A DNA stretch of 64,000 bases from Phycisphaeraceae bacterium (GTDB lineage: Bacteria; Planctomycetota; Phycisphaerae; Phycisphaerales; Phycisphaeraceae), in contig JAFIFY010000184.1 in NCBI GenBank assembly GCA_020831765.1, forward strand, positions 1 to 64,000, given 5' to 3'. The position numbers and the translations under genes were made by a program. Position 1 is the stretch's first letter, and the number at the start of each line of letters is the position of its first letter. The notes beneath the pieces were generated by a model that saw only the letters and a list, made by a program, of their open reading frames with translations, had not been told where the DNA came from and ran no database searches. Shown one piece after another: positions 1 through 64,000 of this stretch.

Positions 1-60
1 CCCCCCCCCCCCCCCCCACACCAACAAAAACACCCCCCCCCCGCCCCCACCCCCCCCCCG
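1..60. repeat. Poly-C low-complexity contig end
   Basis: Bases 1-60 are almost entirely C with a few A and isolated G. This differs sharply from the balanced high-GC sequence that follows and codes for nothing. It reads like a homopolymer artefact at a contig end; a two-colour-chemistry poly-G read seen on the other strand would look like this. Bases 61-173 are ordinary sequence in which I recognise no gene. Confidence 0.8.
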
Positions 61-173
61 ACGGTGGCCACTCGTGAAAGTCGCGGTCGAGAGAGAACGG
101 ACATCACTTGATTCGAGATTGCCGGTGATCGGCGGTTCAGGCGGTGGCCAGGCGACCAACAGGCGGCGGCGGT

Positions 174-476
174 TTATTCGGCATCGCCGAAGCTGTCGCG
201 CTGGTCTTCACCCGCATCCGAGTTTCTTCGCATCAACATGTCGCGAAGACTCTGGTTCTCGCGGCGGGTGGCTTCAAGATCGAACAGCAGATATTTGATC
301 GAGAGCCGGAGATAGTCGAGGCTTTCCTGAAGGTCGGCCACGGTCTTGCGGAGCTTCTGATGGCGGGTCTGGCTTTGCTGGGCCAGTTCCGTCAGCTTCT
401 CCTGTTCAGACTTGGGCAAGGTCGAAATCTCGCCCACCAGTTCGCTCAGCTTGTCCTGAAAGGTCTGCTCATCCAT
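174..476 (-). CDS. Small coiled-coil protein, unknown function
   Basis: This is a predicted 100-residue soluble protein, nearly all charged and helix-forming. It has heptad-like spacing of Leu through residues 5-75 and a short conserved-looking core (YLLFDLEATRREN) before a disordered acidic C-terminus. There is no signal peptide or membrane segment. The ATG at 476 is preceded by GGGGAG (complement of 483-488) with a 6-base spacer, so I chose it over an upstream in-frame codon at 551. I do not know a function. The composition suggests a homo-oligomerising coiled coil, perhaps regulatory or structural. The nearest neighbour is more than 400 bases away, so context gives no help. Confidence 0.7.
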   Translation of the reverse strand: MDEQTFQDKLSELVGEISTLPKSEQEKLTELAQQSQTRHQKLRKTVADLQESLDYLRLSIKYLLFDLEATRRENQSLRDMLMRRNSDAGEDQRDSFGDAE

Positions 477-885
477 TGGTAACTCCCCTAAGACCGCAGG
501 CGACCAGACAAGTCGCCTCATAGTTCGGAAGGGAGAAGGCAATCCTGGCACCGAGAAGTCTCAGCCACTGCGCAAGCCCGGAGCGAGCGCTGTTATTCTC
601 TGCCAGAAAAGGCTTTACAGGGCATTGAGCCCTTGGATTTCCTCCTGCCGTCCGTTTCCGAATATCTTGCCGTGTTGCCTCGACGCGACACGGGCTGATG
701 CGGCGACCCAACGCCTGTCCAAAGTCTACTCGTAAATGCTCGAATTCAAAGCGGGAAAGTGCGTAATCAGCTACGAATTTGGGGTCGGAAAGTTTATCAT
801 GCCGTAATCGGGGTGATCTGGGCAACTTATGCCCTGAGTTGGAAAACCGGCCCGTCACCGGGCGCCAGAATCAAGGAGCACGCTG
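477..885. other. Intergenic region, 409 bases
   Basis: This gap separates the coiled-coil gene (leftward) from the 53-residue microprotein (rightward), so it should hold two divergent promoters. I cannot point to a convincing -35/-10 pair. A 6-bp hairpin (GGCGAC/GTCGCC) lies near 497-515 in the leader of the leftward gene, and a short GCCCG/CGGGC hairpin lies just before the rightward one. Open frames here look like noise. Confidence 0.4.
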
Positions 886-1047
886 ATGGCTCAGCCGACC
901 ATGGTCAGCCGCAAACACCGCCGCCGCGCCAGATCGGTTTGGAAGAGGGGGTCGAGACGGCTGGACCCGGTCAGCCGATGGTTTCTCTGGGGCGCGATCT
1001 CAGTTGGAACCGGCTTGGTGATTCTGGCATTTATCCTGTTCAACTGA
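886..1047 (+). CDS. 53-residue single-pass membrane microprotein
   Basis: A short ORF of 53 codons starts with ATG at 886 and ends with TGA at 1045-1047. Its Shine-Dalgarno AAGGAG (873-878) is almost perfect and sits 7 bases upstream, which is the main support that it is real. The first 30 residues are very basic (11 or more Arg/Lys, including KHRRRARS). Residues 36-52 form one hydrophobic helix ending two or three residues before the stop. This is the layout of a tail-anchored or reverse-signal membrane peptide with a cationic cytoplasmic head. No family is recognised. It converges with the amidohydrolase gene, with only 3 bases between them. Confidence 0.6.
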   Translation: MAQPTMVSRKHRRRARSVWKRGSRRLDPVSRWFLWGAISVGTGLVILAFILFN

Positions 1048-1050
1048 AGC

Positions 1051-2127
1051 TCAGGGCTGCGACTTCGCGGCCTTGTGCCGTCGGGTGACCTTCTCCCAGA
1101 ACTTGCGCGGCCCATCCATATAGAGCGATCGCAACGTCGCCGGATCGAGTCGAGCGCCGCACAACCGAGCCGTGGCATGCCGAGGCTGGGTGGAATCGAC
1201 CAGACTCAGGTCCGGATCGACGATCGGGCTCGGGCCGTTGTAGTTGGTTTCCATGAGCGTTCGCAGGCACCAAAAGCGGCTGGCGTACAGATCCTCGCTG
1301 ATGTTGTCGCGATGGCTGACGATATCGGTGCCAAACAGTACCCGCCCGGCGTTGGCGCGGCAGAAATCGGCGAATACCCGGGGATGCCGGCTCAACTCGC
1401 GAACCATCCATTTGGTGGCGGAAGTGTCCACGTAAAGATTGGGAAACCGAGCCAGCAGATCATGCACGTGGTCGAGGTCTTCCGGATGGCCGGCCATATG
1501 GGCTGCCAGGCATGGAACATCGCCGTACTCATCGAGCATTCGTTCCAGCGGCTGGTATTGATCTGGTTTCGTGCCGTACTTATGCGCATCCCGGTAATGG
1601 GTGGCGAACCAGGTGTCCGGATCGGCCACATGAACCATAAACGACATGCCCAGCCGCCGAGCCATGCGCATCGCCTGCTTGCGAATGGGTGAATCCAGCC
1701 TCAGATCATCTCGGCCCAGGTCCAGTCCCCGAGGCGCGGCCCAGAACTTGATCAACTTCACGCCCATCCCGGCAAAGCCCTCGATCCGCCGGAGCCAGTC
1801 GGTGGTGAAGGTTTCCGGCTCGTGACGAGCCATGTAGTTGGGGACCGCGACAAATTCGATCCGGTCGGGAAACGCATTTTGGATCGCCGCCACCTGCTCA
1901 AGCGGGGTCTGGGACCATGTGCTCGTGACGCCAAACCAGTCGGCGACCGCGAAGTAAACCCTTGCCGATTCAAGATCACCGATGTGCGTGTGGCAATCGA
2001 TCAGGGATCGTTTCCACGGCAGCATGGCCGCTTCGTGGCGGTAGCACAGGCCGAGTCGATTGGCATCAGAGAGCGGCATCATGCCGACGGTCGCGGCAGG
2101 TCCTGCTGGGAGCGGGGCTGTGGACAT
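1051..2127 (-). CDS. Amidohydrolase family protein (Amidohydro_2 type)
   Basis: This 358-residue TIM-barrel metal hydrolase carries the amidohydrolase metal ligands in order: an HxH motif (DCHTHIGD) near the N-terminus, a mid-protein His (VHVADP), a further His (AAHMAGHPED) and a C-terminal Asp (LFGTD). These are the usual ligands of the family that includes ACMS decarboxylase and related hydrolases or decarboxylases. The substrate cannot be told from sequence. There is no signal peptide, so it is cytoplasmic. The start at 2127 is uncertain because no Shine-Dalgarno is visible; two Met codons about 15 residues in are alternatives. It is transcribed away from the giant TPR gene, 166 bases apart. 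Confidence 0.8.
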   Translation of the reverse strand: MSTAPLPAGPAATVGMMPLSDANRLGLCYRHEAAMLPWKRSLIDCHTHIGDLESARVYFAVADWFGVTSTWSQTPLEQVAAIQNAFPDRIEFVAVPNYMARHEPETFTTDWLRRIEGFAGMGVKLIKFWAAPRGLDLGRDDLRLDSPIRKQAMRMARRLGMSFMVHVADPDTWFATHYRDAHKYGTKPDQYQPLERMLDEYGDVPCLAAHMAGHPEDLDHVHDLLARFPNLYVDTSATKWMVRELSRHPRVFADFCRANAGRVLFGTDIVSHRDNISEDLYASRFWCLRTLMETNYNGPSPIVDPDLSLVDSTQPRHATARLCGARLDPATLRSLYMDGPRKFWEKVTRRHKAAKSQP

Positions 2128-2293
2128 AGGAGGATCGTAGAACTGGGGGCGGGAATGATGGCGCGTATTGTGTTCGGATGGCGATTCGGAGCGGTTTCGG
2201 GTCGATGCGCCGCCGGAGGCATCGCGAAGTATATTGCCCAAGCGGGTTGATGGCCCAGATTCCAAGTTCCACCCCCCGCGCGAAGGGTCAACC

Positions 2294-5200
2294 ATGATTG
2301 TGGCCACCGACACGCTTGAGGAGATTCAGTCGCTCTATGACCAGGGCCTGTTCGGCCAGGCCTATGACATGGTCGTTTCCAGGCAGTTGCCTATTCCCAG
2401 CCGCTGGCGAGGAATTGAGGGCCGAATTCTTGCGGGGCGGTTAACGACCTCGGTGGGCGATGCGCGTCTGGGCGATGCGATTCGCCTGTGCCTGCTCCGG
2501 GAATTTCCCGATCATCCCCGGGCTGTCTACTACGGTTGCGGGGCCCTGCTGGGCATCGCCGGGCCGCTGGCCGTCTGGGAACGACTCAAAGCTTTTGACA
2601 AGCCAGTGGAGAACCCGGAGGATCGGGCGGACCTGCTTTCGCTGCGGGCATTCGTGGCGGCCATGTTTCGTGATGGTTCAACAGCACTGAGCCTCATCGG
2701 GCAGGCCCTGGAGTCGGTGCCCGCCGAGGCGTTCACCCATGTGCAGCATTCGGCCATTCTCGAACGCCTTGACCGGCGCGAGGAAGCCCTCGAGGCCGTT
2801 GAGCGGGGCTGGGCGATCCGACCGTGGTATACGCCGCTGATCTCACAGAAGGCGATGCTGCTTCATTCGGCCAGAAGGGACCAGGAACAGGAACAGTTGC
2901 TGCTCGAAGCGCTGGACCGATTGGAGTTCGGATCGTTCGCCTCGATGTTGGGCGATCTGTACATCGAGCAGGAACGATTTGAAGATGCGCGAGCGGCGTA
3001 CGAACGTGCCCTGAGCATCTGGCGACTCAAGCCACCCAAACTCATGGATGCGATGTCCGCCCGGATCAGCGACAGTTGCTACCGCTGTGGCGATCTTGAT
3101 TCAGCACTCGAGCATGCGCGAAAGGTCGAGGGAAAGTTTTTCAAACGCCTGGTCGAGCGGATGTCGCGGAAGAGCGAAGCGCCTGGGCGCAGGGTTCTGG
3201 CGGTGGATTTCGTTCAGCAGCATTTCTCGACCTGTGCGCCGGCCACGATGACCAGCATCGCCCGGTTCTTCGATCAGCCGGTGGAGCACCTGGAAGTGGT
3301 GGAGGAAATCTGCTTCGGTGGCACGAGCCAGACCCACCAGCGTAAATGGGCCGAAGATCGGGGCTGGGTTGTCCGTGAATTCACCCTTGGATGGGCTGCC
3401 GCGGTCGCGTTGCTGGACCGGGGGGTACCGTTCGCGATGAGTACCGAAGAAGCCTTGACCGGGCATCTCCAGGCGGTGATCGGCTACGATGATCTTCGAC
3501 GGACCTACCTGCTTCGCGATCCGATGCACCGCGGCATGCCCGAGTGCGCCGCTGATGAGTTCGCCGATCATTACAAGGATGTGGGGCCGCGTTGCATGGC
3601 CATGGTTCCGGGCGACCGGGCGTCCCTGCTCGAAGGCCTGGAACTGCCCGATGAAGCGCTCTATGAGCTTCGCTACAGGCTCGAGCGGGCGTTGATCGAT
3701 CATGACCGGCCACGGGCATCGACGTATGCGGATGAGGCCGAACGGATCGCCCCGGATCATCGCATCGCCCTCGAGTGTCGGCTGGCCATTGCCTGCTACG
3801 ACGGCAACCTCGAAGCCGAACGTCAGGTGACCGGTCAACTGGCCGCGATGTTCGACCATCGCCCGGTCTGGCTGCTTCGTCATGCCAATTGCCTGGATCG
3901 ATTGGGGCTTGTGAACCAGCAGATGGACCTCTTGCGGCCCCATGCGCTCAAGCCCGATGCCGATGCCTTTGTGCGGATGCGATTCGGCAAGCTGTTGGCC
4001 GACGACGGCCAGACATCGGTCCAGGGGGAGCGGATGCTCAGGCGGACTCTGACCCGAATGCTGGACCAGCCGGCGCTGCTCCATAGCCTGGCGCGGATGC
4101 GCACGACGGCCGGGGATCGGGTATTCGGGCTGGAACTGCATCGATTCGCCGCCTGCCTGTCGGAGCGCGACGAATACTTCGCCCAGAGCTACTTCGCCAC
4201 CTGCCACGGGATGCATCGTCCGCGTGAGGGCCTGGTGCTCCTGGCCCGGCGATATCTGCTTTACGGCCGAAAGGGCGTCGGGCCGATCATCACCCTCTTC
4301 AATGCGCTGATGGATATCGATGATTCAGCCACGGCATTCGCACTCCTGGAACGGGCGATCCGACAGCGCGGCGATGATGGGGACACCTTGCTCTTCGCCG
4401 CCGAAACGATGGGGCGGTGGAATCGGGTGGATCGCGCCCGTCAACTGCTGGAAAAGGCGCGAGGAAAGAGTCACCAAGGCCACTGGTTGCTCAACGCCGG
4501 CCGGATCGCGCGATATGACGGCGATTTCGCCGCCGCCCTGAAGTCCTATCGGGAATTGGTGGAGCTCGATCCGTTCTCAGTCGAGGCGCACGCCCAGATC
4601 ACCCAGATGCTCGATGCGCTGGAAGGACGAGACAAGGCGATCGAATATCTCCAGCAGGCCGCGGGTCGGTTCCCACACTACATCCCGCTGCAGACCCTGC
4701 GGATCGAGTGGCTGCGTGATGAGGATATCGAAGCCTCGATCAAGGCACTCAAGGAGTTGCTCGAGATCGAACCCGGCAATGCATGGGCCTTGCGCGAGCT
4801 GGCTTTTCAGTTGATCGGAGAACGGAGAATCGAGGAAGCGCAACCGGTTGTGGACCGGGCCGTGGCGGCGGAGCCACGAAGCGAGGGCACCTTCAATCTT
4901 CGCGTCACCCTCCTTGCCGCCAATGACCAGGACGAGGAGGCCAGGGCCATCGCTCGAAAGGGTCTGGAGTTTTCGATCCGCAATGAGTGGCTGATCGAGC
5001 GGCTCTGCGGCCTTGCGCCCGATGGCGGCAGCCGGCTTGAAGAGCTTCGATTCATCTGGCGCGTCTTTCAGGAGCAGACGCCTCCCGATGGAACGCTGCT
5101 TTGCATCTGGACGCAATCCTCGGACACGATGAATCCACGGGAGCTTCGCGAGCGGGTCCAGTCCCATCGGCGCGCACACCCGGAGCATTGGGCGGCGTGG

Positions 5201-7306
5201 CTTGCCGAGATTCAGCAGCTTCGTCAGGAGCAGGAACTGGATGATGCCCTCAAGCTTTCCGCCATGGCCTGCCAACGCTTTTCGCTGGTACCGGCGATCT
5301 GGGTCGAGCGATCGCGCATCTGTCGGGCCATGCTTGATGATGAGGGCGAGATCGAGGCGTTGAGTCAGGCGATCGCGGTCAATCCGTCATGGGGCATGCC
5401 GCGCCGCCTGCTGATCGAGGTCCACGAGCGGCGCGGTGACCTGTCGCGATGTCTGGAATTGGCCGAGCAGGCCGTTGCCCGCGCGCCGTTCGAGGCCGCC
5501 AGTCACGGCTTCATGGCCGAAGCGCTCTGGCGGATGGATCGCCATGACGAGGCGATCGAGCGGCTCGAGCGGGCCGTGGCCCTGGAGCCGGGCTACGAGT
5601 GGGCATGGGAGAAGCTCGACCAATGGGGCAGGGAGCGCGGCCAGACGGATGTCGCGCTTCAGCGGGCCACCACCCTCGCCCAGCGCCGGCCCGGTGAACC
5701 CCGTAACTGGCTGATTCTCGCCAGGCTGCGGCAGGTGGAAGGTCAATTCGATCAGAGTCTGGAAGCCGTGGAGCGAGCGCTTGCGCTGAATCCCAAGCTG
5801 GTGGATGCCCACGAGCATCGCGCTGTGGTTCTGATGCAGGCCCTCCGGTTCGATGAAGCGATCAAGGCGTGCCGGCCGTCGTGCTTCGGCAAGAAGCGGC
5901 CGGTGATACTGATCGGCAGGGAAGCCTATATCCAGGTCGAGCGTCGAAACATGAGCGCGGGGCTGGAATTGATGAAGCAGGCGGTGAGCATCGAGCCGGC
6001 CTACTACTGGGGCTGGAGCATGCTGACCCACTGGTACCTCTGGCTGGGCCGGAACGATCAAGCGGTCGAGGCGGCGCGGATGCTGGTCCGTCTGCGGCCC
6101 ACCGACCCCGAGTCGATGATGCAACTGGCCAAGACTCAGCAGCAGGCCGGCGATCGGAAGGCGGCGCGAGAGACCCTGGAGCGATGTGTCCGCACATCGC
6201 CGGGGTACATGCCGGCGGTGCAGGAGCTGGTCTCCATGCTCTGGGATGCCGGTGAGCACACGGCATTGGATGCACTGCTGGAACAGATCGGCCCGTTTGT
6301 GAGCCGGGCGTATCTACTGACCTGGCGGTGTGCCGTGGCGGCGGCGCTCAAGCGGGATGATCAACTCGGGGAGTGGCTAAGCCAGGCGGTCGGCCAGCGC
6401 GATGTCACCATGGACGATCTGCTCTTTATCGCCGACCCGATCCAGAAGCCCGGCGTTTCCAAGACGATCCATGATGTCATCGCCGGGCGGATGACCGATT
6501 CGGAAGTGAGCCCCGGCGCTCTGGGCTGGATCGCTTATTACCTGAGCAAGCGAAGGCGACGGGCCAAGGCACTGAAGATGTTCCAGCAGCGGACCGAGCA
6601 CGATGACCACTGGCACGGCATGGCCGTCGGCCTTGTTCGGGCCGCCGATGGGAAAACGATGCGCAAGCTGATTCTCCGGTACGGCAAGTCGCTTTCCTCG
6701 CGGACATCGACCTGGGGCTGGGTAAGCTATGGTCTTATGCTCAACGGCCTGGTACGCCTGTGCCATCACTTCTGCTCCGGATTGAAACAACGTGAGGATG
6801 TGGAGCAGTGGATGTTGTCCAACGTGGCTGAGGCGGAGCGGACCCTTCGGCTCTACGAACAGGCCGCTGAAACGTCACGGCGCGCGCTGGGACTTCGGGC
6901 GGACCATTCTTTCGATCAGCACCTGGTCTGGCTGATCGCCGAGGCCATTCGGACTGGAGACTGGAACTCGCTCGTGTCCCTTCAATCCGAGCTTCAGTTG
7001 AATCATGTTCCCGATAATGCCTGGGTGTGCGGTCATCTGGTTGAATCGGTCTGCCGGTATTTAAACGAGGTATCAAGCGCCGGCGAGGATGAGGAGTTGG
7101 TGAAGCGTGCTGAGAAACGCCTGCGCGCCGACCTCCGCCTCGCGGTCACTCATGGCCACTGGCATCAGAACGAGAAGAGATTTGGCCGATTGTACTGCGC
7201 GATGATCGCCCGGATCACGACGCTCTTCCGGTCGCGGTGGGCAAGATGGAGCTGGCGGCTACGGATGGCAATGCAGGCCAACGGGCTCTGGATGCGCTTG
7301 AGGTGA
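2294..7306 (+). CDS. Giant TPR protein with C39-like cysteine peptidase domain
   Basis: This protein has 1670 residues. After about 290 residues of TPR-like helical repeats comes a domain resembling peptidase C39 (about residues 300-415). It has Gln308/Gln309 six or five residues before Cys314 (HFSTCAPATM), His391 (GHLQAVIGYD) and Asp409 (LRDP), matching the Gln-Cys-His-Asp pattern of papain-fold C39 enzymes. From about 470 to 1400 there are many TPR units. There is no signal peptide or membrane span, so it should act in the cytoplasm, perhaps as a processing or scaffold protein; the substrate is unknown. ATG 2294 has GAAGGG 6 bases upstream. The last 40 residues are unusually rich in Arg and Trp. 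No transporter or double-glycine precursor gene is adjacent, unlike classical bacteriocin C39 systems. Confidence 0.85.
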   Translation: MIVATDTLEEIQSLYDQGLFGQAYDMVVSRQLPIPSRWRGIEGRILAGRLTTSVGDARLGDAIRLCLLREFPDHPRAVYYGCGALLGIAGPLAVWERLKAFDKPVENPEDRADLLSLRAFVAAMFRDGSTALSLIGQALESVPAEAFTHVQHSAILERLDRREEALEAVERGWAIRPWYTPLISQKAMLLHSARRDQEQEQLLLEALDRLEFGSFASMLGDLYIEQERFEDARAAYERALSIWRLKPPKLMDAMSARISDSCYRCGDLDSALEHARKVEGKFFKRLVERMSRKSEAPGRRVLAVDFVQQHFSTCAPATMTSIARFFDQPVEHLEVVEEICFGGTSQTHQRKWAEDRGWVVREFTLGWAAAVALLDRGVPFAMSTEEALTGHLQAVIGYDDLRRTYLLRDPMHRGMPECAADEFADHYKDVGPRCMAMVPGDRASLLEGLELPDEALYELRYRLERALIDHDRPRASTYADEAERIAPDHRIALECRLAIACYDGNLEAERQVTGQLAAMFDHRPVWLLRHANCLDRLGLVNQQMDLLRPHALKPDADAFVRMRFGKLLADDGQTSVQGERMLRRTLTRMLDQPALLHSLARMRTTAGDRVFGLELHRFAACLSERDEYFAQSYFATCHGMHRPREGLVLLARRYLLYGRKGVGPIITLFNALMDIDDSATAFALLERAIRQRGDDGDTLLFAAETMGRWNRVDRARQLLEKARGKSHQGHWLLNAGRIARYDGDFAAALKSYRELVELDPFSVEAHAQITQMLDALEGRDKAIEYLQQAAGRFPHYIPLQTLRIEWLRDEDIEASIKALKELLEIEPGNAWALRELAFQLIGERRIEEAQPVVDRAVAAEPRSEGTFNLRVTLLAANDQDEEARAIARKGLEFSIRNEWLIERLCGLAPDGGSRLEELRFIWRVFQEQTPPDGTLLCIWTQSSDTMNPRELRERVQSHRRAHPEHWAAWLAEIQQLRQEQELDDALKLSAMACQRFSLVPAIWVERSRICRAMLDDEGEIEALSQAIAVNPSWGMPRRLLIEVHERRGDLSRCLELAEQAVARAPFEAASHGFMAEALWRMDRHDEAIERLERAVALEPGYEWAWEKLDQWGRERGQTDVALQRATTLAQRRPGEPRNWLILARLRQVEGQFDQSLEAVERALALNPKLVDAHEHRAVVLMQALRFDEAIKACRPSCFGKKRPVILIGREAYIQVERRNMSAGLELMKQAVSIEPAYYWGWSMLTHWYLWLGRNDQAVEAARMLVRLRPTDPESMMQLAKTQQQAGDRKAARETLERCVRTSPGYMPAVQELVSMLWDAGEHTALDALLEQIGPFVSRAYLLTWRCAVAAALKRDDQLGEWLSQAVGQRDVTMDDLLFIADPIQKPGVSKTIHDVIAGRMTDSEVSPGALGWIAYYLSKRRRRAKALKMFQQRTEHDDHWHGMAVGLVRAADGKTMRKLILRYGKSLSSRTSTWGWVSYGLMLNGLVRLCHHFCSGLKQREDVEQWMLSNVAEAERTLRLYEQAAETSRRALGLRADHSFDQHLVWLIAEAIRTGDWNSLVSLQSELQLNHVPDNAWVCGHLVESVCRYLNEVSSAGEDEELVKRAEKRLRADLRLAVTHGHWHQNEKRFGRLYCAMIARITTLFRSRWARWSWRLRMAMQANGLWMRLR

Positions 7307-7361
7307 TGTTCAGGCTTCCGGTCGAGGCAGTATTGAGCAGAGTCTGGTCGGTATCCTGTGG

Positions 7362-7389
7362 TTGACGCCATTGGCGTGATCGCAAGAAT
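7362..7389 (+). promoter_or_regulatory. Possible sigma-70-type promoter
   Basis: TTGACG (7362-7367) and AAGAAT (7384-7389) are separated by 16 bases, about 40 bases before the ATG at 7430. The match to consensus is moderate. The overlapping short dyad ACGCC/GGCGT at 7365-7377 could be chance. Confidence 0.3.
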
Positions 7390-7429
7390 CATCGCTAAAC
7401 CGTCCAACCTCTTTCAGGAGTTTTGTTCC

Positions 7430-8827
7430 ATGGCCGATCCGTCCCCGCTTCCGGTGTTTTCCGGCGTTGTTCCATCCCTGGCCCAGGTGGGCGACCTTGG
7501 CCCGCCGCGCAGCGAGATCGGTGTGGGTTGCCTGATGCCGTGGGCCGGGAAGCTGTACGTGCTCAATTACAACTCCCACAAGGAGCACACCGGCCGGGGT
7601 GTCAGCCTTCGGCGGATCGATGCGGATTTCCGGATGGAGATCGTGCCGGAAACCATCGGCGTCGATGGCACCTACACCAACCGCTTTGTCCATACCCCAT
7701 CGAATCAGATCATCATCGGCCCCCACGTGATCGATGAGCATCACAAAATTCGCACGGTACCAGAGTTACGTCCCCTGCGCGTGTGTGGGACCACCTGGCA
7801 CCTGAGCGATCCGGACCGCCTGGTCTACGTATTGTGCATGGAGGGGGAATTGTTCGAGCTTGATGTGCGCACGTTGGAGTGCCGACAGGTTGCCGACTTG
7901 CAGAACGAGATGGATACACGAGGCGAGGGACAGGTTCATTTTAAGGACTGCTATTGCGGCTTTGGCCGACTTGTGATCTGCAGCAATGAATATCACGAGC
8001 CGGACTGGAAGGGTGAACAGGCTCGGGGACGACTGGCTGAGTTTGATGGCCGGCAATGGACGATCCTGGAGCGGAGACCGTTCACCTGCATCTCCGGGCG
8101 CGGCAAGTTTGGCGGGACGATCTTCGCCACCGGCTGGGATCGGGCCAGTGCGCTGATGAACGTTTTCACCGCGGCGGATAAGACGTGGCGCACCTATCGG
8201 CTGCCCAAGGCCTCCCATTGTTTTGACCACAAGTGGCAGACCGAATGGCCGCGCATCCGGGAGACCGAGCACGAACGGTTCATCATGGATCACCACGGCA
8301 TGTTCTATGAGCTCTCGCCGTGGGCTTACGGGAATCGCATCTGGGGCGTGCGGCCGATCAGCACCCACCTGTGGGTGCTTGGCGATTTCTGCACGTGGCG
8401 GGGGATGTTCGTGATGGGGGCGGACAACGCCTCGCCATCGCAGGGCGCAAGCCCGACCACCGCCGAGCCGCAATCGGGGCTGTGGCTGGGCAAGACCGAT
8501 GATCTCTGGCGGTTCGGCAAGCCCTCGGGCTGGGGCGGCCCATGGTGGGAAACTCCGATCAAGGCCAATGTGCCAAGCGATCCGTATCTCATGACGGGAT
8601 TCGAGCATAAGTGTCTTCACCTGGCCGTCCAGGATGCCGATGCGCCGGTGACCTTCAGCATCGAGGTCGATTTTCAGGGCCACGGCGCTTATCACGGCTA
8701 CCAGTCGGTCACGGTAGCTCCTAATGGATATGAGGCTTTCGTTTTTCCCACCGGTTTCAGCGCTCACTGGCTTCGCATCCGGGCCAATCGCGACTGCGTG
8801 GCGACCGCGCAGTTGTTCTATACCTGA
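7430..8827 (+). CDS. Hypothetical protein, probable beta-propeller fold
   Basis: This is a 465-residue protein with no signal peptide. CAGGAG (7415-7420) lies 9 bases before ATG 7430 and decides the start over an upstream in-frame GTG. The sequence is dominated by alternating hydrophobic and aromatic residues with many Gly-Asp turns and repeated short beta-type segments. A C-terminal part (about residues 385-465) looks like a separate beta-sandwich. I do not recognise the family and see no catalytic signature. Repeated Trp and His (DHHGMFYE, WGGPWWE) suggest a carbohydrate- or ligand-binding surface, but that is inference. It follows the TPR gene by 123 bases and may have its own promoter. 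Confidence 0.75.
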   Translation: MADPSPLPVFSGVVPSLAQVGDLGPPRSEIGVGCLMPWAGKLYVLNYNSHKEHTGRGVSLRRIDADFRMEIVPETIGVDGTYTNRFVHTPSNQIIIGPHVIDEHHKIRTVPELRPLRVCGTTWHLSDPDRLVYVLCMEGELFELDVRTLECRQVADLQNEMDTRGEGQVHFKDCYCGFGRLVICSNEYHEPDWKGEQARGRLAEFDGRQWTILERRPFTCISGRGKFGGTIFATGWDRASALMNVFTAADKTWRTYRLPKASHCFDHKWQTEWPRIRETEHERFIMDHHGMFYELSPWAYGNRIWGVRPISTHLWVLGDFCTWRGMFVMGADNASPSQGASPTTAEPQSGLWLGKTDDLWRFGKPSGWGGPWWETPIKANVPSDPYLMTGFEHKCLHLAVQDADAPVTFSIEVDFQGHGAYHGYQSVTVAPNGYEAFVFPTGFSAHWLRIRANRDCVATAQLFYT

Positions 8828-8902
8828 TCCAGGCAGGCTCAGTGACGACGCGGCGATCGGGGATGGCGATTCAAGGGCCAGTACCGTGCATCGGGCGATG
8901 GA

Positions 8903-10108
8903 TCAGCCCACCGAAGCGGCCGATCGCGTGAGCACGCGTTCGAGATTGCGCAGCGCCTGGCGGATGCGCTGTTCATTCTCCACCAGCGCGATGCGGACGT
9001 ATCCTTCGCCCCCATCACCGAAGGCCGCGCCCGGGGTCATCGCCACCTCGGCCCGGTCGACCATGGCCAGGCAGAATTCATTGCTGCTGTTGCTGAATCG
9101 AGCCAGGTGTTCGGGGTTGACCTTGGCCCAGACGAACATGGTGGCTCGGGGCGATTCAACTTCCCAGCCGAGCTTACGAAGTCCCTTGACCAGCACATCC
9201 CGTCGTTCCTGATACTTGAGGGCCTGGCGTTCGATGTGCTCATCGCCTTCCCGCATCGCGATGATCGAGGCGATTTGGATCGCCTGGAAGATGCCGTAGT
9301 CGTAGTAGCCCTTGATGATGCCCAGGGCGTTGATCATTTCCGCGTTGCCCACGCAGAAACCGATGCGCCAACCGGCCATGTTGTAGGGCTTGCTGAGTGT
9401 CAGGAATTCAACACCCATGTCTTTCGCGCCGCGGGCTTCGAGGAAGCTGGGCGCTTTGTAGCCATCGAAACAGGTCTGGCCGTAAGCGAAATCGTGGACG
9501 ACCATCACCTGATGCCGCTCCGCCAGGGCCACGGCGTCTTCGAAGAACTCACGATCGACGGTCATCGTGGTGGGGTTGTGCGGATAGTTGAGCACGATCA
9601 TCTTCGGCTTGGGCGTCAGATTGTTCAGAACCCCATCGATCCGATCGAGGAACGCACGATCATTACCCAAGGGCACCGAGACCACGCTGGCCCCGGCCAG
9701 CACGACGGCATAGGTGTGAATCTGAAAGGCTGGATCGGCGACGACGACGATGTCACCTGGCCCCAGCAGCGCCAGGCAAAGGTGACTGAAACCTTCCTTG
9801 GAGCCGATCGTGGCGATGACTTCGGTTTCCGGGTCAAGTTCCACGCCGAAACGTTTACGGTACTTGAGGGCAAGATCGCGGCGCAGGTTGTAGACGCCCT
9901 TGCTCACCGAGTAGCGGCTGTTGCGGGGATCGAGCACGGCCTCGCGGATTTTCTCGACCACCGGATCCGGTGGCGCATCCGAAGGATTGCCCATGTTCAT
10001 ATCGATGATGTCGGCCCCGGCGCGCCGCCGCTCATAGATCATCTGCTTGAGGCGACCGAGGATGTAAGGGGGCAATCGTTTGATGCGTTCACTGGGATCG
10101 ATTTGCAT
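8903..10108 (-). CDS. PLP-dependent aminotransferase, class I/II (AlaC-like)
   Basis: This 401-residue fold-type I aminotransferase closely follows the AlaC/LL-diaminopimelate aminotransferase group. It has the N-terminal LPPYILGRL region, DMNMGNPSD, the substrate/PLP segment TIGSKEGFSHL, NYPHNPTTM, and the PLP-binding lysine in TLSKPYNMAGWR. The reaction is transfer of an amino group between an amino acid and a 2-oxo acid; alanine/glutamate or diaminopimelate are plausible, and sequence alone does not separate them. It is cytoplasmic and of normal family length. It is the second gene of a likely two-gene unit, 38 bases after the foldase gene. Confidence 0.85.
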   Translation of the reverse strand: MQIDPSERIKRLPPYILGRLKQMIYERRRAGADIIDMNMGNPSDAPPDPVVEKIREAVLDPRNSRYSVSKGVYNLRRDLALKYRKRFGVELDPETEVIATIGSKEGFSHLCLALLGPGDIVVVADPAFQIHTYAVVLAGASVVSVPLGNDRAFLDRIDGVLNNLTPKPKMIVLNYPHNPTTMTVDREFFEDAVALAERHQVMVVHDFAYGQTCFDGYKAPSFLEARGAKDMGVEFLTLSKPYNMAGWRIGFCVGNAEMINALGIIKGYYDYGIFQAIQIASIIAMREGDEHIERQALKYQERRDVLVKGLRKLGWEVESPRATMFVWAKVNPEHLARFSNSSNEFCLAMVDRAEVAMTPGAAFGDGGEGYVRIALVENEQRIRQALRNLERVLTRSAASVG

Positions 10109-10146
10109 GAATGAGGCCTCGCAGCCGGCGCTGAAGTTCGATGCGC

Positions 10147-11142
10147 TTATGGGCCGAGCAGCTCGGCACGCTGCCGATTCCAGCTCTCGCGCAATACCGG
10201 GTCGAAGATGGTCGGATCGCTCTGGCTGAGCAGCGTTCGGGCCAACTCACGCATGAGTCGGCTTTCGATTCGCAACCTGGCCTGGCGGACGAGGGCCTCT
10301 TCGACCGTTTCCAACGGCGGCTGATCCTGCTCGATTATACGTTCAAGCCTCAGCAGCACGAAAGACTGGTCCACCGCGATCGGCGCGCTGATCCTGCCGG
10401 GTTCCAGGCGGGCAAGTTCGGTACGGACGACCTGCGGGTAGCCGGCATCGGCAAGATTGATCGGCGACAAAAGGCCGCCCTGGGCGCGGCTGGGGTCGGT
10501 GCTCATCTCCACGACCAGGTCGGTGAAGCTCCGTCCCTCTTCAATCGCTTGCATGACCTGGCGTGCCTGGGCGAGCGTCGGCACCGTCAGCACGCGGGCC
10601 TCGTAGAGCCGGCCGTAGGCCAGTTCATATTCGCGCTCAATCATCGCCGGGCTGATCTGGACTTCGGATTGAACCAGCTTTCGCAGGCCCGCGTTGGTCC
10701 GCAGCAGCACCTTCAGGCGGGCCGGGCCCAGTCGCCGTCGCTGTCGAAGTTCGGCGAACAGCCGGGTGGCTTCATCGTCATCGTCGGAAAGCACCTGGCT
10801 CATCCGTCGCCGTTCCCGATTCAAATCCTCTTCGGTCAGGGTGTAACCTCTCCGTGCGAGCTCCCGCCGGACGTTCTGGTCCATGACCCATTCCAGAAGC
10901 ACCTGGCTGCCCGCGGCTTCGATCAAAAGCGGGTGAAGGGTGGCGGCATCGACGCTTTGGCCTCGGAACGTCGCAAGCGATCGTTGGGGGGCTGGCACCG
11001 ACGGACCGGTGGGAGTAGATTGAGTGTTCTGGCGGGCCGTTGAAACCGGCCTTCGATCGTCCCGCACCGGCTCGGGCGGCTGCTGACAGTGACAGAGCAG
11101 GATGGCCGATAAAATGAGCAGTGGTTGAATGCGGCCGGGCAT
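10147..11142 (-). CDS. Parvulin-type peptidyl-prolyl isomerase / foldase
   Basis: This 331-residue exported protein has residues 8-16 as a hydrophobic signal core, followed by Cys17 and Cys19. The lipobox is not canonical (no small residue before either Cys), so lipoprotein status is uncertain. A SurA/PrsA-like helical N-domain precedes a parvulin rotamase domain at about residues 195-290 (EARVLTVPTL, FTDLVVEMSTDPS, QGGLLSPINL, FVLLRLE). Such enzymes assist folding of secreted or outer-membrane proteins. No clear ribosome site precedes ATG 11142. The divergent zinc-ribbon gene begins 55 bases away, and the aminotransferase follows on the same strand. Confidence 0.85.
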   Translation of the reverse strand: MPGRIQPLLILSAILLCHCQQPPEPVRDDRRPVSTARQNTQSTPTGPSVPAPQRSLATFRGQSVDAATLHPLLIEAAGSQVLLEWVMDQNVRRELARRGYTLTEEDLNRERRRMSQVLSDDDDEATRLFAELRQRRRLGPARLKVLLRTNAGLRKLVQSEVQISPAMIEREYELAYGRLYEARVLTVPTLAQARQVMQAIEEGRSFTDLVVEMSTDPSRAQGGLLSPINLADAGYPQVVRTELARLEPGRISAPIAVDQSFVLLRLERIIEQDQPPLETVEEALVRQARLRIESRLMRELARTLLSQSDPTIFDPVLRESWNRQRAELLGP

Positions 11143-11197
11143 TGGCGCACGCTAAATCGCCCGGTTGGAAGTGTCAACCGGGCAGGAAATCAGTCGT

Positions 11198-12766
11198 ATG
11201 GCCGAAAACGGCAAGTGGATTCTGTGTCCCTATTGCGGATGTGCCCAGCCGCATTCGGATTTGGGACGTTGCACCGATTGCGGCGGGTATTTCGAGCCGC
11301 TGAGTCGTCGTTCCACGCAGATTGCGATGGGGCCGTGGTACATCCGGGACAAGAAGGTTCCCTTCCGGCCAGGTTGCAGTTATGAAGTTCTGGCGGCACA
11401 GGTGCGGGCTGGTCGGGTCAAGCCCAATACGGTGCTTCGCGGGCCAACGACGCGGCAATTCTGGTCACTGGCCCGCAATACACCGGGGGTCGCGCATCTG
11501 GTGGGCTATTGCCACCGCTGCGGCACGCATGTCAAGCCGGACGACCGGAACTGCCCATCTTGTGCCGAGCCGTTCCTGGGCGTGAAGGAACGTAATGAGC
11601 TGGGTCTGCTGTACCCGACAGCGCGGGAGGCCGACAACGCGCAGCGGGCGTTGCAGCGGGAGCTACAGGGTGATCAGCCGGACGCGTCGGCGGAGCAGCC
11701 CGCCAGGGCGAACCGGGCCCGTACCCGTGAAGCTGACTCGGCAAAAGTGGGGGGCATGACGGCCAAGGGAGACCTGCTCGAAGAGGTACTCGGGCCGATT
11801 GCCAACGCCGACGCCAGCGACGAGCGGAAAAAGACCGGCTCACCGATTCTGGATTTTCGTCGCTCCGCCGAGACCCACACGCCCTCCGATCGGCAGGACG
11901 GTCGGGCCGTTCCCACCGGTGGAGCCCAGCCGCTGGACTTTACCCCCGCCGACGATGAGGACGATCAGACCGTTGATGTCGGGCCACAAGGCCAGGGATG
12001 GGGAACTTGGCTCTTGCTGGCCGTCAACATTATCGCGGTCATCGCACTGGTTCTTGTCATCGTGTTCTATCTCAATCGTCAGCAGAACGAACAAATCGAG
12101 CCTGACTCACCGGGCCAGACGGACAATTCGGTAAGCATCGAGCCTGACCGGGCCCTCGAAGCCGATCGATCGACTTCCCATGCAATCAGTCTGCGCCATG
12201 GGGGTGCCCATCGGGACGACATTCGGGGTGGAGGTGAGGCCATTGCCGCCCAATTCAGAGATGAAGCCGACCTCAGGCCACCCGTCCTGGCTGCTGATGT
12301 GCTGGACCCGGTTTCCGGCCTGGCCGATCAGGGCGATGCGCGTGGTGAGGCGGCGGATTCGGGTATTAGCGATTCAGACTTGGCGTCCCTGTTTGGCAAT
12401 CCCTTGGCGCAAAGAGTGGATCGAGTTCCAGCTTGGACCATGGTCGCCTCGGATGAAGGGCCGATGCCCAGGCTGTCGTCACCTCAAGATGCCCGGACAA
12501 CCGCTGAGGCTGAGGGAGATGCCGAGAAAGTCCCGGAGTTGATTCCCGCCGATCAGGCGCTGGTCCCACTGATCGAGCGAGCCCGCGGCATGATGGATGC
12601 GGGCAGGTTTGAGGATGCCGCAACGGTATGGTTTGAAATTCTATTTTACGCCAGGGGTGGCGAATTGCGTCAATACGCATCGCTGCGAATGCAATCGATG
12701 GAGGAAGCCAGCAGGTCACAGCCCGCCCCAAGCCGCGGACTTTTCAGCGACCCAGCCCTGGACTAG
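11198..12766 (+). CDS. Zinc-ribbon / GYF-like membrane protein
   Basis: This 522-residue protein starts at an ATG with AGGAAA 8 bases upstream. It has a first CxxC...CxxC zinc ribbon (CPYCG...CTDCGG, residues 9-30). Next comes a GYF_2-like segment beginning WYIRDKKVPF with the typical small-domain pattern, and a second ribbon (CHRCG...CPSC). A long low-complexity linker leads to one membrane helix (about residues 267-290, LLLAVNIIAVIALVLVIV), and the C-terminal domain ends with a TPR-like helix pair. The ribbons lie N-terminal of the helix, so they are probably cytoplasmic. Similar architectures are common in planctomycetes and are of unknown function. It does not resemble an enzyme. Confidence 0.75.
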   Translation: MAENGKWILCPYCGCAQPHSDLGRCTDCGGYFEPLSRRSTQIAMGPWYIRDKKVPFRPGCSYEVLAAQVRAGRVKPNTVLRGPTTRQFWSLARNTPGVAHLVGYCHRCGTHVKPDDRNCPSCAEPFLGVKERNELGLLYPTAREADNAQRALQRELQGDQPDASAEQPARANRARTREADSAKVGGMTAKGDLLEEVLGPIANADASDERKKTGSPILDFRRSAETHTPSDRQDGRAVPTGGAQPLDFTPADDEDDQTVDVGPQGQGWGTWLLLAVNIIAVIALVLVIVFYLNRQQNEQIEPDSPGQTDNSVSIEPDRALEADRSTSHAISLRHGGAHRDDIRGGGEAIAAQFRDEADLRPPVLAADVLDPVSGLADQGDARGEAADSGISDSDLASLFGNPLAQRVDRVPAWTMVASDEGPMPRLSSPQDARTTAEAEGDAEKVPELIPADQALVPLIERARGMMDAGRFEDAATVWFEILFYARGGELRQYASLRMQSMEEASRSQPAPSRGLFSDPALD

Positions 12767-12849
12767 GGCATCGGCACCTCGCCTCCACCTATAATCAGCG
12801 GGATTTCGGGGTAGTTTTCTGTTTCTCTGTTTAGGACATGGAGGTCGTC

Positions 12850-14091
12850 GTGACCACAATTCGACGCCTTTATCTGGATAACGCGGCCACGAGTTTTCCC
12901 AAGCCCTCGGCGGTCCATGAAGCCATGCTCCGCTATGCCACCGAGATTGGCGCAAGTCCTGGCCGTGGGGCATATTACGAAGCGCAGGAGGCTGGTCGAC
13001 TGTTGTGGCGGTGCCGTGAGCGCATCTGCCGGCTGGTCAACGCGTCCAAGCCGGAGAACCTGATCTTCACGCTCAACACCACCGATTCCCTGAACCTTGC
13101 CATTCGAGGCGTTCTCGGCCATGCGATTCAGTCCGGCCGTTTAGCCCACATGGTGACGACGAGGTTGGATCACAACTCCGTCCTGCGACCGTTTCACGCC
13201 CTCGCCCAGCGGTGGGGCATCAACGTGACTTACGTTGATTGCGATCCGAGGACGGGCCGAGTCGATCCGGATGACATTGAACGCTCACTGACCCCGGATA
13301 CGTGTCTGGTGGCGGTGGTGCATGGCTCCAATGTCTCGGGCACCGTACAGCCGATCGAGCAGATCGGCCGGCTCACTCGCCAGCGAGAGATCCCGTTTCT
13401 TGTTGATGCCGCGCAGACGGTCGGCCACATGCCGGTGGATGTCGAAGCGCAGTCCATCGACCTGCTGGCGTTTCCCGGGCACAAGGGGCTGCTCGGCCCA
13501 TTGGGCACCGGCGGGCTTTACATCCGGCCGGGTATCGAGAAACGGATGGTTACCGTACGGGAGGGCGGCACCGGGTCGATCAGCGAACAGGCCCGCCAGC
13601 CCGATTTCATGCCCGACCGGTTCGAGCCGGGTAGCCACAATGCGGTGGGCATCATCGGCCTGTCGGAGGGCGTCCAGTGGATTCTGGATCGGGGCATCGA
13701 GCAAATCTGGCAGCACGAACGCGAGCTGATCAAGTGCATGCTCGACGGGCTGAGCGATACCGGTGAGCTTTCTTCAGTTCGATATCTGGGCCCGCAAGGT
13801 GTGGCTCACCGGTGCGGCGTATTTTCGATCGTGGTGGATGGTTACGATCAGCCCCAGTCACTCTCCGAAGCCCTGGAACAGCAGTATGGCATCCTGACCC
13901 GTTCGGGAATCCATTGTGCGCCGATGGCGCACGAGACTTTCGGCACGCATGATTCCGGTGGAGCGACGCGAATGAGTGTCGGCCCGTTCCTGAGCCGCCA
14001 GGACATTCACTATGCCTGCCATGCGGTGGCTGATCTGGCCATGAAGCGTGTGACAACCAATCTTGAGCCGCCGCTATTGACCAGCGAATGA
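12850..14091 (+). CDS. Class V aminotransferase, cysteine desulfurase family
   Basis: This 413-residue PLP enzyme begins RLYLDNAATSFPKP, as in IscS/SufS relatives. It has HGSNVSGT, VDAAQTVGH, the PLP lysine in FPGHKGLLGPLGTGG, and a late Cys in the position of the catalytic persulfide cysteine (SGIHCAPMAH). The family takes sulfur from L-cysteine to give alanine and an enzyme persulfide for Fe-S clusters or thiolation; selenocysteine lyase activity is an alternative. I prefer GTG 12850 because GGAGG (12840-12844) lies 5 bases upstream. The ATG at 12838 overlaps that ribosome site and has none of its own. No suf or isc partners are adjacent. Confidence 0.85.
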   Translation: MTTIRRLYLDNAATSFPKPSAVHEAMLRYATEIGASPGRGAYYEAQEAGRLLWRCRERICRLVNASKPENLIFTLNTTDSLNLAIRGVLGHAIQSGRLAHMVTTRLDHNSVLRPFHALAQRWGINVTYVDCDPRTGRVDPDDIERSLTPDTCLVAVVHGSNVSGTVQPIEQIGRLTRQREIPFLVDAAQTVGHMPVDVEAQSIDLLAFPGHKGLLGPLGTGGLYIRPGIEKRMVTVREGGTGSISEQARQPDFMPDRFEPGSHNAVGIIGLSEGVQWILDRGIEQIWQHERELIKCMLDGLSDTGELSSVRYLGPQGVAHRCGVFSIVVDGYDQPQSLSEALEQQYGILTRSGIHCAPMAHETFGTHDSGGATRMSVGPFLSRQDIHYACHAVADLAMKRVTTNLEPPLLTSE

Positions 14092-14164
14092 TCCTGATCC
14101 ATTCCCCGTCGGTTCGGATGGCCGGAGGCCGATGCGGATGGAAACCCCGGGAAGAGGCCATTGG

Positions 14165-14941
14165 CTACTCATCCGCTTCCGACGGTCGGGTGGGGGTGTT
14201 GCCTCCGGCGATGGCGGGAATGACGAGCATGATCTCGGCTGCGCCCGCACGCCTGAGCAGTCGGCAACATTCCCTGAGCGTCGAGCCGGTGGTCTTGACA
14301 TCATCCACAAGCCATATGCGCCAGCCTGTGAGGTCAACAGGTGCAAGCTCGAAACAGTTACGAACATTGCCCCGCCGTTGAGCTGGTGTGAGCAGGCTCT
14401 GCGGCCTGGTCCTTCGAATCCGCTTAAGAACAGGCACCATCGGCCATTGTCGGTGTCGAGCGAACTGTCGGGCGATCAACTCCGACTGGTTATAGCCGCG
14501 CATGATCCGTCGGGTCCAATGCAGCGGCACCGGAACAACGATGGATTGCAGGTCACTCTCCAAATCGGGAATTCGCTCGGCCAGTTTCCGGCCCAGCCAT
14601 GGGCCGAAGGTCCAGGCGTGCGCGAACTTAAGCCGTCGAATCCAGTCGCTCATCGGCTCTTGGTAAGCACTCAGTCGAAAGACCCGGTTCCAAGGGACGC
14701 GCCGGCCAAAACACTCGGGGCAGCCATCCAGTGTGACCGCTTCCATCACTGCCGATACGCCGCACCGCCAGCAGTACGCCGATACGGGGTCCGCGGTCCA
14801 GCCGGCCTTGATGGCACTGGTGCGTGGACCGTCCTCTCGACCGAACCAAGGTTCCAGGGTGGTTCGCAGCGCTCTCAAAACGCGATGATGGCGGAGACGA
14901 AGAGCGCGGCGAGTCGGGCCTGTCCGGATGGTCAACGGCAT
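14165..14941 (-). CDS. ComF family phosphoribosyltransferase-like protein
   Basis: This 258-residue protein has an N-terminal Cys pair set (CWRCG...CPECFGR) that probably binds zinc. A type I PRTase domain follows, with VVPVPLHWTRRIMRGYNQ and the PRPP loop VDDVKTTGSTL. ComF proteins are needed for late steps of DNA uptake or recombination in some bacteria; elsewhere their role is unclear. The first ATG that fits is at 14941, with no clear Shine-Dalgarno, so the true start could lie further in. The divergent PyrK-like gene starts only 18 bases away. No other competence genes are visible. Confidence 0.85.
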   Translation of the reverse strand: MPLTIRTGPTRRALRLRHHRVLRALRTTLEPWFGREDGPRTSAIKAGWTADPVSAYCWRCGVSAVMEAVTLDGCPECFGRRVPWNRVFRLSAYQEPMSDWIRRLKFAHAWTFGPWLGRKLAERIPDLESDLQSIVVPVPLHWTRRIMRGYNQSELIARQFARHRQWPMVPVLKRIRRTRPQSLLTPAQRRGNVRNCFELAPVDLTGWRIWLVDDVKTTGSTLRECCRLLRRAGAAEIMLVIPAIAGGNTPTRPSEADE

Positions 14942-14946
14942 CGGGT

Positions 14947-14959
14947 TATACTTGCAGGT
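14947..14959 (+). promoter_or_regulatory. -10 element placed for a leaderless transcript
   Basis: TATACT (14947-14952), five of six matches to the sigma-70 -10 box, ends 7 bases before the A of the ATG at 14960. Transcription would start at or next to the start codon. No Shine-Dalgarno and no good -35 are visible. Confidence 0.35.
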
Positions 14960-16021
14960 ATGGTGAATCAATCGAAAGTCGGCGGGTTGAAGCGAGGATT
15001 GTTCCAGGCCTCGGTGATCGGCAATGAGCGGATCTGCACGGATCATTACCGCCTGACCCTGGCGGTGGCGGCCGGATTCCCACCAACCCTTCCTGGACAG
15101 TTTATTCAATTGGGCTGCTCGCCGACCGATCACCGGCGGGCAATGGGTCCGGGGGGGCTGGACGGGCGGGATATCCAGTGGCTCCCGGGCGAAGCGCCGC
15201 CGTTGGCCGCGCCAGGCTTGCTCGCGCCCGCGGCGATGCTCAAGCGGCCCTTCAGCCTTGCCGGTCATGTGATTCAGGATGACGGCCGGGCTGAACTGGA
15301 GATCATTCATCGGGTGGTCGGTGTCGGCACCGCTTGGTTGGCTCGATTGAGCGCCGGGGATGCCGTGGACTTGATCGGGCCGCTCGGTAACGCATTCGGC
15401 ATGCCCGAAGGCAGGTCGATTCCGCTCCTGGTCGGGGGTGGTGTGGGCATTCCCCCGATGTATTACCTGGCTTCCTGGTTGAGCCGGCGTGGCTATCGCG
15501 GTGTGGGGTTCATCGGCGCGGTCAGCCGCGATCTGATCGCCGGTCGCTTGATCGAGCCCGGCCCGGCAATTCCGCCGGGCGGCCCTGAGTTGGGCCATTC
15601 GGCGGCCATCGGAGAGTTCGCCGATCACGGGTTTGGTTCCGTGGTGACCACGGATGATGGATCACTGGGCATGCGCGGGCGCATCACCGATGGCCTGGAG
15701 ACCTGGATCGCATCGGCCACACGGTCCGACATCGAGTCCGCGGCGGTGTTCTGCTGTGGCTCGACACCGATGATGCGATCCGTGGCCGCGGTCTGTGCGC
15801 GGTACGGTCTGCCCTGCCAGGTATGCCTCGAACAGGCCATGGCGTGCGGTATGGGAACCTGTCAGTCGTGCATCGTCAGGCTTGAGCCTGACTGTGTGGC
15901 CCGGACCCAGGGACAACCGGCCCGTAAGCCCCACGGCCAAAATGAGCAGGGCCGCGATTGGCGGTATTTTCTTGCCTGCACCGATGGACCGGTTTTTGAC
16001 AGTGCCTGCGTATTGTGGTGA
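14960..16021 (+). CDS. Dihydroorotate dehydrogenase electron-transfer subunit-like flavoprotein
   Basis: This 353-residue member of the ferredoxin-reductase superfamily resembles PyrK. It has an N-terminal FAD-binding barrel (LPGQFIQLGC; RPFSLAGH binds FAD), a nucleotide-binding domain (LVGGGVGIPPMYYLA) and a C-terminal [2Fe-2S] site (ACGMGTCQSC and a later Cys before TDGPVF). PyrK passes electrons from the DHOD flavin to NAD in pyrimidine synthesis. The protein is longer than typical PyrK, partly from an insert of about 20 residues between the third and fourth cluster cysteines and a longer segment around residues 50-90. No pyrD is adjacent. The start is only 18 bases from comF on the other strand. 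Confidence 0.8.
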   Translation: MVNQSKVGGLKRGLFQASVIGNERICTDHYRLTLAVAAGFPPTLPGQFIQLGCSPTDHRRAMGPGGLDGRDIQWLPGEAPPLAAPGLLAPAAMLKRPFSLAGHVIQDDGRAELEIIHRVVGVGTAWLARLSAGDAVDLIGPLGNAFGMPEGRSIPLLVGGGVGIPPMYYLASWLSRRGYRGVGFIGAVSRDLIAGRLIEPGPAIPPGGPELGHSAAIGEFADHGFGSVVTTDDGSLGMRGRITDGLETWIASATRSDIESAAVFCCGSTPMMRSVAAVCARYGLPCQVCLEQAMACGMGTCQSCIVRLEPDCVARTQGQPARKPHGQNEQGRDWRYFLACTDGPVFDSACVLW

Positions 16022-16114
16022 GCGACATTGCGGGTCGGTCCTTCGCGATGTCCGGTAAGGTGATCGGATCGATGTGCGTGAGCACTGGCTCCGGGGTTAC
16101 GGGGAAGATTGGCC

Positions 16115-16468
16115 ATGGAGTTTCTAATCACCGAAGTGGATGGCGATGTGATGGTGCTGGCCGTCGATGGCGGGCTGGAACGTGATACCGTGGAGCAGTT
16201 CAATCGGACGTTGGAGAAGATCATTGACATGGGTGTGCGACGCATCATCGTGGACTGCCGGAAGCTGAGCTATATCTCGAGCTACGGGCTGGGGGTGTTG
16301 CTGACGCTGCATCGACGAATGAAGAAGCTTGGCGGGGATGTCAAGCTCGCCGGGGTCCCCAGCGCAGTGATTTCCGTGCTCGCCGTAACGCATTTGTCGG
16401 GGTATTTCGACATTCACGACGATGTCAGCCGCGCCAAGCTGGCGTTCCGTCCGATTGAAGATGTATAA
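16115..16468 (+). CDS. STAS-domain protein (anti-sigma factor antagonist type)
   Basis: This 117-residue single STAS domain has the characteristic phosphoacceptor region IVDCRKLSYISSYGLGVL, where a Ser pair occupies the site phosphorylated in SpoIIAA/RsbV. These proteins bind anti-sigma kinases in partner-switching control. GGGGAAG (16101-16107) is 7 bases before ATG 16115, which therefore beats a TTG two codons upstream. No kinase or phosphatase partner is in the window. It converges on fliL with a 21-base gap, so a role in motility or stress signalling is possible but unproven. Confidence 0.85.
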   Translation: MEFLITEVDGDVMVLAVDGGLERDTVEQFNRTLEKIIDMGVRRIIVDCRKLSYISSYGLGVLLTLHRRMKKLGGDVKLAGVPSAVISVLAVTHLSGYFDIHDDVSRAKLAFRPIEDV

Positions 16469-16489
16469 GTTCACATTCGAATCATGGGG

Positions 16490-17011
16490 TTACATATCCG
16501 TCTTGAATCGTACCCAGTGCGGAATCATCACATCCATGACGATCGGATCGCCATCCTCATCGCGGCCGAGGCGTTCATCCAGTTGCTGGTGAATCTGACG
16601 GGTGATCGACATCTTGGATGGTTCCATGAGATGGGCGGGCTCGGCCTGGGCGATGATGGTGCGAATGTCACTGCGAAGCTGGGCCTGCATGCGTTCGACG
16701 CGCTCCTGGGTGGGCGCGAGATTCTTCTGCTTGAGCGTGATGAAAATCTTCATGTCGAACTGGTAGCTTCGACCCCACCGGTTGTTTTCGAAGCGGCCCT
16801 CGATGACCAGCATTTCCTGAGGCCGATCCATCATCACGCGCGGATCGGCCCGTGCCGGGTCCCCTTGAACGGCGCGTGGACCGCCGGAAAGCATGAAGAT
16901 GCCCACGATCACCGCCGCCTCGACCAGAAAGATGGTAGCGACGATCAAAACGGTCTTCATGGACGTCTTTTGGGCAGGAGCCGCTACTTGAGTTTTTTCA
17001 TTGGCCGGCAT
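16490..17011 (-). CDS. Flagellar basal body-associated protein FliL
   Basis: This 173-residue protein has a short cytoplasmic N-terminus, one membrane helix at about residues 19-41 (VLIVATIFLVEAAVIVGIFM) and a periplasmic domain that ends with conserved FliL-like features (LRSDIRTIIA, a late helix, then a hydrophobic strand). FliL surrounds or supports the stator at the flagellar motor. A GGAGA ribosome site is 7 bases before the ATG. It is the last gene of motA-motB-fliL, 49 bases after motB, an arrangement that supports the call. Confidence 0.8.
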   Translation of the reverse strand: MPANEKTQVAAPAQKTSMKTVLIVATIFLVEAAVIVGIFMLSGGPRAVQGDPARADPRVMMDRPQEMLVIEGRFENNRWGRSYQFDMKIFITLKQKNLAPTQERVERMQAQLRSDIRTIIAQAEPAHLMEPSKMSITRQIHQQLDERLGRDEDGDPIVMDVMIPHWVRFKTDM

Positions 17012-17060
17012 CGATCAATCTCCAACTTGGCATTCATTACGCCCGGCGGTTACCAACGGC

Positions 17061-17804
17061 TTACGGATTCAACTCCGGCCGTGTGAAATCCTCCACGACC
17101 GCTTCCATCACGAGAACTTCCACACGGCGATTCGCGGCATGCTGGGCGTCATCGTATTGACGCCGTACCAGCGGCTCGCGATCGGCCACGGCGACAACCC
17201 GAATCCGTGACGGGTCGATCCTTCCGCCTTCCTCGCTCACCAGGTAATCCTCGACCGCCGCGGCCCGGGCATAGCTCAGTTCGCGAAGGTCCCTCCAGGG
17301 CGAGGGTCCCATCATCTCGCGGTTGGAGGCATGGCCTCGAACCTCGATCTTGTTCGTGTAGCCCCTGATCAGTTCGACCACGTTGTCCAATCCATCCTTG
17401 GCTTGATCGCTAAGCGTGACCGATCCGGGCGCGAAGGTCACACTTCCACCGACGACGAACTTCCAACCTTCACGGATGCGTGTCACCTGCGTGTGCTTGC
17501 CGTCAATGCCCGGATCATCGGCGGCCGAGGTGTTGCGCTTGAGCATCTGCCGAAGCTCACGCTTCTCCAGTCGTTCGATCATCGAAAGCTTGGGATCATC
17601 ATCGGTCGGCAGATCGCCGCCCCCACCAGCCAGGCCCAGACTCTGACGGACGATCTCGGCCATGATCTTGAATTCATCTTCCTTCTTGAGTTCGGAGAAG
17701 GCGGCCAGAAGGATGAAGAAGCACAGCAGCAGCGTCATCATATCGCCGTAGGTCAGCACCCACTCGGGGACAGTCGCCTTCTTTTTGGGCTTTCTCCTGA
17801 TCAT
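17061..17804 (-). CDS. Flagellar motor stator protein MotB
   Basis: This 247-residue protein has a basic N-terminus and then one membrane helix containing the proton-binding Asp21 (YGDMMTLLLCFF). A linker leads to an OmpA/MotB peptidoglycan-binding domain (about residues 115-235; KIEVRGHAS, LSYARAAAVEDYL, RRVEVLVME). It pairs with MotA to form the stator that converts ion flow into rotation, and anchors it to peptidoglycan. It lies between motA (36-base gap) and fliL. Confidence 0.93.
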   Translation of the reverse strand: MIRRKPKKKATVPEWVLTYGDMMTLLLCFFILLAAFSELKKEDEFKIMAEIVRQSLGLAGGGGDLPTDDDPKLSMIERLEKRELRQMLKRNTSAADDPGIDGKHTQVTRIREGWKFVVGGSVTFAPGSVTLSDQAKDGLDNVVELIRGYTNKIEVRGHASNREMMGPSPWRDLRELSYARAAAVEDYLVSEEGGRIDPSRIRVVAVADREPLVRRQYDDAQHAANRRVEVLVMEAVVEDFTRPELNP

Positions 17805-17840
17805 GTCCGTTCTTCAAGCCGCCGGCCGACTTCAAGCCGA

Positions 17841-18611
17841 TTATGCGGCTTCGCTTTCCACCTTCCGCTTGCTTGGCGGGAGGAACGTCCGAAGTTTCTG
17901 TTCGACGATCCGCGGGTTGTCACCTGACTGAATCGCCATGACGCCCTTGATCACGATGGTCTTGAGCAGCACCTCCTCGGAGCTTCGTCGAGCCAGCCGA
18001 TCGGCCATGGGCAGGGCGAACGCATTGGCGATCAGCGCGCCGTAGAAAGTGGTCAGCAGGGCGACGGCCATGCCGGGTCCGATCTTGGATGGATCGTCCA
18101 TGTTGGCCAGCATGACCACGAGTCCCACCAGCGTTCCGATCATGCCGAACGCCGGCGCGTACTTGCCGATCTGTTCGTAAAGCGCCTTGCCGACGTCGTG
18201 ACGCTCGATGAGGTTGTCAAGCTCGGTGGTCATGATCTGTTCGATCAGTTCCGGATCGGTGCCGTCCACGGCCATCTGGATGCCGTTGACAATGAATTTG
18301 TCGTCGATGTCTTTCGTGGCGTTCTCGAGGCTGAGGATGCCGTCACGCCGGGCGACCTCGGCGTAGGAGACAAGATCCTCGATCAACTGCTCCACCGATT
18401 GCCCAGAGGGGAAAAGCGCTTTACGCGTCACCCGGACGATGTCTTTGATGTACCTGATGGGTACGGAATACACGATCACGCATGTCGAAGCTCCGATAAC
18501 CAGGATCAGGGAGGGGACGTTGAGAAAGTACAGCGGGTCGCCGCCTGAGACCAATGCCCAGGTCAGCAGCAGCCACGTACCGATCAGACCGAAGATCAAC
18601 CCCAGATCCAT
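17841..18611 (-). CDS. Flagellar motor stator protein MotA
   Basis: This 256-residue integral membrane protein has four predicted helices. Two are near the N-terminus (LIFGLIGTWLLLTWALV and VPSLILVIGAS...), and two flank the conserved proton-channel region (YAPAFGMIGTLVGLVVML and GMAVALLTTFYGALIANAFA). The long cytoplasmic loop carries the charged residues that contact the rotor. GGGAG is 6 bases before ATG 18611. Longer in-frame versions lack such a site and would add an unlikely hydrophilic extension. A sigma-28-like promoter lies about 50 bases upstream. Confidence 0.93.
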   Translation of the reverse strand: MDLGLIFGLIGTWLLLTWALVSGGDPLYFLNVPSLILVIGASTCVIVYSVPIRYIKDIVRVTRKALFPSGQSVEQLIEDLVSYAEVARRDGILSLENATKDIDDKFIVNGIQMAVDGTDPELIEQIMTTELDNLIERHDVGKALYEQIGKYAPAFGMIGTLVGLVVMLANMDDPSKIGPGMAVALLTTFYGALIANAFALPMADRLARRSSEEVLLKTIVIKGVMAIQSGDNPRIVEQKLRTFLPPSKRKVESEAA

Positions 18612-18664
18612 AGCACGCTCCCACCCAGGAACCTGTACCGAGGCAACATGCCCCTGCGTCGAAA

Positions 18665-18692
18665 TTATCGGGTATGCCCATGAAAGACTTGA
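18665..18692 (-). promoter_or_regulatory. Sigma-28 (FliA)-like promoter of motA-motB-fliL
   Basis: Read on the minus strand, TCAAGTCT (18692-18685) and CCCGATAA (18672-18665) are separated by 12 bases. The flagellar sigma consensus is TAAAGTTT-N11-GCCGATAA, so 6 of 8 and 7 of 8 positions match with one extra spacer base. The predicted start is near 18657, giving a leader of about 46 bases to motA. Confidence 0.6.
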
Positions 18693-18847
18693 CCGGCCCG
18701 CGTCCTGTCCAACCGCAACGGCGACAACGCGCGACATCCATCGATGATCGAACGGTTTGTGACGGTTATGACGACTGTGCCGTACGGATCGGTTGAAGCA
18801 TCGGCAACCGGAACGGGGGCCAGGCGACCCGTGATTTCACGCCGATC

Positions 18848-20278
18848 TCAGGTGGCGCTGAACATTCGAAGCTGGTGCGGCTCGAGGCTGAGCTTGTTGA
18901 CCGGGCGATCCACATCCAGGCGATACTTGCCGCTGAAGCAGGCATGGCAGTAGTGCTCCGGAGGATGGGAAACACAGGAAAGCAGGCCCTCAAGCGAAAG
19001 GTAGGCAAGGCTGTCTACGCCCAGGAATTCACGGATTTCCTCAACGCTGCGACGGTGGGCGATGAGTTTTTCGCGGTCGGGAAAGTCGATGCCGAAAAAA
19101 CAAGGATGGCGGATGGGTGGGCAACTGATCCGCAGATGGATTTCCAGGGCGCCGGCGCGTCGCAGTTGGTTCATCTTGCCGCGCGTGGTGGTGCCGCGGA
19201 CGATGGAATCATCCACCACGACAAGCCGCCTGTCCCTCACGATGTCACCAATCACGTTGAGCTTGAGCTGAACCGCCGCATCCCGCTGGCCCTGGGTCGG
19301 CTGGATGAACGTCCGGCCCACATAGCGATTGGGCACGATGCCCTCACGATAGGGGATGCCGCTTCCCTGCGAGTAGCCAAGCGCGGCCGACCGGCCCGAG
19401 TCGGGCATCGGGACGACGAAATCGGCATCCACCGGTGACTCTTCAGCCAGCTTTCGACCCAGTTGCTCGCGGACCAGTTGGACATTGTCGCCAAAGACCA
19501 CCGAACTGGGATTGGCGAAGTAGATGTGCTCGAAGATGCAGTGGGTGGGCTGTTCGGCGGTGGCGAACCGGCGGGAGGCCAGCCCTGAATCGCTGAGGGT
19601 CACGATCTCCCCCGGCTCGACTTCCCGGATCAGGGTCGCGCCGATGCTGTCCAGCGCCACGCTTTCACTGGCCACGCAGTAACTCCCGTCGGACAGGCGG
19701 CCGATGACCAGTGGTCGCCAGCCCCAGGGGTCACGAACCGCCTCAATGCGATCGCGGAACAGAAACACCAGGCTGTAAGCGCCCTGGAGGTGCTGGAGGC
19801 ATTCAACCAACGGATCGGACTTGCGGGTGAAGTGCGCCGCCAAAAGGTGGATAATCACTTCGGTGTCGGTCGTTGACTGGAAAATGTGCCCTTGATCCTC
19901 GTAAGCGTGTCTGAGCAGGGCGGCATTGATCAGATTGCCATTGTGGCCCACCGCCACCTGCCCGCCACAGAACGTTCGCAGCAGGGGCTGGGCGTTGGAT
20001 GACTGACTCGACCCGGTTGTGGAATATCGGACATGGCCGATGGCACCGCGGCCGCGCAGTCCTTCAAGCACGCGGCTGGAAAACACCTCCGAAACCAGCC
20101 CCATGCCCGCATGGGCATGCAGTTGCTCGCCATCGCTGACACTGATACCGGCCGATTCCTGCCCACGGTGCTGCTGGGCATAAAGCGCGTTGTATGTCAG
20201 GTGGGCCGAATCCGGCGTCCCCCAGATTCCGAAAACACCGCACTTGTCTTTTTTTTCCTGCACGCCTGCGACATCCAT
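18848..20278 (-). CDS. Amidophosphoribosyltransferase
   Basis: This 476-residue PurF catalyses the first step of purine synthesis: PRPP plus glutamine to phosphoribosylamine. The catalytic nucleophile is Cys13 (KCGVFGIWG), so a 12-residue propeptide must be removed, as in the Bacillus-type enzyme. The Ntn-glutaminase domain (AQQHRGQESAG, HVRYSTTG, GHNGNL) is followed by a PRTase domain with VVVDDSIVRGTT. C-terminal cysteines (YCHACFSGKY, with others upstream) suggest a [4Fe-4S] cluster. AAGG lies 7 bases before the ATG. It follows the Gfo/Idh gene on the same strand. Confidence 0.95.
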   Translation of the reverse strand: MDVAGVQEKKDKCGVFGIWGTPDSAHLTYNALYAQQHRGQESAGISVSDGEQLHAHAGMGLVSEVFSSRVLEGLRGRGAIGHVRYSTTGSSQSSNAQPLLRTFCGGQVAVGHNGNLINAALLRHAYEDQGHIFQSTTDTEVIIHLLAAHFTRKSDPLVECLQHLQGAYSLVFLFRDRIEAVRDPWGWRPLVIGRLSDGSYCVASESVALDSIGATLIREVEPGEIVTLSDSGLASRRFATAEQPTHCIFEHIYFANPSSVVFGDNVQLVREQLGRKLAEESPVDADFVVPMPDSGRSAALGYSQGSGIPYREGIVPNRYVGRTFIQPTQGQRDAAVQLKLNVIGDIVRDRRLVVVDDSIVRGTTTRGKMNQLRRAGALEIHLRISCPPIRHPCFFGIDFPDREKLIAHRRSVEEIREFLGVDSLAYLSLEGLLSCVSHPPEHYCHACFSGKYRLDVDRPVNKLSLEPHQLRMFSAT

Positions 20279-20394
20279 ATGTGGACCTTGGGATCGAATC
20301 TCATCTTAGCGATCAGAACGAGCCCGGGTGGAGCGCCCTCCCTGATTTTGGCATAGCGACGCTTGGCCATGTTGGCGACACTCAGCCGGCCCGA

Positions 20395-21429
20395 TCAGGG
20401 ATGCTCAACCGCGAGACTGCGATTGGCCAGACGGCTCCTTCCGGCCAGATCCAGAACGTGAATCGGACGGCGTGCCCACTGTGGGGTGATGACCAGTGGT
20501 TGGCCGGCCAGAAGATGGTCGGCGATGTTCTGATAGTAGCAGTGGGACTGGTTCGGGCGGTTCCTGCCGCGAACGGTGACGGTTTCTTCGCCCTTCAGGG
20601 TCGTGAGTTCATAGTCCCGAAGGTCGAAACGATAAGTGCCTTCCGTGCCGACCACGGTGACCCAGAATGTGCCGGCCGGCGGGGTCTCGAGACAGGTGAC
20701 CCGCAGCGTAAGCCACTGTCCCCCCTCGAAACGCACCAGCACGAAGGCTTCGTCCTCGTTGGCATCCTCTTTCCATGTCGTCTGGGGCCCCCAGTGGCCT
20801 TCCCAACCGACCCCGGCGACCTCAACCATCGGCGCGGTGATGATCTGGAAGGCGTAGTCCAGGAAATGAGCGCCCCAGTCGTAGAGGATCCCCCCGGAGA
20901 TTGACTTGCTGCCTCGCCAGGTTTGGCCCGGCCGGCCATAGCGCCCCATTCGACAGTCGATCCGCACCACCTGTCCGATTCGGCCGGCCTTGATGTGCTC
21001 GGTCGCTTCCAGAATGCATCCGTCCCAGTGCCGGTTGTGATAAGTGCTCAGCAGCAGGTCGCGGGACGCGGCGGCCTTGATCAAACGATCGCATTGGTCG
21101 GTGGTGATGGTGAACGGCTTTTCGGTCACGACGTGGCGTCCGGCTTCAAGGCAGGTCATCGCCAGGGGAGCGTGCGTGTTGTGCGGCGTGATGATGGTGA
21201 CCAACTCCACTTCGGATCGAGCCAGAAGCTCGGTAAGATCCCGGTAGGTCTGGATGTCCGGAAAATCGGCTCGCGCGGCTTCAAGTCGGGCCGGATCGGT
21301 ATCGGCGACCGCCACGGGCACCATGCCCGCCGCCTCCATCTCCTGAAGGTGCTGCCGTCCAATGTTGTACGCTGCGCCGTAACCCACAACAGCCGTCCTG
21401 AGCCGGTGGTCCGGGGGATATGGTTTCAT
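20395..21429 (-). CDS. Gfo/Idh/MocA family oxidoreductase
   Basis: This 344-residue NAD(P)-dependent sugar or cyclitol dehydrogenase family protein has an N-terminal Rossmann fold (RTAVVGYGAAYNIGRQH), the EKPF motif carrying the catalytic-type Lys (VVTEKPFTIT), and a C-terminal alpha/beta domain with WGAHFLDYA. The substrate is unknown; sugars, inositol or amino sugars are typical. CAGGAG lies 7 bases before ATG 21429. The neighbour upstream on the same strand is a sugar-nucleotide dehydratase, so a role in surface sugar metabolism is plausible. Confidence 0.85.
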   Translation of the reverse strand: MKPYPPDHRLRTAVVGYGAAYNIGRQHLQEMEAAGMVPVAVADTDPARLEAARADFPDIQTYRDLTELLARSEVELVTIITPHNTHAPLAMTCLEAGRHVVTEKPFTITTDQCDRLIKAAASRDLLLSTYHNRHWDGCILEATEHIKAGRIGQVVRIDCRMGRYGRPGQTWRGSKSISGGILYDWGAHFLDYAFQIITAPMVEVAGVGWEGHWGPQTTWKEDANEDEAFVLVRFEGGQWLTLRVTCLETPPAGTFWVTVVGTEGTYRFDLRDYELTTLKGEETVTVRGRNRPNQSHCYYQNIADHLLAGQPLVITPQWARRPIHVLDLAGRSRLANRSLAVEHP

Positions 21430-21547
21430 CGATCGGCTCCTGAATCCTGCACATGCGGCTGCTGATGCCGCGGAATCCGCTCGGGCACGCACCGGTCATC
21501 GGGATCGCGCGGCGGTGTCCATCCGGCCCTCCCGTGGCTCGACCGGA

Positions 21548-22738
21548 TCACATCTTCTGGTCGAGCGATCGATTCCGCTCGACGTGGTCGAACCGGCCCA
21601 ACGTCTGCCGGAAAAGATCGACCAGTTGGTTTTTGGTCCACTGTCCTTTTTTGAGCATGGCTTCGACCTCCCGCTCAAACTGCTCGAGGAGCCGGACATC
21701 GAGCGGTCGATCGGGTGTGATCACGCCGATATCGACGAATCGATCCCACTCCACGCGTTCATCCGCGGTGTGAAACTCTTCGAAGGATTTCTCGCCGCTG
21801 GTATCGCTGTTGAAGAACCAGCAAGGCCATTGGCCGCGCGGGGCCAGCTCCTCGACGCGGGAACGGGCTTCGTCTTCACTGTCGCACGGATGCGCTTCAA
21901 GCCCGTGGGCCAGAAGGAATTTCCGGGCGACCTGGGCAAAATCGGCCTGGTGCCGTTGTGGGTCCATCTTCGGAATGAATATCTCGCCGTGGGCTCCAAG
22001 CGCCATCGCCGTCAGGCACAGGCGGGCCGATTCCTCGTGGGTGATGAAGTAGCGGCGGATGTCCACCGGTGCGACCAGCGGCTGACGCTTCTCCATGCGG
22101 CGACGAAAACTGTCCAGAAGGCTCCCATCCGAAAACGCGACATTGGCGAATCGCGCCGAGGTGCATCGCACGCCCCGGTTCACGGCGAACATGGCCAGTT
22201 CCATGATGCGTTTGCTGGCCCCCATCATGCTCGCGGGATTGGCCGCCTTGTCACTCGAAACGCTGAAGAATCCCGATGCCTGAAGCCGACCGCAGCAGCC
22301 CAAGAGTCGGACCGCCGCCAGGATATTGGTTCGAATCAGGCGCATCAGCGTGAAGGGGTCACGCTCGCTGCGCACGTGCTTCATGGCGGTGAAGTTCAGG
22401 ATCAGGTCGTAGTTTCTGCCATCGGCCACCATGGCGGCGAATTCTTCGGAAAGGCAGTCCACACAGTAGGTCAGGAACTCGCCTCGCATCCCGCCGGGCG
22501 TACTCCGAAGATCGCGAACCAGTTCAGCCAACCCGTTCTCGGAAAGATCGACGATGTGCAGCACCGCCGGCTGGGCCCGGAACAACTCGCGGACGACGGC
22601 GCGGCCGATCGACCCGGCGCCCCCGACCACGAGAATCCTTCGTGAATCGATGGCCGCGCGAATCTGGGCGGCCTGAGCACGCAAATCCTCACGAAACATT
22701 TCACGGTCGCGGCCGAGCAGTGCCAGAACATCCAGCAT
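21548..22738 (-). CDS. Nucleotide-sugar 4,6-dehydratase-like SDR protein (CapD/PglF type)
   Basis: This 396-residue soluble extended SDR binds NAD through VVGGAGSIGRAV. The active site is SSDKAANP followed by MMGASKR, with Met in place of the usual Tyr, as in the WbpM/PglF/CapD branch that makes UDP-4-keto-6-deoxy sugars from UDP-HexNAc. Unlike PglF it has no membrane helices. A C-terminal extension of about 100 residues is charged and helical. AAGG is 6 bases before the ATG. It probably feeds polysaccharide or protein glycosylation, but no glycosyltransferases are adjacent. Confidence 0.8.
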   Translation of the reverse strand: MLDVLALLGRDREMFREDLRAQAAQIRAAIDSRRILVVGGAGSIGRAVVRELFRAQPAVLHIVDLSENGLAELVRDLRSTPGGMRGEFLTYCVDCLSEEFAAMVADGRNYDLILNFTAMKHVRSERDPFTLMRLIRTNILAAVRLLGCCGRLQASGFFSVSSDKAANPASMMGASKRIMELAMFAVNRGVRCTSARFANVAFSDGSLLDSFRRRMEKRQPLVAPVDIRRYFITHEESARLCLTAMALGAHGEIFIPKMDPQRHQADFAQVARKFLLAHGLEAHPCDSEDEARSRVEELAPRGQWPCWFFNSDTSGEKSFEEFHTADERVEWDRFVDIGVITPDRPLDVRLLEQFEREVEAMLKKGQWTKNQLVDLFRQTLGRFDHVERNRSLDQKM

Positions 22739-22861
22739 GATTTACCTTGGAATAACCAGTCAGGGCATGGGCTCAATGCACGATGCCAACCATTTGGCCG
22801 GCCTTCCCTGATCGCGACCCGAGCATTCAGGCGGCGGCGTCAGCGCCAACCCATGGAGAAA

Positions 22862-22943
22862 GGTCGCGGTGGGATTCGAACCCACGATGGCTTACGCCAG
22901 CGGATTTGCAATCCGCCCCATTAGTCCACTCTGGCACGCGACC
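22862..22943 (-). tRNA. tRNA-Cys (GCA) with long variable arm
   Basis: The gene is 82 bases long. The acceptor stem is 7 bp (22943-22937 with 22868-22862), the D stem 3 bp, the anticodon stem 5 bp with loop TTGCAAA and anticodon GCA (22909-22907), and the T arm 5 bp with TTCGAAT. The base after the acceptor is U (22861), the cysteine discriminator, and CCA is not encoded. The variable region is 14 bases (22899-22886) with a TGGC/GCCA stem and GTAA loop. This class II layout, with its 3-bp D stem, is usual for Ser or Leu rather than Cys. Confidence 0.9.
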
Positions 22944-23105
22944 ATGCCCTATTTGACGATCCACCGATTATCTTAGCGTTTCCCGGCAGGCGGCCAAGCG
23001 AGGCAGTGGCCCCCGCGACGATGCGTCAGGCCCCAATGCCCGATCCCGCTAATCTGGTTGAGCCGCCAAACACCCCGTAGACCCCCAAGCTGCACGAGAC
23101 GACCT

Positions 23106-24086
23106 TTGACCCCAACCCAGCGTTTTCTGCTTTTCATCGTGCTGAGCATCGTTGCGCTGGTGGTCGGATATGTCGTGCGACGCCGCCGGGGCGATTGCCA
23201 TCGACTGAGCAAGGACCTTCACTACATCACCATGGTCGCCATCTGGCCGCTGGCGGCGATGCTCAGTGTCTGGCGCTTGCCCCTGGAGTTGCAGATGGTT
23301 TGGCTGGTGGTCATGCAACTGGCGGCGGTGGGGGGGATGGCGTGGCTGGCCTTGAGAGTTGGCAGGACCTTGGGCGCGACCCGGGCTCAACAGGGGGTTC
23401 TCGCGGTGGGAGCGAGTTTGCCCAACAGCGGTTTCACCCTGGGCGCTTACCTGTGCTACAGCACGATCGATCCGGCCGAGCAGGCCCTGGCCTACGCCAT
23501 GATGCTGACGGTCATCATGCAGGTGCTGGGGGTGCTCATCATTTTCCCGCTGTGCCGCCGCTATGGAACCCAGACCCCGATCGAGGGCTCGACAGGGAGG
23601 ATGATCTGGGTGAATCTGACCGATCTTCGATCCCTCTCACTCCATTTTGCGGTGATCGGAGTGGCTCTGGCGGCGGTGGAGGTTCCGTTTCCGGCGGTGA
23701 TTGATGATTGGTACCTGCTGGATGTGCTCTTTTTCGTCGGTGGGATCGCGACTTATCTGGGCATCGGGCTGCAGATTTACTTCAGCGACCTGTTTCACAA
23801 TGTCCGCTTTCACGCCGCGCTGGCCGCGATCCGGTTCATGGTGATTCCGATTTGCGGTATCGCGTTGATCGGTTTGAGCCTGGCGACCGCGGTGCCGGTC
23901 GATGATGTCCTGCTGAAAGTCATTATTGTTCAAAGCTTTGTGCCCGCGGCGGTGATGACGGTGATGTTGCCCAACCTCTTTGGCATGGATGTCCGGTTGG
24001 CGGGGATGGTCTGGGTTTGGAATACGGCATTGTTCGTTGTTTTGGTGCTGCCACTGCTTTTGTTGGGGCTGGCCGCGTGGGGCTGA
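23106..24086 (+). CDS. AEC-family (auxin efflux carrier-like) permease
   Basis: This 326-residue, very hydrophobic protein has about ten predicted membrane helices in two groups of five. Conserved AEC-type features include GASLPNSGFTLGAYL in the first half and FVPAAVMTVMLPNLFG in the second. Members export or import organic acids or other metabolites; the substrate is unknown. The start is uncertain: TTG 23106 directly precedes the first helix, and another TTG at 23058 would add 16 basic residues. Neither has a clear ribosome site and no ATG fits. It stands alone between the tRNA and rplM. Confidence 0.75.
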   Translation: MTPTQRFLLFIVLSIVALVVGYVVRRRRGDCHRLSKDLHYITMVAIWPLAAMLSVWRLPLELQMVWLVVMQLAAVGGMAWLALRVGRTLGATRAQQGVLAVGASLPNSGFTLGAYLCYSTIDPAEQALAYAMMLTVIMQVLGVLIIFPLCRRYGTQTPIEGSTGRMIWVNLTDLRSLSLHFAVIGVALAAVEVPFPAVIDDWYLLDVLFFVGGIATYLGIGLQIYFSDLFHNVRFHAALAAIRFMVIPICGIALIGLSLATAVPVDDVLLKVIIVQSFVPAAVMTVMLPNLFGMDVRLAGMVWVWNTALFVVLVLPLLLLGLAAWG

Positions 24087-24198
24087 CCGCCTCGGTTGCC
24101 GGGGGTGTGTGAATGTCGGCCCGGCGGCGATCGCCGGGAAATCCGGCTATAAACGGATACTAAAATCCTGCTTTCGGCCGGAATGAGCAGGCGTGCGT

Positions 24199-24226
24199 TT
24201 GACACTTACGACGGTTGGATTACACT
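24199..24226 (+). promoter_or_regulatory. Sigma-70-type promoter of rplM-rpsI
   Basis: A perfect TTGACA (24199-24204) and TACACT (24221-24226, 4 of 6) are spaced by 16 bases, about 100 bases before rplM. The leader of roughly 95 bases has room for regulation, but I see no known motif. Confidence 0.55.
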
Positions 24227-24330
24227 TCTGGGCTCGATTGTTCGAGAGTCGCCCTGGGAATTCCGGCCTTCCGAACGGGCCGCCCGGCGATGCGGTTGCG
24301 ATGACTCAACGGTCCCCGAGATGATCCGCC

Positions 24331-24774
24331 ATGAACCGACAGACGTATCTTGCCAAGAATCAGGAAGTTGTACAGAAATGGCACGTGGTCGATGCGACTG
24401 ATGTTGTGCTCGGTCGGCTGGCATCCCGCCTGGCGGTCATTCTGATGGGCAAGCACAAGCCCGAATACACGCCACATCACGATGTGGGCGATTATGTGAT
24501 TGTGCTCAATGCCGAGAAAGTCAAACTGACCGGCTCCAAACTTGATCTGAAGTTTTTCCAGACTTTCAGCGGCTACGCCGGTGGCCGCAAGACGTATTCA
24601 TACCGCTGGATGATTGAGAACAAGCCCGAATTGCTGATCGAAAAAGCCGTGCAGCGCATGCTGCCCAAGAATCGACTGGCCACTCGGATGCTGGCCAAGT
24701 TGAAGGTCTACCGTGGCGCTGAGCATCCGCATCAGGCCCAGCAGCCCGAGCCGCTGACCGTGAGCGCGGCGTAA
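24331..24774 (+). CDS. 50S ribosomal protein L13
   Basis: This 147-residue early-assembly large-subunit protein has the conserved WHVVDATDVVLGRLAS, DYVIVLNAEKV, FSGYAGG and AVQRMLPKN...KLKVYRG segments. Length and order are normal, apart from a short Gln/Pro-rich tail after HPHQAQQ. It is followed on the same strand by rpsI, the standard bacterial pair. Confidence 0.97.
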   Translation: MNRQTYLAKNQEVVQKWHVVDATDVVLGRLASRLAVILMGKHKPEYTPHHDVGDYVIVLNAEKVKLTGSKLDLKFFQTFSGYAGGRKTYSYRWMIENKPELLIEKAVQRMLPKNRLATRMLAKLKVYRGAEHPHQAQQPEPLTVSAA

Positions 24775-24872
24775 GCGCGATGGGAGTGTTTGGAGACCGT
24801 CGCCCAGACGCGCCGGCTCGACTCGCCGTTTGAATGATGGGCCGGTTTCGGCCGCAATTGGAACAACGACTC

Positions 24873-25367
24873 ATGATCGATACCTCGGAAATCGAAACCA
24901 GCGACTCGAACCCCGTTCCCTCACCCGAGAGCCTGGTCCGCCCGGTTCGCGCTCCGGAGACTCCGGATATCGCCGGGTTCGTGTGGGGAACCGGTCGCCG
25001 CAAGTCTTCCACCGCCCGAGTTCGGGTCCGTCCGGCCAAAGACGGCAAGGGAAGCTTCCTGATCAATGGGCGTGAGGTCGATGACTTTTTCAGGCAGGTT
25101 CAGGATCGCGAGGCCGTCCGATCGCCATTGAAAGCGACGGGGACTCTGGATTCGGTTGAGGTCCGTTGCTCGGTGATCGGCGGCGGCTTCACCGGTCAGG
25201 CCGGCGCTGTGTTGCTTGGCCTGGCCCGAGCACTGCGCGGCATGGACCCGGCGTTGGAGCCGGTGCTGCGCGAGCACCACATGCTGACGCGCGATCCGCG
25301 CGAAGTGGAACGCAAGAAGTACGGCCAGCCTGGCGCTCGTCGGCGGTTCCAGTTCTCCAAGCGATAA
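24873..25367 (+). CDS. 30S ribosomal protein S9 with N-terminal extension
   Basis: This 164-residue protein has the S9 core from about residue 38 (GTGRRKSSTARV) to the basic C-terminal tail ending FSKR that reaches the ribosomal P site. Other family features are INGREVDDFF, GGGFTGQAGA and DPREVERKKYGQPGARR. About 37 extra residues at the N-terminus are acidic and Pro/Ser-rich. ATG 24873 was preferred to 24834. It follows rplM by about 100 bases and a hairpin terminator follows the stop. Confidence 0.95.
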   Translation: MIDTSEIETSDSNPVPSPESLVRPVRAPETPDIAGFVWGTGRRKSSTARVRVRPAKDGKGSFLINGREVDDFFRQVQDREAVRSPLKATGTLDSVEVRCSVIGGGFTGQAGAVLLGLARALRGMDPALEPVLREHHMLTRDPREVERKKYGQPGARRRFQFSKR

Positions 25368-25432
25368 TCCCCGATTGTGGCAGCAGCCCGGGTTTCCGGG
25401 CCGAATGCCTCCAACCACTGAACACCACCTCG

Positions 25433-25458
25433 GGCCGCGAGCGAATCGCGGCCTGTTT
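25433..25458 (+). terminator. Hairpin terminator after rpsI
   Basis: GGCCGCGA (25433-25440) pairs perfectly with TCGCGGCC (25446-25453) around a 5-base loop and is followed by TGTTT. A smaller hairpin, GCCCGG/CCGGGC, lies at 25386-25401. The T tract is short, so termination may be partial. Confidence 0.5.
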
Positions 25459-25508
25459 CGTCATCAATGCTCCGGGGCGCGCCATGTAGCGGTTACCGCT
25501 CCGGCGAC

Positions 25509-26951
25509 CTAACTCTCATTCTGCAATATCAGCGCCTGGAGCCGGCGTTCTTCGGCCGGCGACATCTCGACGTGCCGGCGGGCCATCATCTTGCGCGCGG
25601 TATCGATGAATCGTCGGGAATCGGACATGCCCGCCTGCTCATCGGTCAGAAATGCGAATCGCCGGGTCAGTTTCGGGGCAAATCCGCTCATCGCGATCAT
25701 CGAACCCGTTTGGATGCACGCACCGGTTGGAATGCGACTGCCGATCGCGGTACGGACGAAATCGCCGATCAGCGGACCTAGAAACGTTCGCCCTGAATCC
25801 TCGGCGGGGTGATCGAACCGAAGCTGCATCCGGACCGGGCCATAGGTGTTCTTCAAATTGCTCACCTGCGTATCGGCACCCAGGTTCGCCCACTGCCCGA
25901 CGATGCTATGCCCCAGAAATCCGGCATGCGCCTTGTTCGAATAGCCCTGAATGATGCTGAAGCTCAGCTCCCCAGCAACCCTGCAGACGGGCCCGACCAC
26001 GGTGCCGCTTCGAATGGCGGTGTGAGGAGCCACGATACTCTGGGAACCGATGTAGCATGGCCCCTCGATGGTGCTAAGTGAGTGGATGATCGCGCCGCTG
26101 CCGATGTAGACCGGGCCACGGGTCGCATCGACATGCACACCGGTGTGCAGGACCGCATCGCGCGCGATCTTGAACGGAAAGCCGGTCCGGAAATAGACCG
26201 CCGTTTCCTTGCCTCGCCATGGCGGCAGGTCAATGTACGCGGCATCGGCCTCCAGCGCTTCCTGGAGCTGGTCGAGAATGTGCCACGGTCGGCTGATGAG
26301 GCAGGCATCCGGCAATGTTTTGAGTTCAAGTCCGGAAGGAGGATACGGCAACATGAAGCCGCGATGAACGATCGTCCGAGCTTGTTCGAGCCCGACCCGC
26401 ACCGCGATCAGATCGCCGTTGGGATCGATCAGAGCGTTGTTCATCGCCAGGTTCTGGATCGCCACGCGATGCCGGATGGCGGGGTAGCGGGCATTGACCA
26501 GCAGCCAGGGCTCATCCGAAGCGCCGTTTGGAAACTGGTTAACCGCGCAACCATGCCTTTCGGCGGTCAACGCGGCCAATGATTCCGGCACGAAAACCGC
26601 CCGAGTCGTCAGGCCGGTGACTTTCTCAATTCGCCATCGGGTCAGCCCGGCGCCGGTCCGGAATTCGTGGACGGGGCGCAGGTCGGCCATCGGCCCCCAT
26701 TCGCCCCGCTGATCATCAACGATTGCCAGATTGCTTTCCATCAGAACTCCGATTCGTCCCTTCGATCGGTCCGAGGCCACCGGCCGAGTGTGCCAAAGCT
26801 CGACGTCATGGACACCTACCAGCATATCGGTTCGGGCCAAGATCGCCCATCGCCAGTCGGGCGGCGCGTCGGTGTCCGGCCGTCGCAAAGCCTCCCACAA
26901 GTCGGACGCGGCAAGTCGGCATAAGATTGCCGGGTGCGGTGGCCGGTCCAT
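25509..26951 (-). CDS. GlmU-like putative sugar nucleotidyltransferase/acyltransferase
   Basis: This 480-residue protein matches the alternative bacterial GlmU-like architecture. A divergent N-terminal nucleotidyltransferase-like part (about 1-230, including FRTGAGLTRWRIEK) is followed by left-handed beta-helix hexapeptide repeats (about 260-440; VYIGSGAIIHS, YIGSQSIVAPHTAIRSG, IVGQWANLGADT). It probably makes or modifies UDP-GlcNAc or a related sugar nucleotide. ATG 26951 is the best start by alignment but lacks an obvious ribosome site. The C-terminal 35 residues are a charged helix. It converges with rpsI and diverges from dnaA. Confidence 0.75.
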   Translation of the reverse strand: MDRPPHPAILCRLAASDLWEALRRPDTDAPPDWRWAILARTDMLVGVHDVELWHTRPVASDRSKGRIGVLMESNLAIVDDQRGEWGPMADLRPVHEFRTGAGLTRWRIEKVTGLTTRAVFVPESLAALTAERHGCAVNQFPNGASDEPWLLVNARYPAIRHRVAIQNLAMNNALIDPNGDLIAVRVGLEQARTIVHRGFMLPYPPSGLELKTLPDACLISRPWHILDQLQEALEADAAYIDLPPWRGKETAVYFRTGFPFKIARDAVLHTGVHVDATRGPVYIGSGAIIHSLSTIEGPCYIGSQSIVAPHTAIRSGTVVGPVCRVAGELSFSIIQGYSNKAHAGFLGHSIVGQWANLGADTQVSNLKNTYGPVRMQLRFDHPAEDSGRTFLGPLIGDFVRTAIGSRIPTGACIQTGSMIAMSGFAPKLTRRFAFLTDEQAGMSDSRRFIDTARKMMARRHVEMSPAEERRLQALILQNES

Positions 26952-27028
26952 GCCACGCTGGCTAGGGAGCTTAAGCCTTCGGGTTGATGGAAACACTGAA
27001 AAAAATGGGCGGATCGCATCGCATGCTG

Positions 27029-27057
27029 TTGACTTTGGAGGCACGATTGGTTAGGTT
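27029..27057 (+). promoter_or_regulatory. Possible dnaA promoter
   Basis: TTGACT (27029-27034, 5 of 6) and TAGGTT (27052-27057, 3 of 6) are separated by 17 bases, about 135 bases before the dnaA ATG. Confidence 0.3.
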
Positions 27058-27128
27058 ATTCTGTTGCATTTTCGGTTCGCATGAGGAGTTGGCGAGCCGG
27101 GTGAATCGGGTCTTTTTTTGATCGTCGC

Positions 27129-27172
27129 CCCATCGTGAATCGATGGGTTTAAACGTGGTGATGCTCCATCAC
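27129..27172 (+). other. Two hairpins in the dnaA leader
   Basis: CCCATCG (27129-27135) pairs perfectly with CGATGGG (27141-27147), and GTGATG (27158-27163) pairs with CATCAC (27167-27172). Both lie directly before the dnaA start at 27191, which has no good Shine-Dalgarno. They could influence translation. I know no named element that fits. Confidence 0.4.
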
Positions 27173-27190
27173 GCTGGATGTGTTTATTCA

Positions 27191-28729
27191 ATGAGCAGGC
27201 TTGAACCTTCAGTCTGGAACGGCATGATGGACCACCTGCGGCAGAGCCATCCGTCCCTTTGCCGGCAATGGTTCGAGAGTCTGGTCCCACTTCAGTTGGA
27301 ATCGGGCCAACTTCGCATTCAGGCCGAGTCGGAGATTCAACAGCAGTATCTTCAGAACCGCTGTGTCGAACAGTTTCGCGAGGCGGCGCAGGCGGCCACC
27401 GGCAAACTTGTTTCCGTTCGCTTCGTCATTCCGTCGGAGATCGAGATTCCGATTCAAACCCGCGATGAAGATGCGCCGGTGGAATCCGACGATGAAGATC
27501 CATCGAGCCCAGTCAGCTATGGCGGGCACGCCTCGGCGAAGATTGGCCTTGCCGAGGTCGACGTGCGCTCCGCCAAGTCGGGCGTGAGAACATCATCGTC
27601 CCATGCCGAAGCTGATGGTCGCCTCCCGGCCAAGCCCGTGAGAACCCGGGGAAGGCTGGTCAGCAGCGATCCGCTCTTTCCCGAAGATCCGCACGCGGAT
27701 CAGGTCACGCTCGATCCTGATCAGTCGTTCGACACGTTCGTCACCGGTCCGAGCAATCGTCTGGCGCATGCCGCCTGCCTGGCGGTGGCCAACAAGCCGG
27801 GCATGGCTTACAACCCGCTCTTCATCCACGGCGGGGTGGGGCTGGGCAAGACGCATCTGCTTCACGCGATCTGTCAGCACATTCTCAACACGTTCGGCGA
27901 TATCCAGATATGTTATCTGTCGTGCGAAACGTTCATGAGCCAGTACATCGAGTGTGTGCAACGGGGACTCATGAACCAGTTCCGCAATCGATATCGCCAC
28001 ATCGATGTGCTGGTCATTGATGATGTTCATTTTCTGGCCAAACGTGAGAGCTCGCAGGAGGAGTTCTTCCATACGTTCAACGCGCTCTACCAGGCGCGCA
28101 AGCAGATCATCCTGTCCAGTGATTCAGCGCCCTCGGAGATTCCGGAGCTCGAAGAGCGGCTGGTCAGCCGCTTTCAGTGGGGCCTGGTCGACCAGGTGGG
28201 ACGCCCGACGTTCGAGATGCGCGTGGCGATCATCAAGTCCAAGGCGAAGCTGCGCGGGCTCTCCCTGCCTGATGATGTGGTTGATCTGATCGCCACGCAG
28301 GTTGATTCGCACGTCCGCGCTTTGGAGGGGGCGATAACCAGTCTTCAGAACGTCGCTGCCTGCCGTCAGCAAAAGATCGATCTGGAATTGGCCCGCGAAG
28401 CGATCGGCCAGCATGTCGGCCCGGCGCGTAAGGGGCAGGTGACCCTGCAACGCATCATCGAAGTGGTCACCGAGTTCTACGATGTCCGCCTGGCCGATCT
28501 TCAGAGCCGGCGAAAGCACATGTCGGTTACTGAACCCAGACAGGTCTGTATGTTCCTGGCGCGGAAGCTGACCCGATTCAGCCTTCAGGAGATCGGCGGT
28601 TATTTCGGCGGCCGCGATCACACCACGGTCATGCATTCGATCCGGAAAGTTGAAGAGCGATTGACCGCGGATGAGGGCTTCACATGGCAGATCGAACAGA
28701 TGGAAGGCAAGCTCGCCGCGCCGGCCTGA
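27191..28729 (+). CDS. Chromosomal replication initiator DnaA
   Basis: This 512-residue DnaA has domain I at residues 1-75, a long variable linker (about 85-165), and the AAA+ domain with Walker A GGVGLGKT (214-221) and Walker B VLVIDDVHFL. The C-terminal DNA-binding domain ends in the helix-turn-helix signature IGGYFGGRDHTTVMHSI. It melts oriC in the ATP form. ATG 27191 is chosen because the following sequence aligns with domain I (WNGMMDHLRQ), although the ribosome site is weak. No dnaN, recF or gyrB is adjacent, and I find no cluster of TTATCCACA-like boxes, so oriC is not evident here. Confidence 0.95.
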   Translation: MSRLEPSVWNGMMDHLRQSHPSLCRQWFESLVPLQLESGQLRIQAESEIQQQYLQNRCVEQFREAAQAATGKLVSVRFVIPSEIEIPIQTRDEDAPVESDDEDPSSPVSYGGHASAKIGLAEVDVRSAKSGVRTSSSHAEADGRLPAKPVRTRGRLVSSDPLFPEDPHADQVTLDPDQSFDTFVTGPSNRLAHAACLAVANKPGMAYNPLFIHGGVGLGKTHLLHAICQHILNTFGDIQICYLSCETFMSQYIECVQRGLMNQFRNRYRHIDVLVIDDVHFLAKRESSQEEFFHTFNALYQARKQIILSSDSAPSEIPELEERLVSRFQWGLVDQVGRPTFEMRVAIIKSKAKLRGLSLPDDVVDLIATQVDSHVRALEGAITSLQNVAACRQQKIDLELAREAIGQHVGPARKGQVTLQRIIEVVTEFYDVRLADLQSRRKHMSVTEPRQVCMFLARKLTRFSLQEIGGYFGGRDHTTVMHSIRKVEERLTADEGFTWQIEQMEGKLAAPA

Positions 28730-28736
28730 TGGCCGA

Positions 28737-28764
28737 TCACGTTTCCTCGGTCACGTTTCCTCGG
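28737..28764. repeat. 14-base tandem duplication at the udg stop
   Basis: TCACGTTTCCTCGG occurs twice in direct succession (28737-28750 and 28751-28764), between the dnaA stop and the last codons of the uracil-DNA glycosylase gene. The right copy supplies the TGA (minus strand); the left copy is the leftover. Confidence 0.9.
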
Positions 28765-29497
28765 CAAGGGATCGAGCGATTTCAAAGACCTTGATCAGCA
28801 TTTCCATCGTAAGACGGCCGGTGAACGTGTTCTGCTGACTGGGGTGATAGCTGCACAGGATGATGCGCGGCCGTCCGGCACCGGGATCTACTGATGCCGT
28901 ATGAGCCGGATCGATTCGCGCGCCATGTTTGAACGCCCCGTTCCCGCCGTTCATTTTCCAGCCGCGCCGGGCGTAGGCCCCGAGCGTTGCGGCCAGGGCC
29001 AGCCTGCCCAGGCACAGGGTCACTTTCCACCGGGGCAAATGACCCATCAGGTCATCCAGCCACGGGGCGCAGGCGGCGATCTCCTCGGTTGTGGGTTTAT
29101 TCTGAGGCGGGGCACAGTGGACCGCGGCGGTAATCACCGCCGCGCGAAGCTCCAGCCCGTCACCGGGCCAAGTGGATTCGGGCAGCGTACACCATCCGGT
29201 CTGGAACATTGCACGATAGAGAAAATCACCGCTGCGATCGCCAGTGAACATTCGGCCGGTGCGGTTGGCACCATGTGCGCCCGGCGCAAGGCCGACGATC
29301 AGCAGTGTGGCATCGGCGGGACGGCTTTCCGGCAGAAAGTGCGGAACTGGACGGCCGTGGTAGTTTTGATCGGCATAGGCCCGTCGCCTCGTTTGGGCGA
29401 CTTTGCGGCAGTATTCGACCAGCCTTGGACATCGCCGACACGCCGGCAGTTGCGCGTTGGCTTTTCTGAGGGCTTGATCGATGCTTCGGCCGGCCAT
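28751..29497 (-). CDS. Uracil-DNA glycosylase, family 5 type
   Basis: This 248-residue protein resembles the UdgB/family 5 uracil-DNA glycosylases. N-terminal cysteines (CRRCPRL and a later Cys) bind the Fe-S cluster. Motif 1 is GLAPGAHGANRTGR and motif 3 is HPSQQNTFTG. The enzyme removes uracil and other deaminated bases. It follows leuB by 30 bases on the same strand. The ATG at 29497 has no strong ribosome site but fits the family N-terminus. Its stop codon lies inside a 14-base tandem duplication (28737-28764). Confidence 0.88.
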   Translation of the reverse strand: MAGRSIDQALRKANAQLPACRRCPRLVEYCRKVAQTRRRAYADQNYHGRPVPHFLPESRPADATLLIVGLAPGAHGANRTGRMFTGDRSGDFLYRAMFQTGWCTLPESTWPGDGLELRAAVITAAVHCAPPQNKPTTEEIAACAPWLDDLMGHLPRWKVTLCLGRLALAATLGAYARRGWKMNGGNGAFKHGARIDPAHTASVDPGAGRPRIILCSYHPSQQNTFTGRLTMEMLIKVFEIARSLAEET

Positions 29498-29527
29498 ATC
29501 GAGCTTGCCGCGTGCGTGGAGCGATGA

Positions 29528-30607
29528 CTACAACTGGCCGCAGACCAGATCGCCGACCTCGGAAGTGGAGTGACCCATCCGGCCGGCGCTCATGCTCTTG
29601 AGCTGTGGTGTGGTCTTCTTGATGGCTTCCTCGACCCTGCGGCCGGCCTGGACCTGCCCGCTGTGCTCCAGCAGCATGGCCAGCGCGCCGATGGCCGCCA
29701 GGGGGTTGATGACGCCCTTGCCGGTGTACTTGGGCGCGCTGCCGCCGATCGGCTCGTACATGCTCGTGCCGCCGGGATCGGGGTTGAGGTTCCCGCCCGC
29801 CGCGATGCCCATGCCGCCCTGGATCATCGCGCCCAGGTCGGTGATGATATCGCCGAACATGTTGGGCACCACAATCGTGTCGTAGAACTCCGGATTTTTC
29901 ACGAACCACATGCATGCGGCATCAATGTGGTTGTAGTCGCGCTCGATGTCTGGATAGTCCGCCTGGCCGATCTCCTCGAATGCGCGGAACCAGGTATCGC
30001 CGCAGAAGGTTAGCACGTTGGTCTTGTGAACCAGCGTCAACCTGCCCCGTCCCCGCCCCTCGGCCTTCTTGCGGCGGCAGAATTCAAAGGCATAGCGAAG
30101 GCAACGCTCAGCGCCGAATCGGGTGGCGATCATCTCCTGGGTGGAAACTTCCTGGGCCGTCCCCATCCGCATGATGCCGCCATTGCCGCAATACAGGTCT
30201 TCGGTATTCTCCCGAATCACATCGAAATCGATGTCTTCCGGACCTTTATCCTTCAAGGGGCACTCGACGCCGGGATAGAGCTTGACCGGTCGCAGATTGA
30301 TGTACTGATCCAGGGCGAAGCGAAGGCGCAGCAGGAGGCCCTTTTCCAGGATGCCGGGCTTGACCCCAGGATGACCCACAGCGCCAAGCAGAATGGCATC
30401 GAAATTCGAGCGAAGGTTATCGATGTCGGACTGCTCGATAATATAGCCCGAGGCAAGGTACCGATCGCCGCCGAAATCAAACGACTCGGTGGAGTAGGTG
30501 AACCCCTCGATTTTAGATACCGCTTCCAGCACCTTCAGGGCTTCGTTGACGACCTCGGGGCCGGTGCCATCACCGGGAAGCACCGCGATACGCATGGATT
30601 TGCTCAT
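29528..30607 (-). CDS. 3-isopropylmalate dehydrogenase-like beta-decarboxylating dehydrogenase
   Basis: This 359-residue member of the IPMDH/isocitrate dehydrogenase family has AVLPGDGTGPEV at the N-terminus, substrate arginines in LLLRLRFALDQYINLRPV and VIRENTEDLY, the metal-binding DYNHIDAACMWF and FGDIITDLGA, and the NAD-binding GSAPKYTGKG. Leucine biosynthesis (LeuB) is most likely; tartrate or homoisocitrate dehydrogenase are close alternatives. GAGG is 10 bases before the ATG. It is followed by the uracil-DNA glycosylase gene. No leuA, leuC or leuD is in the window. Confidence 0.85.
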   Translation of the reverse strand: MSKSMRIAVLPGDGTGPEVVNEALKVLEAVSKIEGFTYSTESFDFGGDRYLASGYIIEQSDIDNLRSNFDAILLGAVGHPGVKPGILEKGLLLRLRFALDQYINLRPVKLYPGVECPLKDKGPEDIDFDVIRENTEDLYCGNGGIMRMGTAQEVSTQEMIATRFGAERCLRYAFEFCRRKKAEGRGRGRLTLVHKTNVLTFCGDTWFRAFEEIGQADYPDIERDYNHIDAACMWFVKNPEFYDTIVVPNMFGDIITDLGAMIQGGMGIAAGGNLNPDPGGTSMYEPIGGSAPKYTGKGVINPLAAIGALAMLLEHSGQVQAGRRVEEAIKKTTPQLKSMSAGRMGHSTSEVGDLVCGQL

Positions 30608-30731
30608 GAAACTCGAACCTCGTATTTCCTGGGTGTTGGGGGGTGAGACGATCGAAAACGGGGATATTACCGTAAGCGGGGGGACCTCGCGCCCGTGGCG
30701 GTCGCCGGTCCCGGGGGCCGGGCCACGGGTG

Positions 30732-32246
30732 TCACGATTGATCTCGGCCGGTCCGGGGGCGGGGACTGACGACTCGAAACGCCTTTTCGAGCCATTGGGT
30801 CATGCCGGCGTAAACCAGCGTGGCCATGGTCAGGACGATTCGGTTGGTCGCCTGACGGCCATCCCGGGGAATTCGGGGCAGGAAAATCGCCAGAGCCAGA
30901 AGCCGGAGGGCGACGCTGCCCAGGAGCAGCACCATGTACGGGCTGAACTGAACGACTCCCAGCGAGGCATCGAGATCATGAATCCACTGGGCCTCATGAA
31001 GCTGGAAGGCGATCTGTCCGGCCAGAAGCCCCGCGGTCACGGCAGCACTGGCGTTCAGGACATTGAAGGCGGTCAGGTAGACGCCCCCGGAGCCGGTCGA
31101 GCTTCGCTCCGAGGCTCCCTTGTGCGTCTTGCGGGTTTGCGCAAAGCCGAACATCATCTGCAGGATGGCCAAGTCCACACCACTCCAGAAAAGCTGACCC
31201 AACAGCCCGCAGAGGATGCCCAGCCACCAGAGCGACGGGTGAACCAGAAACCAGAGGAACGTGACCAGCGTGCCGCCGAGGACCGAGACCAGCAGCGTCG
31301 CCTTGCGACCGAACCGGTCCAGGCTCTTTCCCCAGATCGGCCCCATGACGATGACGGCGACGATGGGCGCGGCTTGAAGCATGAGCGTAATCTTCCATGC
31401 CTCAAGGTGTAGCCAGCGAATGCAGTGTTGCCACAGAAAGGGCCCCAGCACCGCCGTACCGGCCGTGACCAGCATGGCAAAGCCTACGGCGATCCGGAAA
31501 TTCCGATCCGTCAACGGTGTGAAGAGCGTGCGGAGGGCCGGCGGGTGTGCCGGGGCGGGACGGGGAGCTTCAGGCACCCTGAAGAACAGCAGCATCTCGA
31601 CCGCGCCGATCAGCGAACAAACCGTGAAGATGATCGCCAACGCACGGAGCAACGGTTCGGCCTGTTCGGCGGCATCGGTCGTCGGCAGGCTCAAGGCGAT
31701 CACCGCGCTCATCGCCAACATGACCACATGGAATAACTGGAACCGCTTGCCAAAATAAAGGCCCCGCTTGCGTGGCGGCACCAGGTCCGCCATCCAACTC
31801 TGCCAGAAATATCCGCATATTGATCCGGTGGCATGCGAAAGGGCGATCAGCACCATCACGAGGACAACGGCTTCGGCGGAAGGCCCCATCCAATACGGGA
31901 TGATGCCGATTGGAACCCAGAGCAGGCGGTGCAAGAACCCGGTGGCCACGACCACGGTTCTTCTTCGAACTCCCCGGGCCAGCCAGAACGAAGCGGGAAT
32001 CTGCAGGAGAACCACCGCCGCCGGCAATGCCGCGATCACCCCGAACGAGCGGTCGTCCATGCCGATGGCCGCGCACAGGAGAGGAACGCAGCCGAACAAC
32101 AGCGCGGAAAAGAAAACCCCGGCCGGTATCACGGACACCGTCAGATTGAACAGCCCACGTCGCAGCTCCGGTCCACGAACGCGTTCCACGCGAAGAGAGT
32201 CAGCTTGGCCGGACGGATGGGTCACGTCGGGTCTCGGGCTCGGCAA
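30732..32246 (-). CDS. MFS transporter
   Basis: This 504-residue, very hydrophobic protein has about 11-12 predicted helices. The major-facilitator loop between helices 2 and 3 is present in diverged form (ARGVRRRTVVVATG), and a second copy occurs after helix 8 (GKSLDRFGRKATLL). The substrate is unknown; a central cytoplasmic loop is Pro/Ala-rich. The start is uncertain: TTG 32246 is the longest, a GTG seven codons in is an alternative, and neither has a clear ribosome site. It lies upstream of leuB on the same strand with a 124-base gap. Confidence 0.8.
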   Translation of the reverse strand: MPSPRPDVTHPSGQADSLRVERVRGPELRRGLFNLTVSVIPAGVFFSALLFGCVPLLCAAIGMDDRSFGVIAALPAAVVLLQIPASFWLARGVRRRTVVVATGFLHRLLWVPIGIIPYWMGPSAEAVVLVMVLIALSHATGSICGYFWQSWMADLVPPRKRGLYFGKRFQLFHVVMLAMSAVIALSLPTTDAAEQAEPLLRALAIIFTVCSLIGAVEMLLFFRVPEAPRPAPAHPPALRTLFTPLTDRNFRIAVGFAMLVTAGTAVLGPFLWQHCIRWLHLEAWKITLMLQAAPIVAVIVMGPIWGKSLDRFGRKATLLVSVLGGTLVTFLWFLVHPSLWWLGILCGLLGQLFWSGVDLAILQMMFGFAQTRKTHKGASERSSTGSGGVYLTAFNVLNASAAVTAGLLAGQIAFQLHEAQWIHDLDASLGVVQFSPYMVLLLGSVALRLLALAIFLPRIPRDGRQATNRIVLTMATLVYAGMTQWLEKAFRVVSPRPRTGRDQS

Positions 32247-32546
32247 CGACCGGGCGGGGAAAGTCGAGAATCTACCCGCGCGACCAAGCGATGCAACCCC
32301 GGCTCACTCGGATCGGCGCCGCCCAAAGTCCGCCCAAAGATTGGGACAGCCCGGCCAACGCGACCGCCCCGGCATTGCCGGCCATTGTGATTGAAGCCCG
32401 CCCAGGATAAGGTCCGATATTCTCAAAGAAGGGTCGGCCGCGATTCGTGATGTGGCCGGAGTTCATCCCTTGGGGCCGGCGGTTGGTAAGATGGGGACCG
32501 CTTGAAACAGTACTCGGTGATGGAACGCCGAGTCTCCGGAGTCGCG
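32247..32546. other. Intergenic region, 300 bases
   Basis: This is a divergent gap between the MFS gene and the two-TM gene. I see no clear promoter, terminator or RNA. In-frame TTG and ATG codons at 32502 and 32520 lie here but lack a good ribosome site. Confidence 0.4.
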
Positions 32547-33080
32547 ATGGATCGCTTCTTCTCAACCTTGGCATCATGGCTTTTCCTGGTCAGCGGCATT
32601 GCGCTGATCGGCGGTGTTGCGCTGATGGGGCCTCAACAGGAACTCCGCGAGCTTTCCTACCAGCGTGATGTGGCGGTTCGTGACGCCAAGGTTCCGCTGC
32701 GGCAACGCCAGGCCATGGAGCAACTGCTCGAAGGGCTTTATCAGTTTGATGTGGTCGTGCTCGAGTCCCTGGCGATCAGCTATCGCAACCAGCGTCGAAT
32801 CGGTGTTGAATTGATCGATGACCCGGTTGAGTGGCGGGGAGACAATGATGGCGGGTACCGCATCAGCGGCGATGAGCCCTCGCCGATCCGCGCCTGGGCG
32901 GACCAGATCAGTATTGCCGACCTCCCGGATATCGAACCGGCACGACCAACCGAATCGCGATGGGAACGATTGAGCACGGGTTCGAATCGGTACGCCATCC
33001 TGGCGCTGGGAGTGATCTGCCTGATGATCGGCATCATCCCGCCGCGCGATACGACAGGTTCTGATGCTGCTGACGCTTGA
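32547..33080 (+). CDS. Two-TM membrane protein, unknown function
   Basis: This 177-residue protein has a first helix near residues 7-27 (ASWLFLVSGIALIGGVAL) and a second near the C-terminus (YAILALGVICLMIGII), with about 105 residues between them. The loop includes a charged helix rich in Gln and Arg and would be periplasmic if the N-terminus is inside. GGAG (32538-32541) is 5 bases before ATG 32547 and decides the start over codons at 32502 and 32520. I know no function. It converges on the alpha-2-macroglobulin gene with a 40-base gap. Confidence 0.7.
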   Translation: MDRFFSTLASWLFLVSGIALIGGVALMGPQQELRELSYQRDVAVRDAKVPLRQRQAMEQLLEGLYQFDVVVLESLAISYRNQRRIGVELIDDPVEWRGDNDGGYRISGDEPSPIRAWADQISIADLPDIEPARPTESRWERLSTGSNRYAILALGVICLMIGIIPPRDTTGSDAADA

Positions 33081-33120
33081 GATTGCAGCGCCCAGCCATC
33101 CAGGCACGGGCCATCCGAAA

Positions 33121-36100
33121 TCACCGTTCAACGAAAATCTCACCGCCGCCATTGATGCTTCGAGTAGCCGGGGCGTACATGGCCGAAGCCTCGATGGGCG
33201 GGAGCGTAAACCGGCCCTCGGTCGTGACCCGCAGTGGATACCGGAACGTGCGGACGTTTCGCCCGACCGTGGTGAACAGCACCACCCGATCATCCAGAAA
33301 CTCGACGCGATCGGCGGTCGGCGCGTTGGCCCGGGCCGCCTCGGCTGAGGTCATGAGTCGAGGGTTCTCCACTTCCACCCCGCCGGGAAGCACATCCACG
33401 ATCGCCACGTTCTGGATCGCTTCGCCGCGATCCACATCCGTGGCGTTGATCGAAACCTCGACGATGATCAGATCGCCGACCGCCAGGGTGACCGGATCGA
33501 TGGCATTGCCTTCCCGGTCCAGCCATCTTCGAATCACGCGGAGTCCCTGGTCCACCTCCTCGGATCGACCATCGGCGGGGATGCCCTCACGCACCACGTT
33601 CAGATACATGCTTCCCTGGACACGGGCTTCGATGTCCAACGGCTGGTCGAAGCGCTGGCGACGAATGGTGAATGGTCCCTCATCGACGATTTCGCGCAGG
33701 ATTTCCCGCCTGACACCCTCCCAGACCATCACCTCGCAGTTGCCCTGTTCATCGTCGTCCCGCTCCAGATAGGCGTGAATTCCCTGGATCAGCGATGCCT
33801 GTTCAAGAGTGCTCATCCACGGATGGGTCCGGGCGAGATCGAGCAGATTCTGGGCAAGCTCGATGGTTCGGGGCGCCTTGGGCTGCATGGCTGCCATCAG
33901 TTCAAGCTGCTGGCCTCGCTCGACGATCGAGGAAGTCAACCGTCCGACATGGGTTGTGCGAGCCGGATCGACTCGGTCGAGCTGGTCAAGGACAGCCCGG
34001 GCCTGGTCACGGCGGCCGGTTCGATACCAGGCATGGGCCAGATCAAGCCTTGCCGCGCGATCCAGATGTTCGATCTGATCGGTCAATCGGGCCATCCATC
34101 CCATTGAAGGGCGCCCAAGTCCGGCCAGCGCGCGGCAGATCAATGCCTGGATGCCAGGGTCCATCCGCCGACTCTGGATGGCGTTGAGTTCAGCTTCAAG
34201 GTACTCGGCCAGACGCTCGCGCATGCGGGGATCGACCCGGACTCCGGCTTGGCCAGCCCGCACGAGCACCTCGGCCGTATAAGCCGAGACCCAGGGATCC
34301 GGTCGTGAATCGCCCGGCCAGTAGGCAATGCCACCATGGCGGGTCTGCATGCCCCAGAGGCGATCGATTCCCGCCTCGATCAAAGCCGAGACGGCCTCGG
34401 CCCGGCCATCGGCCTCCAGAAGCCGCGGCGCGGACATCATGGCCAGCAACTGGCTGGCGGTCTGCTCAGCGCAACCGTGCGGATAGGCGAGCAGTGAATC
34501 CAGCAGGGGAAGCAGATCGATGGTCGGTCGGCCGGAGATGCGCACCGTGATCCGCTCGGTTCCCGCCATCCAGCGTGCATCAGGCTCAAGCTGGAGGCGC
34601 TCGCCCGCTTCCATGCGGTGAGCGCTCACCACGGCCTGAAGCGGTGCCGCGGGCCGAATGGAAAGCTCGTGCTTATGCTCCAGCGAGAGTTCCGGTGCGT
34701 CTTCCACCGTGGCGATGATTCGCGATTCGGCCACACCGATGCTTTCCGCATGCGCTGCAAGGCCGACCAGAACCTGGGACTCGGCGGGAATGGTGATCCT
34801 TGCCTGCTCCGGATGTGCAAGGTCGATGCCCAGATGTTCGTTCGACATGATCCGAAGCCGAACGGTCATCGGCTTGTCGGTCGTGTTGAAGATGCGAATC
34901 GGAACAGAGAAGTGATCGCCGGGCGCAACAGCGCGGGGCCAGGCCACTTCCATCATCAACGGCTGGGTGACGGTAAGCGGCTTCTGAGCCGAGCCGAATC
35001 GATCCTCATCGACGGCGACCGCCATGATGCGAAGGCGGCCCGTGTAGTCGGGCAGACTGAGTTTGGTATTGAGCACACCATCATCGCCCAGCGGAGCGGC
35101 CTTGAGCCAGATGATCGCCGGTTCCGGGCCACGGACGGACACCGGGCTCCTTCTCGCTGCCATTGACGCACTCTCTTCATCATCGCCGCCGATGCTCAGG
35201 GTCGTTGTTGGACGCTGATGGTCGGGCAGCAGATCACTGAACACATCGGTCGAGATGACTTCCGCGCGCCTCGGCGCGAAGAAATGGCGAATCGGGTCCG
35301 GCGTGTTGTAGCCGGCGGCCAACAGAATGCCTTCATCCACCGCCCAGAGATGGATCATCGGAGGCCGGTCGAGGCGCGGCCAGCTATCCAGTCTCACCTG
35401 AACATCAACGTCCTGGCCGGGCCGAGCCTCGTCCGTCGCGGTGATGGTGGGGGTCAACCGATGACCCGAACGATCATATTCCATGCGGGCCATACCCAAG
35501 GCGCGGCGGGGGAGCCAAGCTTCGGATTCATGGTCCGCGCCGCGGATCACCGTGGCGGCGAAGAATACGGTCGAACGGACCTCGGCCGGCACCCGCCATT
35601 GCAGGTTGACCGTGTTGGCGGACATTGCAATCACGCGATGATCAATCACCCGATCGGTTTCCATCGTCAGCAGGAGGGTCCCGGCAAATGGGCTTTGCAC
35701 ATTGATCGTGACCAGATCGCCGGGTGAAGCCTCTTCGCGGTCCGGCATGATCCGCAGGCGTTCGGGTCGCTCCGAGGGGAAGGCGTCAAAGTGCATCCCG
35801 TGGTCGGAAGCGAAAAAATCGGACTCCGTCACCGCCCCGGTCTCTGGCGAGGTGGCACGCAGGCGATACAGGCCCGGCTCCGGGCAGGAGAGGCTAAGGA
35901 CGGAGGGTGCTCCATCCTCCGTGCCAGTGGCCAAATCCGACCACACAGAAGAGATGCGCTCGACCGTCTGCCATTGCAGGTTCTGACCCCGTTGTTCCAA
36001 GACATATTCGCGTTCGAGTCGCAGCAATTCGAACCTGGTCTTCGCCGATGGGATGGCTTGGTCTTGGCCATCACGGACGACCCAGGAAACATCAAACGGT

Positions 36101-38532
36101 TTGCCCGACTGGATCACCCTCCGGGGGGGAAGTCGCACGCCGATGTGGTGATTGAACTGATCCAGTGTCACCCGTGTGGATGCTGAAACCGAACGACCGC
36201 CGGTCTCGATCACCGTGACACTGATATGCCCCTGCCATCGGCCGGGCTCTTCCGGCTGCGACAGGGTCTGGAAGCGTGCATGTCCGTCGGGATCAAGAAC
36301 AGCGGTTTGCGTGCGAATGCTGACCGGTGATTGCGAATCGGCCGGGCCGAATCGATATCGCGCCAATTCGCCCGAAGCGGTAAACGGAGCGGGCAGCCAG
36401 CGTCCCTCGATGCGCGCTTCCAGACCGGCGGCCGGTCTGCCGATGAGGTAGTCGGCCTGGATATCGATCAGAAGCAGGTCATCCGGGCCCGCCCATTCAC
36501 GCTCGGGGGTCGCCTTGGCCTCGATGCGAACCGGCAGAAACGCTTCGACCAGGGCATCGACGCTTCCAATCGGCCGTCCGCCGCCAGGCAGGACAAGCCG
36601 GAACGTGTACCGTCCCATTGGCGCCGCTTCATCCAAGGGCTGGGTGGCGTGGAACATGCCCTGGGTCCGAGCCTTGGCCATGACATGGTGACGGGCGATG
36701 ATCCGGCCATCCGGACGGTAAACCTCGACCTCGAAGGGCATGTCCTCAGGCAGGGCATGGTCCTGGCGGCGAACGATGCCGGTCAGATGAATCGACTCGC
36801 CCGGGCGATAGACCCCCCGGTCGCTGTAAAGCATGGCATCCCACAGTTCGGGCGCTGCACGGCCCGTGGTGGATACGTCCTCAACGACCCACTGGCGGCG
36901 GTCAAGCTGAAGATGGGTTCGATCCCGGCCAGATTCGGCGACAACCAGCCACGGCGCGGAACCGTCCACACCCTCGGGAAGGGCAAGCCGGCTGAACCCT
37001 TGAGCATCGGTCGTGCCCCGGGCCAGAATCTGATTGGCGGCGCAATAGACCGTGACCGCGGCATCGGCGATGGGCAGGGCCGAATCCAGCCCGGTCAGCC
37101 ATGCCACCACCTCGCCGCGCGATCGCTTGGCGGTCAGGCCCATCTCCGTGATGGTGACCGTGGTCTGCGCGCGGCTCCAGTATCGATCCCGGGCACGGGC
37201 TTCGATGTTGTAAACGCCCGGCGGAACCTCCCCCAGAAGGCTCTGCAGATCGATGGTGGCCGCGACGGGAACGTTGCGCGGCGTGTCGATCTGGACCTGC
37301 TTCTCCAGAATCGTCGTTGAAGTCGGCATGTCCGATCGGTTGAAACGGCCCCGACTCGACGCCAGGTGAAAGGCCAGATTGCTCTCGTAGACCCGATCGA
37401 TTTTCAGTTCAAACCCCTGGGTGTTGACCATGTTCAGATCAAGCCGCAGATGGCCGCGAGGCGAGAGAATGCCTCCACGAGGGTCAAACCGCATCGAAGG
37501 CCGCCGGTCAGGGATCGAGAAGCGAAGCGTCTGCTCACGGGCGAGTGTTCGGCCGGTTCGGTCGACGATGGTGGGCGGCAACACCACGGTGTAGGCCGAG
37601 CCGGGCTCGAAACGGCCGGTCAGCCGAAGTTGGTTGTATGAAGTGGAGACGGCAAGCCCCTCGACAGCGGGAGAGAGCCGGACCTGAGCATCGGCGTTGC
37701 TGCCCAGCGGCTGGTTGAAGGTCACGCCGACCGAGATCGTTTCTTCAAGTCCGGGCCGGTGCGCGTCGACTCGAAGGGCCGAAAGCGGTGTATCGGCCTG
37801 AAGTTGAAACTGTGCGTCGCGCCCGAGCGGTTGATCGGAATCGGTGCCTTCCAATGCCGCACTCACATGGACGTTCAAGCGGCCCAATGACTGTCCAGTG
37901 GCACGGGGCTGCCGCACCCGGGCGATCAGTTCACGGTCCGGTCGGTCCGTCAGTAGGGTGAATTCCAGCTCACGTCGGAAATCACCATCGCTCTCCCGCA
38001 CCTTCATATGGCGGAGTAGCTGCTTAGGCTCCACAGGCAGGCTGAAGCTGATGGCGAAAGTGATGTGGGTGTGGTCACTGGAGCGAACCTCACAGCGATC
38101 GATCTCCAGCGGCTTGGGCGCGACCTCGAATTCCTTTTGCCCCTCGAGCCCAGCGCCAAGCAGCCGGGCGGCCTGTTGCCGAAGCGAAACCATGATTCTT
38201 CGGCCCGCCGGCATCTGCTCTTCGGGCATGAATTCCAGACGATCCGTCGCCGCCCACCGCCATCGACCCGGCAGCGCGGGGATCAGCGCGAATGGCGATT
38301 CCTCCAGCCATTGCCCGATCCGGTTCTCCTCGATCACCGGGCGGTTGAAAATCAGACCGATGCGATCGGCATCCTCGTCCGCCGTGTCGGGCGTGAACGC
38401 GACCACGCGAAGGCCCTTGGATTCAGACCAACGCTGCTTGGCGCGATCGTCCACCAGCCACCAGGCGGTGAGATTGATGATCAGAAGGGGGACGAGGATC
38501 AGAAGCGCAAAACGTACGTTTCGCTGAGACAT
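33121..38532 (-). CDS. Bacterial alpha-2-macroglobulin family protein
   Basis: This 1803-residue exported protein has an N-terminal helix (residues 7-25, no lipobox Cys) that anchors it or acts as a signal. Macroglobulin-like beta domains fill residues 50-1150 (GVYRPGESIHLTG is typical), and the thioester domain contains PHGCAEQ with Cys1354 and its Gln, so the reactive bond is likely intact. A C-terminal domain follows. Such proteins trap proteases in the periplasm after bait cleavage. GGAGGT lies 6 bases before ATG 38532, with a promoter about 125 bases upstream. The usual partner, penicillin-binding protein 1C, is not adjacent. Confidence 0.92.
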   Translation of the reverse strand: MSQRNVRFALLILVPLLIINLTAWWLVDDRAKQRWSESKGLRVVAFTPDTADEDADRIGLIFNRPVIEENRIGQWLEESPFALIPALPGRWRWAATDRLEFMPEEQMPAGRRIMVSLRQQAARLLGAGLEGQKEFEVAPKPLEIDRCEVRSSDHTHITFAISFSLPVEPKQLLRHMKVRESDGDFRRELEFTLLTDRPDRELIARVRQPRATGQSLGRLNVHVSAALEGTDSDQPLGRDAQFQLQADTPLSALRVDAHRPGLEETISVGVTFNQPLGSNADAQVRLSPAVEGLAVSTSYNQLRLTGRFEPGSAYTVVLPPTIVDRTGRTLAREQTLRFSIPDRRPSMRFDPRGGILSPRGHLRLDLNMVNTQGFELKIDRVYESNLAFHLASSRGRFNRSDMPTSTTILEKQVQIDTPRNVPVAATIDLQSLLGEVPPGVYNIEARARDRYWSRAQTTVTITEMGLTAKRSRGEVVAWLTGLDSALPIADAAVTVYCAANQILARGTTDAQGFSRLALPEGVDGSAPWLVVAESGRDRTHLQLDRRQWVVEDVSTTGRAAPELWDAMLYSDRGVYRPGESIHLTGIVRRQDHALPEDMPFEVEVYRPDGRIIARHHVMAKARTQGMFHATQPLDEAAPMGRYTFRLVLPGGGRPIGSVDALVEAFLPVRIEAKATPEREWAGPDDLLLIDIQADYLIGRPAAGLEARIEGRWLPAPFTASGELARYRFGPADSQSPVSIRTQTAVLDPDGHARFQTLSQPEEPGRWQGHISVTVIETGGRSVSASTRVTLDQFNHHIGVRLPPRRVIQSGKPFDVSWVVRDGQDQAIPSAKTRFELLRLEREYVLEQRGQNLQWQTVERISSVWSDLATGTEDGAPSVLSLSCPEPGLYRLRATSPETGAVTESDFFASDHGMHFDAFPSERPERLRIMPDREEASPGDLVTINVQSPFAGTLLLTMETDRVIDHRVIAMSANTVNLQWRVPAEVRSTVFFAATVIRGADHESEAWLPRRALGMARMEYDRSGHRLTPTITATDEARPGQDVDVQVRLDSWPRLDRPPMIHLWAVDEGILLAAGYNTPDPIRHFFAPRRAEVISTDVFSDLLPDHQRPTTTLSIGGDDEESASMAARRSPVSVRGPEPAIIWLKAAPLGDDGVLNTKLSLPDYTGRLRIMAVAVDEDRFGSAQKPLTVTQPLMMEVAWPRAVAPGDHFSVPIRIFNTTDKPMTVRLRIMSNEHLGIDLAHPEQARITIPAESQVLVGLAAHAESIGVAESRIIATVEDAPELSLEHKHELSIRPAAPLQAVVSAHRMEAGERLQLEPDARWMAGTERITVRISGRPTIDLLPLLDSLLAYPHGCAEQTASQLLAMMSAPRLLEADGRAEAVSALIEAGIDRLWGMQTRHGGIAYWPGDSRPDPWVSAYTAEVLVRAGQAGVRVDPRMRERLAEYLEAELNAIQSRRMDPGIQALICRALAGLGRPSMGWMARLTDQIEHLDRAARLDLAHAWYRTGRRDQARAVLDQLDRVDPARTTHVGRLTSSIVERGQQLELMAAMQPKAPRTIELAQNLLDLARTHPWMSTLEQASLIQGIHAYLERDDDEQGNCEVMVWEGVRREILREIVDEGPFTIRRQRFDQPLDIEARVQGSMYLNVVREGIPADGRSEEVDQGLRVIRRWLDREGNAIDPVTLAVGDLIIVEVSINATDVDRGEAIQNVAIVDVLPGGVEVENPRLMTSAEAARANAPTADRVEFLDDRVVLFTTVGRNVRTFRYPLRVTTEGRFTLPPIEASAMYAPATRSINGGGEIFVER

Positions 38533-38660
38533 CAAGGCACCTCCATGTGCTCATGTCCAACATGAAAAGCCGATCGTCGGCCCATGGGCCAACCGAGTCA
38601 ACACCGCGGATTCATTTTCGACCACAAACAGGTGATGGGAGAATCCCCACACATGTCGAT

Positions 38661-38688
38661 AGTATAGCAAGAGCAACCCACTATACAA
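38661..38688 (-). promoter_or_regulatory. Promoter and overlapping dyad before alpha-2-macroglobulin gene
   Basis: On the minus strand, TTGTAT (38688-38683) and TATACT (38666-38661, 5 of 6, preceded by TG) have a 16-base spacer. GTATAG (38662-38667) and CTATAC (38681-38686) form a perfect inverted repeat across the same elements, so a dimeric regulator could block the promoter. The dyad may also simply follow from the two promoter boxes. Confidence 0.45.
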
Positions 38689-38854
38689 AATCCGCCCTTG
38701 AAAATTTGTCTGAGGCTTGCTTTGGCTGGGGTTTATGGCGGCGCGGCCCGAGTGGCCCCCCAGGTAAGTGAGATGGGGCGGCTCAGCCAGCGTGCCTTCC
38801 GATTTTCCGTCGCGGCCGGATGTGCCGCCACCAAACGTCATGTTGGGCACTGAA

Positions 38855-38883
38855 TTGACATCGGCCGTCCGGGTCTGTTTACT
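38855..38883 (+). promoter_or_regulatory. Sigma-70-type promoter of the GH42-GH28 genes
   Basis: A perfect TTGACA (38855-38860) is followed after 17 bases by TTTACT (38878-38883, 4 of 6). The predicted start near 38890 gives a leader of about 60 bases to the ATG at 38949, which has GGGAG upstream. Confidence 0.5.
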
Positions 38884-38948
38884 ACGAAGCTGTTGCCCTG
38901 ACCTTTCGCCGCGCACCTGCCCGGCCAATCCTTGGGAGACCTTCAAAT

Positions 38949-41156
38949 ATGTCGCCTTCGCCCTCTGGTGGGGAGTCCCCTGCCCCGGCCGATACCGCCG
39001 CCGCCGGCACCAAATGGACTTCACCCAATCAACAGACTCGAATGCAGCGGAAGCTGCGCAGCCTGGCGCCAATTCCCGTCGGGGTTGTCCTGATCGAGTG
39101 GCCCGGTATGACCGAGCAGGAGATTCGCGGACACTTCAGGACCATGAAGGAGTTGGGCTATACCTGCCTCAAGCAATTCCTGCCGCTTGAGGATGGTCAT
39201 GGCTTCCGGAAGATGGCCCACTGGGCGCTGGATGAGGGAATCATCCCGTTCTGGTACGCCGAGGGCGCCTACGAGGAAATAACCCCGGAACTTCTGAAGC
39301 GGCTGGGACTTCCTTCGACCATGTCCAGTGACGAAGCAATCGAGCATCCGACCATGGTCGAGTATCAGACCAAGCTGATGCGCAAGCGCGTGGATCGCCA
39401 CGCCGATGCCTACGAAGCCCAGCTACAGCAGAAGATTCGTTCCGAGCCGCGAACCGGTTCCGGCAGAGTCGTGCCCGGCGTCAATCCCCAGATCAACGGA
39501 ACGGAACTGAAACCCGAGACCGTGCCGCACTTTGTCGCCTGGCTCAAGGAGCAATATGGCACGGTCGAGGCGCTCAAGGAAGCCTGGAACTGTCACATTC
39601 TGGCCGGCACGGTGAATATCCGCTGGAAGACCTGGGACGATGTCGAGCGGGAGGTCACCGAATTTCCCGACCGCGAATACCGCCATCTTCGGGACATTCT
39701 GGCCTTCAAGGCCCACACCTTCATCGAGGAGGTCTTCAGGCCTCGTGTGGCCGAACGTGACAAAGTGGACCCGGACGAGCCGCTTCGGGCCGGCGGCGAA
39801 ATGGGGCTGTTCCTGCCTTTTGCCTCGCGTGGCACGGATATGGAGTTGATCGCCCTGACGATGGCCGAAGGCGGGTCGTTTTACCCTTCGCTGCACCCGG
39901 CCTGGCACTTTGAGGAAGTGGGGTTCGAGTTCGCCCGTACGGTCTATATGCAGGCCTCGATCTCGGCCGACTGGGCGCGGGGGATATGGTCGGCCACCTG
40001 GGAGTCGACCGGTGGACCGCAGTATTTTTCCGGTGGGAAGGCTCCGTTCGTCCCCGATGCACGCAACCAGATGCCCGGAGTGACGATTGATGCCGGGGCA
40101 TTGCGGCAGATGATGTTCAGCTACATGGCCGCGGGCTATCGAGGCTTTGGCATGTGGGCATGGAACCCCCGGCTTGCGGGCTGGGAAGCCGGCGAGTTCG
40201 CCCTGACCGACCGGAACCTCAAGCCGACGCGTCGGGCGGTGGAAGCCGGCAAGGTTGGAATGGCCGCGCGCCGGCTCCGCCGGGATCTTTGGGAAAGTGA
40301 CAAGGAACCGCTGGTCGGTGTACTTGTTGACTGGGACAGCGAGGCGACCTGGGCGGCGATGTCGGTGACCGGGCGCTATTTTTTCAAAAATGAACCGATC
40401 CGGGCACGGAGCGGCGCGGCCAGGGCACTGATCAATCACAACGTGCCGTGGGAGCATGTGACCACGCGGCAGTTGGCTCAAGGAGCCTGGGCTCGTTACC
40501 CGGTGATCTACCTGCCGAGCATCATCGCGCCTTCGCGTTCACTGCTGGAGAATCTCAAGACGTTCGTCGAGCGGGGCGGCCGACTGGTCATCGATACGCC
40601 TTCGGCTTATTACGATGAGTTTGGACGACTGACGCCCACCGGTGAAGGCTCGCTTTTCGAGCAGATATTCGGTGTGGTGCTGCACGAGCATGGGTTTGCC
40701 AACAATGTGCCGTACGTGGTGGGCGAGGTGCTGTGCGAAGGACTGATTGGCATGGTCAGCACCACCCGTGCCAAAGTTTGCGCTGAGTTCGAAGTCGGCT
40801 TACCCGCGATCACCGAGGCCGATCTTGGCCGGGGACGTGCGTTGCTTATGGCTTACGAGGCCGGGCGAAATTGTTTCCAGACGGGCAACACCGCCGCCGA
40901 AGCCTTGCTGGTCAAGACCCTCCTCGGCGATCTGGAATCGCCCTACGCCTGCGACCAGGCGATCGTCTATCGACTGGTCGGACCATCGGCCGATCATTAT
41001 TTCCTGATCAATGATGGGCCGGCCGTGGAGGCGGAGCTGCGCATTGGCGACAGGGGGTATCGCTCCTGCGAAGATGCCGTCGAGCAGGTGCCAGTCGATC
41101 TGGCCCGCATCGGGCTTGAGGCTTACGACGGGCGATGGATTCGTTGTGCTAAGTGA
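38949..41156 (+). CDS. GH42-like beta-galactosidase family protein
   Basis: This 735-residue protein begins its TIM-barrel part at about residue 40 (GVVLIEWPGMTEQEIRGHFR). Conserved acidic positions occur in VNPQINGTE and SATWESTGG, and a GATase-like trimerisation domain (about residues 460-640; GVLVDWDSEA, RYPVIYLPSIIAP, FVERGGRLVID) precedes a short C-terminal beta domain. This order is that of GH42/A4-type glycosidases. Substrate preference cannot be read. There is no signal peptide, so it acts on imported oligosaccharides. The GH28-like gene follows after 118 bases on the same strand. Confidence 0.75.
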   Translation: MSPSPSGGESPAPADTAAAGTKWTSPNQQTRMQRKLRSLAPIPVGVVLIEWPGMTEQEIRGHFRTMKELGYTCLKQFLPLEDGHGFRKMAHWALDEGIIPFWYAEGAYEEITPELLKRLGLPSTMSSDEAIEHPTMVEYQTKLMRKRVDRHADAYEAQLQQKIRSEPRTGSGRVVPGVNPQINGTELKPETVPHFVAWLKEQYGTVEALKEAWNCHILAGTVNIRWKTWDDVEREVTEFPDREYRHLRDILAFKAHTFIEEVFRPRVAERDKVDPDEPLRAGGEMGLFLPFASRGTDMELIALTMAEGGSFYPSLHPAWHFEEVGFEFARTVYMQASISADWARGIWSATWESTGGPQYFSGGKAPFVPDARNQMPGVTIDAGALRQMMFSYMAAGYRGFGMWAWNPRLAGWEAGEFALTDRNLKPTRRAVEAGKVGMAARRLRRDLWESDKEPLVGVLVDWDSEATWAAMSVTGRYFFKNEPIRARSGAARALINHNVPWEHVTTRQLAQGAWARYPVIYLPSIIAPSRSLLENLKTFVERGGRLVIDTPSAYYDEFGRLTPTGEGSLFEQIFGVVLHEHGFANNVPYVVGEVLCEGLIGMVSTTRAKVCAEFEVGLPAITEADLGRGRALLMAYEAGRNCFQTGNTAAEALLVKTLLGDLESPYACDQAIVYRLVGPSADHYFLINDGPAVEAELRIGDRGYRSCEDAVEQVPVDLARIGLEAYDGRWIRCAK

Positions 41157-41274
41157 TGCTTTGGTTCCGGTGGGCGAGGGGCGGGTTTGTTGACGGGGAT
41201 CAAGCTGTCGGAGCGCGGCGGTCACCGAGCTCGGGGCCGCCGACCGGTCTCTGCGATTCGAAAAGGGAACCCTC

Positions 41275-42732
41275 ATGGACGAACACGGTCAAACCCCGGA
41301 CTCAGTCTTTGATATTCGGATGCTGGGCGCGGTGGGTGATGGACGGATGCTCTGCACCGCCATTGTCCAGAGCGCCATCGATCAGGCCAACGCCCGCGGT
41401 GGCGGAATCGTCTGGTTCCCGCCGGGCCTGTATAAGACCGGCACGCTTTTCCTCAAGAGCAACGTGACGGTCTGGATCGGACCGGGCGCGACTCTGCTGG
41501 CTTCGGAGAATATCGAGGATTATCCGCGACTGACCGAGGGGCACAACAAAGACCGGCAGCCCCATCACTTCATCGTCGGCGAGAACCTGGACAACGTGGC
41601 CATCATCGGCAGCGGCACGATCGACGGCAATGGGCCAAGGTTCTGGCACCCCCAGGAAAAGCCCAATATCTGGATACGCGAGAAAAGCGTGCGCCCCAGC
41701 CCGATGATCGACCTGCGCAACTGCCGCGATGTCCGGCTGGTCGACATTCTGCTGACCAACTCGCCGGGCTGGACCTGCCACCTGCACGACTGCGACCGGA
41801 CGAACATTCGAGGCGTCCGGATTCGGAACAACCTCTTCGGCCCCAATACCGATGGATTCGACATCACCGGGTGCCATGACCTGATGATGAGCGATTGCCT
41901 GGTGGAGACCGGCGACGATGCCATCGTGCTCAAGACCCTGCCTGACAGCCGCGACAATCGGCGAATCACCGTAACCAACTGTGTACTGCGGACCAACTGC
42001 GTCGCTTTGAAGCTCGGCTGCAATGAATCGTTCAAGGACATGCGTCAGGTGACGTTCAGCAACTGCATCATCCACGCATCGACCCGTGCGATCGGGCTGT
42101 ATACGACCGAAGGCGGGGTCTATCAGGACATTGCAATCTCGAATATCGTCTGTGACACTTGCGTGCCCTTCATCCTCAACCGGCCGATCCACATCGACGC
42201 CAGGAAACGCCGGGAAGGCTCGGGGATCGGGGCGATCCGAAACGTCCTGATCAGCAACTTCATCGCCCGGACCGATGGTCGGGTTCTGGTCACGGCGGCC
42301 GACGGGACATCGATCGAAAACCTGACCCTGCGCGACATCCGTCTGACTTACCCACGGCTGGATGATCCGCGTGGCACGGCTCGGGATGCCAGGAGTTCGC
42401 AATTTTCCAATCACAGCCCGGAAGCCCGGAGCGCGGCGGCGGCACTGGTCTTTGATGGTGTCCGAAATCTGGTTATTGATGGGCTCCAGATCGACTGGCC
42501 GGACCCCAGTCGCCCGGTGGACGGGGAATGGCTCGGCGGTGAGCGGGTTACCCATGGGCCGGCAATTGAGCAGACTTTCAGTTCCGCGGGCGAGACGAGC
42601 GGTTTTTCTGCCCTTTGGCTGCGCGATGTCAAGGGTGGCCGGGTGGATGCGAGTATGGTGACTTCCAGTGACGGTAAAGCCGCCGTTGTGGACGCCAGAG
42701 ACAGCAATCTTACCGTACTCGAGTCGCGTTAA
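41275..42732 (+). CDS. GH28-like right-handed beta-helix protein
   Basis: This 485-residue pectinase-type beta-helix begins with the usual DIRMLGAVGDG...AIQ-like segment. The polygalacturonase motifs NTDG (191-194) and GDDA (213-216) carry three catalytic-type Asp residues. The third family motif (GHG near SIGS) is replaced by KLGCNES, so the catalytic His is missing at that place, and activity or specificity may differ. There is no signal peptide, unusual for an enzyme attacking polymers, so small uronic oligosaccharides are more likely. AAGGG precedes the ATG. It probably works with the GH42-like protein in glycan breakdown. Confidence 0.78.
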   Translation: MDEHGQTPDSVFDIRMLGAVGDGRMLCTAIVQSAIDQANARGGGIVWFPPGLYKTGTLFLKSNVTVWIGPGATLLASENIEDYPRLTEGHNKDRQPHHFIVGENLDNVAIIGSGTIDGNGPRFWHPQEKPNIWIREKSVRPSPMIDLRNCRDVRLVDILLTNSPGWTCHLHDCDRTNIRGVRIRNNLFGPNTDGFDITGCHDLMMSDCLVETGDDAIVLKTLPDSRDNRRITVTNCVLRTNCVALKLGCNESFKDMRQVTFSNCIIHASTRAIGLYTTEGGVYQDIAISNIVCDTCVPFILNRPIHIDARKRREGSGIGAIRNVLISNFIARTDGRVLVTAADGTSIENLTLRDIRLTYPRLDDPRGTARDARSSQFSNHSPEARSAAAALVFDGVRNLVIDGLQIDWPDPSRPVDGEWLGGERVTHGPAIEQTFSSAGETSGFSALWLRDVKGGRVDASMVTSSDGKAAVVDARDSNLTVLESR

Positions 42733-42885
42733 GCGCTTTGAAAGCCAAACTTGCGGTGAATCCTGGAATTGTGGTTCAACGTTCAGAGTCCGTGGTGCTC
42801 CGGCACTGAGCCGGCTGTTGTGCATTTAACAGAAAAGACTGTTCGGTTTTTAGTCAACTTCTTGCGGAAAACTCGCCAAAGCGCC

Positions 42886-42913
42886 TTGCATCCGCTTCTT
42901 CATGGTGTATCTT
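42886..42913 (+). promoter_or_regulatory. Possible promoter of the PEP-CTERM gene
   Basis: TTGCAT (42886-42891) and TATCTT (42908-42913) are separated by 16 bases. The predicted start falls at about 42920, exactly where the palindrome begins. Confidence 0.4.
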
Positions 42914-42919
42914 TGAACC

Positions 42920-42953
42920 CGGTGGAAGAGGGAGGTGAGTCACCTCCCCACCG
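42920..42953 (+). promoter_or_regulatory. Perfect palindrome in the PEP-CTERM leader
   Basis: GGGAGGTGA (42930-42938) and TCACCTCCC (42940-42948) are perfect inverted halves around one G. CGGTG (42920-42924) and CACCG (42949-42953) extend the stem beyond a small bulge. It could be an operator or a hairpin at the mRNA 5' end; without a T tract it is unlikely to terminate transcription. Confidence 0.6.
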
Positions 42954-43041
42954 TGTTCGTACAGAGAGCGATCGCCCCTGATGGGTGATTGGTGCGGCCG
43001 GTTTCCAGTCAATTTGGGTTTCGCGAGTGAGAGGAAAATCC

Positions 43042-43722
43042 ATGCGGTTTAAGGGAGTTTTTGTTTCCACAGCGGTGGTTGCGGCATTTTCAATGAGTTC
43101 CGCGGCATCCGCCGCGCTGATCGTCGATGACTTTTCCGAGGATGTTCCGCTGAGTGTTCTGGTTTCGGGTAGTCCGCCGATCCAGACCAATCTTGCCGAC
43201 GGGCTGGGAACTCGCAGCATTTCCGCCTCCAGCCCACATGCCGGTTTCTGGGGTGTGGTTCGGACACTGCCTGATCAGAAATTGGAGTTCGCATCGGGTG
43301 CCGTACCGGTTACGTTTTCGATTGTCTACGATTTCGCTTCCAATCTGAATTTATCCGGGCTGACGGGAATTGATGTTCTTTTTGACATGGTTCAGCCTGG
43401 TTTCGAATCGACGTTGGACTTCAAAATTTCAATGACGGATGACGGCAGCCTGGGGGCGGCATTCGAATCCAGCGCGGCGGCATCGGCGGCATCGCAAAAG
43501 GTGCAGACGCCCTTCGATCCGGCCGGATTTGATGCGGGCTTCAATCTCAGTGCAGTGAGCCAGTTGGTGCTTGAGTTCAACCTTGATGCCTTTCAGGCGG
43601 TTGACTTTGTCCTGGCCGCCGATCCGGCCAACGGTGGCGGTGGTGTCATCGTCGTGCCTGAGCCGGCCAGTCTGGCTCTGATGGCCGCCGGATGCTTTAT
43701 CATGGGCTACCGTCGCCGCTGA
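43042..43722 (+). CDS. PEP-CTERM sorting-domain protein
   Basis: This 226-residue secreted protein has a signal peptide at residues 1-24 (basic start, hydrophobic core, AASA cleavage region). A beta-rich, Ser/Asp-rich middle has no recognised domain. At the C-terminus VPEPASLALMA, one hydrophobic helix and YRRR form the PEP-CTERM signal read by exosortase. After sorting it should be on the cell surface or in the matrix. AGAGGAAA lies just before ATG 43042; an upstream in-frame GTG at 42985 would spoil the signal peptide. The middle suggests a lectin or adhesin-like role only by analogy. Confidence 0.88.
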   Translation: MRFKGVFVSTAVVAAFSMSSAASAALIVDDFSEDVPLSVLVSGSPPIQTNLADGLGTRSISASSPHAGFWGVVRTLPDQKLEFASGAVPVTFSIVYDFASNLNLSGLTGIDVLFDMVQPGFESTLDFKISMTDDGSLGAAFESSAAASAASQKVQTPFDPAGFDAGFNLSAVSQLVLEFNLDAFQAVDFVLAADPANGGGGVIVVPEPASLALMAAGCFIMGYRRR

Positions 43723-43760
43723 GTCACGCCAAGCGGCCACCGACGATATGCGAACACGTG

Positions 43761-43800
43761 AAAGAGCCCGCCACTTCCATGAAGCGGCGGGCTTTCATTT
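43761..43800. terminator. Bidirectional hairpin terminator
   Basis: AGCCCGCC (43765-43772) pairs with GGCGGGCT (43786-43793), with an inner CTTC/GAAG pair and a CAT loop, flanked by GAAAG and TTTCATTT. It lies between convergent genes and can serve both. Confidence 0.8.
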
Positions 43801-43895
43801 GTCGAATGATTCGCATAGGGACATTGCCGATGGCAGTCCCTGACCCGCGAAGGGTTCTGGCCCATCGATCGGCGATGGCCGCGGCTTGCGGAAGA

Positions 43896-44351
43896 TCAGG
43901 TTCCCTTGAGCGCTGCCAGACGCTGCAAGATCTGCTGCTGGCTCATCTTCTGCACGGCTTCGATTGCGGCCAGGCTTCCCGCGCGCGGCCGGGTCTTGCC
44001 CTGTTCGTAATGATAAATGCTCAGTTGGCTGAGGCCGCACAGCAACGCGTAGTCGGCTGCGGATAATCCCAGCTTTCTGCGATGCGATTGCAGCTTCTTG
44101 GGAGAAAATTCCGTGGTTGAAGTGGGGCCACGTCCCACAGTCAGCCGGGCGGGAAGATCACGAACCGGATTCGCTCGAGATTGTGCAGGCGCCGCCACCC
44201 CGACTTCAAGCTTGCTCAATACACCATCAAGCTTGACCAACTGCTCGCGGAGGCCCTTGAGTTCCTGTAAAGTCTTCTTGAGATCCACACCAAGTTCCTT
44301 GCGTGCCAATTTCGATATCTCCTCTTTGAGTGCCTGGGTCAGGTCTGCCAT
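43896..44351 (-). CDS. XRE-type helix-turn-helix protein with coiled-coil N-terminus
   Basis: This 151-residue protein has residues 1-50 as a charged amphipathic helix (ALKEEISKLARKEL...LKGLREQLVKL). A Ser/Pro linker leads to a lambda-repressor-like HTH at about 95-135 (LQSHRRKLGLSAADYALLCG, LSIYHYEQGKTRPR). It probably binds DNA as a dimer or larger oligomer through the coil. AAGG lies 8 bases before ATG 44351. Upstream in-frame codons give a low-complexity hydrophobic stretch and are unlikely. Targets are unknown; neighbours suggest no clear regulon. Confidence 0.75.
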   Translation of the reverse strand: MADLTQALKEEISKLARKELGVDLKKTLQELKGLREQLVKLDGVLSKLEVGVAAPAQSRANPVRDLPARLTVGRGPTSTTEFSPKKLQSHRRKLGLSAADYALLCGLSQLSIYHYEQGKTRPRAGSLAAIEAVQKMSQQQILQRLAALKGT

Positions 44352-44868
44352 CAGGATGCCTTTCCGTATTGGAAGAATAGGTCGAAAATCAAGCAAAGCC
44401 CGCACTGCCAAGCGAGTGGCCCATCCCACCGAAAAGCGTTGATACAAGCAGCCACATGCCATGGCAGATGCAAACTTCACTACCTTCACAATTATCCTAT
44501 CTATCGCCGCCATGAAATGCAAGCAGGCCACATCTCCGGGAATATATACGTTGATTCGTTGCCTTGATTCCTTCAAGCAGGGTGATCGTTAAATCGGATG
44601 CCGGTGGGCCGCCATTCCCGGAACCTCACCGGGCCTGACGCAAAGAGATGCGGCGAGATGCGATCGCTGGCACGATTGTTGTCAATAGAAGAAACGTTCC
44701 GGTGGCGATGCGGTTCAAACTGGCACTCGCCGCGACCAGTCTTGACAAAGAAAACCGTGAAACACCACAGGTTGAGTTGGATGGGTCTGTAGCCCTGTCG
44801 TGGATTGATTGACCGGGTTTTGAGCGTGGGACATCGCTTCGCCGCGGGCGAACTCGGCCGGCGTGAAT
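44352..44868. other. Intergenic region, 517 bases
   Basis: This contains a promoter candidate for the XRE-type gene at 44494-44522. The remainder has no convincing gene on either strand. TTG- and ATG-started frames of about 60 codons are short and lack ribosome sites. Confidence 0.4.
44494..44522 (-). promoter_or_regulatory. Possible promoter of the XRE-type gene
   Basis: On the minus strand, TTGCAT (44522-44517) and TAGGAT (44499-44494) are separated by 17 bases. The TAGGATAATTG context is AT-rich. The leader would be about 135 bases. Confidence 0.35.
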
Positions 44869-45321
44869 TCAGTCGGGAATCGGAGGCTGTGGCGGCTGAT
44901 CGTCACCAAGCGAATCCAGTGGTTTTCGGGATTCCAGACCATCTTCGATTTCCTGCCAGGTCTGTACGGCATGATCGCCGCGCTGCCAGATGAGCAGAAT
45001 CTCGCGGCCCTTGTGCATCGAGGGAAAGCCCACCACGCCAAGTTCAAAATCGCGAAGCTCCACACCCACGCTCTGAAGCTCCTCGAGGAGTTCGCTGAGC
45101 CTTTGCATTCCGGCATCGTAAGCGCTGGTCTGCTGTGGATCATCGTGATCGGGATCGGCGGCGCCCAGGCCACGAAGCTCCATGACCTGGTGGAAAACCT
45201 CGACAAGGTCATCGACAACTCGGCGGATCAACGGAATGGCCCGATCAGCCTGATCCGGCGTGAAATACCGCCGCTCCTCAGGTGCCAGTCTGCCTTTGGA
45301 ATATGCCAGTTCTTCAGCCAT
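44869..45321 (-). CDS. DUF2203 family protein
   Basis: This 150-residue protein matches DUF2203. RRYFTPDQADRAIPLIR is followed by a helical N-terminal half, then GVELRDFELGVVGFPSM and GREILLIWQRGD. The function is unknown; the charged helical pair and the conserved GVELRD turn suggest a small regulatory or binding protein. GGAGG lies about 11 bases before the ATG. It stands alone, convergent with nothing and 170 bases after the efflux permease gene end. Confidence 0.8.
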   Translation of the reverse strand: MAEELAYSKGRLAPEERRYFTPDQADRAIPLIRRVVDDLVEVFHQVMELRGLGAADPDHDDPQQTSAYDAGMQRLSELLEELQSVGVELRDFELGVVGFPSMHKGREILLIWQRGDHAVQTWQEIEDGLESRKPLDSLGDDQPPQPPIPD

Positions 45322-45491
45322 TGAAGCCCGATCCTCCGCTGCCTAACCCATCGACCGGCCACAGCCGGGGCTCCCTCACGGTGCTTGGTCTCCCGCTGAC
45401 CGACATGCCGACGGACTGTGTCCTTATCGGCTCAAACGGGATGCCATCTTGGCATCGGCGGCCAGTTCAAATTCGACAAAAGGGGACGCGT

Positions 45492-48400
45492 TTATTGGGC
45501 ATCGCCCGGCGGTTTGCCTTTTCGCGGTCCGCCGGAAAGCCAGACCTTCAACAGCTTCCGCCAACCGGTTGGTTGTGTCCCGGCATCGGTCCCGCCGACG
45601 AACCGACTATCGGAACTGACCGGAGGTGCCGCCTGCGGCCCCACGACGGCTGGGACGGGAACAGCGCCGGGCAGGGGGAGCCAGTCACGAATCGACGCCC
45701 CCGATGGTGCCGGCTCATCATCCAGCCGCAATCGGCCAAGATTCGGGTCCAGTTCCTTGACCTGCCAGTTGAAAATCGAATAAACCTTGATCTTGGCGTC
45801 CATGACCAGGCTGAAGAGCAGGGGCACGACGATGAGTGTGAACAGGCTGGAGACGAGCAGGCCGCCGACCACCACGCTCCCCAGTCCTCGATAGAGCTCG
45901 CTGCCGGCGCCGGGCATGGCCACCAGGGGGAGCATGCCGCACACGCTGGTGATGGTCGTCATGAAGACCGGGCGGACGCGGGTTCGGACGGACTCGGCGA
46001 TCGCTTCGCGCGGTTTCAGGGCCCGATCGGAGTCGGCCGAGGTCGATCCTCGCCCGCGCATGAAGTTCAGCGACTGGTGGACGATCAGGATCGCGCTGTT
46101 GACCACGATGCCGATCAGGATGATGAATCCCAGCATCGTCAGCACATCCAATTGCTGGGTGGGGTGATAGGCCTGAACCACGGCCAGCCCGATAAACCCG
46201 CCCACCGTGGCCAGTGGCACGGTGAACATGATGACCAGGGGATAGAGAAAGCTTTCAAACAGCGCGGCCATCAACAGGAACGTGATGATCAGGGCCAGGA
46301 AAATTCTGCTGCTGAGCAGGCTGAAGACGCTCTGGACGTTGAAGCCGGTCCATTGGCCCAGCATCGCATTTCGGACTTCGCTGAGTTTGGCGGCGGTGCC
46401 GGTGATGTTCACCCGCACATCCGGCGGGATCATGCCCTGGTCACGCAGCCCCTGAATCTGCGATGCGATCGCACGTTCGGCATCTTCCAAGGCGATCTGC
46501 TCGGGCACGGTCACGCTGAGCGTAACGGTTCGGAACTGCTCGATACGTTGAATCTGCTGAGGGGATGGTGCATCGACGTATTCCACCACGGATCGCAGTG
46601 GAATGATTCGGCTGACCCCCTGATCCGCCGCGGCGATGGGCGTTTGAAGCAGGGCTTCAGGTGAGACCGGAATATCGGGATTACGTTTCACCAGGATGTC
46701 GATGGTCTCATTACCCGTTCGAAATTCACCCGCGAAAGCCCCATCATTAAGTGCCTGGACGGTGACATTGACCAGTCGTTGATCAACGCCAAGTTCCTTG
46801 GCTCGGGCATCACGCGCCTTGAAGCGGCGCTCCATCGCGGTGAGGTTGAAGTTGCCCGGCGTCGGTCGGATACTGCCCGGACCATATGAACCGACCAGTA
46901 CGCCAAAAATCATCGATGCCGTCTCCCGCAACTGATCGAAATCATCATCGGAACCAGTGATACTGATCTCGACATCGATCGTATTGCCCGTGCCCGCCGT
47001 TCGACCGAAAATACTGGGTTGAAATGCAAAGGAAAATACGCCCGGACTGACCCCGCCCGCCTGCGAAAGCAGAGGCATCAGCGGCCGGACCACTTCCTCC
47101 TCCTGACTTGAAGCGCCGTAAAAGACCAGGCTTCCAAACGTGACGTAGAAGAAGTTGTCAATCGGCGGGATGTTTTCCACCTGTCTCATCTGGCCGGTGG
47201 CGAAATCCCTCGCCATGACCGGTGGAAGACCGACAAGGTCATCCCGGCGTTGGGCATTCCAATAGGGGGTTAGCTCACGTTCCATGCGTTTGGCCAGCGT
47301 TCTCTGCTTCTCCACCGTATAGCCCGGCGGCGTAAAGAGCAGCCCGAAGATCAAGTTTCGATTCCCCTCGGGCAAGTAGCTGGTCGAGGGCATCATCCAC
47401 ATCGAGAGCGCGATCGCAGAGATCGTGAACAGCAGAACGATGCAGATTCGCATGAATACGCGTGGCACGTCCGGGGCGCAGAGCCAGTGGATCAGTTTCG
47501 CGTAACGGCCGACCACGCCGGCCATGATCGTCGCCAGGCCGAAAAGGTTCTGCGCAGCGCGAAGGATGCGAAGTCTGGGCACATGATTGGCTCGCAGGAA
47601 CCGGCTCGAAGCGGTGGGAATGACCGTGACCGAGACGACCAGCGACAGGCTCACCGCCGCGCAGATCGCAAGAGCGATATCCCGAAAGAGTTGCCCGGCC
47701 TCTTCCTGCATGGCCAGTACGGGAACGAAAACGGCCAGGGTCGTCAGGGCCGAGGCCAGAATGGCGCCCCAGACCTCCCCAGCACCGTCGTAAGCCGCCC
47801 GGATCGGCGATTTGCCCATATTGATATGTCGATCGATGTTCTCAAGGACCACGATGGCCGCGTCCACCACCATGCCCACGGCGAACGCCATGCCCGCGAG
47901 ACTGATGACGTTGAGATTGCGCCCCGCGGCCGTCATGACCAGAAATGTGCCGATGATGGAGATGGGGATCGCCAGGGCGACCACCATCGTCGGTCGGACC
48001 GCACGCAGAAAAATCAGCAGGGTCAGGATCGCCAGCGAGCCGCCCAGATAGAGGTTGTTCTGCACAAGGCTGATGGCGCTGCTGATATAGATGGTTTCAT
48101 CGTAGAGTTGTTCGAGTCTAAGTTGCGGCGGTTCGGAAAGGCCGAGTTCGGCCTGAACCTGACGGGACATCTGCGGCAGGATCTCCGCCCGCGCTGCTTC
48201 GATCTGCCCGCGCAGGCCTTGCATGACCTGCATGACGTTGGAGCCGGATTCCCGGAACGCGGGAATCGCCAGGGCGGCGCGTCCCTTGGAGCGAACGAAC
48301 GCCCGCTCCTTCTCCAAATTCAGCGTTGCCCGCCCGATGTCCTCGACGCGGATCGTGCCTCGGTCGGTCTGGCGGATGATCGTGCGGTTGATCTGCTCGA

Positions 48401-49115
48401 CATCGGTGAATTCGCCGACACCACGGATCGTCGTCTGGACCCGACCCAACGGAATCTCCCCGGCCGAAACGGTCAGGTTCTGCGCCCGAAGCGCTTCGAT
48501 CACTTCGGCGTAAGACAACTCGCGCTGGGCCATGCGGGTGGGATCGACCTCGATGTGGATTTCCCGACTCCGGCCGCCGAAGATTCTGACCTCGGCCAGG
48601 TCGTCCACCCTCTCAAGGAATGGCTTGAGCAATCGGTCCGCCGAGTCGAAGAAGTATCCGATATCGATCGATTCATCGTCACAGGTCAGGAGCATCCAGG
48701 CGATTGACTGGTCCGGTTCGGTATCGGCCGAGACGATCACCGGGCTCTCAACGCCTTCGGGATAGCTGGGAACCTCACGGAGCTTGTCCGAGACTTCCTG
48801 GAATGCCGCGCTCTTGTTTATGCCCACCGCGAACTCAAGCGAAATTTCCGCGCGGCCAAGATCGGCCGTCGAGGTCATCTTGCGAAGGCCACTGATGCCC
48901 TTGAGCTTGTCTTCCTGGGGCCGGAGGATGTTTCGCTCGATGTCCTGCGGCGAGGCACCAACCCAGATCGTGGTCACCCGGATCAGGGGTTGATCGACGT
49001 TCGGCGAGAGCTGCACCGGGATGGTAAAGAGCGCAAGAAATCCAAACAGCACGATCAGGATGACCCCGACACTGACCTTGACCGGGTTCTCAAGGGCGAA
49101 ACGAATCGGATTCAT
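45492..49115 (-). CDS. RND efflux permease, HAE1/AcrB-like
   Basis: This 1207-residue inner-membrane pump has the RND pattern of 12 helices with two large periplasmic loops. Its N-terminus resembles AcrB (LENPVKVSVGVILIVLFGFLAL). Helix 4 has VGMVVDAAIVVLEN, with a single Asp where AcrB has two. Helix 10-12 features are LGFIILIGIVVNSAILIV and MLPLVAMPGAGSELYRGLGS. It is about 150 residues longer than AcrB, mostly a Pro/Gly-rich C-terminal cytoplasmic tail. It starts 3 bases after the adaptor gene, so the two are co-transcribed. An outer-membrane factor is not present. Confidence 0.93.
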   Translation of the reverse strand: MNPIRFALENPVKVSVGVILIVLFGFLALFTIPVQLSPNVDQPLIRVTTIWVGASPQDIERNILRPQEDKLKGISGLRKMTSTADLGRAEISLEFAVGINKSAAFQEVSDKLREVPSYPEGVESPVIVSADTEPDQSIAWMLLTCDDESIDIGYFFDSADRLLKPFLERVDDLAEVRIFGGRSREIHIEVDPTRMAQRELSYAEVIEALRAQNLTVSAGEIPLGRVQTTIRGVGEFTDVEQINRTIIRQTDRGTIRVEDIGRATLNLEKERAFVRSKGRAALAIPAFRESGSNVMQVMQGLRGQIEAARAEILPQMSRQVQAELGLSEPPQLRLEQLYDETIYISSAISLVQNNLYLGGSLAILTLLIFLRAVRPTMVVALAIPISIIGTFLVMTAAGRNLNVISLAGMAFAVGMVVDAAIVVLENIDRHINMGKSPIRAAYDGAGEVWGAILASALTTLAVFVPVLAMQEEAGQLFRDIALAICAAVSLSLVVSVTVIPTASSRFLRANHVPRLRILRAAQNLFGLATIMAGVVGRYAKLIHWLCAPDVPRVFMRICIVLLFTISAIALSMWMMPSTSYLPEGNRNLIFGLLFTPPGYTVEKQRTLAKRMERELTPYWNAQRRDDLVGLPPVMARDFATGQMRQVENIPPIDNFFYVTFGSLVFYGASSQEEEVVRPLMPLLSQAGGVSPGVFSFAFQPSIFGRTAGTGNTIDVEISITGSDDDFDQLRETASMIFGVLVGSYGPGSIRPTPGNFNLTAMERRFKARDARAKELGVDQRLVNVTVQALNDGAFAGEFRTGNETIDILVKRNPDIPVSPEALLQTPIAAADQGVSRIIPLRSVVEYVDAPSPQQIQRIEQFRTVTLSVTVPEQIALEDAERAIASQIQGLRDQGMIPPDVRVNITGTAAKLSEVRNAMLGQWTGFNVQSVFSLLSSRIFLALIITFLLMAALFESFLYPLVIMFTVPLATVGGFIGLAVVQAYHPTQQLDVLTMLGFIILIGIVVNSAILIVHQSLNFMRGRGSTSADSDRALKPREAIAESVRTRVRPVFMTTITSVCGMLPLVAMPGAGSELYRGLGSVVVGGLLVSSLFTLIVVPLLFSLVMDAKIKVYSIFNWQVKELDPNLGRLRLDDEPAPSGASIRDWLPLPGAVPVPAVVGPQAAPPVSSDSRFVGGTDAGTQPTGWRKLLKVWLSGGPRKGKPPGDAQ

Positions 49116-49118
49116 ACA

Positions 49119-50597
49119 TCAATTCTCACTCATTGCCAGGGGGGCAACCCCCGGTCGCCATTTGTCGCAAATCGGGGACAGGGGGGGCGAATCGACGCTT
49201 CCGCATGGTGGGGAGGGCTCTATCGCCCCGGCCCATGCCCGGTCCTCGCCCGATGTCTCAAGGGCATTCGGCTCCTCTTCATTCGCCGGTGGGCCATCCG
49301 GCATCTGATTGGGGGCGAGTTCCGCATCCATCAATGGCTGACCGGGGGCCATTAACCGTTCCGCGCCTTCGATCACGACCCGCAAACCAGCCTCAAAGTT
49401 GGCATCGGGCTGCAGGAGGCGGACGGCGACGCGGTCACCTTCGGAGAAAAGGGTTCTCACCATTACGCGGCCGGAAATTCCGTTGGCCGCGTACCAGATC
49501 ACCTCGCCACCAGCGGTAAAGAGCACCGCATCACGCGGAACCGTGAAGACGCGCACCGGTTCACCGGTGGGAATCATGGCGGAAATACTCATGCCCGGAA
49601 GCAGGCGTCGCTCGATTTTGATCGGATCGGCGTCTCGGCCCGGCTCATCGACGGTGACCAGATCGGTGGCGGCGACCGGCATCTTTACCATATCGGACAG
49701 GCGGACCTTGACCGGGAAGGTGCGGGCAGCGCCGGCGGCGCGCGGCACGATGGAAACCACCTTGCCGGACAGATCAAGCTCCCAGGCATCGATGTGGATG
49801 TTCATCTCCTGGCCAACACCCGTGGCGGCGATCAGGTCTTCAGGGACATCGATCAGGGCATCAATTCGCCCTCGCGAAACCACTTCCGCGATCACCGATC
49901 CCTGTGAGGCCCACTGGCCCGGTTCGGCAAGTCTCCGAACAACGACACCGTCGAATTCGGCATATATCTTTGACCGGCGCAATTCCTCTTCACGGCGGGT
50001 CCGCTGAGCCTTTAGCGTTGCCAGCATCGCTTCACCAGCCAGAAGACGGGCTCGACCGGCGGCCAGTTCCATACGCGCATCGTCGACTTCCTTCTGCCTC
50101 GCCGAGTCGGTCCGAAGCAGACCGGCCAGAAACTCATATTCACTTTCGAGACGCTGCATCCGCGCGGTGCGCTCGGCAATGTTGGCCTGGGCCTCTGCAA
50201 TATCGGCGTCCAATTCGTTGATCGATATTTCAGTGAACGTCGAATCGAGCCTGGCCAGCAGGGTTCCCGGTTCACCATCACGAGGCCCATGAACTTCATC
50301 ACCTTCTTCGACGTAAACCTCCAGGATTCGCCCCGGCTGTTCCGAAGCGATGGCCGCGCGGCTGACCTCGGCAAGGCGGCCGATCACGCTCCAGCGATCC
50401 TGGAGAATTTCCTCGCGAACCTCTCCAAAACGCACCCTGGCCGGCGGAGGACCTCCGCCATTGTTGCCGTCTGGAGGGCCGGCCTGGCCTTCCTCGCCGT
50501 TGCCCGAACAGCCGCCGATGACGGTAACCCAGCTCATCAGCAGACCGGCAAGCAGTTGCAGGCCGATGAACCTCCCGTCTCGTTGCTGATGTTGCAT
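49119..50597 (-). CDS. RND efflux periplasmic adaptor lipoprotein
   Basis: This 492-residue membrane-fusion protein has a signal peptide ending in the lipobox IGGC with Cys30, followed by a Gly/Asn-rich linker. It has the biotinyl-lipoyl-like halves (AIASEQPGRILEVYVEEGDEV; FDGVVVRRLAEPGQWASQG) flanking a long helical hairpin, then beta-barrel and membrane-proximal domains. It links the permease to an outer-membrane channel. AAGGAG lies 9 bases before the ATG. The C-terminal 80 residues are Pro/Glu-rich and longer than usual. The divergent TetR gene and palindrome upstream suggest repression by a ligand. Confidence 0.9.
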   Translation of the reverse strand: MQHQQRDGRFIGLQLLAGLLMSWVTVIGGCSGNGEEGQAGPPDGNNGGGPPPARVRFGEVREEILQDRWSVIGRLAEVSRAAIASEQPGRILEVYVEEGDEVHGPRDGEPGTLLARLDSTFTEISINELDADIAEAQANIAERTARMQRLESEYEFLAGLLRTDSARQKEVDDARMELAAGRARLLAGEAMLATLKAQRTRREEELRRSKIYAEFDGVVVRRLAEPGQWASQGSVIAEVVSRGRIDALIDVPEDLIAATGVGQEMNIHIDAWELDLSGKVVSIVPRAAGAARTFPVKVRLSDMVKMPVAATDLVTVDEPGRDADPIKIERRLLPGMSISAMIPTGEPVRVFTVPRDAVLFTAGGEVIWYAANGISGRVMVRTLFSEGDRVAVRLLQPDANFEAGLRVVIEGAERLMAPGQPLMDAELAPNQMPDGPPANEEEPNALETSGEDRAWAGAIEPSPPCGSVDSPPLSPICDKWRPGVAPLAMSEN

Positions 50598-50697
50598 TCC
50601 AGTAAACTCCTTCAGGGGGCAGGGTCGGTCCGATCCGGCAGGGCGCTGCCTGGCGCCGGGCGGGCATCACGCCCCAAGCCCCGGCGACGCGATGAGC

Positions 50698-50710
50698 CGT
50701 ACATTGTACG
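50698..50710. promoter_or_regulatory. Perfect palindrome, candidate TetR operator
   Basis: CGTACA (50698-50703) and TGTACG (50705-50710) are perfect inverted halves around a central T. The palindrome contains TACAAT read leftward (50708-50703, 5 of 6 to the -10 box of the efflux operon) and TACATT read rightward. A bound dimer would block both. Confidence 0.6.
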
Positions 50711-50818
50711 ATGGGTCAGGTCGCCGGGCCAGTGTCGGCGCTGACAAGAATCGAATGTCGCTTGTTCGCCCGCCTGAAGGGCAAGCCCGCAGGTCGTTCA
50801 GAAGCATTGAATACCAAG

Positions 50819-51451
50819 ATGCCCAGGAAATCAGCCAAGCAAGCGTCAGGAGATCGAGCCGTCTGGCGATCGGCATCGATGGATGAGCGCCGGCGGATCA
50901 TCTGCCGCGCGGGCATCGAGCTGATCAATCGTCGGGGGCTTGAAGCACTGACCATCCGCGCTGTGGCCGCGAAGGTCGGCCTTGGCACGATGTCACTGTA
51001 CACCTATTTCACCAACCACCACGCGCTTCGGCTGGCGATCATTCGTACGGGGTTCGAACTGCTTAACAGTTGCTGCGCTGCCGCCTCGACCCTTGGCACA
51101 GTGCAAGGCTGGCGAGGCAGCGCGCGGGCCTACCTTCAGTTCGCGATCGATCAACCCAACCTCTACACCCTTATGTTCAACACGCCATTGCCTGAGGCCG
51201 AGGACGCCAGCGGTGACCTCGAGGCGGTGTTCGCGAACCTGGTGGATCGCGTGCAGTCACAGCTTGACCGGAGGCGATATCGCGGCAAGGCACTGCGACG
51301 GGAGGCCCGACGTCGGGCCGAGACGTACTGGATCGCCGTGCATGGTCTGGCCTCGCTGGTGATCGCCCGACGTCTGACCAGCGACATGGAACGCTTGCTT
51401 GATGAGTTGTTGGCTCGCGTCGCCCCGACTGGAACCGTGCTTGATGACTGA
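50819..51451 (+). CDS. TetR-family transcriptional regulator
   Basis: This protein is about 210 residues. The N-terminal HTH lies at about residues 35-70 (LTIRAVAAKVGLGTMSLYTYF), preceded by a basic segment, and the helical ligand-binding domain follows. ATG 50819 gives a normal family length. The longer form from 50711 would begin at the edge of the operator and predicted transcription start, and a Met at 50879 is the shortest option. No ribosome site is decisive. It is divergent from the RND adaptor gene, so local repression of the pump is the likely role. Confidence 0.82.
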   Translation: MPRKSAKQASGDRAVWRSASMDERRRIICRAGIELINRRGLEALTIRAVAAKVGLGTMSLYTYFTNHHALRLAIIRTGFELLNSCCAAASTLGTVQGWRGSARAYLQFAIDQPNLYTLMFNTPLPEAEDASGDLEAVFANLVDRVQSQLDRRRYRGKALRREARRRAETYWIAVHGLASLVIARRLTSDMERLLDELLARVAPTGTVLDD

Positions 51452-51626
51452 GGGCTTTGGGGGTTCTCCCCGTGAAGATGGATGCGAAGGTGGCAAGCGT
51501 TATCACCGGAATGCACCGAAACGGGCGATTGGCCGATTTGTCCGACGCCATGCATGAACGTATGCTCACGGCGCTCCTGATTGAAGCGGCCCGGTTCTCT
51601 TCTGGATACTCAAGGGAGGTTTCAAG

Positions 51627-52064
51627 ATGATGCACACGGTATTCCCCATCTTTCGGGGTCTGATGGCTGTGGTGGCGTGCGTCGGTCTGGCCTGCTGTGC
51701 GAGCACCGCGTCGCCCAAGGCTGAGGGTGGCCTCTGGCGACTGGTCAGTGCTGCTGATGAGAAAATCGATCCCCAGGCCGCCGAATACACTATTCAGCTT
51801 AAAGACGGACATTTGAGCGGTGGCAGCGGAGTAAATCGCTACACCGGCGCCTACCGAATGGGTAAGGACCAATCGCTTGCGGTCGGGCCGACGATCGCCT
51901 CGACACGCATGGCCGGGCCGCGGCCGCTGATGGACGCGGAAGCGGCGTTTCTTGATCTTCTCACGCGGGTCGCATCCTACAGTGTTCGAGATCGCCGTCT
52001 GATCCTGCACGGCGAAGATGGAAGTGCGCTGCTGACGTTCGTGAGCGAGCGGGTCGCCCGGTAG
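51627..52064 (+). CDS. META-domain (HslJ-like) lipoprotein
   Basis: This 145-residue protein has a hydrophobic signal (about residues 10-24) with Cys pair AGLACCAS-like, probably a lipoprotein site. A META domain follows with LWRLV, GGSGVNRYTGAY, LAVGPTIASTRMAGP and a C-terminal ILHGEDGSALLTF. The family includes HslJ and secreted proteins of stress response; the molecular role is unclear. AGGGAGGT (51613-51620) lies just before ATG 51627. It is 175 bases after the TetR gene and could share its transcript. Confidence 0.82.
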   Translation: MMHTVFPIFRGLMAVVACVGLACCASTASPKAEGGLWRLVSAADEKIDPQAAEYTIQLKDGHLSGGSGVNRYTGAYRMGKDQSLAVGPTIASTRMAGPRPLMDAEAAFLDLLTRVASYSVRDRRLILHGEDGSALLTFVSERVAR

Positions 52065-52110
52065 AGCGCCCCAAAGTCCTCATCGGACGGTGTGAGCCAG
52101 CCCCCGGAGC

Positions 52111-52929
52111 TTACATACGCACTTGTTCGGTCGCCAGCCCCTTACTCAACTCCGCCATGAGCGCTTCGACCGCCTCCACCCGCTGATCGATGGGCTCATC
52201 GAGATGCTGTTCAAGGCGCCGCACCAGGGCCGAGCCGACGATGGCCGCATCGGCCACACTGACTACCTGCTCAACCTGCCGGGGTTCAGCGATGCCGAAT
52301 CCCACGGCGATCGGCAGCGAACTGACCGTTCGCAGAGGTTCGATCCGCTCGGTGAGGTCCGACGGCAATTGGGACTGTTCGCCGGTGACGCCGGAACGGG
52401 AAACCAGGTAGATGAATCCGCTGGAGGCTTCGGCCAGTTTCCGGGCGCGCTCCAGGGGGGTGGTGGGCGCGATCAGAAAGCTGAGCGTCAGATTCTGCGC
52501 GGCAGCGGCGGCGCGAAGAGGCGCGGCCTCTTCCACGGTGAGATCCGGCACGATCAGACCATCAAAGCCTGATTCGCTGGCGGTGGATGTGAAACGATCA
52601 ATGCCCTGACGGTGAATCAGCGAAAAACTCACCATCGCCACCAGCCCGATGGTCAATTCGCCCCGTATCGAGCGGACCATCTCGAACAGATCGGAGCAAC
52701 GCAGACCCTCCCGCAGGGCACGGTGCATCGAGGCCTGGATCACCGGGCCATCAGCGATGGGATCCGAAAACGGAAAGCCGATCTCGCAGATGGATGCACG
52801 CTGTCGCTGCGCCGCCAAGATCAGCCGGCGCGTCGTCTCCAGGTCGGGATCGCCGCCGGTCAGGAATGGCATCAGTGCCTTGCGACCTTGCGCGCGAAGT
52901 TCTTCAAAAATCGCGGTGATTCTGTTCAT
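52111..52929 (-). CDS. Tryptophan synthase alpha subunit
   Basis: This 272-residue TIM barrel converts indole-3-glycerol phosphate to indole and glyceraldehyde 3-phosphate. The catalytic Glu (ICEIGFPFSDP) and Asp (FDGLIVPDL) are present, with phosphate loops GFGIAEP and VGSALV. The length is normal. It lies 53 bases downstream of rho on the same strand. No trpB or other trp gene is in the window, so it must pair with a subunit encoded elsewhere. No clear ribosome site is visible before the ATG. Confidence 0.93.
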   Translation of the reverse strand: MNRITAIFEELRAQGRKALMPFLTGGDPDLETTRRLILAAQRQRASICEIGFPFSDPIADGPVIQASMHRALREGLRCSDLFEMVRSIRGELTIGLVAMVSFSLIHRQGIDRFTSTASESGFDGLIVPDLTVEEAAPLRAAAAAQNLTLSFLIAPTTPLERARKLAEASSGFIYLVSRSGVTGEQSQLPSDLTERIEPLRTVSSLPIAVGFGIAEPRQVEQVVSVADAAIVGSALVRRLEQHLDEPIDQRVEAVEALMAELSKGLATEQVRM

Positions 52930-52982
52930 GATGTGGGCCGCATGGGACCGGTGTCAGCATGGAAGCTCACGGAAGTGAGGGA

Positions 52983-54470
52983 TCAGTCCAGGTTCATGGT
53001 CATCAGGAACTCGGCGTTGGTCTTGACGCGCTGGAGACGGTTCTTGAGCAGCTCCATGGCCTCGACGACGTTCATGTCCGCAAGCACCTTGCGGAGACGA
53101 TAGACCAGTTGAAGCTCCCTGGGATCGAGCAGCAATTCCTCGCGCCGTGTGCCGCTAGCGGCGATATCGATGGCGGGATAGACGCGCTTTTCAACAAGGC
53201 GCCGGTCCAGGTGCAGTTCCGCATTGCCTGTTCCCTTGAACTCCTCGAACACGATGTCGTCCATCTTCGATCCGGTATCGACCAGTGCGGTGGCCAGAAT
53301 CGTCAACGAGCCGCCTTTCTCGATGGCGCGTGCCGAGCCGATGAACTTGCGAGGCCTCTGAAGGGCATTGGAATCGAGACCGCCGGTCAGAATCTTGCCC
53401 GAGTGGGGCATCTCAGTGTTGTAGGCACGTGCCATACGGGTGATCGAGTCCATCAGGATCACCACGTGATCACCGAACTCGACGGCGCGGCGGGATTTCT
53501 CAATCACCATTTCGCAGACCTGCACATGCCGCGACGACTGTTCATCGAATGTCGAAGCGATGACCTCGACTTCCGGCGGCGTGTTGTTGCGGAAGTCGGT
53601 CACTTCCTCGGGCCGTTCATCGATCAGCAATACGATGACCTTGACATCGGGAAAATTCTTGATGATCGAATTGGCCATCTTCTGCAGAAGCACGGTCTTA
53701 CCGGTGCGCGGCGGGGCCACGATAAGCCCGCGTTGACCACGACCGATCGGCGTCACCAGATCGACGATCCGCATGCTGATCTCCTCGGGCGTCGTCTCCA
53801 TGACGAATCGCTGGAACGGATGCAGCGGCGTGAGGTCTTCAAAGGTGGTGATGTCGTTGAGTTTGTCCGGTGGATGGCCGTTGATGGCGTCGACGCGGAG
53901 CAGCGCGAAGTACTTTTCCGACTCCTTCGGCGGCCGGATGCTGCCCTGCACCACGTGCCCGGCCTTGAGGCCGAATCTTCGGATCTGGCTGGGACTGACG
54001 TAAATGTCATCGGGGCAGGCCAGGTAGCTGAATTCCGGGCTCCGCAGAAAGCCGAAGCCATCGGGAAGGATCTCCAGCACACCGTCACCGTACATCAGCC
54101 CCTGCTTGAGCACCTGCTTCTCAAGAATCTTGAAGATCAGCTTCGGCTTGGGGAGCTTTTCGAAATCGGTGAGGGCTTCCCGCCGCGCCAGCTCGTGAAG
54201 CTCCTCAACGGTGAGCTTCTGCATTTCGGTCACGGTCAGGTCGCTGCGCTTGGCCTGTTCATATCGAGCCTGGGTCTCGGCCTCGAGCTCCTCATCCGAT
54301 GATGGCCGCGCGGGAACCTTGGCCGGCGCTGAATCCTGAGCCTTGGCCTTGGATGCCGCCGGAGTTGGGGCCGCTTCATCGGCTTCGAAGAGTTCTTCCT
54401 TCTCAGTTTCCGGGGCGGCTTCGCTGGTGGATTTGGTGCGGCGACGGGTTCGGGTTTTGCCTTCAGCCAT
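52983..54470 (-). CDS. Transcription termination factor Rho
   Basis: This 495-residue hexameric RNA helicase has Rho N-terminal helical domain ([15 protein letters not shown]), the RNA-binding cold-shock-like domain ([29 protein letters not shown]), and the ATPase with Walker A APPRTGKT and Walker [11 protein letters not shown]. The secondary RNA loop is [13 protein letters not shown]. About 75 residues precede the N-domain; they are Lys/Arg-rich and then Glu/Ala/Pro-rich, so probably disordered. CAGGAG lies 9 bases before the ATG. It follows coaE and precedes trpA. Confidence 0.96.
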
Positions 54471-54917
54471 CGGATGGAACTCCTGTTTTTCAGAAAAATG
54501 GTCGCCCGTGCAAAGGCGAGGCTGACTCAGGGGAGTGGGAGAATCGGGGGAGTGGTTTCAGGTTGCGATGCCCGGCGGATCGGGCTGGTTCGTGGGTATG
54601 TTAGCGTTCCGAAACGGATGCAACCGGCATCCGTGCGTCTGTATCCAACGAATCGAAGCCGGCACAAGTTCATGCGGTGTGGAAAAACCCGGCGGCACCG
54701 AGAGGGTCAAGCAGCCAACATCGTCGCGGGCCTGTGTACGCATGCGCAACGGGGTTGGGTGATTCCTTCCCGGTCCGGCGACTCCCGACCGCCCGGTCAG
54801 TTGGCTGCCGCAGCCGCCTTGGTGCCGCGACATCGCCGCCGACTCAACCCGGAATGATCCATCGGGGAAAGACCCGCGTGTCCGGTCCAACTGGTCATCA
54901 ACCGTATGAGGGGAGGA
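54471..54917. other. Rho leader / intergenic, 447 bases
   Basis: This gap between coaE and rho is probably a long rho leader. It contains a perfect 7-bp hairpin CGGATGC/GCATCCG (54615-54633). ORFs in it lack codon patterns and ribosome sites. Confidence 0.4.
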
Positions 54918-55535
54918 TCAAGCGGAACTCAGGATGCGAGTCAGGATACCTCGTAGTTCCTCAGAGACCGTGGCCTCATCCGAACCGTTGGCGATAGTAT
55001 GATCGGCCCGCGCCGCCTTGGTGTCAAGTGGTAGCTGGGTTTTCTCCCGACGCTCAAGTTCCTCGGCATCCCAGCCGCGTTGGGCCTTGACCCTTTTTCT
55101 TCGAATTTCCAGCGGTGCGTCGACGAATATCACCGCATCGCAGTCCGAATTCAGGCCCGATTCAAAGAGCAGCGGACAATCCTCGACGATCGCGACCACG
55201 CCGGGGTCCGCGTTCATGTCGGTTCGCAGTTTCCGGCGTCCTTCGTGTACGCGGGGATGAATCAGGGATTCGAGGAAGCGCCGCTCGGTCAAATCATTGA
55301 AGACCTGTGAAGCCACTTTTCCACGGTCGATCCGGTCCAGATCATTGAGCACACCCAGTCCCCAACGGTCCAGAACGGCTCGGATCACTTCCGGCTCATC
55401 CAGGGCCTTCCGGGCCAGATCATCGGCCGAAATCACACCACATCCCAGCTTCCTGAGCTGAGCGGCGATCCATGATTTACCGGACCCGATGCCTCCGGCC
55501 AGACCGATCACCGGTTTTCGTTTAGTCAGCGTCAT
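54918..55535 (-). CDS. Dephospho-CoA kinase
   Basis: This 205-residue P-loop kinase makes CoA from dephospho-CoA in the final step of the pathway. Walker A is GLAGGIGSGKS (residues 11-21), followed by VISADDLARKAL, FLESLIHPRVHEGRR, VEDCPLLFESGL and a lid region with RVKAQRGW. ATG 55535 is chosen by alignment of the P-loop; the in-frame codon at 55574 would add 13 residues. The C-terminus is of normal length. Upstream of rho on the same strand, as in several other bacteria. Confidence 0.92.
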   Translation of the reverse strand: MTLTKRKPVIGLAGGIGSGKSWIAAQLRKLGCGVISADDLARKALDEPEVIRAVLDRWGLGVLNDLDRIDRGKVASQVFNDLTERRFLESLIHPRVHEGRRKLRTDMNADPGVVAIVEDCPLLFESGLNSDCDAVIFVDAPLEIRRKRVKAQRGWDAEELERREKTQLPLDTKAARADHTIANGSDEATVSEELRGILTRILSSA

Positions 55536-55704
55536 CAAACCGAATATATCCGGGTTTTCGGCGTTGGGCGGCACCGACCGAGCGCCGGGGGCGGGCGATG
55601 TCGTCCTTGGATGCTCGGGAAGTCGCCGACACCGGACCGATATTGCTCGGGGGTCGCCGGTCGATGGGCGGTCCGGGAGGGACGATCCGCATGGAGGCGC
55701 AACA

Positions 55705-56781
55705 ATGTTCCGAACCGAGCAGACGATCTACATCCTGGTCATCCTCTGCCTTCTGGCCGCGCTGGGGCTGATGGCGAATGTGGATGCATCGCAGCGGGCG
55801 AGGCCGAGCGCATCTTCCGATGCCCCTGGGATAGCCGGAGCCCCGGGCATGCCGCGCGGCGAACGGTCAAGGCTGGCGCGCGATTCCAATGAGGACGATA
55901 CCCAGGTCGATCCAGTGCTGGCCCTGCTCGATGCGCGGCCAATTGTCGCGGTGGTGCGGCTGGACCTTGTCGAACTATCCCCGCAACGCCGAGCCGCCGC
56001 CATCCGCCGCGCAACTTCAGGGCCGGACAAGGCGGAACTGCAAGATTTTCAGATAGCCCTGCTGGGAGCCTTTGATACCGCTCTGAAGCGGCTGGACCCT
56101 CTGGCGGAACAGAACGTGGGTGAAGTGCTGATCCTTTTCTGTGGACCGGACAGTGCCGGCAACGAGCCCGAGCCGGTGTGGGTGATCCAGCCTCGCAAGG
56201 ATCAGTTCACGTCTCGGCAGATTCGAGCGATGGAAGCATTGGCCCGAGAGCGGGACATGGAAGACTTTCCGTTGCCCGGTACCGCAGCGCGATTGTGGAT
56301 TCCCGCCCGCCGAGCCCCGGTCCTGGTGCCTCGTGATCCCGATCATGGTCGCACGCTTCGCGATGAGCTGGACCGCCATCGCGACAGCCCCGCGGTTCTG
56401 GTGATTCAACCCGACAATCTTCTCCGACGACAGTTCGAACTGCCGAAGGATGCCCCGGTACCGGCTGATCTGCGACAGGCGGTTCACTGGATTCAATCCG
56501 GTCTTGCCGCCAGGAGACAGGTCTGGTCTCTGAGCATTCAATCGGAATTTAGGCTGAGTTTCGACCTGACTTTCGACAACCCGCAACAGGCGCGGCACTT
56601 TGTCAATCTGGCCCAAAGCCTTGCGCGGCGAGACCCACCCCCGACGGTGAACAGCGGCACCGGAGACGGCTCGCTGGCGCCTTCAATTCGTGATTGGGTT
56701 TCAAGCCTGAGCAGACTCGAGTGGCGCGCCCGGGGCGCTGGGGTTGGCACCTCGCTGCCATCGGCCGACGTCGACCGATAG
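55705..56781 (+). CDS. Membrane-anchored or secreted protein, unknown function
   Basis: This 358-residue protein has a single hydrophobic helix at residues 7-24 (IYILVILCLLAALGLM) and then a disordered Ala/Ser/Arg segment. A folded alpha/beta region at about 70-315 contains PIVAVVRLDLVEL, VGEVLILFCG, VWVIQPRKDQF, and PAVLVIQPDNLLR. No family is recognised. Repeated beta-alpha stretches without catalytic motifs suggest a binding domain. GGAGG (55693-55697) is 7 bases before ATG 55705. It converges on the FAD oxidoreductase gene with a 16-base gap. Confidence 0.7.
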   Translation: MFRTEQTIYILVILCLLAALGLMANVDASQRARPSASSDAPGIAGAPGMPRGERSRLARDSNEDDTQVDPVLALLDARPIVAVVRLDLVELSPQRRAAAIRRATSGPDKAELQDFQIALLGAFDTALKRLDPLAEQNVGEVLILFCGPDSAGNEPEPVWVIQPRKDQFTSRQIRAMEALARERDMEDFPLPGTAARLWIPARRAPVLVPRDPDHGRTLRDELDRHRDSPAVLVIQPDNLLRRQFELPKDAPVPADLRQAVHWIQSGLAARRQVWSLSIQSEFRLSFDLTFDNPQQARHFVNLAQSLARRDPPPTVNSGTGDGSLAPSIRDWVSSLSRLEWRARGAGVGTSLPSADVDR

Positions 56782-56797
56782 CGCGGCCATTTTCGGA

Positions 56798-58189
56798 TCA
56801 CCCGGCCTCGCTCCGGGTCATGTTGCGGCTCAGTTCAACCTGCGGCAGATTCGCCTTCTGCTGGCGAAGCGTCTTTACGAGTAACTCCGTGTCCAGGTCA
56901 CAGGCCGACTGGTCCCGGCTGATGGCCTGGACCGCGGCGGCGCCGGCGGCCTGCCCCATCATGGCGCATGCCGGCTGGTCGCGTATCGCGGCACTGACCT
57001 TCACATCGCTGGAATTGCATCGACCCGCCGCCCAGAGATTCTTCCAGCCCTGAGGCACCAGCACGCCATAAGGAACGCCATAGGATTCACCTGGTGCCAG
57101 CCGGTCAAGCTCTTCAAACTCACGGGAGTAACGGGCGTACTCGGCATCGCTGCAATCGAGGACATGGATATCCACCTGCTTGCAGTAAATGGCGATCTGA
57201 TCGGGAAAGTGCCTTCTGGCCTGGTAGTCCTCATAGTTCAACGTGTACTCACCGACAATTCGCCTTGATTCCCGAACACCCATGAGCGAAGCGGTGCTGG
57301 TCAGTTCAGCATCGCGGCAACCGTCCAGATAGCGTCGGAAGAACTCGGTGTATTCCTCAGCCAGTTGCCGACCGCGCACCATGCCCTCGGTCAAGCTCCG
57401 ATTGTCCAACGCATTCATGCCAAAGAGATGGCCGGCATTGAGCGTTCCCGTCATTCGGCCCATGCGGAAGATGCCGGGCACGTGTCGATCCGGCTGCGAG
57501 AAATACCCGTCGGCCAGAGCCCGTTCCACGGCCGGCTGTTGCATGGTTCTGCGGTCAAAGCGATCGAAGTCGATATTGGTGACGATGGAGCAGAGGGTTG
57601 GCGGCATGATTCCGGGGGTATCGCGTCCCGCCTCGATGCAGGGCAAACCGCAAAGGTTGGCCACCACGGCATCACCCGATGCATCGATGAAGCATCTCGC
57701 GGGAATGAACCGGAGACCCTCGATGTTGTGGGCGATGACACCGTGAACCCTGCGGGAGTCGCGGTCGGCATCCACGTCCACGACTCGGGTGAAAAAGCGA
57801 AGCTCGACACCAGCTTCGGCGCAAAGGGTATCGAGCAGCCGTTTGAGTCCCTCGGCACGGAAGCCAAAACCGCGATTGTAGGTCGTGTGCCATGCCTCCG
57901 GGGAAACGCCCGGTTGAAGCTGACCACGCCGATGCATCTCTTCAATCAGTTCAAGGATGATGCCGCCGACAACCGGGTGTTGGCCGTTGGATGTATGTGA
58001 CCACTGGGAGACCAGGGCGCTGGTGCCCATGCCGCCAAGGCAACCGGTGGCTTCGAGCAACAGCGTCCTTGCGCCCAAGCGCGCGGCCTGGATGGCGGCG
58101 GCGCAGCCGGCCGGTCCGCCGCCGATCACCACCACATCGAAGCCCTCATCCCGGGGAATGGAACGAGTGAACGTGAATGTCTGAGGCAT
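56798..58189 (-). CDS. FAD-dependent oxidoreductase
   Basis: This 463-residue protein of the FAD_oxidored type (PF12831) has a Rossmann motif VVVIGGGPAGCAAAIQAARL near residue 20, the dinucleotide end LLLEATGCLGGMGTSAL, and FIDASGDAVVANL. A C-terminal helix-rich part ends with MGQAAGAAAVQAI. It is cytoplasmic and probably oxidises or reduces a sugar- or sterol-like substrate; in planctomycetes such genes often accompany carbohydrate clusters, but here none is adjacent. The start at 58189 has no strong ribosome site; a longer frame reaching 58903 overlaps recJ. Confidence 0.85.
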   Translation of the reverse strand: MPQTFTFTRSIPRDEGFDVVVIGGGPAGCAAAIQAARLGARTLLLEATGCLGGMGTSALVSQWSHTSNGQHPVVGGIILELIEEMHRRGQLQPGVSPEAWHTTYNRGFGFRAEGLKRLLDTLCAEAGVELRFFTRVVDVDADRDSRRVHGVIAHNIEGLRFIPARCFIDASGDAVVANLCGLPCIEAGRDTPGIMPPTLCSIVTNIDFDRFDRRTMQQPAVERALADGYFSQPDRHVPGIFRMGRMTGTLNAGHLFGMNALDNRSLTEGMVRGRQLAEEYTEFFRRYLDGCRDAELTSTASLMGVRESRRIVGEYTLNYEDYQARRHFPDQIAIYCKQVDIHVLDCSDAEYARYSREFEELDRLAPGESYGVPYGVLVPQGWKNLWAAGRCNSSDVKVSAAIRDQPACAMMGQAAGAAAVQAISRDQSACDLDTELLVKTLRQQKANLPQVELSRNMTRSEAG

Positions 58190-58333
58190 GTCAGGTATTC
58201 CATGTGCGTCTAGAACCGCCGCGATCGTAACAGGGGATCGCCCCGCGCCCCGATGCCGTCGAACCGGCCTGGCGCGGTCTGGTGATACGCCCCTTGGGGG
58301 TCGGCCCCCGACTTCAGGGTACACTGGAACTTG

Positions 58334-60124
58334 ATGCTCCTTACCGAAAAACCGCTCCGACGATGGATCATTGAGCCGGTGCCGGATGAATCCGCTGTTC
58401 GGCGGTTGTCCGAAGCGTTGGGCCTCCCGACGCTGGTCGCGGGCCTGCTGGCGCGGAATGGAAGGGACGACCCGGAGGCCGCCAGGGCCTTTCTCGAGCC
58501 CAGGCTCTCGGCGTTGCATGATCCGGCCCGTCTGCCCGGCTGCGTGGCCGCGGCACGGCGAATCCTCACGGCCGTGGCGGAAAAACAGACCATCGTTGTC
58601 TACGGGGATTACGATGTCGATGGCGTGACCGCCTCGGCGATCCTCTGGCACATGCTCACCGCCCTGGGCGCTGTGGTGGAAAACTACATTCCGCATCGAC
58701 TGGATGAGGGTTACGGACTCAACAGCGAAGCCATCGAGCAACTGGCATCGCGGAATCCCAAGCCGCTGGTGATTACCGTCGATTGCGGCATCACCGCTCT
58801 GGCTCAGGCGGCGCTGGCCCGAGAGCGGGGGCTGGAACTGATCATCACCGATCATCATGCGTTTCCGGATCGAGGTTTGCCCGAGGCATCGATCCTGGTT
58901 CATCCGCGACTGGCGGGCATGGATGGGGATTCGTATCCGTTCGGTCAGTTATGCGGAGCGGGGGTGGCGTTGAAGCTTGCATGGCAGATCGCGCGGGAGC
59001 ATTGTGGCAGCGAGCGGGTGAGTAATGCCTTGCGTGACCTGCTGATGGATTCGCTGAGCCTTGCCGCCCTGGGGAGTGTGGCGGATGTGGTTCCACTCGA
59101 GGATGAGAATCGCCTGCTGGTCCGATTCGGGCTGGCGCAGATCAAGCGAACGCGGTTCGGAGGATTGAATGCGCTGATCGAAGCGTCGAATCTCGCCCGT
59201 GAGAGCATCGATTCGTATCACGTCGGTTTCGTGCTTGGGCCGCGATTGAACGCGTGCGGTCGAATGGGGCATGCCCGGGATGCGCTCAAACTGCTGACCG
59301 ATGCCACAGCCTCCGAGGCCCGGCAACTTGCGGAGATGCTCAACCAGGTCAACCAGGAGCGTCGCGGCGTGGAGCGCGGCATTTTCAAAGATGCTGAGGC
59401 CAGGGTGATTGAGGCGGGCTTCGATAGCCCGGACCGCCGCGCCATCGTCTTGGCCGGTGAAGGTTGGCATGGCGGGGTCATCGGCATCGTGGCATCTCGT
59501 CTGGTCGATCGATTCAATCGACCGGTGGTCATGCTCAATGTGGAAAATGGCCTGGCCCAGGGGTCAGCGCGGAGTGTGTTGGGGGTATCGATTCTCGATG
59601 CGATCTCCGAGGCCTCGCACCTGCTGATGAGCTTCGGCGGCCATGACATGGCGGCCGGGCTCAAGGTCGAGGCGCGGCACATCGATGAACTTCGGCGGAT
59701 CGTGATCGAACACATCAATCGGCGGTTGAGCGAGCGCGACCTTGTGCCGACGATGAAGATCGATGCCCAGTGCCGGCTCGATGAACTCGACCTCCAGGCG
59801 GTTCGGCATCTGAGCCGACTGGAGCCGTTTGGCCGCGGCAACGATCGCCCACGGTTCCTGATCCGGGATTGCCTGGTCAACCGCGCTGGCGAGCGGATGG
59901 GACGTGATGGTCGCCACCTTTCGATTCACCTTCGCCAGGGTGGGACTTACCAGCGGGCGATCGGGTGGAACCTCGGGGACTGGGCCGCGCAACTGCCGGC
60001 GGGGGCACGTCTCGACGTTGTCTGCGAAGCCCGGGTTAACCGCTGGAACGACCGGGAGTCCGTTGATCTGGAGATCAAGGATTTTCGCCCGGCGGGGGTG
60101 GAAGAAGTTGCGGCCGACGCCTGA
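58334..60124 (+). CDS. Single-stranded-DNA-specific exonuclease RecJ
   Basis: This 596-residue DHH/DHHA1 nuclease has motif I YGDYDVDG (residues 90-97), VDCGIT, the TDHH motif, SVADVVPL, and the C-terminal DHHA1 region with GWHGGVIGIVASR and SFGGHDMAAGL, followed by an OB-like domain (about 480-590). RecJ degrades DNA 5' to 3' in mismatch and recombination repair. ATG 58334 is used; a TTG just before it is less likely. It diverges from the FAD oxidoreductase gene. An intrinsic terminator lies 215 bases downstream. Confidence 0.96.
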   Translation: MLLTEKPLRRWIIEPVPDESAVRRLSEALGLPTLVAGLLARNGRDDPEAARAFLEPRLSALHDPARLPGCVAAARRILTAVAEKQTIVVYGDYDVDGVTASAILWHMLTALGAVVENYIPHRLDEGYGLNSEAIEQLASRNPKPLVITVDCGITALAQAALARERGLELIITDHHAFPDRGLPEASILVHPRLAGMDGDSYPFGQLCGAGVALKLAWQIAREHCGSERVSNALRDLLMDSLSLAALGSVADVVPLEDENRLLVRFGLAQIKRTRFGGLNALIEASNLARESIDSYHVGFVLGPRLNACGRMGHARDALKLLTDATASEARQLAEMLNQVNQERRGVERGIFKDAEARVIEAGFDSPDRRAIVLAGEGWHGGVIGIVASRLVDRFNRPVVMLNVENGLAQGSARSVLGVSILDAISEASHLLMSFGGHDMAAGLKVEARHIDELRRIVIEHINRRLSERDLVPTMKIDAQCRLDELDLQAVRHLSRLEPFGRGNDRPRFLIRDCLVNRAGERMGRDGRHLSIHLRQGGTYQRAIGWNLGDWAAQLPAGARLDVVCEARVNRWNDRESVDLEIKDFRPAGVEEVAADA

Positions 60125-60339
60125 TCCACCCGGCTTGGGCCTGAGCCGGAGGGAGGCTGTCGCAAAATGAAGGTTGTGGCTAATTTTTGAGCGTTTATGC
60201 CTGTCGCCGGGGTCGCTGCAATGCGCGGCGGTTGAAGAGCGTTGGCGTAGTGTCGGTCCATGGGCTACCCAAACTTGGCATGGGGAGAAAAGCTGGAAGG
60301 GCAAAGCGAAAAGAGGACTGGCGGGGCGGATTGGGGACG

Positions 60340-60373
60340 CAACTCGACCTTACCGGGGTCGAGTTGTTTTTTT
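60340..60373 (+). terminator. Strong intrinsic terminator downstream of recJ
   Basis: CAACTCGACC (60340-60349) pairs perfectly with GGTCGAGTTG (60357-60366), with a 7-base loop, and is followed by seven T (60367-60373). It terminates plus-strand transcripts. The stretch 60125-60339 between recJ and it holds no gene I recognise and may be a long 3' UTR or a small RNA. Confidence 0.88.
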
Positions 60374-61228
60374 CAGGGACGTGGAGAGGCCAGGTGCCAT
60401 CGCGTGCGGTCTTCGCCGAGTCGGCGGTACAAGCGGATGAGTGGTGCGGCAGCCGGTCGCGATATTGACCGTATGCAATGCCGGTTCGGCGGAAAGCTCA
60501 ATGATGCTGAAATGCCCCTGATCCGGGTAGTGGGCTTCGTGCGCGGTGATGCTCAGCGGCAGCATATGACACGCCGTCCCGTCGATATCGGTGTACGCCG
60601 CGAAGTGGAGATGGCCGGTGAAAACGGCATCGATCCGACCTTGAATATGCGTCTGGAAACAGGGCTGCTGTTGCATGTACTTTTGAAGATTCTTTCGCGG
60701 ATCGATCCGGTGAATTGTCTTGGCGATTTGCTCGTGATGCAGCGGAACGTGTGTAAAGAGCAGAACGCGTCGATCGGTGTTGGTGGCTTCATCCAACCAT
60801 TCCAATGCATCCTCCTCGATCGTGCCTAACGCGCTGTCGAGCAGGATCAGGCGTGTATCCTCAAGATCGATGAAGCGATTGGACAGGTCAACCCCCAGGA
60901 TGCGCCACGCTTCACACGCCTTGGCTTGAGCGTCGTTGACTCCCTCTCCGATGAAATCCGGACGGCTCAGGTCGTGATTCCCGGGTACCAGATGCCACGG
61001 TATTTCCAGCTTCCGCAGCATAGCCGTGCCATAGTGCAGATTGGCCGGGCAGCACCAATCAACCAGATCACCCAGCGGAATGATCATCTCCGGTTGTTCA
61101 GCCCGGATTCGCTCGGTCAACTGACGGAAACTGGCCTGAGTTAACGCAAAGTGTTCACGGAGCCGACGCCGCATAACATCAGCATCGGGCGAGATAAGGT
61201 GCAGATCACCAAGTACAGCGATTCTCAT
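60350..61228 (-). CDS. Metallophosphoesterase family protein
   Basis: This 292-residue calcineurin-like phosphoesterase carries the full metal-binding set: AVLGDLHL, GDLVDWC, GNHDL, TGHLHF and an intervening His (FTHVPLHH). It may hydrolyse cyclic nucleotides or phosphomono/diesters; the substrate is unknown. ATG 61228 directly precedes the conserved strand, and upstream codons add nothing. The last residues (SLKKTTRPR) are encoded within the terminator hairpin of the opposite strand, and the stop is at 60350-60352. Confidence 0.88.
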   Translation of the reverse strand: MRIAVLGDLHLISPDADVMRRRLREHFALTQASFRQLTERIRAEQPEMIIPLGDLVDWCCPANLHYGTAMLRKLEIPWHLVPGNHDLSRPDFIGEGVNDAQAKACEAWRILGVDLSNRFIDLEDTRLILLDSALGTIEEDALEWLDEATNTDRRVLLFTHVPLHHEQIAKTIHRIDPRKNLQKYMQQQPCFQTHIQGRIDAVFTGHLHFAAYTDIDGTACHMLPLSITAHEAHYPDQGHFSIIELSAEPALHTVNIATGCRTTHPLVPPTRRRPHAMAPGLSTSLKKTTRPR

Positions 61229-61703
61229 GGGGTTTGACCTGGTCGAGGGAGGTGACACGCTAAACGGCCGGCGTGCCGGATGCAAGACGGGCGTACCGGG
61301 TGTCGCGGGCCGCGGTCGCGGGCACCCTCATTGGTTGAGCCACTCAGCGGTGACGCTCTTGGCTGGACTGCGACCCGACTTCGACTTTGGGACACCCGTT
61401 TGGCGGAACATGTCGTCAAGATTCCGCAGTTCGGGTTCGAGGCTTGATTGAATTTTTCAGGGCTCTGGGTCGCCGGGCGGCGTAAAGTTTTGATGAAAAA
61501 TGGCTTGTGCCAGTTCGGCGGCAAGGGACAGGCTTGTCGGCCAAGCGACTGGTTCGCGGCGTCGTTCCAGTTGCCTGTAAACGGCATACCCATCGAAGGC
61601 GACCCGGAGTTGTCCTTCAATTCTCCACCGTCGGACGTGCTCGACCGACAGGGTGCGTATATCCGTTCTGGAGATGCGAAAAGACCGTTCGATCCGTCCC
61701 GAC
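61229..61703. other. Gap between phosphoesterase and glnA, 475 bases
   Basis: This holds an open minus-strand frame (stop at 61457) of up to 100 codons that enters the glnA 3' end. Its last 65 codons look moderately gene-like but have no start with a ribosome site. The remainder (61229-61456) has GC-rich inverted repeats (GGGTG...CACCC near 61298-61328) and no gene I can support. Confidence 0.35.
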
Positions 61704-63251
61704 TCAGATGTCAAAATACATGCAAAACTCCCACGGATGCGGGCGGATGTTGAGGGCATTGATCTCGTTATCTCGCTTGTACTTGATCCAGTAGTAGATC
61801 ACATCCTCGGTGAAGACGCCCCCCTGAAGCAGGTAGTCGTGATCTCGCTCCAGGGCCGCCAGTGCTTCATCAAGGCTTCGGGGCACGGCGGGCGTGGAAA
61901 GCAGTTCTTCGGGGTCCATGGCGTAAATGTCCTTGTCCACCGGATCGCCGGGATGGATGCGATTCCGTATCCCATCGATCGCGGCCATGGTGATCGCGGC
62001 GAACGCCAGGTACGGATTGCAGGAGCAGTCCGGGCAGCGGAATTCGATCCGCTTGGTGCGGGGGTTATCCTGGTACATCGGGATTCGGATCGCCGAGGAG
62101 CGGTTGCGCGAGGAATACACCAGGGCGGTGGGGGCCTCGTAGCCGGGAACGATGCGCTTGTAGCTGTTGGTGGTGGGGTTGGTGAACGCCAGCAGCGAAG
62201 GCGCATGCCGCAGGATGCCCCCGATGGCGTAGAGCCCGAGCATCGAAAGCCCGGCATAGTGTCGGCCGGCCATCAGCGGCTGGTCATCCTTCCAGAGCGA
62301 AAAGTGCGTGTGCATGCCGCTTCCGTTGTCGCCGAACAGGGGCTTGGGCATGAACGTGGCCACCTTGCCGTGCCGCGCCGCCACGTTCTTGACCACATAC
62401 TTGTAATACATGCAACTGTCGGCCATGTGAACCATGTCCTGGAAGCGAAGGTCCAGCTCGCCCTGGCCGCCGGTCGCCACCTCGTGATGGTGACACTCCA
62501 CCGGCACACCCAGGCCCTGGAGAATCCCGGACATCTCGGTGCGCAGATTGAATAGCGTGTCCATCGGCGGACAGGGAAAGTAACCCTCGCGCTGGCGGAC
62601 CTGATAGCCGCGATTGCCCGGCGATGCGCTGCCGCGGTTCCAGATACCTTCGTCAGAATCGACCCGGTAGTGCGCTTCATTGATGGATTGGTCGTAGCGA
62701 ACGTGGTCGAAGATGAAAAACTCCATCTCCGGCCCGAACATGGCGCGATCAGCGATTCCGGTCTTCCGCAGGTAGATCTCGGCCTTGCGCGCGATGGACC
62801 GGGGATCGCGGGAATACTCCTTCTTCGTCACCGGATCCTTGATGTCGCAGATCAGGGAGAGCGTCGGCGCTTCGTGGAATGGATCGACCCGCGCGGTGTT
62901 GGGCACCGGCACGATGATCATGTCCGACTCATTGATCGCCTGCCAACCCCGGATCGAGGAACCGTCGAACCCAAAGCCCCGGGTGAAGCTTTCCTTGTCC
63001 AGCTCACTGATCGGATAGGTCGTGTGCTGCCACAATCCGGGAAAGTCCATGAAGCGGCAATCCACGTACTGGACCTTGTGCTTGCGCGCGAAGGCCATGA
63101 CCTGCGCGGGCGTGGTCGGGAAACCGGCCACATCACCGGCCACACGCGCTTGCGCCGCGGCCCGACTCATGGTGCCGCGCGATGGGGCGGAACGGGTCGA
63201 GGCGGTTCTTCTGGATGAGGCGGCTTTGGTGTTTGCGGATCGCTTGGCCAT
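61704..63251 (-). CDS. Glutamine synthetase, type I
   Basis: This 515-residue enzyme makes glutamine from glutamate, ammonia and ATP. GSI motifs present include FDGSSIRGWQ, PEMEFFIFD, VECHHHEVATGGQGE, KPLFGDNGSGMHTH, NPTTNSYKRIVPGYEAP, NRSSAIRIP and RIEFRCPDCSCNPYLAF. A Tyr occupies the adenylylation-site region (KDIYAMDPEE). About 45 extra N-terminal residues are basic and Ser/Ala/Arg-rich, before the conserved start at VMAFARKHKVQYVD. AGGAG precedes ATG 63251 at a longish 12 bases; Met28 is an alternative. It diverges from tsaB. Confidence 0.95.
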   Translation of the reverse strand: MAKRSANTKAASSRRTASTRSAPSRGTMSRAAAQARVAGDVAGFPTTPAQVMAFARKHKVQYVDCRFMDFPGLWQHTTYPISELDKESFTRGFGFDGSSIRGWQAINESDMIIVPVPNTARVDPFHEAPTLSLICDIKDPVTKKEYSRDPRSIARKAEIYLRKTGIADRAMFGPEMEFFIFDHVRYDQSINEAHYRVDSDEGIWNRGSASPGNRGYQVRQREGYFPCPPMDTLFNLRTEMSGILQGLGVPVECHHHEVATGGQGELDLRFQDMVHMADSCMYYKYVVKNVAARHGKVATFMPKPLFGDNGSGMHTHFSLWKDDQPLMAGRHYAGLSMLGLYAIGGILRHAPSLLAFTNPTTNSYKRIVPGYEAPTALVYSSRNRSSAIRIPMYQDNPRTKRIEFRCPDCSCNPYLAFAAITMAAIDGIRNRIHPGDPVDKDIYAMDPEELLSTPAVPRSLDEALAALERDHDYLLQGGVFTEDVIYYWIKYKRDNEINALNIRPHPWEFCMYFDI

Positions 63252-63387
63252 GGCTCAATTGGACTCCTGCCGGTCGATGCGGGCAGGCGAGCATAGCCGG
63301 ATCAGCGCGGCCGAACAATGCGAGGCCGTCAATCCCCGTGGCCTGCATCCGACAGCCGCACGCCCCGGACGCCTTACAATGGCCGCC

Positions 63388-64000
63388 ATGACGCGATGCG
63401 GTGTCGAACTTGCCCTGGAGACAACCAGCCGGATGCACTCGATGGCGGTATCGCTGGAGGGTGGTCCGATCCGGAGCCATGAGCTTCCTCCCGGACAGCG
63501 CCACGAGATGGGGATGGTGCGCGCCGCGGCCGATTGGCTGGCAACGTTGGGGCTCTCAGCCAGCGCCCTTCAAACCCTGTACATCTCCCAGGGGCCCGGA
63601 TCGTTCACCGGCACGCGAATGGCCCTGGCCACCGCCCACATGCTGGCGATGCGAGGCGGGATCAAGCTCGTCGGCGTGCCGACGGCCCTGGCACTGGCCG
63701 ACGCTGTGAACCCTCGCGAGGTGAATTGCCCGCGACTGGCCGTGGTGATGAACATCAAGCACGACACCGGCTGCTGCCAGTCGTTTGAGGTCGGAGATGA
63801 TGGCTGCTGGCTTCCGGTCGATGGTCTGTCGGTACAGCCGATCGAGTCGTGGCTGATCGGGTTACGGAACTCCGGAGATGGAATCATCGCGGTGCTGGCG
63901 ACGATGCCGCTCCAGGCCGAACTGGGCGATGGCCTCCTGCCGCTTTCTGATCGATGGGCCACACCGCGCGCTGACCGAGTCCTGGCCGTGGGCAGGCGTC
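63388..64000 (+). CDS. tRNA threonylcarbamoyladenosine protein TsaB (partial)
   Basis: The frame is open to the window end (204 codons seen, 3' end missing). It begins with a strand-turn VELALETTSRMHSMAVSL and has the family signature GPGSFTGTRMALA followed by GIKLVGVPTALAL. TsaB helps TsaD and TsaE form t6A in tRNAs reading ANN codons and acts as a scaffold. Two Met codons, 63379 and 63388, are possible starts; neither has a ribosome site. The gene is divergent from glnA with a gap of about 130 bases. Confidence 0.88.
   Translation, partial: MTRCGVELALETTSRMHSMAVSLEGGPIRSHELPPGQRHEMGMVRAAADWLATLGLSASALQTLYISQGPGSFTGTRMALATAHMLAMRGGIKLVGVPTALALADAVNPREVNCPRLAVVMNIKHDTGCCQSFEVGDDGCWLPVDGLSVQPIESWLIGLRNSGDGIIAVLATMPLQAELGDGLLPLSDRWATPRADRVLAVGRR

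Follow-up and report, generated by a model that had tools for sequence, protein, structure and literature searches.

In the textbook scheme the class of a tRNA, set by its variable (V) arm, is fixed by the amino acid, class II tRNAs being those for serine, leucine and, in bacteria, tyrosine. A long V arm combined with cysteine identity elements has been described in the selC* tRNA-Cys (Mukai 2017, reviewed in PMC7609411), a minor extra isoacceptor with an 8/4, tRNA-Sec-like body and long D and anticodon stems, which in some groups is accompanied by SelB* or CysRS* (PMC7609411). The published cysteine determinants are U73 and the GCA anticodon, plus G15-G48 in E. coli (PMC9976931), and SerRS relies on the long arm and G73 (PMC7609411). 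The phylum studied here is absent from the selC* list in that review (PMC7609411), and we found no published description of a long-arm tRNA-Cys in Planctomycetes in the open-licence literature, an absence that does not amount to proof.

Here we analyse a tRNA-Cys gene in a 64,000-nt stretch of DNA (the window) from a Phycisphaeraceae bacterium (GCA_020831765.1, contig JAFIFY010000184.1). It looks like a functional tRNA-Cys, and its class II form, for which we found no documentation, is spread widely but unevenly through one order. Whereas selC* is an 8/4 minor isoacceptor (PMC7609411), this tRNA has a 7/5 body and is the only tRNA-Cys of its host.

The tRNA-Cys gene and its fold

ARAGORN called a tRNA-Cys(GCA) of 83 nt at exactly 22861-22943 (-), and the Rfam tRNA model (RF00005) scored the same interval with 56.4 bits. 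All pairs are formed in the acceptor (7/7), anticodon (5/5) and T (5/5) stems, giving a canonical 7/5 body, and the D stem consists of C10-G25, C11-G24 and A12-U23, with G13 unpaired opposite A22 (Table 1). The 14-nt V region, UGGC-GUAA-GCCA-UC, contains a 3-bp core stem with a closing U-A pair, and this stem is present in the minimum-energy fold (z -2.8). With a covarying stem in a V region longer than the 10 nt taken as the lower bound for class II, the tRNA belongs to that class, and GCA and U73 mark it as a tRNA-Cys. An earlier note on this DNA had described a long-arm tRNA-Cys at this position, with GCA, U73, a 14-base arm and a 3-bp D stem, and ARAGORN, Rfam and the fold all agree with that description; the objection that the note had raised against its own reading, a better fold with a short V loop, did not emerge from free-energy folding.

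Table 1. Features of the tRNA-Cys gene, in window coordinates
Feature	Position	Strand	Basis
tRNA-Cys(GCA) gene, long V arm, without encoded CCA	22861..22943	(-)	ARAGORN, RF00005, genome tRNA census
Acceptor stem 5' strand GGTCGCG (G1-C72)	22937..22943	(-)	sequence
Acceptor stem 3' strand CGCGACC	22862..22868	(-)	sequence
Discriminator U73, Cys determinant	22861..22861	(-)	U in 107/107 order tRNA-Cys
G9, co-varies with G13	22935..22935	(-)	tRNA-Cys comparison
D stem 5' strand CCA (10-12)	22932..22934	(-)	sequence
G13, faces A22	22931..22931	(-)	54/57 long-arm, 17/50 short-arm tRNA-Cys
A22	22921..22921	(-)	sequence
D stem 3' strand TGG (23-25)	22918..22920	(-)	sequence
Anticodon arm GCGGA-TTGCAAA-TCCGC	22900..22916	(-)	sequence
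Anticodon GCA	22907..22909	(-)	ARAGORN, sequence
Long variable arm TGGCGTAAGCCATC	22886..22899	(-)	covariation, fold, sequence
V stem 5' strand TGGC	22896..22899	(-)	covariation
V loop GTAA (GNRA type)	22892..22895	(-)	V-arm comparison
V stem 3' strand GCCA	22888..22891	(-)	covariation
T arm GTGGG-TTCGAAT-CCCAC	22869..22885	(-)	sequence

The assembly of the host comprises 193 contigs (4.71 Mb) and is 98.4% complete, and its 47 tRNAs serve all 20 amino acids. The window gene is the single tRNA-Cys in this census; a normal class I tRNA-Cys, for which the earlier note had proposed to look, does not occur elsewhere in the genome.

Compared with canonical class I tRNA-Cys, the window tRNA has the same GCA, U73, G1-C72, 7/5 body and 3-bp D stem with a 13-22 mismatch, and the genomic locus is shared in relatives; the class I form differs in its 5-nt V loop and, mostly, in an A9/A13 core. 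Among class II tRNAs the nearest is tRNA-Tyr, which in this order also has a 14-nt V arm with a 3-bp stem and a 4-nt loop, U44 and C48, whereas the window tRNA is set apart from class II tRNAs by GCA, by U73 in place of A73 (Tyr, Leu) or G73 (Ser), and by an arm shorter than the Ser arms. A tRNA-Ser identity was rejected on U73 instead of G73 and on the 14-nt arm, compared with 18-21 nt in the four tRNA-Ser, and a tRNA-Tyr identity on U73 instead of A73, on GCA instead of GUA and on the presence of a separate tRNA-Tyr in the genome.

Conservation and covariation of the variable arm

The V regions of related tRNA-Cys genes (59 regions, 40 of them distinct, 12-18 nt) gave a mean stem score of 9.9, against 6.9 +/- 0.28 in shuffles (more than 10 SD), so these stem-loops are not a product of chance. 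A GNRA-type loop sequence (GUAA, GAAA or GCAA) is present in 42/59 long arms. None of the three inner pairs is broken in any of the 22 distinct 14-nt arms, and together these pairs have accumulated 19 double-sided changes (9, 3 and 7 compensatory double changes per pair), whereas shuffles had a mean of 4.0 and none of 500 reached as many. The covariation score was 0.725, whereas shuffles gave 0.187 and slid registers 0.11 or less. Judged from these sequence comparisons, the V arm of the order's tRNA-Cys is a real stem under selection.

A divergent arm, TGTGCGAAAGCCAACC/ATC, was observed at L094 and at the class II loci of genus g48 (G288, G697, G739 and G742). It retains just a 2-bp GC-GAAA-GC core with mismatches, as in a degenerate or shifted V stem, and is possibly an intermediate toward loss.

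Distribution of the long and short forms

Relatives were found by pattern scans, with class told by match length, and the full-length parsed set from the window's order comprises 57 long-arm and 50 short-arm tRNA-Cys, with V regions of 12-18 nt and 5 nt, respectively. By family, f1 has 31 long and 10 short, f2 24 long and 21 short, f4 one long and 14 short, f120 one long, f3 four short and f5 one short. The forms are patchy in three families and mixed within two genera: g11 has five long genomes and one short (G270), and g5 one short (G675) among long genomes. Since the relatives' genomes are mostly drafts, a mixture of strains could underlie some of the class I calls.

Apart from G060, no genome among the matches listed has both forms as chromosomal genes. 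In G060 an extra long-arm tRNA-Cys (L146 1490-1574) lies in an array of at least 11 tRNAs, beside a class I tRNA-Cys, and this array may be mobile or degenerate. At L131 (about 1455-1940, G337:C15) we observed that the 3' end of the neighbouring tRNA-Pro is partially repeated three times in tandem, every copy having its own hairpin-rich leader, an arrangement that resembles the repeated attachment-site scars of an integrating element.

Outside the order, the pattern scan found long-arm tRNA-Cys of this kind in 0/292 sampled genomes of the same class. The earlier note had allowed that a long arm might be standard and documented for the phylum, and this applies in part: it is common in the order but absent from those 292 genomes, and we found no documentation of it. 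In the phylum scan, the GCA long-arm tRNAs examined outside the order were all tRNA-Sec-like. Four genes from other families of the phylum (L126 1490-1583, L128 637-730, L129 1469-1558 and L130 1490-1579) carry GCA and U73 on a tRNA-Sec-like body, L128 and L130 exceeding the Rfam tRNA-Sec cut-off, and look like selC*-type tRNA-Cys. A wider contig scan, with a narrow pattern that excluded the order's T loop, gave 18 matches, about four of them in or near tRNA-like sequence, so similar tRNAs look rare elsewhere, within the reach of so narrow a pattern. An Actinomycetota MAG also has, within a tRNA array, a long-arm tRNA-Cys-like gene (L235 1116-1201) with GCA, U73 and an 18-nt V region; this gene was missed by ARAGORN and scored 52.6 bits in Rfam.

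Exchange of the two forms at one locus

Long-arm and short-arm tRNA-Cys share a common body: U73, G1-C72, G15 and C48 are present in 57/57 long and 50/50 short genes, so that, where E. coli has G15-G48, the order has G15 and C48, invariant in both forms along with U73 and GCA. The 3-bp D stem, which the earlier note had counted among the serine-like features, is also found in the short-arm tRNA-Cys of the order; it is therefore a lineage norm and not serine-like. Within one genus, G270 (class I) and G255 (class II) have tRNA-Cys genes that differ by a single base outside the V region. G270 also has both flanks in common with its class II genus-mates G003, G013 and G032, so the form changed in place there; this conservation concerns the locus of these long-arm relatives and not the window's own. 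The patchiness, the mixture inside genera and the flanks common to long and short genes of one genus together indicate that the arm was gained or lost in place, repeatedly. A CysRS tree of 49 genomes, which may differ from the species tree and in which G655 is placed oddly, requires at least six changes of V form and rejects the long-arm genomes as one clade (p-AU 8e-10).

The two forms also differ in their core. G9/G13 opposite A22 is found in 54/57 long-arm and 17/50 short-arm tRNA-Cys (Fisher p 1e-11, with relatedness ignored), whereas A9 and A13 opposite A22 occur in the class outside the order and in most short-arm members inside it. A phylogeny-aware test of this association had four independent pairs, of which 2.3 on average agreed and none disagreed, and was not significant. 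Three long-arm tRNA-Cys retain A9/A13, which means that a long arm can exist without the core change. G13-A22 is common in class II tRNAs, and the 13-22 pair of a class I tRNA normally makes an additional contact with base 46 of the V loop, for which reason a switch to G9/G13 may free the V loop to grow.

In our reading the V region has toggled in place, several times within the order, between a short (5-nt) and a long (12-18-nt) state, apparently without any change in what the gene encodes, and a change of the core from A9/A13-A22 to G9/G13-A22 probably permits the long form. That the sole tRNA-Cys of the order underwent three or more independent in-place switches between classes I and II, enabled by the G9/G13-A22 core and with CysRS unchanged, is a proposal that we regard as evenly poised. 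A long arm ancestral to the order, with many later losses instead of several gains, would account for its presence in f1, f2, f4 and f120, for the short genes of G270 (g11) and G675 (g5), which look like losses inside long-arm genera, and for the G9/G13 core retained by some class I genes. We consider it unlikely, as class I, in most cases with an A9/A13 core, is the form of the f3 and f5 samples and of 14/15 examined f4 genes, and the long form is missing from all 292 genomes sampled elsewhere in the class.

Origin of the arm

The earlier note had read the gene as a tRNA-Cys built on a tRNA-Ser scaffold. A tRNA-Ser gene recruited to Cys codons by anticodon change, with a risk of serine at those codons, would explain the long V arm, and GCA is one or two changes away from the Ser anticodons GCU and GGA. 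This origin is nevertheless very improbable: the body is near-identical to that of the relatives' class I tRNA-Cys, the flanks are conserved with class I genes, the discriminator is U73, the similarity of the V arm to the genome's tRNA-Ser arms is 0.26-0.33, and cysteine is needed at the UGY codons of PurF and CysRS. The long V arm, GCA and U73 are likewise those of selC* tRNA-Cys (PMC7609411), and such tRNAs appear to occur in other families of the phylum, but derivation from tRNA-Sec, with an elongation factor or synthetase of its own, can be practically dismissed, given the 7/5 body and 3-bp D stem instead of an 8/4 body with a 5-6-bp D stem, the score of 40.8 bits as tRNA-Sec (below cut-off) against 56.4 as tRNA, the status of sole tRNA-Cys and the ordinary CysRS.

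It is somewhat more conceivable, if still doubtful, that tRNA-Tyr was the donor of the V arm, through a partial gene conversion that used the near-identical flanks TGYAAATCYGC...GGTTCGAATCC and was followed by divergence. The Cys V arms share the 14-nt pattern T-GGC-NNNN-GCC-NNC with the tRNA-Tyr of the order, G688 has a Cys arm, TGGCGAAAGCCTTC, that recurs unchanged as the Tyr arm of G107, and the window Cys arm has a similarity of 0.79 to the tRNA-Tyr arm of its genome, compared with 0.26-0.33 for Ser. However, the Tyr arm of G688 itself differs, many Cys arms have unrelated stems, and Cys arms are about as similar to the Tyr arm of their own genome (0.565) as to those of other genomes (0.557), so a recent conversion from tRNA-Tyr is unsupported.

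Charging and identity

The host has one full-length CysRS gene (Pfam PF01406), with the C-terminal region aligned and KMSK present, which matches solved CysRS structures including E. coli 1LI5/1U0B. No column of the CysRS alignment separates long-arm from short-arm genomes (best |J| 0.58), and the changed synthetase envisaged in the earlier note thus finds no counterpart in this ordinary enzyme. A candidate second CysRS (L296 about 2300-2687, G000:C153) was set aside as a near-identical 5' piece at a contig end, probably a strain variant. SerRS is single and above cut-off. The SepRS route was not detected, the best sepS match reaching 28.6 bits against a cut-off of 380.65; no tRNA-Sec was found by anticodon in the host genome, and the sole match to the tRNA-Sec model above its cut-off is a tRNA-Ser(UGA) gene.

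UGC/UGU codons stand at residues where established enzyme chemistry demands cysteine: in PurF (window 18848-20278) these are the nucleophile at the N-terminus (KCGVFG) and the Cys cluster, and in CysRS the residues of the zinc site, encoded by UGC. The sole tRNA-Cys should therefore deliver cysteine in practice. Entry of serine at Cys codons, about which the earlier note had warned, accordingly appears unlikely from the codons and from the tRNA itself, with U73 rather than G73 and a 3-5-bp arm compared with Ser arms of 18-21 nt.

We propose that a class I tRNA-Cys body gained a 14-nt stem-loop in its variable region. An ordinary CysRS, which reads the acceptor end together with U73 and the GCA anticodon, would charge this tRNA with cysteine only, so that the arm should leave identity unchanged. 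SerRS, TyrRS and LeuRS would be kept off by the wrong discriminator base, SerRS because of U73 and also of the shorter arm, TyrRS and LeuRS because of U73, both enzymes using A73. Very probably, then, the window gene encodes the functional, sole Cys tRNA, a class I body with a gained 14-nt stem-loop, whose arm is largely identity-neutral.

Implications

Cysteine is here a fourth amino acid with a class II sole tRNA, in at least half of the sampled members of two families, with class I in close relatives. What is new is not ambiguous decoding but that the only tRNA for an amino acid has repeatedly changed class in place. For annotators and tRNA engineers this is a warning against reading Ser, Leu, Tyr or Sec identity from a long V arm alone. 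The long/short pairs are matched natural variants for testing the V arm in discrimination by CysRS, SerRS and TyrRS, as well as in EF-Tu binding and decoding, and can test whether the 9/13:22 core change lets the V loop grow. If true, repeated conversion between class I and class II would be a natural experiment on what fixes tRNA class.
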